A DNA stretch of 35,712 bases from positions 1 through 35,712 of the forward strand of contig CANIPU010000024.1 in NCBI GenBank assembly GCA_947469485.1, in the 5' to 3' direction. Below, in pieces: positions 1 through 35,712 of this stretch. The DNA comes from Chitinophagaceae bacterium (GTDB lineage: Bacteria; Bacteroidota; Bacteroidia; Chitinophagales; UBA10324). Position 1 is the stretch's first letter. Every line of letters begins with the position of its first letter. A program made the position numbers and the translations under genes. The notes beneath the pieces were generated by a model, which saw nothing but the letters and a program-made list of their open reading frames with translations, was not told the origin of the DNA and made no database searches.

Positions 1-216
1 ATTCCGAAATGCAAGCAGATTTTGCAAAAGATCATGAGCAAATCTCCATTGGTGGTTGACCAGATAATTGCTTGTGCCAATTCGTATTATAATAAAAACG
101 AAGATGGTTTTGAATTGGAGATTGATGAATTCGGAAATTGTTTTGATACCGATGATTTTAAAGAAGGCACCAATGCTTTTCTGGAAAAAAGGAAAGCAAA
201 TTTTACAGGTAAATAG
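1..216 (+). CDS. Enoyl-CoA hydratase/isomerase family protein, C-terminal fragment
   Basis: The reading frame is open from the first base, so the gene begins upstream of the window; only about 71 residues remain. The visible tail has the crotonase-family ending: a helix with KSPLVVDQIIACAN, then DDFKEGTNAFLEKRKANFTGK-like sequence, where the family has an acidic residue, EG, xAFLEKR and a final F-x-GK. Enoyl-CoA hydratases hydrate 2-enoyl-CoA in fatty-acid beta-oxidation or related acyl-CoA pathways in the cytoplasm. The catalytic glutamates and oxyanion-hole residues lie in the missing part, so hydratase, isomerase and other crotonase activities cannot be separated. It lies 153 bases upstream of fumC on the same strand. 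Confidence 0.85.
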   Translation: MPKCKQILQKIMSKSPLVVDQIIACANSYYNKNEDGFELEIDEFGNCFDTDDFKEGTNAFLEKRKANFTGK

Positions 217-369
217 TATTAAACATTATCGAATGATTTGAAAACTTTTTTAAAATTGTCAAATCTCAGAAAGGCAATCAGCAATGATTGCCCTTTATTA
301 TTTCCAAAAATAGTTGTCATAAAAAATCTAAAGTTCGACTTATTACTTTCGCACACACATTTTCACAAC

Positions 370-1773
370 ATGCAATTCAGAACTGAAAAAGATACCATGG
401 GAACTGTTCCGGTTCCGGCTGATAAATATTACGGCGCCCAAACACAACGCTCTATTGAGAATTTTAAAATCGCGCAGGACATAAACCGCATGCCGAAAGA
501 AATTATCCGCGCATTTGCTTACCTGAAAAAAGCTGCAGCGCTTACCAATCTTGATTGCGGAGTATTAGCAAAAGACAAAGCAGAGCTCATTGGAAAAGTT
601 TGTGAAGAAATATTGGAAGGAAAATTAGATGATGAATTTCCATTAGTTGTTTGGCAAACCGGAAGCGGAACACAAAGCAACATGAATGTGAATGAAGTAA
701 TTGCTTATCGCGGGCATGTTTTGCAGGGCGGCAGTTTGATGGACGAAAAAAAATTCCTTCATCCGAATGATGATGTAAATAAATCGCAATCGAGCAACGA
801 TACTTTCCCTACTGCAATGCACATTGCTGCATATAAAATTTTGTTGGAAGTAACACTTCCCGGAATTCAGAAACTGCGCGACACACTTCATGCAAAATCA
901 AAAGAGTTTATGAAAGTGGTGAAAATTGGTCGTACTCACTTGATGGATGCAACACCACTCACACTCGGTCAGGAAATAAGCGGATATGTTTCGCAACTCG
1001 ACCATGGAATGCGAGCCATAAAAAACACGCTTGCACATCTTTCTGAACTCGCCCTCGGCGGAACTGCTGTTGGCACAGGCATTAACACACCTGATGGTTA
1101 TGATGTGAAAGTGGCGAAACACATTGCAACACTCACCGGACTTCCGTTCATCACTGCAGAAAATAAATTTGAATCACTCGCATCGCACGATGGTATAGTG
1201 GAAGCACACGGCGCACTGAAAACTGTTGCAGTTAGTATGATGAAAATTGCAAATGACATTCGCTTGCTTGCATCAGGGCCTCGCAGTGGAATCGGCGAAT
1301 TATTTATTCCGGATAATGAACCAGGGTCATCCATTATGCCTGGTAAAGTAAATCCGACGCAGTGCGAAGCCATGACAATGGTGGCAGCCCAAGTAATGGG
1401 AAATGATGTTGCAATAAACATTGGCGGCAGTAATGGTCATTTTGAATTGAATGTTTTTAAGCCGGTTATGATTTATAATTTTCTTCACTCAGCACGATTG
1501 ATTGGCGATGTGTGTGTTTCATTCAATGATAAATGCGCCGTTGGATTAAAACCCATTGAAGAAAATATTCGGGCGCATGTAAATAATTCACTCATGCTCG
1601 TGACTGCTCTCAATACAAAAATCGGTTATTACAAAGCTGCAGAGATTGCGCAGACTGCACACAAAAACGGAAGCACACTGAAAGAAACAGCAATCAAACT
1701 TGGCTACTTAACAGCAGAGCAATTTGATGAGTGGGTGAAGCCGGAAGAGATGTGCGGTAAATTGCCTGAGTAA
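370..1773 (+). CDS. fumC: Class II fumarate hydratase
   Basis: FumC interconverts fumarate and malate in the TCA cycle; class II enzymes are iron-free homotetramers. The 467-residue protein matches the usual length. Visible family motifs are [13 protein letters not shown], the [17 protein letters not shown] active-site segment, and the superfamily signature [13 protein letters not shown] with the catalytic serine loop. The frame is open back to a TTG at 238, but those extra 44 residues have no family resemblance. I chose ATG 370, which gives the standard [26 protein letters not shown] start. A weak -7-like TACTTTCG lies at 344-351. The gene ends 3 bases before the stop of the convergent rlmD gene, with no visible terminator between them. 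Aspartase and argininosuccinate lyase belong to the same superfamily, but the motifs fit fumarase. Confidence 0.96.
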
Positions 1774-1776
1774 TGA

Positions 1777-3180
1777 TTAGTTTCTTAACTCAAGCAACGC
1801 CACATTTTCAATGTGATGTGTATGCGGAAACATATCAACAGGTTGCACTTTTATTAAATCATATTTCTGCGCAAGCATTTGCAGGTCGCGTGCCTGCGAT
1901 GCAGGGTTGCAGCTTACATACACAATCAGTTTCGCTTCGGTGTTTAATAATTCACGAACCACATCAGGATGCATACCTGCTCGTGGTGGGTCGGTGATTA
2001 TTACATCGGGCTTACCGTGTTCGGCAACAAACTTTGTAGTAAGTGCATCTCGCAAATCCGAAGTATAAAATTTCACATTCGATATTCCATTCAATTGAGC
2101 ATTTAATCGTGCATCGCGTATGGAGTCTTCCACTTGTTCAATTCCAACAACCTGCTTTGCCTGAGCTGCAATGAACAAAGCAATGCTTCCGGTTCCGGTA
2201 TATAAATCATACACCAATTCATTTCCGGTTAATCCTGCAAAAGATAGAACTACTTTATATAACTCCAACGCCTGAGTCGGGTTGGTTTGAAAAAATGATT
2301 TCGGACTGATTTGAAATTTCAGGTTCTCCATCGTTTCAATAATAAATGCATCGCCGAAATAGGTAATCACTTCCTGATCATAAATGGTATCATTCACTTT
2401 TGTGTTAACGATGTAATGCAGTGAAACCACTTCCGGAAAATTATTTTTGATTTCATCCAATAATGGATACAACCAATCTTCTCTCATTTCACCAACAACA
2501 ACAATCACCATAAATTCACCTTTCAGATTATTGCGCACAATCATTGTTCGCAAAAACCCATGCTTATTCCAGTTATCGTAAAAGCTCATTTCATGTTTCA
2601 GAGCAAATGCTTTAACAGTTAATCTTATTTTGTTAGATGGCTCAGGTTGAAGAAAACACTCATCCAGATCCAAAACTGTTGTAAAGTTTCCTGCCACATG
2701 AAATCCGAGTGCAGGCTTATAAACTCTGTCTTCTGTTTCCAATTCTTCCTTAGTAACCCAGGCGCGGTCACCGGCTGAATAATCCAATTTGTTGCGATAA
2801 TATTTTTGATTGGCAGAACCAATGATTGGTAATACTTCCTTCGCCTCCACCTTTCCGATTCGCTGCAATGAATCTAAAACCGATTGTTGTTTGTATTTTA
2901 ATTGCGATGTATAATCGAGAAACTGCCATTTACAACCACCACAGGTTCCAAAATGTTTGCAAAACGAATCAATCCGCTCCGGTGAAGGTGATATTAGTTT
3001 ATCAATTCGACCTTCCATCCAATCCTTTTTCGATTTTTGCAGTTTGATATTCACTACATCACCGGGAACAGCCCCGTCAACAAACAATACTTTATTGTTA
3101 ATTCGGGCAAGACTTCTTCCCTCATTTGCATAAGCAGTTATTTCAATATTTTCTAAAATGCTTCCTCTTTTTTGCTTCAT
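1777..3180 (-). CDS. rlmD: 23S rRNA (uracil-5)-methyltransferase, RlmD/RumA family
   Basis: This family uses S-adenosylmethionine to make 5-methyluridine in 23S rRNA (U1939 in E. coli numbering). The 467-residue protein has an N-terminal TRAM-like RNA-binding domain (about residues 5-65). An iron-sulfur ligand set follows at C74, C80, C83 (CX5CGGC) and C175. The SAM domain contains DLYTGTGSIALF (near 335), TDPPRAGMH (396-404) and the catalytic SCNP cysteine at about 424, and the protein ends in HIENVALLEL. Four retained cluster cysteines suggest a functional [4Fe-4S] enzyme. Bacteroidota often have more than one RumA-like paralogue, so the exact target uridine (RlmD versus RlmC-like) is inferred. 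It is convergent with fumC and divergent from the parvulin operon. Confidence 0.9.
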   Translation of the reverse strand: MKQKRGSILENIEITAYANEGRSLARINNKVLFVDGAVPGDVVNIKLQKSKKDWMEGRIDKLISPSPERIDSFCKHFGTCGGCKWQFLDYTSQLKYKQQSVLDSLQRIGKVEAKEVLPIIGSANQKYYRNKLDYSAGDRAWVTKEELETEDRVYKPALGFHVAGNFTTVLDLDECFLQPEPSNKIRLTVKAFALKHEMSFYDNWNKHGFLRTMIVRNNLKGEFMVIVVVGEMREDWLYPLLDEIKNNFPEVVSLHYIVNTKVNDTIYDQEVITYFGDAFIIETMENLKFQISPKSFFQTNPTQALELYKVVLSFAGLTGNELVYDLYTGTGSIALFIAAQAKQVVGIEQVEDSIRDARLNAQLNGISNVKFYTSDLRDALTTKFVAEHGKPDVIITDPPRAGMHPDVVRELLNTEAKLIVYVSCNPASQARDLQMLAQKYDLIKVQPVDMFPHTHHIENVALLELRN

Positions 3181-3231
3181 ATCAGGGTTATAAAAATTTC
3201 TTTTGGGTTTATTGCAATTTCTAATGCTTCG

Positions 3232-3267
3232 GCTTAATTGTTGATATTTGCGGTCGACAAATTAAGC
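3232..3267. promoter_or_regulatory. Inverted repeat in the rlmD/parvulin-operon intergenic region
   Basis: GCTTAATT at 3232-3239 is exactly complementary to AATTAAGC at 3260-3267, with a 20-base spacer; flanking bases extend the match imperfectly. It sits between divergent genes, about 80 bases upstream of the -7 box of the parvulin operon. It could be an operator or chance in AT-rich DNA. Confidence 0.2.
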
Positions 3268-3345
3268 GTACTGAATCCGTAATGTTCTGTTTTATTATCA
3301 ATGACTTAAGTTTTATGGCCACGGACGCTGTCAATCAAAATTGTA

Positions 3346-3353
3346 TAGATTTG
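3346..3353 (+). promoter_or_regulatory. Bacteroidota-type -7 element for the parvulin/SurA/MoxR operon
   Basis: TAGATTTG matches the Bacteroidota primary-sigma -7 consensus TAnnTTTG exactly. It lies 38 bases upstream of the ATG at 3392. No convincing TTG -33 element stands at the usual distance, so only the -7 box is supported. Confidence 0.45.
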
Positions 3354-3391
3354 CCACCCTTAAAAAACCCTCTGATTAAAACCATTCGTTT

Positions 3392-5374
3392 ATGAAGTTA
3401 ATGAAATTGTCCTCAATTATTCTTTTGCTTGCTTTTTACATGCAGGCTGGTGCCCAAACAACTAAACCGCTTTTCACTGTTGGAAATGAAAACATTGGTG
3501 TTGATGAGTTTCTGAATGTTTACAAAAAAAACAACATGGGAAAGGAGATCGACTACAGCGAAAACGCGGTAAGAGATTACCTGAATCTTTATATCAACTT
3601 TCGTGAGAAAGTGAAAGAAGCCCGTGATATGAAAATGGATACTTCTACTTCGGTAAATAATGAACTTTCTACCTACCGAAGCACTCTTGCTAAAAGCTAC
3701 TTAATTGATAAAGAAGTAACAGACCTTTTGGTGAATGAAGCTTATAACCGCTTAGGAAAAGAAGTTCATGTTGAGCACATTCTTGTAAAGTGCGATCAAA
3801 ATGCTGCTCCTGCTGATACCTTGAAAGCCTACTTAAAGGCCATGACCATTTACAATTTGCTCGTTAAAGGAAAAGACTTTAATAAAATGGCAAAAGACTC
3901 TTCCGGAGACCCAAGTGCCAAAGACAATGGCGGCGACCTTGGTTATATCACCGCTTTGCAGGTTGTTTATCCTTTTGAAAATGCTGCGTACAATACTCCT
4001 GTTGGCAAAATGAGTAAACCAATCCGTACCCGGTTTGGCTATCATATTGTAAAAGTTTTGGATGTTCGTACATCACGCGGTACAATTCAGGTTGAACACA
4101 TTTTTGTTAAATTAACAAAAAGCGCTACACACGATGATTCGCTAAAAGCAAAATCAAAAATTGATCAGATTTATCAGCGATTAACTGAAGGAGAAAGTTT
4201 TGAAGATATTGCTAAGGCAGAATCAGAAGATAAAACTTCTTCAGGAGAAGGTGGAAAATTACCTGCATTCGGAACAGGCAAAATGGTGCCTGATTTTGAA
4301 AATGCTGCATTTGCTTTAAAAAATGTTGGCGATTATTCGAAACCAATTTTAAGCAAGTATGGCTGGCATATAATAAAGCTCATTGATAAAGTTCAAACCC
4401 CATCATTAGATGCATACAGAGAAACATTGCGTAAACAAGTAGAGAAAGATTCCCGTTCAGAGGTTGCAAAAACTTCTTACATTAACAAGGCAAAAATCAA
4501 GTTCAATTTCAGTGAGAATAATGCTTCTAAAACAGAATTGTTTTCAAAAATGGATTCAAGCTTAATGAAAGGATTGTGGAAAGCTGATCAGGCTTCAGGT
4601 TTAAATAAAGTTCTTTTCTCACTAACTGACAATAATTTAAAACCAGAAGTAAAAAATTACACACAAGCTGATTTGGCTGATTTTATTGAAAAAAATCAGC
4701 GAAAGAACATGATGCCAAACGACAGAGCTATAATGTTTGGGAAAATGTATAATTCATTTGTTGAAAACAGTTTAATCAGTTTTCAGGAGCAAAGACTTGA
4801 TAGAGAATATCCTGCTTTTGCTGATCTTATGAAAGAATATATGGATGGTATTTTATTGTTTGAATTAACTGATCAAAAAGTCTGGTCAAAAGCTGTAAAA
4901 GATACAACAGGGTTGCGTTCATTCTACGCTGCAACGAAAGAAAAATATCCTGACGAGGAGAAAATTTCAATCAAAACTTACAATTTGAAAGATGGAGCTT
5001 CTTCTGCAGCATTCAACAAATTATTGGCGAAGGGAATGGATGACAATGCGATTAAATTAAAACTAAATAAAAAAGACAGCACTGCATTCAGCTTTGAAAC
5101 TAACACCTACAAACGATCTCAGTTTGAAAATGAAAATTCAGGCTTGGAATGGAAAATTGGTTCATCAAAAACCAATAATGGTGATAACGGAGCTGTTGAA
5201 ATTTTAAAGGTTATTAATCTAATTCCGGTTATGCCAAAACCTTTAGAGGAAGCACGAGGCTATGTTGTTGCAGATTTTCAGGAAAAATTAGAAAAAGACT
5301 GGATTCAATCACTTCGTGAAAAATATCCGGTATATATAAACGAAGATGTTCTGAGCAGCATAATCAAAAAGTAA
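3392..5374 (+). CDS. Periplasmic peptidylprolyl isomerase with two parvulin domains
   Basis: The 660-residue exported protein has a signal peptide (residues 1-21, cleavage near AGA-QTT), an N-terminal SurA-like helical region (about 25-120) and two tandem rotamase/PpiC domains (about 124-226 and 231-336). Each domain has the VEHI-(L/F)-VK opening strand, a GGDLGY- or GGKLPAFG-type loop and the F/W-G-Y/W-H-I-(V/I)-K closing strand. A long C-terminal part (340-660) has no domain I recognise. Parvulins of this type isomerise prolyl bonds and chaperone outer-membrane proteins in the periplasm. It is the first gene of a four-gene run; the next gene starts 3 bases after its stop, in the same frame. 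Orthology to PpiD, PrsA or SurA cannot be settled here. Confidence 0.9.
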   Translation: MKLMKLSSIILLLAFYMQAGAQTTKPLFTVGNENIGVDEFLNVYKKNNMGKEIDYSENAVRDYLNLYINFREKVKEARDMKMDTSTSVNNELSTYRSTLAKSYLIDKEVTDLLVNEAYNRLGKEVHVEHILVKCDQNAAPADTLKAYLKAMTIYNLLVKGKDFNKMAKDSSGDPSAKDNGGDLGYITALQVVYPFENAAYNTPVGKMSKPIRTRFGYHIVKVLDVRTSRGTIQVEHIFVKLTKSATHDDSLKAKSKIDQIYQRLTEGESFEDIAKAESEDKTSSGEGGKLPAFGTGKMVPDFENAAFALKNVGDYSKPILSKYGWHIIKLIDKVQTPSLDAYRETLRKQVEKDSRSEVAKTSYINKAKIKFNFSENNASKTELFSKMDSSLMKGLWKADQASGLNKVLFSLTDNNLKPEVKNYTQADLADFIEKNQRKNMMPNDRAIMFGKMYNSFVENSLISFQEQRLDREYPAFADLMKEYMDGILLFELTDQKVWSKAVKDTTGLRSFYAATKEKYPDEEKISIKTYNLKDGASSAAFNKLLAKGMDDNAIKLKLNKKDSTAFSFETNTYKRSQFENENSGLEWKIGSSKTNNGDNGAVEILKVINLIPVMPKPLEEARGYVVADFQEKLEKDWIQSLREKYPVYINEDVLSSIIKK

Positions 5375-5377
5375 CTT

Positions 5378-6235
5378 TTGAATACCGTTGTTCGCTTCAT
5401 TATATGCATGACAATAACACTTCAATCGTGTTCAACCATTTCAAATAAAAATGCTGAAAAGGGAAACCCGATTGCCCGTGTTTATGAAAAGCAATTGTTT
5501 GAAAGTGATATAGAAGGAGTTGGTAAAGGTGCTGCAAAACCGGAAGACAGTATTCTGGCTGTTAAAAATTACATTGATTCGTGGGTGAGACATAATCTCA
5601 TTCTTCATTATGCTGAAGACAACCTATCTGAAAACAACATTGATCTGGAAAAGCAGTTAACTGATTATCGTGAATCTTTAACAATCTTTTTTTATGAAAA
5701 AGAATTAATTAAGCAAAAATTAGATACCGTTGTCAGCGAGCAGGAAATTAATGATTACTATAATAAGTACATCGATAATTTTGAATTGAAAACAGCAGTT
5801 TCTAAAATGCGTTATGTGATGATTCAGAAATCAATTAAATCAAAAACTGATTCAGCAATTGTTTGGCTTAAAAAAAGGAATGAAGTTAATCAATCAAAAC
5901 TTCAGAATTTTTGTATCGATAATGCAGTTAAATATCAAATCTCCGACAGTACATGGTTTTCAATTGATGAATTGTATTCAATATTGCCAATAAGTGAAAA
6001 CAACCTTGATAATGCTCCATACAATAAATCATTTCAGTCAATGAGCGATTCAACTTATCAATACCTTGTGAGTTTCGACGATTTTAAATTAAAAGGCAAT
6101 GCAGCTCCAATTCAATATGTTCGAAACGATATCATTAATATCATTTTGAATAAAAGGAAACTTGCATATCTGAGTAATGTTCACAACAGCATTTATGAGG
6201 ATGCTATGCAAAATAAAAAATTCGAAACCTACTGA
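5378..6235 (+). CDS. Parvulin-operon lipoprotein with SurA_N-like helical region, no rotamase domain
   Basis: The 285-residue protein starts at TTG 5378. The preceding gene's TAA (5372-5374) is in the same frame and only CTT lies between, so no earlier start is possible; the next ATG (5408) would remove the basic and hydrophobic part of the signal. The N-terminus MNTVVRFIICMTITLQSC reads as a lipoprotein signal with lipobox LQSC (Cys18). The body resembles the N-terminal helices of SurA/PpiC proteins, notably VSEQEINDYYNKYIDNFELK, as in proteins that place a parvulin domain next. No HIL-x-K opening strand or FGYH-type closing strand is visible, so a catalytic rotamase fold is not supported. 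It probably acts as a membrane-anchored partner of the flanking isomerases. Confidence 0.7.
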   Translation: MNTVVRFIICMTITLQSCSTISNKNAEKGNPIARVYEKQLFESDIEGVGKGAAKPEDSILAVKNYIDSWVRHNLILHYAEDNLSENNIDLEKQLTDYRESLTIFFYEKELIKQKLDTVVSEQEINDYYNKYIDNFELKTAVSKMRYVMIQKSIKSKTDSAIVWLKKRNEVNQSKLQNFCIDNAVKYQISDSTWFSIDELYSILPISENNLDNAPYNKSFQSMSDSTYQYLVSFDDFKLKGNAAPIQYVRNDIINIILNKRKLAYLSNVHNSIYEDAMQNKKFETY

Positions 6236-6236
6236 C

Positions 6237-7595
6237 ATGCGATTATTCACAACTATTCTTTTCTGCCTTATTGTTCTATCTGCATCTGCTCAAAAAGTGG
6301 TTGATAAAATTGTAGGTGTTGTAAACGACAAAATTATTTTGCTTTCAGATATTGAATCTCAATACCAGCAATACTTACAGGAATATGGAGCAAATGCTCC
6401 GGCCAATTTAAAATGCGAATTGCTTGATCAGCTAATGACCCAAAAATTAATGTTGGCCCAGTCAATATTAGATAGTGTTGAAGTAGCTGACGAGGAAGTG
6501 GATAATGAACTGGATAAAAGGATTCGTTATTTCAGCAATATGACCGGTGGAATTGAAAAGCTGGAAGAATATTATGGTAAATCAATAGTTGAAATAAAAG
6601 ATGAATTCAGAACTGAGATTAAAGATCAGATGTTATCTCAGAAAGAACAGCAAAGCATAATTGCTGATGCAAAAATTAATCCTTCTGATGTTAAAGCATT
6701 CTTTAATAAAATTCCTTCTGATAGTCTTCCATTTTACGATGCTGAAGTTCAGGTTGGTCAAATAGTTTTTAAACCACAGGTTATTCCTGAAATGAAACAA
6801 TTTGCAATTGATAAAATTAATGAGTTGCGTAATCGTGCATTAAAAGGAGAAGATTTTGCTACACTCGCAAGTCTGTATTCTGAAGATCCCGGATCTCAGG
6901 ATAAAGGCGGTGAATTAGGTTTTGTGAACCGGGGAGATCTTGACCCTAATTTTGAAGGAGCAGCATTTTCACTAAAAATTCCAGGAGATATATCCCAGGT
7001 TGTGGAATCAAGTTTTGGATATCACATTATACAATTGATTGAGCGTAGAGGCGAACGGATTAATGTTCGGCATATACTCATCACACCCAAAACCACCACT
7101 TTTGATTTAACAAAAGCGCAAATGCGCGGTGATACTGTTTATCAGAAATTGGAATCAGGTAAAATTTCATTTACAGATGCAGTAAATAAATTTTCAGAAG
7201 ATGAGGAAAGCAAAAACAATGGTGGAATGTTGGTTAACAGCAACAGTGGCAATACTTTTTTTACTATACCGGATTTAGGCGACTATGACAAAAGCCTTGT
7301 TTTTACAATTGACAGTTTAAAGGCTGGTGAATATTCAAAGCCTGAAATATTCAGAGACAAAGATGGCAAAATGATGTACCGGATTGTTTTTCTGAAATCA
7401 GAATCAGTTGCTCATAAAGGAAATATGAAGGATGACTATGATAAATTTCAATCTGCTGCTTTATCGCAAAAACAATCTGATATTTTTAATGATTGGGTAA
7501 AAGAAAAAATTGCAAGAAGTTATACCTTCATTGATTCGCAATTTATTGATTGTGATACTATGACCAAGTGGAAACAAACAGCACAAAAACCATGA
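6237..7595 (+). CDS. surA: SurA-family periplasmic chaperone/peptidylprolyl isomerase
   Basis: SurA escorts unfolded outer-membrane proteins across the periplasm. ATG 6237 is one base after the previous stop and gives a clean signal peptide (residues 1-18, MRLFTTILFCLIVLSASA). The longer frame from 6177 adds 20 hydrophilic residues overlapping the upstream gene and is rejected. After the signal come the SurA N-terminal chaperone segment (KIVGVVNDKIILLSDIE onward, to about 130) and two parvulin domains (about 165-270, with GGELGF and SSFGYHIIQLIE; about 275-385, opening INVRHILI). The second domain is more divergent (GGMLVNSNSG) and may be less active. At 452 residues it is close to E. coli SurA (428). 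The gene overlaps moxR by four bases. Confidence 0.9.
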   Translation: MRLFTTILFCLIVLSASAQKVVDKIVGVVNDKIILLSDIESQYQQYLQEYGANAPANLKCELLDQLMTQKLMLAQSILDSVEVADEEVDNELDKRIRYFSNMTGGIEKLEEYYGKSIVEIKDEFRTEIKDQMLSQKEQQSIIADAKINPSDVKAFFNKIPSDSLPFYDAEVQVGQIVFKPQVIPEMKQFAIDKINELRNRALKGEDFATLASLYSEDPGSQDKGGELGFVNRGDLDPNFEGAAFSLKIPGDISQVVESSFGYHIIQLIERRGERINVRHILITPKTTTFDLTKAQMRGDTVYQKLESGKISFTDAVNKFSEDEESKNNGGMLVNSNSGNTFFTIPDLGDYDKSLVFTIDSLKAGEYSKPEIFRDKDGKMMYRIVFLKSESVAHKGNMKDDYDKFQSAALSQKQSDIFNDWVKEKIARSYTFIDSQFIDCDTMTKWKQTAQKP

Positions 7596-8557
7596 TGCAA
7601 TATAAATCAGATGCAGAAGCTATAGACGGACTTGCTGCACATGTCAAACAACTTAAAACAGAAATTAGTAAAGTAATTGTCGGACAGGATGAAGTAGTGG
7701 ATTTAGTTCTTACCTCAATTTTGTGCGACGGACATAGTTTATTAGTTGGAGTTCCTGGTTTGGCAAAAACTCTTTTGGTAAAAACTATTGCCGATGTACT
7801 TGATTTGTCATTCAAACGAATTCAGTTTACACCGGATTTAATGCCTAGTGATATTACAGGTTCAGAAGTTTTAAATGAGAACAGACAGTTTCATTTTAAC
7901 AGGGGGCCAATATTTTCTCACATCATTCTCGCAGATGAAATAAACCGTACCCCCCCGAAAACACAAGCTGCTTTGTTAGAGGCAATGCAGGAACGCTCTG
8001 TAACTTACGGAAGCAATACACATGCATTAGACAAACCCTTCTTTGTTCTGGCTACACAAAATCCAATTGAGCAGGAAGGAACATATCCTTTACCCGAAGC
8101 GCAACTCGATCGCTTCATGTTCAATATCATTCTCACTTATCTCAATTTTGCAGATGAAGTTCAAATGGTAAAGAGCACCACAACAAATGTGAAACCTGAT
8201 ATGAAAAAAATATTATCGGCACACGAAATACTTTTCTATCAGCAACTTATTCGTAAAATTCCTGTAGCCGATAATGTATTACAGTATGCTGTAAATCTGG
8301 TTCACAAAACCAGACCTAATACTCCATCCGGAACAGCCGATGCAAATCAATATTTACAATGGGGAGCAGGTCCGCGCGCTTCACAGTTTTTAGTTTTGGG
8401 AGCAAAGTGCCACGCAGCCATAAACAATAAATATTCTCCTGATATCGAAGATGTGAAAGCGATTGCAGCACCGGTACTTCGTCACCGTATAGTTCGAAAT
8501 TATAAAGCAGAAGCTGAAGGAATAGAAACTGATGACATAATTAAGAAATTACTTTAG
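7592..8557 (+). CDS. MoxR-family AAA+ ATPase
   Basis: MoxR ATPases remodel or activate partner protein complexes, often together with von Willebrand factor A proteins. The 321-residue protein has the MoxR-type Walker A (GVPGLAKT), Walker B (IILADEINRTPPKTQAALLEAMQE), sensor 1 (ATQNPIEQEGTYPLPEAQLDRF) and a C-terminal lid, a normal length for the family. ATG 7592 overlaps the surA stop (ATGA), pointing to translational coupling; ATG 7595 is an equally plausible start three bases later, and a GTG at 7568 lies inside surA. The usual DUF58 and VWA partners are not in the window: the gene is followed at once by a terminator. Its target is therefore unknown, but the coupling suggests an envelope-biogenesis role. 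Confidence 0.92.
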   Translation: MMQYKSDAEAIDGLAAHVKQLKTEISKVIVGQDEVVDLVLTSILCDGHSLLVGVPGLAKTLLVKTIADVLDLSFKRIQFTPDLMPSDITGSEVLNENRQFHFNRGPIFSHIILADEINRTPPKTQAALLEAMQERSVTYGSNTHALDKPFFVLATQNPIEQEGTYPLPEAQLDRFMFNIILTYLNFADEVQMVKSTTTNVKPDMKKILSAHEILFYQQLIRKIPVADNVLQYAVNLVHKTRPNTPSGTADANQYLQWGAGPRASQFLVLGAKCHAAINNKYSPDIEDVKAIAAPVLRHRIVRNYKAEAEGIETDDIIKKLL

Positions 8558-8586
8558 GTTAATTTATAATTCAACTTCAAACACAA

Positions 8587-8618
8587 AAAAAGACCACTCA
8601 AAATTGAGTGGTCTTTTT
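8587..8618. terminator. Bidirectional intrinsic terminator between the MoxR gene and anmK
   Basis: The hairpin pairs GACCACTCA (8592-8600) with TGAGTGGTC (8605-8613) around an AAAT loop. It is flanked by at least five A on the left and five T on the right, so it reads as a terminator on both strands. It lies between the convergent MoxR gene (stop 8557) and anmK (stop 8659). Confidence 0.9.
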
Positions 8619-8658
8619 GTTTTCTCGAAAGTTGATCTTTCAATCAACTGAAAAAATA

Positions 8659-9774
8659 TTATACCGAAATCATTTGTTTGGTTCCCTGATAAACTTCCCC
8701 ACCGCAACTATCGCTTGTTGCACCAGTAGCTGAAGCGAGCACATTCATTTCACCACGCAAACGAAGCACGCCCATCAATGCAATAATTAAAGCTTCTTTA
8801 AATTTAATAGTAGCGGCATCAGGCACAGCTAATTGTACAGGTGCATGAGTTTTAATTCTTTCAATTAAAAATTTATTAAAAGCGCCACCACCAGTAACCA
8901 ACATCTGATGTCCTGCATCTTTTGAAATATTTTCGTTGGTCATTACCGTGTTAAGGTCTTTGCCGATTTGCATAGCAATGTGTTCAACAGCTGTAGCCAA
9001 TTTATCTTCATTGCTTATGCGGTATTTACGAAACATTGGCATAAATACTTTTGTCACCCATCCTCCGCCTAATGATTTCGGATAAGATTTTTCATAATAC
9101 CACTGAGCATTTAAATCGTTTAATAACTCTTCATGTATTTTTCCTTCGCGTGCTATTAAACCATCTTTATCGACTTCAAGGTCCATTTCTCCGGCCAAAT
9201 GGTTAAGAACCATATTGCAACCTGAAACATCCCAGCCCAACATTCTTCCATCATCTAACTTTGCTGAAAGGTTTGAAATTCCACCTAAATTCAAGCAGAA
9301 TCTGAAATTGCCATAAAATAATTTATCGCCAATAGGAGCAATTGGTGTTCCCTGACCATTCAACGCAACATCAGTAGTTCGGAAATTACAAACCACAGGC
9401 AAACCGGTTTCAGCGGCAATAGCAGCTCCATCTCCAATTTGACTTGTCATTTGATTTTCCGGTTGATGGAAAACAGTCTGGCCATGTGAGGTAATGAAAT
9501 CAACCTTGCCGCCCAATTGTTTTTCTTCAATGAAAGCCTTTGCTACTTCTCCCAAATAATGACCGAAAAACGCATCTGTTTTTAAGTAAGTAACTGCATT
9601 TTGCAGTACTAAACTTTGCAAACGCAATTTCCATTTTTGAGGAAACGGAATACAATCGGCCACTTCAATCTTGTAAGTGAACTTGCCATCGTTTTCTTCA
9701 ATAATGCAATAAGCTAAATCCACTCCATCCATGGATGTTCCGGTCATCATGCTGACCACTCGATACTGTTTCAT
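8659..9774 (-). CDS. anmK: Anhydro-N-acetylmuramic acid kinase
   Basis: AnmK cleaves the 1,6-anhydro ring of anhydro-N-acetylmuramic acid and phosphorylates it to N-acetylmuramic acid 6-phosphate, recycling cell-wall sugars in the cytoplasm. The 371-residue protein (E. coli enzyme 369) shows the ASKHA-fold family motifs: MTGTSMDGVD near the N-terminus, SHGQTVFHQP, a LNLGGISN nucleotide-site loop, GWDVSGCNMVLNH and the C-terminal LVTGGGAFNKFLIERI. No murQ etherase or other recycling gene is adjacent. It shares its strand with the upstream PKD protein gene but has its own good promoter at 9844-9873, so it is probably transcribed independently, ending at the shared terminator. Confidence 0.95.
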   Translation of the reverse strand: MKQYRVVSMMTGTSMDGVDLAYCIIEENDGKFTYKIEVADCIPFPQKWKLRLQSLVLQNAVTYLKTDAFFGHYLGEVAKAFIEEKQLGGKVDFITSHGQTVFHQPENQMTSQIGDGAAIAAETGLPVVCNFRTTDVALNGQGTPIAPIGDKLFYGNFRFCLNLGGISNLSAKLDDGRMLGWDVSGCNMVLNHLAGEMDLEVDKDGLIAREGKIHEELLNDLNAQWYYEKSYPKSLGGGWVTKVFMPMFRKYRISNEDKLATAVEHIAMQIGKDLNTVMTNENISKDAGHQMLVTGGGAFNKFLIERIKTHAPVQLAVPDAATIKFKEALIIALMGVLRLRGEMNVLASATGATSDSCGGEVYQGTKQMISV

Positions 9775-9843
9775 AATTATAATTAAAGTTTAAAATTCAG
9801 TTTGCCTGTATGCCAATATGAATATTGGAATTTTAAGTGATTG

Positions 9844-9873
9844 CAAATCTAAGTGTAAGTTGAATTCATGCAA
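9844..9873 (-). promoter_or_regulatory. Putative anmK promoter (TTG - 19 - TAGATTTG)
   Basis: On the minus strand, TAGATTTG (9851-9844) matches the TAnnTTTG -7 consensus exactly, with a TTG -33 core at 9873-9871 and a 19-base spacer. This is the most complete promoter match in the window. The predicted transcript start would lie about 60 bases upstream of the anmK ATG. Confidence 0.6.
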
Positions 9874-9912
9874 TATTATTTTCATGATATTAATCCTAAA
9901 AATTTAAAATAA

Positions 9913-12255
9913 TTACCTCAACAAAGTAAGATTCCCTTTTTTAGAAATTAAATCACCATCATAAGTTTCTGCTACTATATAATAAACATAAACGCCCATT
10001 GGCGACTCAAGCCCCTTGGGAGATGTTCCTTCCCATGGTGTTTCATCATATCCATTGGTTGAATAAACAATTTGTCCCCATCGATTGTAAACTTTCAATT
10101 CATTTATTTTTCTGATACCTTTTGTAAAATAAACAAAGAAATCATTGAAGCCATCGCCATTTGGGGTAAACACATTTGGAACATACAATTCATGAATATG
10201 TGTTACAATCAAAACAGCTGTATCCTGAGTGCTGCATCCGAATTCATTTGTAACAATCAAAGTATAAGTGGTGGTATTTAATGGGAAAGCTATAGGCCAA
10301 TCTAAGGTTGGATCATTAAGATCTTCTGATGGTTGCCATAAATAATTTCCGCCCCCTGAACCATTCAACTGAAAATTTTCACCCTGATTTATCGTTCCTC
10401 CCGGTCCTGCGTTAGCAATTGGAATTGGGTTTACAATCACACTTACTGAATCAACATCGAAACAAGAACCAATGAATGAAGTAACAGTAAATGTGGTATT
10501 CACTACCGGATATACATATGGTGCAATAACACCGGGATTAGATGTAAGTGATGCTGGCTCCCATTGATAATAAACCGCATTGCTCGAAAATAATTGAATT
10601 GGTTGATTCAGGCAGATAGTTGTATCAGTTCCTGCTACTGATATAACAGTATCAACAACCAGAATAACCGCAGAATCAATATTTACACAATTATGTAAAT
10701 CGGTTACTGTTACAAAATAGGTTGTATTTACATCAGGCTGAACTATTGGGTCAGAAATAACAGCATTACTTAAATTGTAATTCGGACTCCATGAATAATT
10801 AATTCCATTTTCAGCATGTAACGCAACACTATCAATATCGCAAATCATGGTGTCGGGCCCGGCGTTTGGAACAGGCAACGAATAAACGAGAACTTGTTTA
10901 GTTACGGTGTCTTTGCATCCAAAATTATTTGCAGAAATTAAAGTCACATTATATGTTCCGCCTTGCTGATAAATATTTGCAGGATTTTGTACAATAGAAC
11001 TTGTACCATCATCAAAACTCCAGTTCCACGAGTTCATGAATCCTTCGAGAGTAACAGATTCATCAAAGAAACTTGTTGGAGAAAAAGCGCAAACTGTATC
11101 GAATGAAAAATCTGTTTGAATAGGATTATGAATGCTGATAACTTTTACGGCGGTATCACTACAAGGAAGTCCCGGGTTTACAATTAAGGTGACAGTATAA
11201 TTTCCAGCTCCGGGATAAGTATAAAGTGGATGTTGCGAAGTTGAAACATCAAGATTGGTTGATGGATCACCAAAATCCCATACAAGATTTTGATCGCCGA
11301 TAGAAGCATCATTAAACTTTATTGTAAACTCACCGCATGCAAGAACAGTATCCAAATTTCCAATTGTAGTATTGAATTTCGCAAGCACCACCGGATTACA
11401 TTGAGTTACATTAAATTGAAAATCTCTTCTGTCTTCGCCTAAAAAAACTCCATTGCGGTATTCTTTAACACATACACCCACTACATACTGACCAACAGCA
11501 TCGGGATTTGCAGTAAGCAAACCTGTATTGGCATTAATTGACATTTGAGGAGTGCTGCTTATTTGATTGGTCATGCTGAAAGGCGGTACCCAAATAACAG
11601 TTCCGAAAGGCGGTCCGTTTGGTGGTTGGGGCATTGGATTTCCGGCAGTGGCTCCTTCATATGGAGTACAAAAAGAATAAACAAGTACATCTCCATCCGG
11701 ATCGGTTGCAGAATGATCGAACAACAATTCCATTCCCTCACAAACTGCTATCGGAGGATAATTTGTAAAAATCGGACTGCTGTTATATCCATAAACACTT
11801 ACATCCGGAATTTTTGCGATATAAGTTGATCCGACATTTCCCGGGTCATTAATATTTACAATGGTTCCGTTTCTGCAACACCTTTGATATACAATCTGAT
11901 AACCGCCAGCTAATGGTGGAAAATTTTGTGTTGAAGTATATATTGCCTGTTCAACACAAACATCGGGTGGAATGGTAATACAGGGATTGTTAAGGTTCGG
12001 AGGAATATTGGTAACAGCCGGATTTCCCATATTAATTGTTGAAATCAATGCTCCCTGGCCATTAAACACTCCAAGCACTGCCGGGTCGTCAAACGGTGCC
12101 TGACCGGTGTTACAGTCGCGATAAACCTTCAGGGTAATTTTATAACTATTGTTTCCCAGGTATTTATAAGTGATTTCGCCGCCAATAATATGTGTGGCAA
12201 AAACATTAACTGATAAAAGAAGAATAATAAATAATAAAATATACCTCAATTTCAT
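9913..12255 (-). CDS. Secreted PKD-domain surface protein with CHU_C (T9SS type B) C-terminal domain
   Basis: The 780-residue protein has a signal peptide (1-20) followed by the HIIGGEITYKYLGNNSYKITLKVYRDC opening seen in many Bacteroidota surface proteins. Residues 120-290 include an ATDPDGD motif. Two PKD domains follow at about 300-376 (WDFGD, YPGAGNYTVTL) and 377-458 (WSFDDG, QQGGTYNVTL). Three Ig-like modules follow at about 459-536, 537-609 and 610-686; two carry NAGP-type motifs and two a W-x-P motif. The end (690-780) is a gliding-motility-associated/CHU_C domain (VPNVFTPNGDGFNDFF, KVYNRWGQIVY), which directs type B T9SS secretion. The role is probably adhesive or structural at the cell surface, but no ligand can be named. 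No motility or T9SS gene is nearby. Confidence 0.9.
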   Translation of the reverse strand: MKLRYILLFIILLLSVNVFATHIIGGEITYKYLGNNSYKITLKVYRDCNTGQAPFDDPAVLGVFNGQGALISTINMGNPAVTNIPPNLNNPCITIPPDVCVEQAIYTSTQNFPPLAGGYQIVYQRCCRNGTIVNINDPGNVGSTYIAKIPDVSVYGYNSSPIFTNYPPIAVCEGMELLFDHSATDPDGDVLVYSFCTPYEGATAGNPMPQPPNGPPFGTVIWVPPFSMTNQISSTPQMSINANTGLLTANPDAVGQYVVGVCVKEYRNGVFLGEDRRDFQFNVTQCNPVVLAKFNTTIGNLDTVLACGEFTIKFNDASIGDQNLVWDFGDPSTNLDVSTSQHPLYTYPGAGNYTVTLIVNPGLPCSDTAVKVISIHNPIQTDFSFDTVCAFSPTSFFDESVTLEGFMNSWNWSFDDGTSSIVQNPANIYQQGGTYNVTLISANNFGCKDTVTKQVLVYSLPVPNAGPDTMICDIDSVALHAENGINYSWSPNYNLSNAVISDPIVQPDVNTTYFVTVTDLHNCVNIDSAVILVVDTVISVAGTDTTICLNQPIQLFSSNAVYYQWEPASLTSNPGVIAPYVYPVVNTTFTVTSFIGSCFDVDSVSVIVNPIPIANAGPGGTINQGENFQLNGSGGGNYLWQPSEDLNDPTLDWPIAFPLNTTTYTLIVTNEFGCSTQDTAVLIVTHIHELYVPNVFTPNGDGFNDFFVYFTKGIRKINELKVYNRWGQIVYSTNGYDETPWEGTSPKGLESPMGVYVYYIVAETYDGDLISKKGNLTLLR

Positions 12256-12298
12256 CCAGAAATTTATAATGGAAAATTAATTATTTCAATGTTCAAAG

Positions 12299-12306
12299 CA
12301 AAACTA
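12299..12306 (-). promoter_or_regulatory. -7 element upstream of the PKD/CHU_C protein gene
   Basis: On the minus strand this reads TAGTTTTG, an exact TAnnTTTG match, 43 bases upstream of the ATG at 12255. A TTG at the -33 distance is not evident. Confidence 0.4.
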
Positions 12307-12452
12307 TTTGTGTTACATAATTGTCATAATTGACTATTGAATGCAAGATAAGATTACTTATTCAGAAACATCTTTTTTTTCGATACAATAAATATTTAAT
12401 CTGGTCATTTAATTGTTTTGAAAACTGCCCCCGAATTTAAATCGTAAGTTCT

Positions 12453-12488
12453 TTTGGTTTTCTAAAAACAATTATTCATTTACATTTG
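12453..12488 (+). promoter_or_regulatory. Putative dxs promoter (TTTG - 24 - TACATTTG)
   Basis: TACATTTG at 12481-12488 is an exact -7 match and TTTG at 12453-12456 is a candidate -33 element. The 24-base spacer is longer than the usual 19-21. The dxs ATG follows 28 bases after the -7 box, giving a short leader. Confidence 0.45.
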
Positions 12489-12516
12489 TTTAAGCACAAG
12501 CACTATAAGTTAATAA

Positions 12517-14439
12517 ATGGAAATACAGGCCGGACCTCTTCTTGAAAAAATTATTCTGCCCGAAGACCTTCGCAAACTTCCGAAAGATAAATTAGTGGAA
12601 GTAACTAAGGAGCTTCGTCAATTTATTATTGATTCGGTTTCAGTTTATGGCGGGCACTTCGGGGCAAGTTTGGGTGTGGTAGAATTAACGGTCGCCTTGC
12701 ATTATGCTTTTAATACTCCATACGATCAACTTGTTTGGGATGTTGGTCACCAGGCATATGGTCACAAGATTTTAACCGGGCGCCGTAAAAATTTTCAAAC
12801 AAACAGAAAATGGAAAGGGCTTGCCGGTTTTCCAACTCGCAGTGAAAGTGAGTACGATACTTTTGGTGTGGGTCACTCATCCACTTCAATATCTGCAGCG
12901 CTGGGTATGGCGGTTGCCTCACAACTTCAAAACATAAATGATAAGCAACACATTGCAGTAATTGGTGATGGTTCAATGACTGCAGGATTAGCATTTGAAG
13001 GAATGAATCAGGCAGGTGTTTTGAATAGCAATCTGCTGATTGTGCTCAATGATAATTGCATGAGCATTGACCCGAATGTGGGAGCGCTTAAAGAATACCT
13101 CACCGACATCACCACTTCAAAAACATATAACCGCACGCGCAATGAACTGTGGAACATCATCGGGAAAATTTCGGGCAAGGCGGGACAATCAAGATTGAGT
13201 AAAGTGGAAGCATCACTGAAAGGAATTCTTTCTAAAAGTTCTAACATTTTCGAAGCGCTGAATCTCCGCTACTTCGGTCCTGTGGATGGGCACGATGTAA
13301 ATCACTTAGTGGAAATATTTTCTGACCTGAAAAAAATTCCCGGACCTAAACTGTTACACATCGTGACGGTGAAAGGAAAAGGATATGAACTCGCCGAACA
13401 AGACCAAACCAAGTGGCACGCGCCGGGTTTATTTGATGCCGCAACCGGAGAAATAAAAAAGAAAATTTCTGTTGAACTCACTCCGCCCAAGTATCAGGAT
13501 GTTTTTGGAAACACGATTGTGGAGCTTGCAGAAAAAAATGAAAAGATTGTCGGCATTACTCCAGCCATGCCTTCGGGTTCATCATTAAATATTATGATGA
13601 AGGCGATGCCGCACCGCGCATTTGATGTGGGCATTGCGGAGCAACACGCTGTAACATTCAGTGCCGGACTGGCTACGCAAGGACTCATTCCGTTCTGCAA
13701 TATTTATTCGTCATTCATGCAGCGTGGTTACGACCAACTGATACATGATGTTGTATTACAGAAACTCCATGTTGTTTTTTGCCTCGACCGTGGCGGTTTA
13801 GTTGGAGAAGATGGCGCTACTCATCAAGGTGAATTTGATATTGCTTTTCTGCGCTGCCTGCCAAACATTGTGGTGAGTGCACCTATGAACGAAGAAGAGT
13901 TGCGTAACCTGATGTACACCGCACAGCTCGCGAAAAATAATTTTCCATTCAGCATTCGCTACCCGCGCGGCGAAGGGGTGATGCCTGACTGGCGCAAACC
14001 GTTTACCGAATTAGAGATTGGCAAGGGCAGAATGATTTGCGATGGCGAAGAAGTTTGCATTCTCTCTATCGGACACCCGGGAAATTTTGCGGTGAATACC
14101 TGCCGCGAATTAATGACCGACGGAATACAGCCGGCGCATTACGACATGCGTTTTGTGAAACCGCTCGATGCTGAACTTTTACACAGCGTGTTTGCGCGCT
14201 TCAAAAAAATAATTACCGTGGAAGATGGTGTGAAAATGGGCGGCTTCGGCAGCGCGGTGCTAGAGTTTATGAGCGACCACCACTACCATGCTGATGTGCG
14301 CCGCCTCGGCATTCCCGATAAATTTATTGAGCACGGCTCGCCTGCGCAGCAATATGAATACTGCGGCTTCAGCGCCACCAACATTGCCGATGCAGTGCGG
14401 GAAATGGTGAAGGAGAAAGTACAGGTGATGGTGAAATAA
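12517..14439 (+). CDS. dxs: 1-deoxy-D-xylulose-5-phosphate synthase
   Basis: Dxs condenses pyruvate with glyceraldehyde 3-phosphate, using thiamine diphosphate, in the first step of the methylerythritol phosphate route to isoprenoids; the product also feeds thiamine and pyridoxal synthesis. The 640-residue protein has the usual length. Visible motifs are GGHFGASLGVVELTVALHY, WDVGHQAYGHKILTGR, the diphosphate/Mg site GDGSMTAGLAFEGMNQAG (with a downstream NDN), FGPVDGHD, the catalytic-Glu segment FDVGIAEQHAVTFSAG, and DRGGLVGEDGATHQGEFD. The 3' third is visibly richer in G+C than the 5' third. A T9SS cargo gene starts only 6 bases downstream, so read-through transcription is likely, though the products look unrelated. 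Confidence 0.97.
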   Translation: MEIQAGPLLEKIILPEDLRKLPKDKLVEVTKELRQFIIDSVSVYGGHFGASLGVVELTVALHYAFNTPYDQLVWDVGHQAYGHKILTGRRKNFQTNRKWKGLAGFPTRSESEYDTFGVGHSSTSISAALGMAVASQLQNINDKQHIAVIGDGSMTAGLAFEGMNQAGVLNSNLLIVLNDNCMSIDPNVGALKEYLTDITTSKTYNRTRNELWNIIGKISGKAGQSRLSKVEASLKGILSKSSNIFEALNLRYFGPVDGHDVNHLVEIFSDLKKIPGPKLLHIVTVKGKGYELAEQDQTKWHAPGLFDAATGEIKKKISVELTPPKYQDVFGNTIVELAEKNEKIVGITPAMPSGSSLNIMMKAMPHRAFDVGIAEQHAVTFSAGLATQGLIPFCNIYSSFMQRGYDQLIHDVVLQKLHVVFCLDRGGLVGEDGATHQGEFDIAFLRCLPNIVVSAPMNEEELRNLMYTAQLAKNNFPFSIRYPRGEGVMPDWRKPFTELEIGKGRMICDGEEVCILSIGHPGNFAVNTCRELMTDGIQPAHYDMRFVKPLDAELLHSVFARFKKIITVEDGVKMGGFGSAVLEFMSDHHYHADVRRLGIPDKFIEHGSPAQQYEYCGFSATNIADAVREMVKEKVQVMVK

Positions 14440-14445
14440 AAAACC

Positions 14446-15474
14446 ATGCAAAAGATTTTACTGCTTCTTGTTGTTTCTTTTTTTGTGGGAAAGAATTGTG
14501 AGGCGCAGAATCTTGTTTCGAATCCGAGCTTTGAAATATTTGATAGCTGTCCAAGTTTTGATAGTCAATTGTACTTAGCAACAAATTGGACTATTAATAT
14601 TAATACTGTTGACTATTATAATTCTTGCGACAGTATTCCATTAGATTATTCAGTGCCAAGCAATATTCTTGGATTTCAAGAAGCGGCGACAGGAAATGCT
14701 TATGCGGGATTTGTTGCTTACGCTCATACTAATCCGGAAGCAAATGAATTTGCTGGAGGGCAGCTCATTTCACCATTAATTCCGGGCACCAAGTATTATA
14801 TCACATTTAAAATTTCCCTTGCAGATGCAACTCCCAATTTAATGTGCGGTGTAGATAAGATTGGGATGTTATTTACAAATATTAATTTAGGGGATACAGT
14901 TCTTCTTCCTAATTCTTTCCTTAATAACTATGCACATATTTATTCATCAAGTATTATCACTGATACAATTAATTGGGTTATAGTTCAAGGACAATATATA
15001 GCAGATTCAGCTTATAATTATTTTATGGTTGGGCATTTTTTTGATTTTGCTCATACTGATTTTGGCTGCCTTGATTCAAATAACATTAATAACAGGTTTT
15101 CCTATTACTACATTGACGATGTCTGCGTTTCTCCTGATTCACTTGCATGTGATTTGAATCCTGAAGGGATTTATAATTTGAAAGAAACAAAATCAAACAT
15201 CAACCTCTATCCTAACCCCGCCACGGAGCAATTGATAATTACTCACTCATCTTCTTTTTTTAATGGTGTTCGTGAACTGCCGTTTGATAATGGACAATTG
15301 ATAATTAAGGAAATTGAAATCAGTGATGCTTTAGGGAGAGTTCAAAGTTGTGAGTTTAAAGTTCAAAGACCTGTTACCAAAATTGATATTCATTCGCTGC
15401 CTTCCGGTATTTATTTCATCAAGGTTTATTTTGCTGATGGAAGTATGGAGGTTCGGCGGTTTGTGAAGGAGTAA
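14446..15474 (+). CDS. Secreted protein with T9SS type A sorting domain, function unknown
   Basis: The 342-residue protein has a signal peptide (about 1-20, ending CEA-QNL) and begins the mature chain with NLVSNPSFEIFDSCP. This resembles the carbohydrate-binding-like or extracellular beta-sandwich start often found in Bacteroidota secreted proteins. Residues 25-240 contain several cysteines and SPLIPGTKYYITFKISLAD, suggesting a jelly-roll fold, without a recognised catalytic motif. The sorting domain starts near residue 253 (NLYPNPATEQL) and ends LPSGIYFIKVYFADGSMEVRRFVKE. It is interrupted by a segment of about 20 residues and a second short one, encoded by repeated DNA words (see the finding at 15229-15368). 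It follows dxs by 6 bases. Confidence 0.82.
   Translation: MQKILLLLVVSFFVGKNCEAQNLVSNPSFEIFDSCPSFDSQLYLATNWTININTVDYYNSCDSIPLDYSVPSNILGFQEAATGNAYAGFVAYAHTNPEANEFAGGQLISPLIPGTKYYITFKISLADATPNLMCGVDKIGMLFTNINLGDTVLLPNSFLNNYAHIYSSSIITDTINWVIVQGQYIADSAYNYFMVGHFFDFAHTDFGCLDSNNINNRFSYYYIDDVCVSPDSLACDLNPEGIYNLKETKSNINLYPNPATEQLIITHSSSFFNGVRELPFDNGQLIIKEIEISDALGRVQSCEFKVQRPVTKIDIHSLPSGIYFIKVYFADGSMEVRRFVKE
15229..15368 (+). repeat. In-frame short direct repeats inside a T9SS sorting domain
   Basis: CAATTGATAATTA occurs exactly at 15229-15241 and 15295-15307, 66 bases (22 codons) apart and in the same frame, giving QLII twice. GTTCAAAG occurs at 15340-15347 and 15361-15368, 21 bases (7 codons) apart, giving VQ twice in RVQSCEFKVQR. 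Both pairs lie where the sorting-domain alignment should be ungapped. Confidence 0.7.
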
Positions 15475-15558
15475 TACAACCATATATTGTTTTCAGTATC
15501 GTGTTTTTTCAGTTCAGATAATTCAACTACATTGCACCATACAAAAAATTAAATTTCT

Positions 15559-16671
15559 ATGAAAAGAATTCAACTTACTCTTCTCTTTTTATTAACCGTT
15601 ACTTTCTCGTTCGGTCAGGCACAGCGCAATATTGTGATTGAAGAATTTACAGGTGACTGGTGCGGTTACTGCCCTGATGGATTAACTATTCTTGAAGGAA
15701 TTGAAACTGCAAATCCGGGTCGCATTGTTGCTCTTGGAATGCATAGCGGCGACCAGTGGGATTTTGCTTACACCACATTTATGGATGGTGCATTGGATGT
15801 TTTGGGGTATCCCCGTGCAGGAGTTGATCGTGTAAATTACTCAGGTGGCAATGCATTTGTAATGAGTCGTGGTTACTGGGCCGGAGCTGTTGCAGCCCGC
15901 ATTAATCAAACTGCATCTTGCAATGTTGGAATTATTTCAAGTTATAATTCAACTACCCGTGTTGCAAACATTACTGTAAATGCAAATTTTGTTGGTGCTG
16001 AAACCGGCGATTTGCGCATAACCTGTTTGTTAACCGAAAACAATATTTCATCAAGCCAGACCAATTACATGAATGCTGACCAATCATCACCTTGGTATAA
16101 CATGGGAGATCCGATTCCGAATTACATGCAAAAGAATGTTGTTCGTGCTTGCCTGTCAGCCGACAACTTTGGCGACGCAGGAATTATTCCGGCTTCAGTT
16201 ACCGCTGGTCATTCATACAGCAAATCATATTCGTTCACCATTCCTTCAACCTGGAATGCATCGAATGTTAAAATTGCTGCTTTCGTAAATAAATATGGTG
16301 AAACAGGTGGAACCATTGACCTTACAAAAATACCAATTATCAATGGTGCTGAAACCGAATTAGGAACTTCAGTTGCAGTTGAAAATGTAAGTGAAATTTC
16401 TGCAACTACCGTTTCAACACAGCCAAATCCATTCAGCGAATTTTCTTTCATTAATGTTTCAGTAGCACAAACTGCTCCTGTTAAAATTGTGGTAACAGAT
16501 ATTTTAGGAAGAGAGGTAAATGTTATTTGCAACGAAACAATAACAGCAGGTGCACACCAGTTTGTTTGGGCCGGAACTGATAATCAGTTTAACGAATTAG
16601 CATCAGGAACTTACCTGGTAAATGTTTACAGTGGCGATGCTGTGAATACAGTTAAAGTAGTTAAGCAATAA
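15559..16671 (+). CDS. Omp28-like secreted thioredoxin-fold protein with T9SS sorting domain
   Basis: The 370-residue protein has a signal peptide (1-20) and an Omp28-type thioredoxin-like domain opening IVIEEFTGDWCGYCPDG. Its CXXC pair (C35, C38) could be redox-active outside the cytoplasm. The family body (LGYPRAGVDRVNY, LRITCLLTEN, NVVRACL) runs to about residue 260. A linker and a type A sorting domain follow from about 288 (TQPNPFSEFSFINVSV, VTDILGREV, LASGTYLVNVYSGDAVNTVKVVKQ). The ATG was chosen because it gives a canonical signal peptide; a TACATTG (15528-15534) upstream is an imperfect -7 box. Disulfide exchange or adhesion is possible, but the substrate is unknown. It ends at a strong terminator. 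Confidence 0.88.
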   Translation: MKRIQLTLLFLLTVTFSFGQAQRNIVIEEFTGDWCGYCPDGLTILEGIETANPGRIVALGMHSGDQWDFAYTTFMDGALDVLGYPRAGVDRVNYSGGNAFVMSRGYWAGAVAARINQTASCNVGIISSYNSTTRVANITVNANFVGAETGDLRITCLLTENNISSSQTNYMNADQSSPWYNMGDPIPNYMQKNVVRACLSADNFGDAGIIPASVTAGHSYSKSYSFTIPSTWNASNVKIAAFVNKYGETGGTIDLTKIPIINGAETELGTSVAVENVSEISATTVSTQPNPFSEFSFINVSVAQTAPVKIVVTDILGREVNVICNETITAGAHQFVWAGTDNQFNELASGTYLVNVYSGDAVNTVKVVKQ

Positions 16672-16690
16672 AATATTTTCTTAAAACACC

Positions 16691-16728
16691 AAAGGGGGAG
16701 CAATGAAAATTGCTCCCCCTTTTTTTTA
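16691..16728 (+). terminator. Intrinsic terminator after the Omp28-like gene
   Basis: GGGGGAGCAAT (16694-16704) pairs perfectly with ATTGCTCCCCC (16709-16719) across a GAAA tetraloop, followed by eight T (16720-16727) and preceded by AAA. The left side is only partly A-rich, so it should work best on the plus strand, though it also lies just beyond the convergent dusB stop (16733). Confidence 0.93.
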
Positions 16729-16732
16729 TTTT

Positions 16733-17755
16733 TTATTCAGTAGAATATGCTGCTGCTAAAACCCTTTCAGGCTGTGTGCCTTCGTACTTCACAATAATTT
16801 CTTCGAGCACTTTATTTATTTCTTCATAAGTAGTGAGCACCACCAAGCGGTCGCGGAAATGTTTGATGTATGGAAAACCTTTGAAATAATTAGTGTAGTG
16901 CCGGCGCATTTCTAAAATGCCAAGCATATCTCCCTTCCATTTCATGCTGTGTAATAAGTGAGTTCGGCAAACCTCCGCTCTTTCATTTACCGTAGGAGGT
17001 GCAAGTGTTTCGCCTGTTGCCAGAAAATGTTTTGCTTCTCTGAAAAACCACGGATACCCAATAGCTGCGCGACCAATCATTGCTCCATCCAATCCCAACG
17101 AATTTTTTACAAAGCGTACTTTCTCCACTGTATCAATATCACCATTGCAGAAAACAGGAATTTTCATGCGCTGATTGTTCTTTACCTTTTCAATCAGGGT
17201 CCAGTCTGCATTTCCTTTATACAACTGTGCGCGAGTGCGGCCGTGAATACTTATAGCTGCAATTCCAATATCCTGCAACCGTTCAGCCACTTCTACCACA
17301 TTCTTTGTGTTTTCGTCCCAGCCCAATCGCGTTTTTACAGTTACAGGTAAAGTAGCGCGCTTAATAATTTCAGAAGTCATTCGCACCATTTTGGGCACAT
17401 CCTGCAATATGGCAGCACCCGCGCCCCTACACGCAACTTTCTTAACCGGGCATCCATAATTAATATCTATCAAATCAGGTTTGGCAGCCTCAATAATTTC
17501 CACACAATTAACCATAGTATCAACTTCTCCTCCGAAAAACTGAATGCCAATGGGGCGCTCTTCATCATAAATATCGAGCTTCATCACACTCTTTTGAGCA
17601 TGACGGATTAAGCCTTCTGATGAAATAAATTCAGTGTACATCAGGTCAGCGCCATTTTGCTTACACACCATTCTGAAAGGCGGATCACTCACATCCTCCA
17701 TTGGAGCGAGCAGCAATGGAAATTCCCCTAATTCTATTTTATCTATCCGTACCAT
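16733..17755 (-). CDS. dusB: tRNA-dihydrouridine synthase
   Basis: Dus enzymes reduce uridine to dihydrouridine in the D-loop of tRNA, using FMN and NADPH. The 340-residue protein has the FMN TIM-barrel opening (FPLLLAPMEDVSDPPFR), the DINYGCPVKKV motif with the catalytic acid Cys102, TVKTRLGWD, SIHGRTRAQLYKG and FCNGDI, MIGRAAIGYPW phosphate-binding loops, then the helical tRNA-binding C-terminus (MRRHYTNYFKGFP). The CPVKKV form and the length fit the DusB subgroup. The start lies 37 bases from the divergent CPBP gene start, so the two share one promoter region. Confidence 0.93.
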   Translation of the reverse strand: MVRIDKIELGEFPLLLAPMEDVSDPPFRMVCKQNGADLMYTEFISSEGLIRHAQKSVMKLDIYDEERPIGIQFFGGEVDTMVNCVEIIEAAKPDLIDINYGCPVKKVACRGAGAAILQDVPKMVRMTSEIIKRATLPVTVKTRLGWDENTKNVVEVAERLQDIGIAAISIHGRTRAQLYKGNADWTLIEKVKNNQRMKIPVFCNGDIDTVEKVRFVKNSLGLDGAMIGRAAIGYPWFFREAKHFLATGETLAPPTVNERAEVCRTHLLHSMKWKGDMLGILEMRRHYTNYFKGFPYIKHFRDRLVVLTTYEEINKVLEEIIVKYEGTQPERVLAAAYSTE

Positions 17756-17768
17756 TTGAATTGTGCGT

Positions 17769-17778
17769 GTAAATTTAC
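17769..17778. promoter_or_regulatory. Palindromic GTAAATTTAC between divergent dusB and the CPBP protease gene
   Basis: The 37-base spacer between the two ATGs contains a perfect 10-base palindrome near its centre. It reads TAAATTTA on both strands, one base from the TAnnTTTG -7 consensus in each direction. It could be a shared divergent -7 region or an operator; any -33 elements would lie inside the coding regions. Chance is possible for a 10-base palindrome. Confidence 0.3.
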
Positions 17779-17792
17779 CCCATTCTATTTTT

Positions 17793-18779
17793 ATGATCGA
17801 ACAAAAAGGATTTTTAAATCGGCAACCTGTTTTTTTTCAAATGATGTTGTTGATTTTTCTGGTTTTTGCCTGCACCTATATTTTCACCATTGCGGCAATG
17901 GTAATTGTTGGTCCGTTATATGGAATTGACGGAGCCGATACTTTGATATTAAAAGCAGTAGAAAATCCGCAGGGAATAAAAGAAAACATGAACGAACTGA
18001 ATGCAATAAAACTCATTCAGTTCTTTTCATCGCTTGGTACATTTTTGATTCCGGCATTACTATTCGGCTTTACAAAAGGAATGGGTACTGATTTTTTAAA
18101 GTTGAGATCAAAAATCTCAGTACTTATGCTGGTGGCTGGTATGGCTCTCATTTATTTATCTGCACCGTTGGTAAATGAAATTTATAACCTGAATAAACTG
18201 ATTGACGCGAAGTGGCTCGGAAATTTTGGAAATGAGCTTTTAGAATCGGACAAGAAAAATAAGTTGCTTACTGATTTGTTTTTATTCATGCCGAACACAC
18301 AGGATTTATTTATAAATATTTTTGTTGTAGCCCTTATTCCTGCTATTGCCGAAGAGTTGTTTTTCAGAGGAGTGCTTCAGCAATTGTTTAAAGAGAGTTT
18401 TAAAAGTGTTCATCTTTCGGTTTGGATAACAGCTATGTTATTCAGCTTCATACATCTTGATTTTTATGGATTTATTCCCCGTGTTTTACTTGGCGCCCTG
18501 TTAGGATATTTATTTGTGTGGAGCAACAGTATGGTTGTAAATATTGGTGCGCATTTTATTAATAATGCATCGCAGATAGTTATGGTTTATTTTTTTCAAA
18601 GCGGAGTTATTTCTTTTGATGCTCAAAGTGATGAAAGCATGCCATGGTATATCACACTGCTGTTTTCATTAGTCATGGTGGGCTTGATTATATTTATATA
18701 TAAGAAACGGGTGATTGAGAAAGAACCTGAACCAGAAATAATTCCTGACTCAATTTTTCCTGATAATAATTATGGATAA
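17793..18779 (+). CDS. CPBP family intramembrane glutamic endopeptidase
   Basis: The 328-residue polytopic membrane protein belongs to the CAAX-protease/bacteriocin-processing (Abi) family. Its three active-site motifs are present: EELFFR (E187, E188, R192), FSFIHLDF (H221) and AHFINN (H254, N257/N258). Hydrophobic segments lie near 13-40, 73-95, 107-124, 172-186, 208-222, 228-242 and 280-302. ATG 17793 was chosen over GTG 17763 because the additional residues are polar and the ATG leaves a short cytoplasmic N-terminus. The last 8 bases overlap cdsA (ATGGATAA), so translation is coupled. The substrate is unknown; the coupling with cdsA hints at membrane or lipid homeostasis. Confidence 0.9.
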   Translation: MIEQKGFLNRQPVFFQMMLLIFLVFACTYIFTIAAMVIVGPLYGIDGADTLILKAVENPQGIKENMNELNAIKLIQFFSSLGTFLIPALLFGFTKGMGTDFLKLRSKISVLMLVAGMALIYLSAPLVNEIYNLNKLIDAKWLGNFGNELLESDKKNKLLTDLFLFMPNTQDLFINIFVVALIPAIAEELFFRGVLQQLFKESFKSVHLSVWITAMLFSFIHLDFYGFIPRVLLGALLGYLFVWSNSMVVNIGAHFINNASQIVMVYFFQSGVISFDAQSDESMPWYITLLFSLVMVGLIIFIYKKRVIEKEPEPEIIPDSIFPDNNYG

Positions 18780-19623
18780 AAAAGTTTTTGCAACCCGTAC
18801 ACTCTCTGCAATTGTTTTTGGAGTGATAATGCTTAGCGGGTTAACTTGGAATAAATACAGTTTTATTGTTTTAACAACAGTAATATGTGCCGGAAGCCTA
18901 TGGGAATATTTTGGTATAGTAGGCAGTGTTCAAACCTATTCCGATGAAAAGAAAAAAAAATTTCGGATTCTATCAACTGGTTTTGGTCTGGTGGTATTTT
19001 CTTTTTTCATAATTCCTTTATTTAATATTTTTTTATCGGGTTTTGTTGTGCTGGCCATTCCGCTTTTATTTTTATTGTTCAGTGCCGAATTTTTTTCAGG
19101 CGAAAAAAGAAGTTTTCAAAATACTGCTCTGAACTTAATGGGTGTTTTTTATATATCTATTCCGCTGGGGCTACTTCATTTACTCGTTTTTTTTCAATCA
19201 AATATTCACTGGAATTGGTTTCCTGGAAACATAAATGCCGTTTTAGGCTTGTTACTTTTGATTTGGACCAACGACACTTTTGCATATATCACAGGGTCCT
19301 TGATTGGAAAGCACAAGCTATTTCCTGCTATTTCACCCAAAAAAAGCTGGGAAGGATTTTTTGGTGGAATGGTTATGGCGTTGGTTGTGGCTGTGCTGAT
19401 TTCTCTTTGGCTCGACACATTGAAATTGCAGGATTGGATAGTTATCTCGCTAATCGCTTCAATAATCGGAACAATTGGAGATTTGTTTGAAAGCATGATT
19501 AAAAGAAATCTTGGAATTAAAGATTCGGGAACTATAATGCCAGGGCATGGAGGATTTCTTGATCGATTCGATGCCTTTATTTTTTGCATTCCCTTTGTTT
19601 TTGCCTACTTGTTTTTAAAATGA
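18772..19623 (+). CDS. cdsA: Phosphatidate cytidylyltransferase (CDP-diglyceride synthase)
   Basis: CdsA makes CDP-diacylglycerol from phosphatidic acid and CTP, the branch point for membrane phospholipids. The 283-residue protein has about eight hydrophobic segments and the family signature near the C-terminus: SMIKRNLGIKDSGTIMPGHGG followed by FLDRFD, with the conserved K-R, K-D and D-R-x-D residues. SPKKSWEGFFGG, an earlier conserved cytoplasmic loop, is also present. ATG 18772 overlaps the CPBP gene by 8 bases. psd follows after an 81-base gap that carries its own -7 box. Confidence 0.96.
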   Translation: MDKKVFATRTLSAIVFGVIMLSGLTWNKYSFIVLTTVICAGSLWEYFGIVGSVQTYSDEKKKKFRILSTGFGLVVFSFFIIPLFNIFLSGFVVLAIPLLFLLFSAEFFSGEKRSFQNTALNLMGVFYISIPLGLLHLLVFFQSNIHWNWFPGNINAVLGLLLLIWTNDTFAYITGSLIGKHKLFPAISPKKSWEGFFGGMVMALVVAVLISLWLDTLKLQDWIVISLIASIIGTIGDLFESMIKRNLGIKDSGTIMPGHGGFLDRFDAFIFCIPFVFAYLFLK

Positions 19624-19678
19624 AATGAGAACGGATTTCTTTTAAAAAATCATTCCTTTTATCCCCATAATCTTATTT

Positions 19679-19686
19679 TAACTTTG
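19679..19686 (+). promoter_or_regulatory. -7 element upstream of psd
   Basis: TAACTTTG is an exact TAnnTTTG match, ending 18 bases before the psd ATG at 19705. No clear TTG sits at the -33 distance. It suggests psd can be transcribed separately from cdsA, with a very short leader. Confidence 0.4.
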
Positions 19687-19704
19687 TACTAGAAATTTCT
19701 GCTG

Positions 19705-20364
19705 ATGTACATTCATAAGGAAGGTTTTGCTACCCTATTAATTCTTGTTGTTGCACTTATTGCAATAAATTTTGGTGCTTATTGTGCACTATCTGCTGAA
19801 GATTTGATTCAAATTGTTCTGGCTGCAGCCTCGGTCATTTTCTTTTTAATGGTTGCATCATTCTTTCGAAACCCGAAAAGAAATTTGACTCAAAACGATG
19901 ATCTGGTAATTTCTCCATGCGATGGCAAAGTGGTAGTTATTGAAGAAACAGACGAAAATGAATATTTTAATGATCGCCGGATTCAGATTTCAATATTTAT
20001 GTCGCCTGCAAATGTTCACATCAACAGGAATCCGGTTAAAGGCAAGGTCGAATATGTAAAATATCATCCAGGTAAATATCTGGTTGCATGGCACCCGAAA
20101 TCATCAACTGAAAATGAAAGAAATACGGTTGTAATTAACAATGGAACTGCATCAATATTATTCAGGCAGATTGCCGGGAAAGTGGCCCGAAAAATTGTTT
20201 GTTATTTAAAAGGAGGTGAAACTGTTTCACAGGGTTCCGAAATGGGTTTTATTAAATTCGGATCGCGGGTGGATTTGTTCTTGCCAATTGGTTCAAAAGT
20301 GGAAGTAAAACTTCAGGATTTGGTTAGAGGTGGTGAAAGTATTATTGCTCAGATTAAAAAATAA
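19705..20364 (+). CDS. psd: Phosphatidylserine decarboxylase proenzyme, short (archaeal-type) class
   Basis: Psd converts phosphatidylserine to phosphatidylethanolamine using a self-generated pyruvoyl group. The 219-residue protein belongs to the short PSD-A class. Two hydrophobic segments (about 8-30 and 33-52) anchor it, RNPKR follows, and the catalytic domain has SPCDGKV (D73), SPANVHINR (H105) and the self-cleavage site FGSRVDLFLP, in which S187 would become the pyruvoyl group between beta and alpha chains. No phosphatidylserine synthase (pssA) gene is adjacent, although it often neighbours psd in this phylum. The nearby cdsA supplies CDP-diacylglycerol for the preceding step. Confidence 0.95.
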   Translation: MYIHKEGFATLLILVVALIAINFGAYCALSAEDLIQIVLAAASVIFFLMVASFFRNPKRNLTQNDDLVISPCDGKVVVIEETDENEYFNDRRIQISIFMSPANVHINRNPVKGKVEYVKYHPGKYLVAWHPKSSTENERNTVVINNGTASILFRQIAGKVARKIVCYLKGGETVSQGSEMGFIKFGSRVDLFLPIGSKVEVKLQDLVRGGESIIAQIKK

Positions 20365-20366
20365 TA

Positions 20367-20399
20367 TTGGGTAAATTGAACCAAATTGCTTTACATTTG
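20367..20399 (+). promoter_or_regulatory. Putative promoter of the cysteine-rich secreted protein gene
   Basis: TACATTTG (20392-20399) matches the -7 consensus exactly; TTG at 20367-20369 is a -33 candidate with a 22-base spacer. The ATG follows 28 bases later at 20428. Confidence 0.5.
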
Positions 20400-20427
20400 A
20401 TTTGAAATAAACAAAATCAATAAAATC

Positions 20428-20781
20428 ATGAAAAAACTTTTTTATCTCGCAGTAATGCTTTGCTTTATCCAGGTTGGAATTTCAAAGGCACAAACTTCAG
20501 TAAGTACTGATAAACAAAAACAAGAAACTGTATCAACTCAAACTACGAATGATACAAAACATGTTTCTGGATCATGTGATTCAAAAAAACCTGTTACAAC
20601 TTCAACATCATGCACTTCTTCAAAAGAGAACCCTACATGTTGCCAGAAAAAAACAACTTCATCTTGTTGTTCAGGAGTTAGCAGTACTGGTAAAACCACT
20701 TCTGTAAAAAATGACAAGAAGAAACTTGAAGTTGAAAAAGACGCTTCAATCAAACAAAATACAGGAACAACTCCTAAATAA
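20428..20781 (+). CDS. Small secreted Ser/Thr/Lys/Cys-rich protein, function unknown
   Basis: I do not recognise this 117-residue protein. A signal peptide is clear (MKKLFYLAVMLCFIQVGISKA, cleavage before QTS). The mature chain of about 95 residues is low in hydrophobic residues, rich in Thr, Ser and Lys, and looks disordered. Six cysteines lie in its middle: GSCD, TSCT, PTCC and SSCC. Two CC pairs plus spaced cysteines suggest metal binding or disulfide bonding, but no defined motif fits. It has its own promoter and a strong terminator, so it is a monocistronic unit, which supports it being a real gene. It is isolated between psd and convergent radC. Confidence 0.75.
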   Translation: MKKLFYLAVMLCFIQVGISKAQTSVSTDKQKQETVSTQTTNDTKHVSGSCDSKKPVTTSTSCTSSKENPTCCQKKTTSSCCSGVSSTGKTTSVKNDKKKLEVEKDASIKQNTGTTPK

Positions 20782-20804
20782 AATTTTTTAAAATTACATT
20801 TTCC

Positions 20805-20842
20805 AAAACCCCGATTCGAATGAATCGGGGTTTTGTTTTTTT
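20805..20842. terminator. Bidirectional intrinsic terminator between the Cys-rich protein gene and radC
   Basis: AAAACCCCGATTC (20805-20817) pairs perfectly with GAATCGGGGTTTT (20822-20834) around a GAAT loop, followed by G and seven T. The A-run on the left lets it serve radC (stop at 20862) on the minus strand as well. Confidence 0.93.
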
Positions 20843-20861
20843 ATATCAATATAAACTGAAA

Positions 20862-21572
20862 TCAGAAGTTAATTAAGCCTTCATCGGCAAAACTGTAATA
20901 CCCTTTTTCGGCAACGATAATGTGGTCGAGCACTTTTATATCAAGCATTTTTCCGGCTTCCACTGTTTTCTTCGTCATGTCAATATCCTGATCGCTTGGA
21001 TTTAAATTCCCTGACGGATGATTGTGACACAGAATAATTGACACAGCATTATAGCGAATGGCATAATTGAAAATAATACGCGCATCGGCAACAGTTCCGG
21101 TAATGCCACCGGCACTTATCCGTTCGCTCTGAATAATTTTATTCGCACGATTCATAAACAACACATGAAATTCTTCGTGCGCCAGCTCACCGATCGTAGG
21201 CTGCATGAAATTGAATACATCTCGACTTCCAGTTACTTTATTTAATTCAAGCGCTTCTGATTTTTGTCTTCTTCTACCGAGCTCCAATGCAGCAACCAAT
21301 GTGATTGCTTTTGTTTCGCCAATTCCTTTAATATTTTTTTCTAACAGTTCCTGTACCGAAAGTTTGCCGAGTTTATTCAAATCATTTGCAAAAGCATTCA
21401 ATATTTTTTTCGAAACTTCTGTTACAGGTTCATTTTTTACTCCAGTGCGAAGCAGAATGGCAATCAATTCAGCATCGGTCAATGCCTGTTTCCCTTTCAG
21501 CAATAATTTTTCACGGGGTTGATCTTCTTCCGCCCAATGCTTCACCGTAAAATTTTCAGGATAAGATTTCAT
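20862..21572 (-). CDS. radC: RadC family JAB1/MPN-domain protein
   Basis: RadC was named as a DNA-repair protein, but its biochemical function is unproven. The 236-residue protein has an N-terminal UPF0758 helix-hairpin-helix region (LTDAELIAILLRTG, then GIGETKAITLVAALELGRR) and a C-terminal JAMM metalloprotease-like domain. That domain has HEEFHVLFMNRANKII and the zinc motif CHNHPSGNLNPSDQD (H-x-H-x7-D pattern with an upstream Glu). ATG 21572 is preferred over an in-frame TTG six bases upstream. It lies 36 bases downstream of the propeller protein on the same strand and may be transcribed with it. It ends at the shared bidirectional terminator. Confidence 0.94.
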   Translation of the reverse strand: MKSYPENFTVKHWAEEDQPREKLLLKGKQALTDAELIAILLRTGVKNEPVTEVSKKILNAFANDLNKLGKLSVQELLEKNIKGIGETKAITLVAALELGRRRQKSEALELNKVTGSRDVFNFMQPTIGELAHEEFHVLFMNRANKIIQSERISAGGITGTVADARIIFNYAIRYNAVSIILCHNHPSGNLNPSDQDIDMTKKTVEAGKMLDIKVLDHIIVAEKGYYSFADEGLINF

Positions 21573-21608
21573 AAACAAAAAATTGCTTAAGCAAGATAGA
21601 AATGATTT

Positions 21609-24548
21609 TTAAATCCCTTCCACCTCTTCTCGCTCTTCTGTTTTCGGTTTATTCTCCTTCTTCTTAATGGTGAAAGAAGTTTTTGCATTTGCGCCATCAG
21701 CAGTTTTGAATTCTACAGAATATTTCCCGGGAGAGAGATAATAATTTCCATCTTCGGCTTTCAGATAATTGTTTTTGTCTTTTGTGTTCAGTGAATTTTT
21801 AAATGCATCAACTGCATTTGCATCAACTGCTAAATTGTATTTTGCGAAATTGATTCCGGCTTCGCTGGTGTCCTTAAAAGTTGCAACCACAATACCGCTG
21901 TCAGATTTTATCTGAAGAGTGGTGATTCCTTTTTGCTTTACATAAAACGGAATTGAAATTTTCATTTGCATTGGTTCGTAGAACGAAGAAAATTTCTTCC
22001 CGAGATTTTTATTGTAGTTAAAATCATTGACCGTGAACGGATGAATGTATTCGCTCACCACACTGTCGGTGAGTTGCTGAACTAAATTGAGTTTTGCTTT
22101 ATAAAGCGAGCGACCATGAGTGCCAAGCACAATTTCATTTGCTGTAGTTTGAATCGCAATGTCATGAATCGCCACTCTCGGTAGTGCACCGTTCATTGCC
22201 ATAAAGTTTTTTCCGCGGTTAAGTGATACATACAATCCATTATCTGTTCCGACATAAATAATGTTTTCATTCTTCGGGTCTTCCTTCACCACATTGATAG
22301 GTTCAAACGGTAAATCAGTTCCGATTTGTTTCCATGTTTTTCCGAAATCATCACTCATATACAAGTACGGAGAAAAATTATCGAAGCGATAACCATTCAT
22401 CGAAACATAAATTCTGCTTTCAGAAAAGGCAGATGCAGTCACACGACTCACATACAGATTTTGTGGAAGCGAAGAAGAAATTTTTGTCCAGGTATTGCCA
22501 CCATCTTTTGTGAGTTGAACATTTCCATCATCAGTGCCGATATAAATTTCTCCGAAGCGAAACGGCGATTCAGAAATTGTAGTGATTGTGTTGTATGGCA
22601 CATCGCCGGTTTTGTCCTGGTTGGTTAAGTCAGCTGAAATTGGTTCGAAAGATTTCCCCTGATTCATGCTGCGATACAATTTGTTAGTGCCGAAGTAGAG
22701 AATATCCTGATTGAATTTCGAGAGGAGAATCGGAGTTTGCCAGTTGTAGCGCAACGGACTTTCACCCAAATCAATTGTGGGTCGCACATCTTCAGATTCA
22801 GTTGTAGTCTTATTTATTTTTCCGTAATAACCGAACTGCGAGCCCGCATACACGGTGTTGTTGTCGCGTGTATCCACCTGCACCTGCATCCCATCTCCAC
22901 CATAAATAAATTTGTAAGGATATTGTCCTTCCTGCATCCAGTTGGTAGACGGAGTGTAATCGGAAGAACCCGTCCACACACCATTATCCTGCAAGCCGCC
23001 ATATACATTGTATGGTTTATCGTTGTCAACTGTTATACTATAAAACTGCCCGACAGCAGGAGTGTTGCACTTGAACCAGTTCTCCCCGAAATCATAAGAA
23101 ATGTTCACTCCGCCATCATTACCAATTATCATGTGTCCGTCTTTCTTCGCATCGAACCAGACTGCATGATGGTCGCCGTGAGTGTTGTCGCCATCTATGG
23201 TTTTGAAAGTAATGCCGCCATCTTTCGACATGATCATTGGTACTCCGCACAACACAATTTTTTTATCATCAAATGGTGAGAGAAATATTTTTCCGAAATA
23301 ATAACCATAAGTGTAAACAAGTCCGTTGAGTTTTGCGGTGTCAATTTTTTTCCATGTTGCACCTGCATCATCACTGCGATATAATTCAGCACCAATGATG
23401 GGTGTATTGAAGAGCGAGTTGTTTGCATCGTTGAGATAATCAATGAGCGCTGATGGTTTTATTTTTTCCTTCTTCACCATGTCTTTCACTTTCTCCGCCG
23501 AATATTTTTCGGGGAAACCATTCTCATCTAAAAAACTTTGCAGCTTTTCGTTATTGAGCGAAAGAAAATTTTCTTTCGTAATGTCTTTCAAATCATCAAC
23601 AGTATAAGTGGTGGTGTCTTTATTCTTTTCTTTTGCGCGGTGATTCTGATTATCAAGAATCGCATAAAGCACATTTGAGTTCTGAAATGAAACAGCCACA
23701 CCAATTCTTCCGACTCCTGCATTGTGCGGAAAACCATTTGATGAAGTTGTAATCAGTTTCCAAGTATCTCCACCATCAACAGATTTATATAATCCACTGC
23801 CTTCTCCGCTTTCCGAAAAATTCCATGCGCGACGGTCGCGCTGCCACATACACGCATAAACGATTTGTGCATTTGGAGGGTCAGCAATCAAATCAGCACA
23901 GCCCGCTAAATCGTTTACGAACAAAACCTGCTTCCAAGTATTTCCTCCATCGGTAGTTTTATAAATTCCTCTTTCCTTATTCGAAGAATACAAGTGACCC
24001 ATTGCAGCAACAAGTATTGTATTGGTATCTGCTACGCTCAATAAAATTTTTCCGATGTGGTGCGATTCAGGCAAACCTTTCCATTGCCAGTTTTTGCCGC
24101 CATCACTGCTTTTATAAATTCCGATTCCGGAATACGATGAGCGACTGCTGTTTGCTTCACCGGTTCCCACCCATATTTGTTTGTTGTGATTCCAGTCTAC
24201 TGCGAAATCACCTATTGATAAAACATTCTCGTTATCAAAAATCGGAGTGAATGACTGACCATTATTTGTTGTGTGCCACAATCCGCCACTTGCATAAGCC
24301 ACATAAAACTCAGTAGGGTCATTGGGATTCACATCAAGGTCAATGCATCGTCCGCTCATGATGCTTGGCCCAATGTTGGTGAACGAAATGTTCTTCACCA
24401 ATGAATTTTCTTCCAGTGATTTTCTTTTTTCTATTCCGGAAATCCGGTCAGTACAAAGGGTCGGTAGAATTGTTTGTGAAAATGAAAGTTGAAAGCTGAA
24501 AATATTTATGCTACAAACAGCTGAAAGATGAAGGAAGTATTTCTTCAT
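21609..24548 (-). CDS. Secreted sortilin/VPS10-type BNR-repeat propeller protein
   Basis: The 979-residue protein has a signal peptide (about 1-24) and then at least ten Asp-box (BNR) motifs of the form S/T-x-D-x-G-x-x-W/F. Examples are KSSDGGKNW, KTTDGGNTW, KSVDGGDTW, RSDDAGATW, LTKDGGNTW and MSDDFGKTW. This pattern marks one or two large beta-propellers like the VPS10/sortilin and photosystem-assembly YCF48 folds. A helical, Lys-rich insertion with KDTTTYTVDDLKDITKENFLS lies near 305-370. Residues after about 840 form a different, probably beta-sandwich domain ending in a charged tail (KKKENKPKTEEREEVEGI). There is no T9SS sorting domain or lipobox, so it is probably periplasmic. Glycosidase activity is sometimes annotated for this family but is not supported by a catalytic motif here. 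Confidence 0.85.
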   Translation of the reverse strand: MKKYFLHLSAVCSINIFSFQLSFSQTILPTLCTDRISGIEKRKSLEENSLVKNISFTNIGPSIMSGRCIDLDVNPNDPTEFYVAYASGGLWHTTNNGQSFTPIFDNENVLSIGDFAVDWNHNKQIWVGTGEANSSRSSYSGIGIYKSSDGGKNWQWKGLPESHHIGKILLSVADTNTILVAAMGHLYSSNKERGIYKTTDGGNTWKQVLFVNDLAGCADLIADPPNAQIVYACMWQRDRRAWNFSESGEGSGLYKSVDGGDTWKLITTSSNGFPHNAGVGRIGVAVSFQNSNVLYAILDNQNHRAKEKNKDTTTYTVDDLKDITKENFLSLNNEKLQSFLDENGFPEKYSAEKVKDMVKKEKIKPSALIDYLNDANNSLFNTPIIGAELYRSDDAGATWKKIDTAKLNGLVYTYGYYFGKIFLSPFDDKKIVLCGVPMIMSKDGGITFKTIDGDNTHGDHHAVWFDAKKDGHMIIGNDGGVNISYDFGENWFKCNTPAVGQFYSITVDNDKPYNVYGGLQDNGVWTGSSDYTPSTNWMQEGQYPYKFIYGGDGMQVQVDTRDNNTVYAGSQFGYYGKINKTTTESEDVRPTIDLGESPLRYNWQTPILLSKFNQDILYFGTNKLYRSMNQGKSFEPISADLTNQDKTGDVPYNTITTISESPFRFGEIYIGTDDGNVQLTKDGGNTWTKISSSLPQNLYVSRVTASAFSESRIYVSMNGYRFDNFSPYLYMSDDFGKTWKQIGTDLPFEPINVVKEDPKNENIIYVGTDNGLYVSLNRGKNFMAMNGALPRVAIHDIAIQTTANEIVLGTHGRSLYKAKLNLVQQLTDSVVSEYIHPFTVNDFNYNKNLGKKFSSFYEPMQMKISIPFYVKQKGITTLQIKSDSGIVVATFKDTSEAGINFAKYNLAVDANAVDAFKNSLNTKDKNNYLKAEDGNYYLSPGKYSVEFKTADGANAKTSFTIKKKENKPKTEEREEVEGI

Positions 24549-24681
24549 AAGTAATAGGTATTTTGGCGAAAGATAAAATAGTGATTGGATTTACTCAGAT
24601 GCAACCAAATATTAATTGATTTAAATCAAGACACTTGCATCCATTTTTGGTTTTCTTTGCTCTATCAAAAAAACAATTCAC

Positions 24682-25389
24682 ATGAAAAACATTTTTTCCT
24701 TTTTATCTACTCTTCTTTTAGTAGTTGCTTTACAGCAAAATCTTTCTGCACAAAACTCTCCCAAATTCATGAATACGAAAGATGAAGATGGCCCATTAAA
24801 AAATTCGGTAAAAATGAATTTAATGAATGCTGCATTTTCATATCCATCATTTGCATATGAAAGAAGATTGAACGAACATGTTGCGTTTCAATTGGAAGGT
24901 GCGTTTAGAATGGGAAGTAAAGCCAATACTGCCTCAACCAGTATATCAAACGATTCAAAATCAGTTTCATCTTATGTTATATATCCTTCAATGAGATATT
25001 ATTTCTATGAAAGTAAAAAAATGAAACTTGAGAATTATTTCAGTCTGTTTTATAAGTACAGAAGTTTTCAATCTAAAAATGATCATTCATCAGATTACGA
25101 TTCATATAACAATCCTAATTATATTGATTATAGTAATACCTATACAGAAACTACCAATGGGGCAGGTTTATTGTTAGGGGTACAAACTGCAAATACTTCT
25201 CATTTTGTTTTTGATTTATACTTTGGAACACAATTACAAAGCAGTATCGGAAGCTGGGATTTTTATGATAAGGATGCCAGCCTATCGGGTTTCAAGCAAA
25301 ACTATTCATTGGGTTCTGCCTCTGATGTTTTTTCAGTTATGAACTCTTCAAGTTTAAGAGCAGGATTTACAATAGGAGTTCGGTTCTAA
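24682..25389 (+). CDS. Putative outer-membrane beta-barrel protein, function unknown
   Basis: The 235-residue protein has a signal peptide (1-23, ending LSA-QNS). Alternating hydrophobic and polar strands with aromatic girdles follow (FAYERRLNEHVAFQLEGAFRMG, YVIYPSMRYYFYE, MKLENYFSLFYKYRSF, GAGLLLGVQT, FVFDLYFGTQL). The last strand, SLRAGFTIGVRF, ends in a terminal Phe, the usual outer-membrane insertion signal. The size fits an 8- to 10-stranded barrel similar to DUF3575-type proteins, but I cannot assign a family firmly. It stands alone: upstream is the divergent propeller gene, downstream the convergent pirin gene. A longer out-of-frame reading from 24585 has no support. Confidence 0.75.
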   Translation: MKNIFSFLSTLLLVVALQQNLSAQNSPKFMNTKDEDGPLKNSVKMNLMNAAFSYPSFAYERRLNEHVAFQLEGAFRMGSKANTASTSISNDSKSVSSYVIYPSMRYYFYESKKMKLENYFSLFYKYRSFQSKNDHSSDYDSYNNPNYIDYSNTYTETTNGAGLLLGVQTANTSHFVFDLYFGTQLQSSIGSWDFYDKDASLSGFKQNYSLGSASDVFSVMNSSSLRAGFTIGVRF

Positions 25390-25424
25390 AAATTTAATGA
25401 AATTACTAACCCTGAGTTTTTTGA

Positions 25425-25459
25425 TTTAGTAAATAAAATTTTAAACAATTTTTACTAAA
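25425..25459. terminator. Weak AT-rich inverted repeat between convergent genes
   Basis: TTTAGTAAA (25425-25433) is exactly complementary to TTTACTAAA (25451-25459), with a 17-base loop, spanning the stop of the pirin gene. The stem is nearly all A-T pairs, so it is at best a weak terminator for the two convergent genes. Confidence 0.3.
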
Positions 25460-26168
25460 CCATTGGTAATTCCATTATTAAAATTTCTGAATTGGCAGTA
25501 GCATTTAAACTAAGCACACTTTCTGATTCTGAGATTCCTAAACCATCACGACGATTAAGTTGGTTTCCATCAACGGTTACGCTTCCTTCAATTACAAAAA
25601 TATAGGCTCCATTTTCCGGCCGACGAAATTTGTAATGGGTTTCCTGACCAGCATCAAATTGCCCGATATGGAACCATGCCTCTTGTTTAATCCACAACCC
25701 TTTTTCAATAGGACCCGGTTCTACTATTTTCTGCCACCGGTTTTTTCGTTCACTTAACTCAAGGGTCATTTGATCATAGCGAGGTTTAATATTTCGTTCA
25801 TTAGGGAACACCCAGATCTGTAACAGTTTTGCCGGAGCATCCTTACTATGGTTGTATTCGCTATGATAAATTCCGGTGCCCGCACTCATCACTTGAATTT
25901 CGCCGGGTTTTATGACACCGATATTTCCCATGCTGTCCTTATGTTCAAGTGCACCTTCAAGCATAATAGTGATGATTTCCATATTGTCGTGCGGGTGCAT
26001 TCCGAATCCTGTACCACCTGCAATAATATCATCATTTAAAACCCGCAACACTCCAAAGTGCATTCGGGTTGGGTCATAATAATCGGCAAAACTGAAAGTG
26101 AGATTTGTTTTCAGCCACCCGTGATCTGCCTTTCCTCGAGAATCTGCTTTATGTAAAATTGTTTTCAT
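25455..26168 (-). CDS. Pirin family bicupin protein
   Basis: The 237-residue protein is a two-cupin pirin like E. coli YhhW. The N-terminal cupin carries the metal site: GFGMHPHDNMEIITIMLEG (two His) and the later GIYHSEYNHS (His and Glu/His ligands). PGEIQVMSAGTG is the characteristic pirin loop. The C-terminal cupin (from about 165) has IFVIEGSVTVDGNQL but no metal ligands, as in the family. YhhW shows quercetin 2,3-dioxygenase activity in vitro; the natural substrate is unknown. It is monocistronic, cytoplasmic, and divergent from the GNAT gene. Confidence 0.92.
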   Translation of the reverse strand: MKTILHKADSRGKADHGWLKTNLTFSFADYYDPTRMHFGVLRVLNDDIIAGGTGFGMHPHDNMEIITIMLEGALEHKDSMGNIGVIKPGEIQVMSAGTGIYHSEYNHSKDAPAKLLQIWVFPNERNIKPRYDQMTLELSERKNRWQKIVEPGPIEKGLWIKQEAWFHIGQFDAGQETHYKFRRPENGAYIFVIEGSVTVDGNQLNRRDGLGISESESVLSLNATANSEILIMELPMV

Positions 26169-26254
26169 GGTGTTAATTATATTTCAACCTGAACAATGAT
26201 AAAGAAAAATGATTCCATTAAAATTGTTCAACTTATATAATTGCTAAAAAATAT

Positions 26255-26770
26255 ATGATAAAAACTGAACGATTAATTCTTCGCAACTGGCAGATGGATG
26301 ATTTGGATTCGCTATTGAAATATGGCAATAATTTTAACATTGCAAAGAACATGAGAAATCGCTTTCCGCATCCTTATACCATTGAAGCAGGAACCGTTTT
26401 CATAAAGTTATTTGAAAAGGAGGATCCGCAGAAAGTTTTTGCAATTGAATATCAGGGGGGGGCTATTGGAGCAATAGGAATTTTTCAGCAGGAGGATGTG
26501 TATATAAAAAATGCTGAACTTGGATACTGGATTGGTGAACCTTTCTGGAATAAAGGACTGGCTACCGAAGCTGTAAAAGCAATGATTAATTATGGGTTTA
26601 AAGCTTTTGAGATAGAAAGAATTTATGCGGCGGTTTTCAACTACAACGATGCTTCAAAGAAAGTGATAGAGAAAACAGGTTTCACCTTCGAAGCAAAACT
26701 GCATAACACTATTTTTAAAAACGGTGAGTTTTGCGATGAACTGATTTATTCGATTTGGAAAAAGAAGTAG
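26255..26770 (+). CDS. GNAT family N-acetyltransferase, RimJ/RimL-like
   Basis: The 171-residue protein has the RimJ/RimL-type GNAT layout. It opens MIKTERLILRNWQMDDLDSLLKY, then has the ELGYWIGEPFWNKGLATEAVKAMINYGF segment, in which the acetyl-CoA-binding Q/R-x-x-G-x-G/A loop appears as NKGLAT. RIYAAVFNYNDASKKVIEKTGF, an SxxVxEKxGF-type signature, follows. Members acetylate the N-termini of ribosomal proteins, other proteins or small molecules; the acceptor here is unknown. It is convergent with trhO, with 35 bases between stops and no clear terminator. Confidence 0.92.
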   Translation: MIKTERLILRNWQMDDLDSLLKYGNNFNIAKNMRNRFPHPYTIEAGTVFIKLFEKEDPQKVFAIEYQGGAIGAIGIFQQEDVYIKNAELGYWIGEPFWNKGLATEAVKAMINYGFKAFEIERIYAAVFNYNDASKKVIEKTGFTFEAKLHNTIFKNGEFCDELIYSIWKKK

Positions 26771-26805
26771 GGGAAAATTTTACAGAAGCAACTTTATTCT
26801 ACTAA

Positions 26806-27780
26806 TTATTCTTCAAACCTGCTATTAACTTTTTCCATCATCCACTTCTTCCTCGCCTTCTCGGTTTGATATTCCTGATTGTGTTTCTGGTAGTAGCCGG
26901 TGCCATCATAAATGCGGCGGCGCGGATGTGCTTTACATTCTTCGCTGCAACTTCCTTCCATTTCGGTGGCGCAGGTTTCACACAAAATAAAATGCTCGTT
27001 GCATTCAGGGTTTGCGCAATTAATAAAATGAACCGAAGGACCGTTACACCTGCGGCAGTGAGAAATAATTTCAGGGTTAACGGTGTTCACATCAACTGTT
27101 AAACGGTTATCGAACACATAACACTTACCATCGAAATCTTTTCCGCCTGCTTCTTTTCCGTAACGAATGATACCGCCATGCAGGTGAAAAACATTTTTAA
27201 ATCCGCGTTGAATTAAAAAAGCGGTTGCTTTTTCGCAGCGGATACCACCGGTGCAGTAAGCAAGAATTTTTTTGTCCTTGTATTGTTCCAGTTCATCTAA
27301 GTGATTCGGAATATCGCGGAAGGTGTCCACATCAAGTGTAACAGCGTTTTTAAATTTGCCTGCTTCCCATTCTACTTTGTTGCGCATGTCAATCACCACC
27401 GCATCGGGGTCGTGCATTTGCTTTTGCCATTCGTCCGGTTCTAAATACCTGCCGGTCATTTCCCACACATTCACATCGGGCTGACCGAAGTGCACGATTT
27501 CTTTTTTGTAACGCACATGCATTTTAGAAAACGACGGCGCATCTTCTTCATCAATCTTGAATTCAATTCCGGCGAAGCGCGCATCGTTGCTCAGGTACTC
27601 CATGTACTGTTTGCAACTATCAACGGTTCCGCTCACGGTTCCGTTAATGCCTTCGTCGCCAATGAGCACACGCCCCATCAGGTTCAGTGATTTACAAAAT
27701 GCAAGGTGTTGGTCTTTGTATGCTTCGGCATTATCAATGCGCGCATACTTGTAGAAAAGTAAGGTCTGAAATGGTTTCAT
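26806..27780 (-). CDS. trhO: tRNA uridine(34) hydroxylase, rhodanese family (YceA/TrhO)
   Basis: TrhO hydroxylates uridine 34 of certain tRNAs using oxygen, the first step toward 5-(carboxy)methoxyuridine wobble modification. The 324-residue protein has the N-terminal acylphosphatase-like UPF0176 domain (GRVLIGDEGINGTVSG). The rhodanese domain contains VVIDMRNKVEWEAGKFKNA and the active loop AYCTGGIRCEK (catalytic Cys176, with Cys182). A Cys-rich C-terminal tail follows (CRRCNGPSVHFINCANPECNEHFILCETC), probably a zinc site. It is slightly shorter than the E. coli protein (350). It has its own promoter at 27813-27840. Confidence 0.94.
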   Translation of the reverse strand: MKPFQTLLFYKYARIDNAEAYKDQHLAFCKSLNLMGRVLIGDEGINGTVSGTVDSCKQYMEYLSNDARFAGIEFKIDEEDAPSFSKMHVRYKKEIVHFGQPDVNVWEMTGRYLEPDEWQKQMHDPDAVVIDMRNKVEWEAGKFKNAVTLDVDTFRDIPNHLDELEQYKDKKILAYCTGGIRCEKATAFLIQRGFKNVFHLHGGIIRYGKEAGGKDFDGKCYVFDNRLTVDVNTVNPEIISHCRRCNGPSVHFINCANPECNEHFILCETCATEMEGSCSEECKAHPRRRIYDGTGYYQKHNQEYQTEKARKKWMMEKVNSRFEE

Positions 27781-27812
27781 ATTGGTGTTCCTGATGTAAG
27801 CAGGACATAGGG

Positions 27813-27840
27813 CAAAAATAAATCAGTACAATTAAATCAA
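27813..27840 (-). promoter_or_regulatory. Putative trhO promoter (TTG - 17 - TATTTTTG)
   Basis: On the minus strand, TATTTTTG (27820-27813) matches TAnnTTTG exactly, and TTG at 27840-27838 gives a 17-base spacer. The trhO ATG follows 32 bases downstream of the -7 box. Confidence 0.45.
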
Positions 27841-27941
27841 CATGATTTAACTCATCAACCGATAAATATTTTTATTCCTTAATTTACATTCAGAAGCAGT
27901 TCTCTTAATTTTTGATTTTCAAATCAGTTAAAACACAAGCC

Positions 27942-29510
27942 ATGAAAAATATTTACATCTTCTTCTTAATCAGTGCAACTCTTTTCACTCAAAAAATTTC
28001 AGCACAACAACCAGGTGATCTGGACAGCACTTTTAATTCTGTTGGATTTAATACCCTTGATATGCAAAGCGGAGAAGACAATGAAGCATACGGTATTGCC
28101 ATTCAATCAAACGGAAGAATTGTAATTGCAGGTTATGTATATGACAGCGACGGATTTTATAATGCCGCCATTGCCCGCTATTTACAAAACGGAACTTTAG
28201 ATAACAGCTTTAACACAACCGGATATTTTAATTTATTTCTGGATGATAACAGTGAAACTGATGCTGTGGCTATTCAATCAGATGGGAAAATAGTAGCCGC
28301 CGGACATGCACTTAATTCATCATTGGATGTTGATTTTTTAGTAATCAGATTAAAAAGTGATGGCTCACTTGACAGCACATTTGGAACCAACGGAATTACC
28401 ATTACAGATTTTGATGGATATAATGATTATGGTTACGAAATAGCAATTCAGTCAAACGGAAAAATATTGGTGAGTGGTTCGTCGTACGATGGTGATTATG
28501 ATGAATTTGCAATTGCTCGCTACAATGCTGACGGCTCATTGGACAGCAGTTTCAGTGCTGATGGATGGTTAATGGAAATTGTTGGTTCCGGTAATTCAGA
28601 AGTTTTTGGTTTAGCGGTTGAACCCGGTGGAAAAATTTATGCAGGTGGTTATTGTGAAAACGGTATTGATTCTGATTTCGGATTAATTCGTTTGAATAAC
28701 GATGGAACTATGGACAATACTTTTAACTCAACAGGGGAAGTTGTAACTGATATTGATGGTTACAATGAATGCCTGAATGCTTTGGTTTTACAAACAGATG
28801 GAAAAATAGTAACAGGTGGTTTTGCCAATAATGATTCAGATGATGATTTTGCTTTGGTTCGGTATAATACTGATGGAACTCTTGACGACACATTTGATGG
28901 AGATGGAATTCAAACAACAGATTTGTTTTTCTCAAGTGATGAAGATGTTTTTTCAGTCAAGCTTCAGCAGGATGGAAAAATTATTGCATCAGGCACAGCA
29001 TACGATAACACTCAGTACTACTTTGCATTGGCAAGGTATAATACAGATGGAAGTTTAGATACTGATTTTAGTGGTGATGGATTGGTTACAACTGATATCA
29101 ATGGAAGCGATGATGAAATTTATGCATCAGAAATTCAAACCGATGGAAAGATTGTGGTAGCAGGTGCAACAGATAATGGTAATTATGATTTTGCAATTGC
29201 CCGATATCTTACTGATGATAATGTTGGTATACTTGATTTTAATTCACCTCTAAACTCTTATTTAATTTATCCGAATCCTGTAAGCAACCTAGCTCATCTT
29301 GAATATGAATTGATGAATGCTGCAACCGTATCAGCCCAGTTATTGGATGTTCAGGGTAAATTGGTCGCACAGATTTTTGATTCAGAAAATCAAACTGCCG
29401 GAAAGCATGATTTAAATATCAACTTCAATGAGAAAATGGCTGCCGGAACTTATCTCCTAAGAATTATTTCTGGCAATGGTCAAGTGAATATTAAATTGGT
29501 GAAAGAATAA
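27942..29510 (+). CDS. Secreted Delta-60-repeat protein with T9SS type A sorting domain (paralogue 1)
   Basis: The 522-residue protein starts at ATG 27942; an in-frame codon at 27912 would add ten residues ahead of the signal peptide and is rejected. After the signal peptide (1-21, ISA-QQP) come seven tandem repeats of about 55-58 residues. Each has the Delta-60 pattern: (A/V)-x-Q-(S/T)-(N/D)-G-(R/K)-I-x-x-(A/S)-G, then (A/L)-I-A-R-Y, then DGSLDSSF-like and a G-G/D-x-x-T/V-T-D strand. This predicts a seven-bladed propeller. The sorting domain begins near 443 (YLIYPNPVSNLAHLEYEL) and ends GTYLLRIISGNGQVNIKLVKE. Ligand and function are unknown. It is convergent with the GT-C/TPR gene, 24 bases away. 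Confidence 0.9.
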   Translation: MKNIYIFFLISATLFTQKISAQQPGDLDSTFNSVGFNTLDMQSGEDNEAYGIAIQSNGRIVIAGYVYDSDGFYNAAIARYLQNGTLDNSFNTTGYFNLFLDDNSETDAVAIQSDGKIVAAGHALNSSLDVDFLVIRLKSDGSLDSTFGTNGITITDFDGYNDYGYEIAIQSNGKILVSGSSYDGDYDEFAIARYNADGSLDSSFSADGWLMEIVGSGNSEVFGLAVEPGGKIYAGGYCENGIDSDFGLIRLNNDGTMDNTFNSTGEVVTDIDGYNECLNALVLQTDGKIVTGGFANNDSDDDFALVRYNTDGTLDDTFDGDGIQTTDLFFSSDEDVFSVKLQQDGKIIASGTAYDNTQYYFALARYNTDGSLDTDFSGDGLVTTDINGSDDEIYASEIQTDGKIVVAGATDNGNYDFAIARYLTDDNVGILDFNSPLNSYLIYPNPVSNLAHLEYELMNAATVSAQLLDVQGKLVAQIFDSENQTAGKHDLNINFNEKMAAGTYLLRIISGNGQVNIKLVKE

Positions 29511-29534
29511 ATTCCTGCTTCATTAATTAAATTT

Positions 29535-31343
29535 CTACTGCAAATATTTCTGTTCCACTTTATACCCAAGCGATTGAGCTCTGAGGAAATCATTTTTTGC
29601 ATTCGATGTATTTCCCATTGAAGTGTAAGTGAGGCCGCGATAATAATAGCAGGCAGCATTGTTCGAATCGTAATTTAAATAGTAATTGAAATCGGCAAGC
29701 GCTTCATTCAGTTTGCCCGAAGCGAGATATGCATAACCACGATTCATGTATACTGAAAACATTGTCGGATCAATCTGTAATGCTTTTGTGTAATCAGGGA
29801 AAGCCATTTCATACTTAGCAGCCATGCTGTAGGTGATTGCGCGGTTCACATAAGCATCGGTATTTTTATCATCCATCTGAAGCGCTGTGTTGTAAGCCCA
29901 TATAGCGCTGTCGCCTTTCTTCATCAGCCCATAAATATTTCCAAGGTTGCTGTAAATTTTGCTGTCCTTGGTTTTCATAGAAAGCAAAACTTTATAGTCA
30001 GCCATTGCTTCCTTCAGCATTCCTTTTTCTTTTCCATAATAATTTCCACGGTTCTTATAAGCCACTTCAATCCGGTTGGGATATTGATTGATAACATCGG
30101 TCCAGAGTGTTTCGGTATTCTTCCACACTTTGGTTCTTGCATTTGTCTGATACGCAAAAACAAGAATGCAAACAGCAGCAATAGAAGTCGCAACCATCCG
30201 CATGTTGTATAATTTATTTCCCTTCACAAAAAACTGATTTAATAACCAACCAAGAATGAATGAAAGTCCGATGTATGAAAGATAACTGTAACGATCAGCA
30301 GCAATGGCACTACCAACAGAAATAAACTGAAGCACCAACACCACACTTGCGAAGTAGAAAAGCAAACCAAATACAATAGGTTTATGTTTTCTGAAAAAGA
30401 AAAACACAATTGCCGCAACAGCAAGCCACGCAACCGGCGCGAGATAATATTCAATGGAAACAGAAACTCCGTTATCTGATAACGGATATGGATAGAAAGC
30501 AGAAAGACCAACGGGAACAAAAAATTTCACCACATACAACCACGCGCCATAGGATGCAAACATGATTCGTTGCAGGATGGTGAAGGTTTCAGGTTTCGCA
30601 ATGGCATCAGTTGCCTGAATGGTAAATGCGGCGATACCGACAATCAGCGAAATAATAAAGAGCGGAATTTTTTCAAGAACTATTTTAAAATTCAATTCTC
30701 TGTTTTTTAAATAATCAATCAGCAACAACACAACAGGAAACACAACCGCCATTGCTTTTGATAAACACGAAAGAATAAAAACCACACCCGTTATAATCAT
30801 CCACAATACTTTTTTTGTGTCGAGATATTTCAGATAACAAATCATTCCGAGCACGAAGAACAAAACATACAGCACATCTTTCCGCTCCGAAATCCAACTC
30901 ACACTTTCCACATGCATGGGATGAACACCAAACACTGCCGAAACAAAAACCGCCATCACTAAACTTTCACTAAGCATCAGAATAAAAAAGAAAACCAACG
31001 CGGTGTTAATGAGGTGTAACAGCACATTGGTTAAGTGATAAGCATGTGGTTCTGTTTTCACGCTCTCGTAATTCCATTTCAAGCTCAGCATAGTGAGCGG
31101 ATGATAGTTGAGTGAAACAGGTTTTGTAAGCAGGTCTTTCGTTGGAGTATTCGGATTGGTAATCAAAGGATTTTCTAAAACATAAACCGGATCGTCCCAG
31201 TTTGTCCACTCATTATCCATTGACGGGGCAAAAGAAATGTAAGTGAGAATCAGAATCACACCAAGCCAAATCCATTTCTGAAACGATGGTTGTTGCTGCT
31301 GCTGAGGTTTTTTCTTCTGTCCTTTTTCCGGTTTCTTACTCAT
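29535..31343 (-). CDS. GT-C-like polytopic membrane protein with C-terminal TPR repeats (TMTC-like)
   Basis: The 602-residue protein starts at ATG 31343; the TTG at 31364 adds seven residues and is less likely. A cytoplasmic Lys/Gln-rich tail (KKPQQQQQ) precedes about eleven membrane segments (from residue 25 to about 400). The first external loop has SMDNEWTNWDDPVYVLENPLI, whose DD pair and D-x-P-x-I spacing resemble the catalytic loop of O-mannosyltransferase/TMTC-type GT-C enzymes. HPMHVESVSWISERKDVL is another motif common to this TPR-membrane family. Residues about 425-602 hold four to five TPRs (for example VAYKNRGNYYGKEKGMLKEAMADYK, MFSVYMNRGYAYLASGKLNEALADF). It may glycosylate exported proteins. 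Acceptor and donor are unknown, and transferase activity is inferred. Confidence 0.82.
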   Translation of the reverse strand: MSKKPEKGQKKKPQQQQQPSFQKWIWLGVILILTYISFAPSMDNEWTNWDDPVYVLENPLITNPNTPTKDLLTKPVSLNYHPLTMLSLKWNYESVKTEPHAYHLTNVLLHLINTALVFFFILMLSESLVMAVFVSAVFGVHPMHVESVSWISERKDVLYVLFFVLGMICYLKYLDTKKVLWMIITGVVFILSCLSKAMAVVFPVVLLLIDYLKNRELNFKIVLEKIPLFIISLIVGIAAFTIQATDAIAKPETFTILQRIMFASYGAWLYVVKFFVPVGLSAFYPYPLSDNGVSVSIEYYLAPVAWLAVAAIVFFFFRKHKPIVFGLLFYFASVVLVLQFISVGSAIAADRYSYLSYIGLSFILGWLLNQFFVKGNKLYNMRMVATSIAAVCILVFAYQTNARTKVWKNTETLWTDVINQYPNRIEVAYKNRGNYYGKEKGMLKEAMADYKVLLSMKTKDSKIYSNLGNIYGLMKKGDSAIWAYNTALQMDDKNTDAYVNRAITYSMAAKYEMAFPDYTKALQIDPTMFSVYMNRGYAYLASGKLNEALADFNYYLNYDSNNAACYYYRGLTYTSMGNTSNAKNDFLRAQSLGYKVEQKYLQ

Positions 31344-31451
31344 TAACCCAAAAATATTTTGCAAGAAATGTAAATCGTTTTTTACTCTTCCTGCAAATAA
31401 ATTAGTGTAAGGTTTATATTTACTCTGTTATAAAAAAACTACAATGCTTCT

Positions 31452-33017
31452 ATGAAAAATTCTATTACACTTTTACTGATGCTGTTATTTACATCTGTTG
31501 CTTCGGCTCAGATACCATGCAGTTTAGATAACACTTTTGACAGCGATGGAAAACTGGTAAGCGATGGCAGCAGATTGGGCGAACATGTAATTGTGCAGAG
31601 CGATGGCAAAATTCTGGTTGCCTGCAATCCGTTTGGAAACGGCGATGTATATATAAAGCGGTTTAATGTTGACGGAAGTGTTGATGCAACTTATGGCAGC
31701 GGCGGCTCCATTACTGTTTCAATCATGGAAGTGGCAACACGAATAAACGGAATGGTGATGCATAACAACATCATTTATATCTGCGGAACTACTTCTACCA
31801 ACATCGGTGGCACAAATACCTATCCGTATGTTGCCGCCATTACAGCCAACGGTGCATTTCTCACCACCTTCGGGGTAAACGGAATAAAAGAATTTCCTTC
31901 TCTGTATACTTCTAATGCACTTACCACCGATAATGCAGGCGCCATTTACATGACCGGCTCCAGTTTCTTCACTGATTTTTATGTTATGAAACTGAAAAGT
32001 GATGGTGCTTTTGATAACACTTTTGATTCAGACGGAATGGTATCTGTTCCAACAGGAAATAATGATCACTGGTTTGAAACCATGGATATTACAGTAGATG
32101 GAAATAATAAAGTGCTGGTATCAGGCCGGAAAGAAAAAGCAAACAACGGAAGCACCATTACCGCTTTCCGCAACACACTGGTTGTTCGGTTCAATGCTAA
32201 TGGTTCACTTGATAATTCTTTTGCAACGGGCGGAATTGGTTTGTACAACAGTGCCACCGGAAATTATGATGAGGGCATGAACATTCATGTTATGAATGAT
32301 AATAAATACATGGTTACTGGAAGTGTTTACGACAATAACGATTATGATTATACTGCCTTGAAACTAAACAACAACGGTACCCCCGATAATGCTTTCGGCA
32401 CCAATGGATGGGCGCTTTATGATTTAACTTTTAACAACGAAGACGAATACAGTTTAAACAGCACTGTTTTACCCGACGGAAGAATTTTAATAACCGGAAA
32501 TCAGGGTTCGGGCGACACGGTTCATTTTTGTTTGTTAATGATTAAGGGTAATGGCGACCGCGATAATTCATTTGCTCCCGATGGCGTGTTCTTAAATATT
32601 TTTAATCAGAACAACAACAGCAGCAGCAGCGGAATGGGTATGGATGCAAACGGAAAAATTGTGCTGGCTGGTTACACCCGCACCTGCGCCAATGGAACAT
32701 GTGGTCCGTTGTATCTTGCTGTTTCGCGATACAATAACAGTTTTGACCCCGAAGGAATTGAATCTCCTGCAACTGCGGATTTCAACTATCAACTGTTTCC
32801 AAACCCGGCAGGAGGCAATCAACTTATTTCGCTGAAGGCGACTCATAATAAAATTATTCGTGAAGTTCAGGTGATGAATGCTTCAGGTCAAATTCAAAAA
32901 ACAGATTTTAACAGCGCAATGAATTCACTGGAGTTAACCAATGCAATTGCCGGAATTTATTTCTGTAAAATAATAAGTGACACTGATGTGGCTGTTATTC
33001 GTTTTGTAATTGACTGA
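31452..33017 (+). CDS. Secreted Delta-60-repeat protein with T9SS type A sorting domain (paralogue 2)
   Basis: The 521-residue protein has a signal peptide (1-19, ASA-QIP) and repeats of the Delta-60 type, more degenerate than in the paralogue at 27942: VQSDGKILVAC, VDGNNKVLVSG, VLPDGRILITG and MDANGKIVLAG cores, with DGSVDATYGSGG- and NGSLDNSFATGG-like linkers. About seven blades are implied. A run of Asn and Ser codons (NQNNNSSSSSG near 32604-32634) interrupts the last blade. The sorting domain starts near 438 (YQLFPNPAGGNQLISL) and ends NAIAGIYFCKIISDTDVAVIRFVID. A TATATTTA (31415-31422) is a one-mismatch -7 box. It is divergent from the GT-C/TPR gene. Confidence 0.9.
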   Translation: MKNSITLLLMLLFTSVASAQIPCSLDNTFDSDGKLVSDGSRLGEHVIVQSDGKILVACNPFGNGDVYIKRFNVDGSVDATYGSGGSITVSIMEVATRINGMVMHNNIIYICGTTSTNIGGTNTYPYVAAITANGAFLTTFGVNGIKEFPSLYTSNALTTDNAGAIYMTGSSFFTDFYVMKLKSDGAFDNTFDSDGMVSVPTGNNDHWFETMDITVDGNNKVLVSGRKEKANNGSTITAFRNTLVVRFNANGSLDNSFATGGIGLYNSATGNYDEGMNIHVMNDNKYMVTGSVYDNNDYDYTALKLNNNGTPDNAFGTNGWALYDLTFNNEDEYSLNSTVLPDGRILITGNQGSGDTVHFCLLMIKGNGDRDNSFAPDGVFLNIFNQNNNSSSSGMGMDANGKIVLAGYTRTCANGTCGPLYLAVSRYNNSFDPEGIESPATADFNYQLFPNPAGGNQLISLKATHNKIIREVQVMNASGQIQKTDFNSAMNSLELTNAIAGIYFCKIISDTDVAVIRFVID

Positions 33018-33110
33018 TTTTTTACTCCTGAATTTTTTAATTGAAATAAGTTAAACTTCACTAAGCTTTTCAATTCGTAATTAGTTTTACCACCCATTTT
33101 TTTATAAAAC

Positions 33111-34310
33111 ATGTATAGCATACAATCGCGCCTGCAAAAAGAACTGGATGAAATAAAAGCCAACGGCTTGTTTAAGAACGAGCGCATCATCACTTCGCCA
33201 CAGGGCGCTGAAATAAAAGTGAATGGTGTAACAGTGCTGAATTTCTGTGCGAACAATTACCTCGGTCTGTCATCGCATCCCAAAGTTATTACGGCGGCGA
33301 AGCAGGCGATTGATACACATGGATACGGCATGAGCAGTGTGCGGTTCATTTGCGGCACGCAGGATCTGCATAAAACACTGGAGCAAAAAACTTCGGAGTT
33401 TTTGGGTACCGAAGACACCATTTTATATGCCGCCGCATTCGATGCCAATGGCGGTGTGTTCGAACCTTTGTTCAACGAAGAAGATGCGCTCATAAGCGAT
33501 GAGCTGAATCACGCAAGTATTATTGATGGTGTACGACTCACTAAATCGCAGCGGCTTCGCTACAAGCATAATGATATGAATGACCTGGAAGAGAAACTGA
33601 AAGAATCATCCGGCGCACGAAGCAGAATAATTATTACCGATGGTGTGTTCAGTATGGATGGCACCATTGCGCAGTTAGATAAAATATGCGACCTCGCCGA
33701 TAAGTACAATGCCATGGTTATGATTGATGAATGCCACGCGAGCGGCTTTATGGGAAAAACCGGGCGCGGCACGCATGAGCACCGTGGTGTTATGGGGCGC
33801 ATTGATATTATTACCGGCACTTATGGCAAGGCGCTTGGCGGCGCATCGGGCGGTTTCACTTCAGGTAAAAAGGAAATTATTGAATTGCTTCGTCAGCGGT
33901 CGCGGCCATACTTGTTTTCGAATGCGCTTGCGCCATCTATCACAGGAGCTTCCATTGCCGTGCTCGATATGCTGAGCCAAACCACGGCGCTGCGCGATAA
34001 ATTAGAAGCGAACACAAAATATTTCCGCACAAAAATTACGGAAGCGGGTTTTGATATTAAGCCCGGCGAACATCCCATTGTGCCCATCATGCTGTACGAT
34101 GCCGTGCTGGCGCAAAAGTTTTCTGAACGACTGCTGCCCGAAGGCATTTATGCCATCGGGTTTTTCTTTCCGGTGGTGGCGAAGGGCAATGCGCGCATTC
34201 GTGTGCAGATAAGCGCCGCGCACGAGCAGCACCACCTCGATAAAGCCATTGCTGCTTTTACAAAGATTGGAAAAGAGTTGGGAGTGATTAAAGAGAAGGT
34301 GGGGGTGTAA
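33111..34310 (+). CDS. kbl: Glycine C-acetyltransferase (2-amino-3-ketobutyrate CoA ligase)
   Basis: Kbl cleaves 2-amino-3-oxobutanoate with CoA into glycine and acetyl-CoA, the second step of threonine breakdown after threonine dehydrogenase. The 399-residue protein (E. coli 398) is a PLP alpha-oxoamine synthase. It has [55 protein letters not shown] (D206, H209), and the PLP-lysine motif [13 protein letters not shown] (Lys240), followed by [15 protein letters not shown]. Close agreement with Kbl across the whole length makes KAS III-like, BioF or serine palmitoyltransferase roles unlikely. The tdh partner is not in the window. The coding sequence is visibly richer in G+C than the secreted-protein genes on either side. 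Confidence 0.95.
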
Positions 34311-34372
34311 TCCTGACTTTTGTATTATCTTTTCAGTCTACTATTTTTATAAGGACTTCTTAAAAAACCAAA

Positions 34373-35209
34373 ATGAAAAAAATAATTCTGTTTTGCTTTC
34401 TTGCTTTATTAATTGTTAGCTCAAAGCATGCCTTGGGTCAAATTACTCTTGAACATACTTATACAGGAGGATCCAAGAATTTTTTTATGGTGGATTTTGA
34501 GTTGTCGGGAATGAAGTATGTTTTAAAGAGCGAGGTTTCGGGAAATAGATTTCTGAAATTCTATAACCTTGATCATTCGTTCTGGAAGTCTATTGATTGC
34601 AATCCATTTCCAACAACTCAATTGCCAGCTGGCAGTGGAACTCAATATAATTTCGCTGCTATTTACATTTCAGAAACTCTTTTTGATTGTGATAGTGCGG
34701 TTGAATTCTTATACTTCTCTAATGGTGGCAATGATTGGTTTACGGGAATATTTAAAGAGGATGGAACAGCCCTTCTTGTTGCAGATAGTTCAGCTCCATT
34801 GGTTCAGGTTGCGATTCCACAACAATGGAGACCTATCTATAATACCCCTGATGGAACCAAACTCATCTTGTCTCATTTAGATGGAAGCGCAAGAGTGTAT
34901 GGTGTTCCATGTGAATTATCGTCGGGGATTGATAAATCAATGCGTCAACCATCAGATCCTTTTTTATCTGTTTTCCCAAATCCATCCTACTATCAAAATA
35001 CTGTTCAGTATTCTTTGCCCGATGGTATTAATGAAGCAGATATTATTCTCTTTGATTTAAGTGGTAAAGAACTTCGGCGATATCATGTTGACAGAACTTT
35101 TTCCGACCTTCAAATCTCTCAAAGAGATTTTCCTTCCGGAACATATATGTATTCATTAGTTTCGGGAAACAAGATTCTTGTTTCTCAAAAAATAGTATTG
35201 GTTAAATAG
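34373..35209 (+). CDS. Secreted protein with T9SS type A sorting domain, function unknown
   Basis: The 278-residue protein has a signal peptide (about 1-22, ALG-QIT). I do not recognise the body (23-195); it looks all-beta, with short strands, and contains LVQVAIPQQWRPIYNTPDGTKLILSHLDGSARVYGVPC. The sorting domain starts near 203 (LSVFPNPSYYQNTVQYSL), includes IILFDLSGKELRRYHV, and ends FPSGTYMYSLVSGNKILVSQKIVLVK. Proteins of this form in Bacteroidota are often small stand-alone surface proteins with very narrow distribution. It follows kbl by 62 bases and is followed directly by the palindromic repeat array. Confidence 0.8.
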   Translation: MKKIILFCFLALLIVSSKHALGQITLEHTYTGGSKNFFMVDFELSGMKYVLKSEVSGNRFLKFYNLDHSFWKSIDCNPFPTTQLPAGSGTQYNFAAIYISETLFDCDSAVEFLYFSNGGNDWFTGIFKEDGTALLVADSSAPLVQVAIPQQWRPIYNTPDGTKLILSHLDGSARVYGVPCELSSGIDKSMRQPSDPFLSVFPNPSYYQNTVQYSLPDGINEADIILFDLSGKELRRYHVDRTFSDLQISQRDFPSGTYMYSLVSGNKILVSQKIVLVK

Positions 35210-35237
35210 TTTATTCAATCTTTTTCCGGCTTCATGC

Positions 35238-35488
35238 CTTTTTTCTCAAAAGACCTGTCTTCCTTATAAAAAGACACTAAATCCCGAACAGATTACATGT
35301 GGCTAAAGCCACACCTTCATTGCCTGTTATCCGTTCGCTAAAGCGAACGGCAATTGATGAACAACAAATACATTTTCATTTGAATTTTTTTGAAAGACAA
35401 GTGCAACTCATCTATTGCCGTCTGCTTTAGCTGACGGAAAAAGAGAATTCAAAATGAAAATGGCTTTAGCCGCCTTCCGTTTACATCT
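35238..35488. repeat. REP/BIME-like repeat module, copy 1
   Basis: The module is about 251 bases long. It holds four palindromes sharing a GCTAAAGC or GCTTTAGC core. These are TGTGGCTAAAGCCACA (35298-35313), CCGTTCGCTAAAGCGAACGG (35331-35350), CCGTCTGCTTTAGCTGACGG (35418-35437, one stem mismatch) and GGCTTTAGCC (35462-35471). Between them, CATTTTCATTTGAATT (35371-35386) is nearly the inverse of AATTCAAAATGAAAATG (35446-35462). The first two palindromes carry the core in one orientation and the last two in the other, giving the alternating arrangement known for BIMEs. Confidence 0.85.
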
Positions 35489-35712
35489 CTTTTTTCTCAA
35501 AAGACCTGTCTTCCTTCCAAAAAGACACTAAATCCCGAACAGATTACATGTGGCTAAAGCCAGCTTCTTCATTGCCTGTTATCCGTTCGCTAAAGCGAAC
35601 GGCAATTGATGAACAACAAATACATTTTCATTAGAATTTTTTTGAAAGACAAGTGCAGCTCATCTATTGCCGTCAGCTTTAGCTGACGGAAAAAGAGAAT
35701 TCAAAATGAAAA
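35489..35712. repeat. REP/BIME-like repeat module, copy 2 (cut by the window end)
   Basis: This copy matches 35238-35460 at an offset of 251-252 bases, with roughly nine differences including one single-base indel. Palindromes are TGGCTAAAGCCA (35551-35562), CCGTTCGCTAAAGCGAACGG (35583-35602, identical to copy 1) and CCGTCAGCTTTAGCTGACGG (35670-35689, here a perfect stem). The expected GGCTTTAGCC element would fall just outside the window. Confidence 0.85.

Follow-up and report, generated by a model that had tools for sequence, protein, structure and literature searches.

The window, by which we mean the whole 35,712-nucleotide stretch of a Chitinophagaceae bacterium contig that was analysed (contig C24 of genome G000; G001 to G005 are the other genomes of the genus), encodes two proteins with Por_Secre_tail domains, which suggest Bacteroidota, and ends in a tandem array preceded by an aminotransferase gene. 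Tandem Repeats Finder placed one array in the window, at 35238–35712, with a period of 252, 1.9 copies and 96% matches, in line with the two head-to-tail modules of about 250 bases, about 96% alike, that an earlier note had described by eye. The GCTAAAGC core occurs seven times in the window versus 0.91 expected, a count reached in 0 of 100 shuffles; all occurrences fall within 35302–35683, four on the plus strand and three on the minus strand. Hairpins on a common core do face both ways, as the note had stated, but they do not alternate freely: in each module the order is A-forward, B-forward, B-reverse, A-reverse (F F R R). The features of the array are the following.

35226–35296, no strand: linker copy 1; the repeated core begins at 35238, and 54 nt are 94% identical to a REPIN-free site in G001
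35297–35471, no strand: REPIN copy 1, an inverted doublet of two-hairpin REP units in the order F F R R; the recurring part of the unit (query 60–234)
35300–35311, plus strand: A hairpin forward, copy 1, TGGC-TAAA-GCCA
35331–35350, plus strand: B hairpin forward, copy 1, with an 8-bp stem, the loop TAAA and then the foot CAAT
35418–35437, minus strand: B hairpin reverse, copy 1, with one stem mismatch; its foot is the ATTG just before it on the plus strand
35462–35471, minus strand: A hairpin reverse, copy 1, GGCTTTAGCC
35472–35547, no strand: linker copy 2, sharing with copy 1 an 88-nt repeat (REPIN edge included) at 92% identity
35548–35712, no strand: REPIN copy 2, truncated by the contig end and continued in contig C41 (exact 104-bp overlap)
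35551–35562, plus strand: A hairpin forward, copy 2
35583–35602, plus strand: B hairpin forward, copy 2
35670–35689, minus strand: B hairpin reverse, copy 2, with a perfect stem

The array unit had been taken for a 250-base compound element. It instead consists of a REPIN/BIME-like inverted REP doublet of about 175 bp, the part that recurs elsewhere, and a linker of about 75 bp that stands alone and single in a relative. Each REP half is made of two hairpins, a constant A (GGCTRAAGCC) and a variable B, the latter having an 8-bp stem of variable sequence and a TRAA loop followed by CAAT. Of 22 candidate units, 20 from five genomes of the genus were aligned, after a chance match within a gene and a truncated unit had been set aside. 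The A core is kept in the alignment, whereas both sides of the B helix vary in seven of the eight base pairs. Covariation in the B helix reached 0.375, a score equalled by none of 500 shuffles (0.102) and well above the slid controls (at most 0.061). REP units were picked partly by pairing, with at most one stem mismatch allowed, which inflates the pairing in this alignment. Further pair types in the helix numbered 12 versus 9.6, a weak measure on which 33 of 500 shuffles scored as high, and one of the eight pairs is unpaired in 8 of the 20 rows. The foot is CAAT (ATTG on the other strand) in 20/20 units rather than the canonical GT[AG]G and, as we read the arrangement, the feet point inwards in the window's genus. 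Besides these units, repeated motifs resembling AAAGATGCATCTT and GATTCTGATAAATCTG were seen by eye to fill intergenic DNA near the array (L009:181-600) and in a relative (L025:1480-1830).

Contig C24 stops at 35712 and the array runs up to this end. Extension past it, which the earlier note had recommended, is provided by contig C41, whose first 104 bp are identical to the final 104 bp of C24; with copy 2 truncated by the contig end and this overlap beyond it, the array holds at least two copies. In relative G003, DNA matching C41:1162-1500 lies directly behind the aminotransferase gene, which supports C24 and C41 as neighbours, although a different gene follows the array site in G001. An array that reaches a contig end and shares an exact overlap with a second contig might owe its second copy to misassembly. 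However, copy 2 departs from copy 1 at several positions and the C41 linker is different again; together with the G003 synteny, these differences make an assembly artefact highly improbable.

Further copies of the unit exist in the genome. Searched against G000, it gave eight alignments, on C24, C41, C8 and C29, and a model of the REP unit (R1) found 10 units confined to the same four contigs and mostly arranged as +/- pairs. Counting C24 and C41 as one, G000 carries the module at three extragenic sites, a small number of copies but the several-site distribution expected of REPINs or BIMEs, as are two REPs inverted around a spacer. The R1 scan covered 16 genomes of the family, with at most 150 candidates scored per genome. 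On this basis there are 10 units in G000, 7 in G001, 5 in G002, 0 in G003, 11 in G004 and 8 in G005. Among the six genomes of the genus, G003 is the one without units, and the other five each have a low copy number of 5–11. Beyond the genus, at the same limit of 150 candidates, the scan gave 5 units in G006, one each in G007 and G012 and 0 in the other seven genomes, and these matches are weak.

Comparison with relatives, also proposed earlier, revealed an empty site. In G001, a single linker without a REPIN lies behind the aminotransferase gene, whose protein is 98% identical, and an additional reading frame; this linker continues into CAAATCAGCAGCGGA. In G000, linker 1 leads into the REPIN, and the linker after the last REPIN, in C41, leads into the same CAAATCAGCAGCGGA; to the right of the linker the two genomes match over a short stretch of about 20 nt before they diverge. 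The REPIN-free state in G001 indicates that REPINs entered the site and that the linker DNA was duplicated with them; being single there, the linker looks like target-site DNA. The earlier reading of the array as a recent tandem duplication is judged right. A distinct subclass-1.2 tnpA, with hairpins of TTGTCCC type, lies behind the same aminotransferase gene in G005 (L125, C23:47173-49188); the end of that gene recurs as a direct repeat (114 bp, 88%) on the two sides of this tnpA.

There is no transposase gene around the array, as had been noted, but elsewhere in the genome one sits directly beside another copy of the module. A PF01797 search of G000 gave five matches, the best on C29 (15753-16094) and the others on C22, C8, C40 and C10. 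The C29 gene (C29:15741-16181) encodes an IS200-like protein of 147 aa, and a module starts within 3 nt of its stop codon. Within 700 nt upstream we found no module and only one 5-bp TRAA hairpin, so that no left end is seen in this interval. The C29 protein scores 63.4 bits with the NCBIfam IS200 model (cut-off 55) and 44 bits with the RAYT model (cut-off 80), and it has a Y---Q--HH motif instead of Y---NP; its assignment as a RAYT was rejected. A RAYT search, as the earlier note had advised, did return a RAYT, on C8 (118.6 bits, cut-off 80), but the gene directly beside the module is the subclass-1.2 tnpA. The proposed tie of REP/BIME-like modules to an IS200-like tyrosine transposase therefore stands, and the RAYT identity of that transposase does not. 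By eye, the C8 RAYT gene is ringed by palindromes of its own, of CGATTGCAAATCG type (L010:4480-5330).

Y---Q--HH is present in all 12 family members, with H54, H56, Y114 and Q118 kept in 12/12, W94 likewise in 12/12 and Q95 in 90% or more. The C29 TnpA matches the solved transposase 2xm3 (E 8e-16), which we take to be ISDra2 TnpA, and the ISHp608 transposase 2a6m. The Y---Q--HH signature places it in TnpA_Y1 subclass 1.2, described as low-copy, generally without terminal IS200 structures and without IS features (Quentin et al. 2018, PMC6006769); the table row for this subclass in that paper gives 148 aa and has 'no' where other rows list REP types. G000 gave one subclass-1.2 tnpA match and no second copy was found. 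In G005, a TnpA 88% identical to that of C29 is encoded at C83:3520-3960 with a module behind the gene at 3967-4149. This contig opens with the final part of the gene that lies upstream at C29, which indicates at least the same neighbourhood; the distance from the end of that gene to tnpA is about 3.2 kb in G005 versus 59 bp in G000, and similarity between the two loci begins at the ATG. Between the REPINs behind these two genes (L031:1948-2120 in G000, L032:1948-2126 in G005), the outer arms look exchanged, with identities of 0.82 and 0.86 crosswise versus 0.78 and 0.83 in the direct comparison, while the central spacer aligns directly; conversion between inverted REPs is a possible, weakly supported explanation. 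G004 has a relative of the TnpA (49%) with upstream hairpins of the same two-part layout but another stem, and in G003 neither REP units (R1) nor such a tnpA were found. G001 and G002 contain REP units, yet their closest TnpA is only 38% and 33% identical, respectively, which speaks against a subclass-1.2 partnership unless the gene was lost or left unassembled; another enzyme may also be at work.

An alignment-based scan of 84,980 species genomes yielded at least 567 relatives of this transposase. The best 80 of these, ranked by likeness to the query, and the 12 family loci made up a survey set of 92 loci (L031-L122), with Cyanobacterial members lying outside it; tnpA was placed by match coordinates in L074, L081, L090, L094, L111 and L112 and by choice between two frames in L052 and L057. 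Y---Q--HH was present in 89/92 TnpA proteins and Y---NP in 0/92, at a median length of 148. Perfect hairpins (stem of at least 7, loop of 3–5) were concentrated on both sides of the gene: 125 within 500 nt downstream, in 63/92 loci (2.88/kb), and 117 within 500 nt upstream, in 55/92 loci (2.60/kb), versus 0.11/kb (downstream) and 0.15/kb (upstream) at 1.5–2 kb and 0.12/kb in shuffles. Among hairpins with a 4-nt loop within 600 nt, 154/182 had TRAA or its complement TTYA. TRAA-type hairpins numbered 158 in 105.5 kb near tnpA versus 6 in 161.5 kb far from it; the 135 in 47.6 kb beside tnpA (2.839/kb) compare with 3 in 19.7 kb (0.152/kb) in 91 other intergenic regions of the same 92 loci, a density about 19 times higher. 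The nearest TRAA/TTYA hairpin was reverse upstream in 34/40 loci and forward downstream in 35/44. A REPtron would have inverted REPs on either side of its transposase gene; TRAA hairpins stand both upstream and downstream of tnpA within 600 nt in 32/92 loci and are inverted in 25 of these 32, while the tnpA of the window's own genome has its module only downstream.

A qualifying hairpin lies within 500 nt of tnpA in 76/92 loci, at odds with the published absence of REP-like structures from subclass 1.2. By type, 53 loci have TRAA hairpins, 16 have hairpins with a 3-nt loop, 7 have another hairpin and 16 have none in that interval, whatever the loop size. Against a general link, a TRAA hairpin of at least 7 bp within 600 nt is absent from 39/92 loci, and these 16 loci count the same way. 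The four bases after 75 B-type hairpins were CTAT in 19 cases, CAAT in 14 and CTAC in 4, the rest being scattered; read on the other strand, where the foot precedes the stem, these are ATAG, ATTG and GTAG. A companion hairpin in the same orientation stood before B 28 times, 24 of them at about 36–50 nt, and after B 4 times, so genomes outside the window's genus share the two-hairpin plan. The record titles of TRAA-hairpin loci name Bacteroidota, Acidobacteria, Ignavibacteriae, Calditrichia, Chlorobiota, Cloacimonadota, Neomarinimicrobiota, Verrucomicrobia and Geotalea, though many of these records are metagenome-assembled genomes and single taxon assignments may be wrong. Another branch of subclass 1.2 (L035, L040, L041, L042, L104 and L109) has dense arrays of hairpins with stems of about 7 bp and 3-nt loops, and in L058 eight tandem hairpins of CGCAGGCTGAAGCCTGCG type follow tnpA at a spacing of about 38 nt. 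Direct repeats of at least 40 bp span tnpA in 31/92 loci versus 1/127 control positions, some of them including the tnpA 3' end; because many of these repeats are REP arrays, no mechanism such as long target duplication is claimed from them.

Hairpin type and stem follow the transposase lineage. Among the 50/92 loci with an 8-bp TRAA hairpin, TnpA identity correlated with stem similarity (Mantel r 0.33, p 2e-4), the largest of 5000 permutations reaching 0.195. Mapped onto a quickly built tree of TnpA, the TRAA label required 11 changes versus 29.9 when shuffled (0/500 as low) and the 3-nt-loop label 10 versus 14.9 (0/500), and three changes suffice between the two types. The labels 'none' (13 changes, 46/500 as low) and 'other' (7 changes, 500/500) did not clearly cluster on this tree. 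Since relatedness alone clusters such labels, these results indicate association with the TnpA lineage, not recognition.

The hairpins are also dispersed. Pattern CCNNNGGTTRAAACCNNNGG, which accepts imperfect palindromes, gave 108 matches, some of them the tnpA-flanking copies, in 8/10 genomes that we chose from the survey, while the reversed control gave 1 in all ten. All eight genomes with hairpins of the searched type in the tnpA flanks had matches; the genomes of L076 and L096, whose tnpA flanks are without that type, had zero. Flavobacterium denitrificans (L093, G020) alone had 40 matches, 26 of them, as read from the list, in inverted pairs within 100 bp (11 reverse-forward and 2 forward-reverse), a prevailing order unlike that in the window. 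The ten genomes have 1–7 matches each to the subclass-1.2 profile, so the pairing of hairpin with gene rests on adjacency.

The modules could in principle be ordinary REPINs mobilised by the genome's RAYT, a class 2 TnpA_REP, for among the four PF01797 matches besides the C29 gene the one on C8 is a RAYT with three REP units about 0.9 kb away. The palindromes around the C8 gene are of a different type, however; C22, C40 and C10 are without REP units in the R1 scan (at most 150 candidates scored per genome), and the module stands immediately behind the subclass-1.2 gene in both G000 and G005, all of which leaves a RAYT as the responsible enzyme quite improbable. If tnpA and its flanking hairpins instead formed a plain IS200-type insertion sequence, with the modules as solo ends or MITE-like internal-deletion derivatives, one would understand why inverted hairpins flank tnpA in many loci, as in the IS200/IS605 layout, and why the C29 protein exceeds the NCBIfam IS200 cut-off. 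The unequal distances of tnpA from the upstream gene in G005 and G000, with similarity starting at the ATG, also suggest that the exact insertion site may differ. Against this, the G005 gene shares at least the neighbourhood of the G000 gene, the paper defining the subclass reports low copy number and no IS features (PMC6006769), and G000 gave a single tnpA match; we regard such an element as unlikely.

It is also conceivable that the palindromes act as RNA, as terminators or mRNA stabilisers, and are unrelated to transposition. They sit behind genes and can fold as hairpins, and RNA-level roles are named for REPs in passages of PMC2817692 and PMC12306157. No Rfam family reaches its gathering score within 34300-35712, however, and the units occur in both orientations and as inverted doublets. 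Such a role would also leave unexplained the roughly 19-fold density beside one transposase family relative to other intergenic DNA of the same loci and the tracking of transposase lineage by stem and loop type. A purely RNA-level role is thus very unlikely, while a secondary one is possible.

We conclude that the array is very probably a tandem cluster of REPIN-like non-autonomous elements belonging to the TnpA_Y1 subclass-1.2 transposase at C29:15741-16181. With the module, its three sites in the genome, its place behind tnpA, the empty site and the link between subclass-1.2 genes and hairpins all legible in the sequence, the REPINs appear to be mobile. Homology to solved IS200/IS605-type transposases and the conserved HuH, Tyr and Gln residues suggest that TnpA would act on single-stranded DNA by binding the hairpins once they have folded; on one strand it may read the TRAA/TTYA loop together with the ATTG/ATAG foot. 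Cutting and rejoining by the enzyme would then spread REPINs in trans, a reaction put forward for TnpA_REP and established for IS608-like TnpA. The combination of a fixed loop and a free stem suggests that shape, loop and foot are read, and contacts to the stem are possible as well because stems follow the TnpA lineage. At the array, a REPIN may have landed behind the secreted-protein gene, after which slippage, unequal recombination or the transposition reaction would have produced a tandem duplication of the REPIN with about 75 bp of flank.

Taken by itself, the array is an ordinary tandem REPIN cluster; what is new is the transposase lineage behind it, through which REP-like partners become apparent for a subclass tabled as having none. 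More broadly, we lean slightly towards viewing subclass-1.2 TnpA and TRAA hairpins, spread over nine phylum-level groups by record titles, as a third palindrome–transposase partnership beside IS200/IS605 and RAYT/REP, in which a class 1 transposase settled in genomes as an enzyme of low copy number and, separately from the RAYTs, retained or acquired two-hairpin REPs of its own. REP work so far has dealt largely with proteobacterial RAYTs. If subclass-1.2 enzymes own REPs, REP systems extend to Bacteroidota and other groups, and the passage from single-strand transposases to resident enzymes with dispersed palindromes may have occurred more than once. The design, with a fixed loop on one strand, a freely varying paired stem and a short foot, is a direct hypothesis of recognition, and cultured strains such as F. 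denitrificans with its 40 pattern matches make it testable.

In an open-access literature search, no link between subclass 1.2 and REPs was found among the matches listed. In a search with the motif letters, only PMC2817692 among the matches listed concerns REPs, judged by title, and the passages of a Chryseobacterium paper that mention RayT are unrelated to palindromes. How the link could have been missed is suggested by PMC6006769, where the automatic REP search required a GT[AG]G foot; this may explain the published 'no', GTAG feet making up only 4/75 here.

With REPINs and BIMEs, as presented in parts of Bertels and Rainey 2011 (PMC3116915) and Nunvar et al. 2010 (PMC2817692), the modules share the inverted REP doublet with a spacer, the several extragenic sites, the tandem clusters that include flanking DNA and the cluster beside a transposase gene. 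PMC3116915 already describes REPINs clustered in tandem 'including the flanking sequences' for Pseudomonas fluorescens SBW25; in this respect the 250-base compound unit is not unusual, contrary to the earlier note. Unlike REPINs and BIMEs, the REPs here have two hairpins each (constant A, variable B with a TRAA loop), an ATTG/ATAG-like foot instead of GT[AG]G, a low copy number, feet pointing inwards in the window's genus and an adjoining transposase of another class. The GTAG and CGTC REP families share short perfect stems, small loops and inverted dimers with the present hairpins; a table in PMC3733652 lists the GTAG families with a transposase association and the CGTC families without one, and the CGTC tag was not seen here. 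The RAYT/TnpA_REP REPtrons, in the sections of PMC6006769 and PMC8266576 that treat them, resemble our loci in having a Y1 transposase, flanked in some of our loci by inverted palindromes, a low gene copy number and palindromes that vary together with the protein. The present proteins differ from RAYTs in their Y---Q--HH rather than Y---NP motif, their length of about 148 aa and, for C29, a score under the RAYT cut-off. IS200/IS605 elements (IS608 and ISDra2; subclass 1.1) have a homologous catalytic core and, as in many of our loci, palindromes on both sides of tnpA, but no multi-copy IS behaviour was seen in G000, and the palindromes described here are found at a distance from tnpA, too, as doublets in their own right. 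The proteins agree with TnpA_Y1 subclass 1.2 (PMC6006769) in Y---Q--HH, WQ, the length of about 148 aa, the occurrence in Bacteroidetes and the low copy number; unlike the 'no' REP type in the table of that paper, 76/92 members here have a qualifying hairpin.
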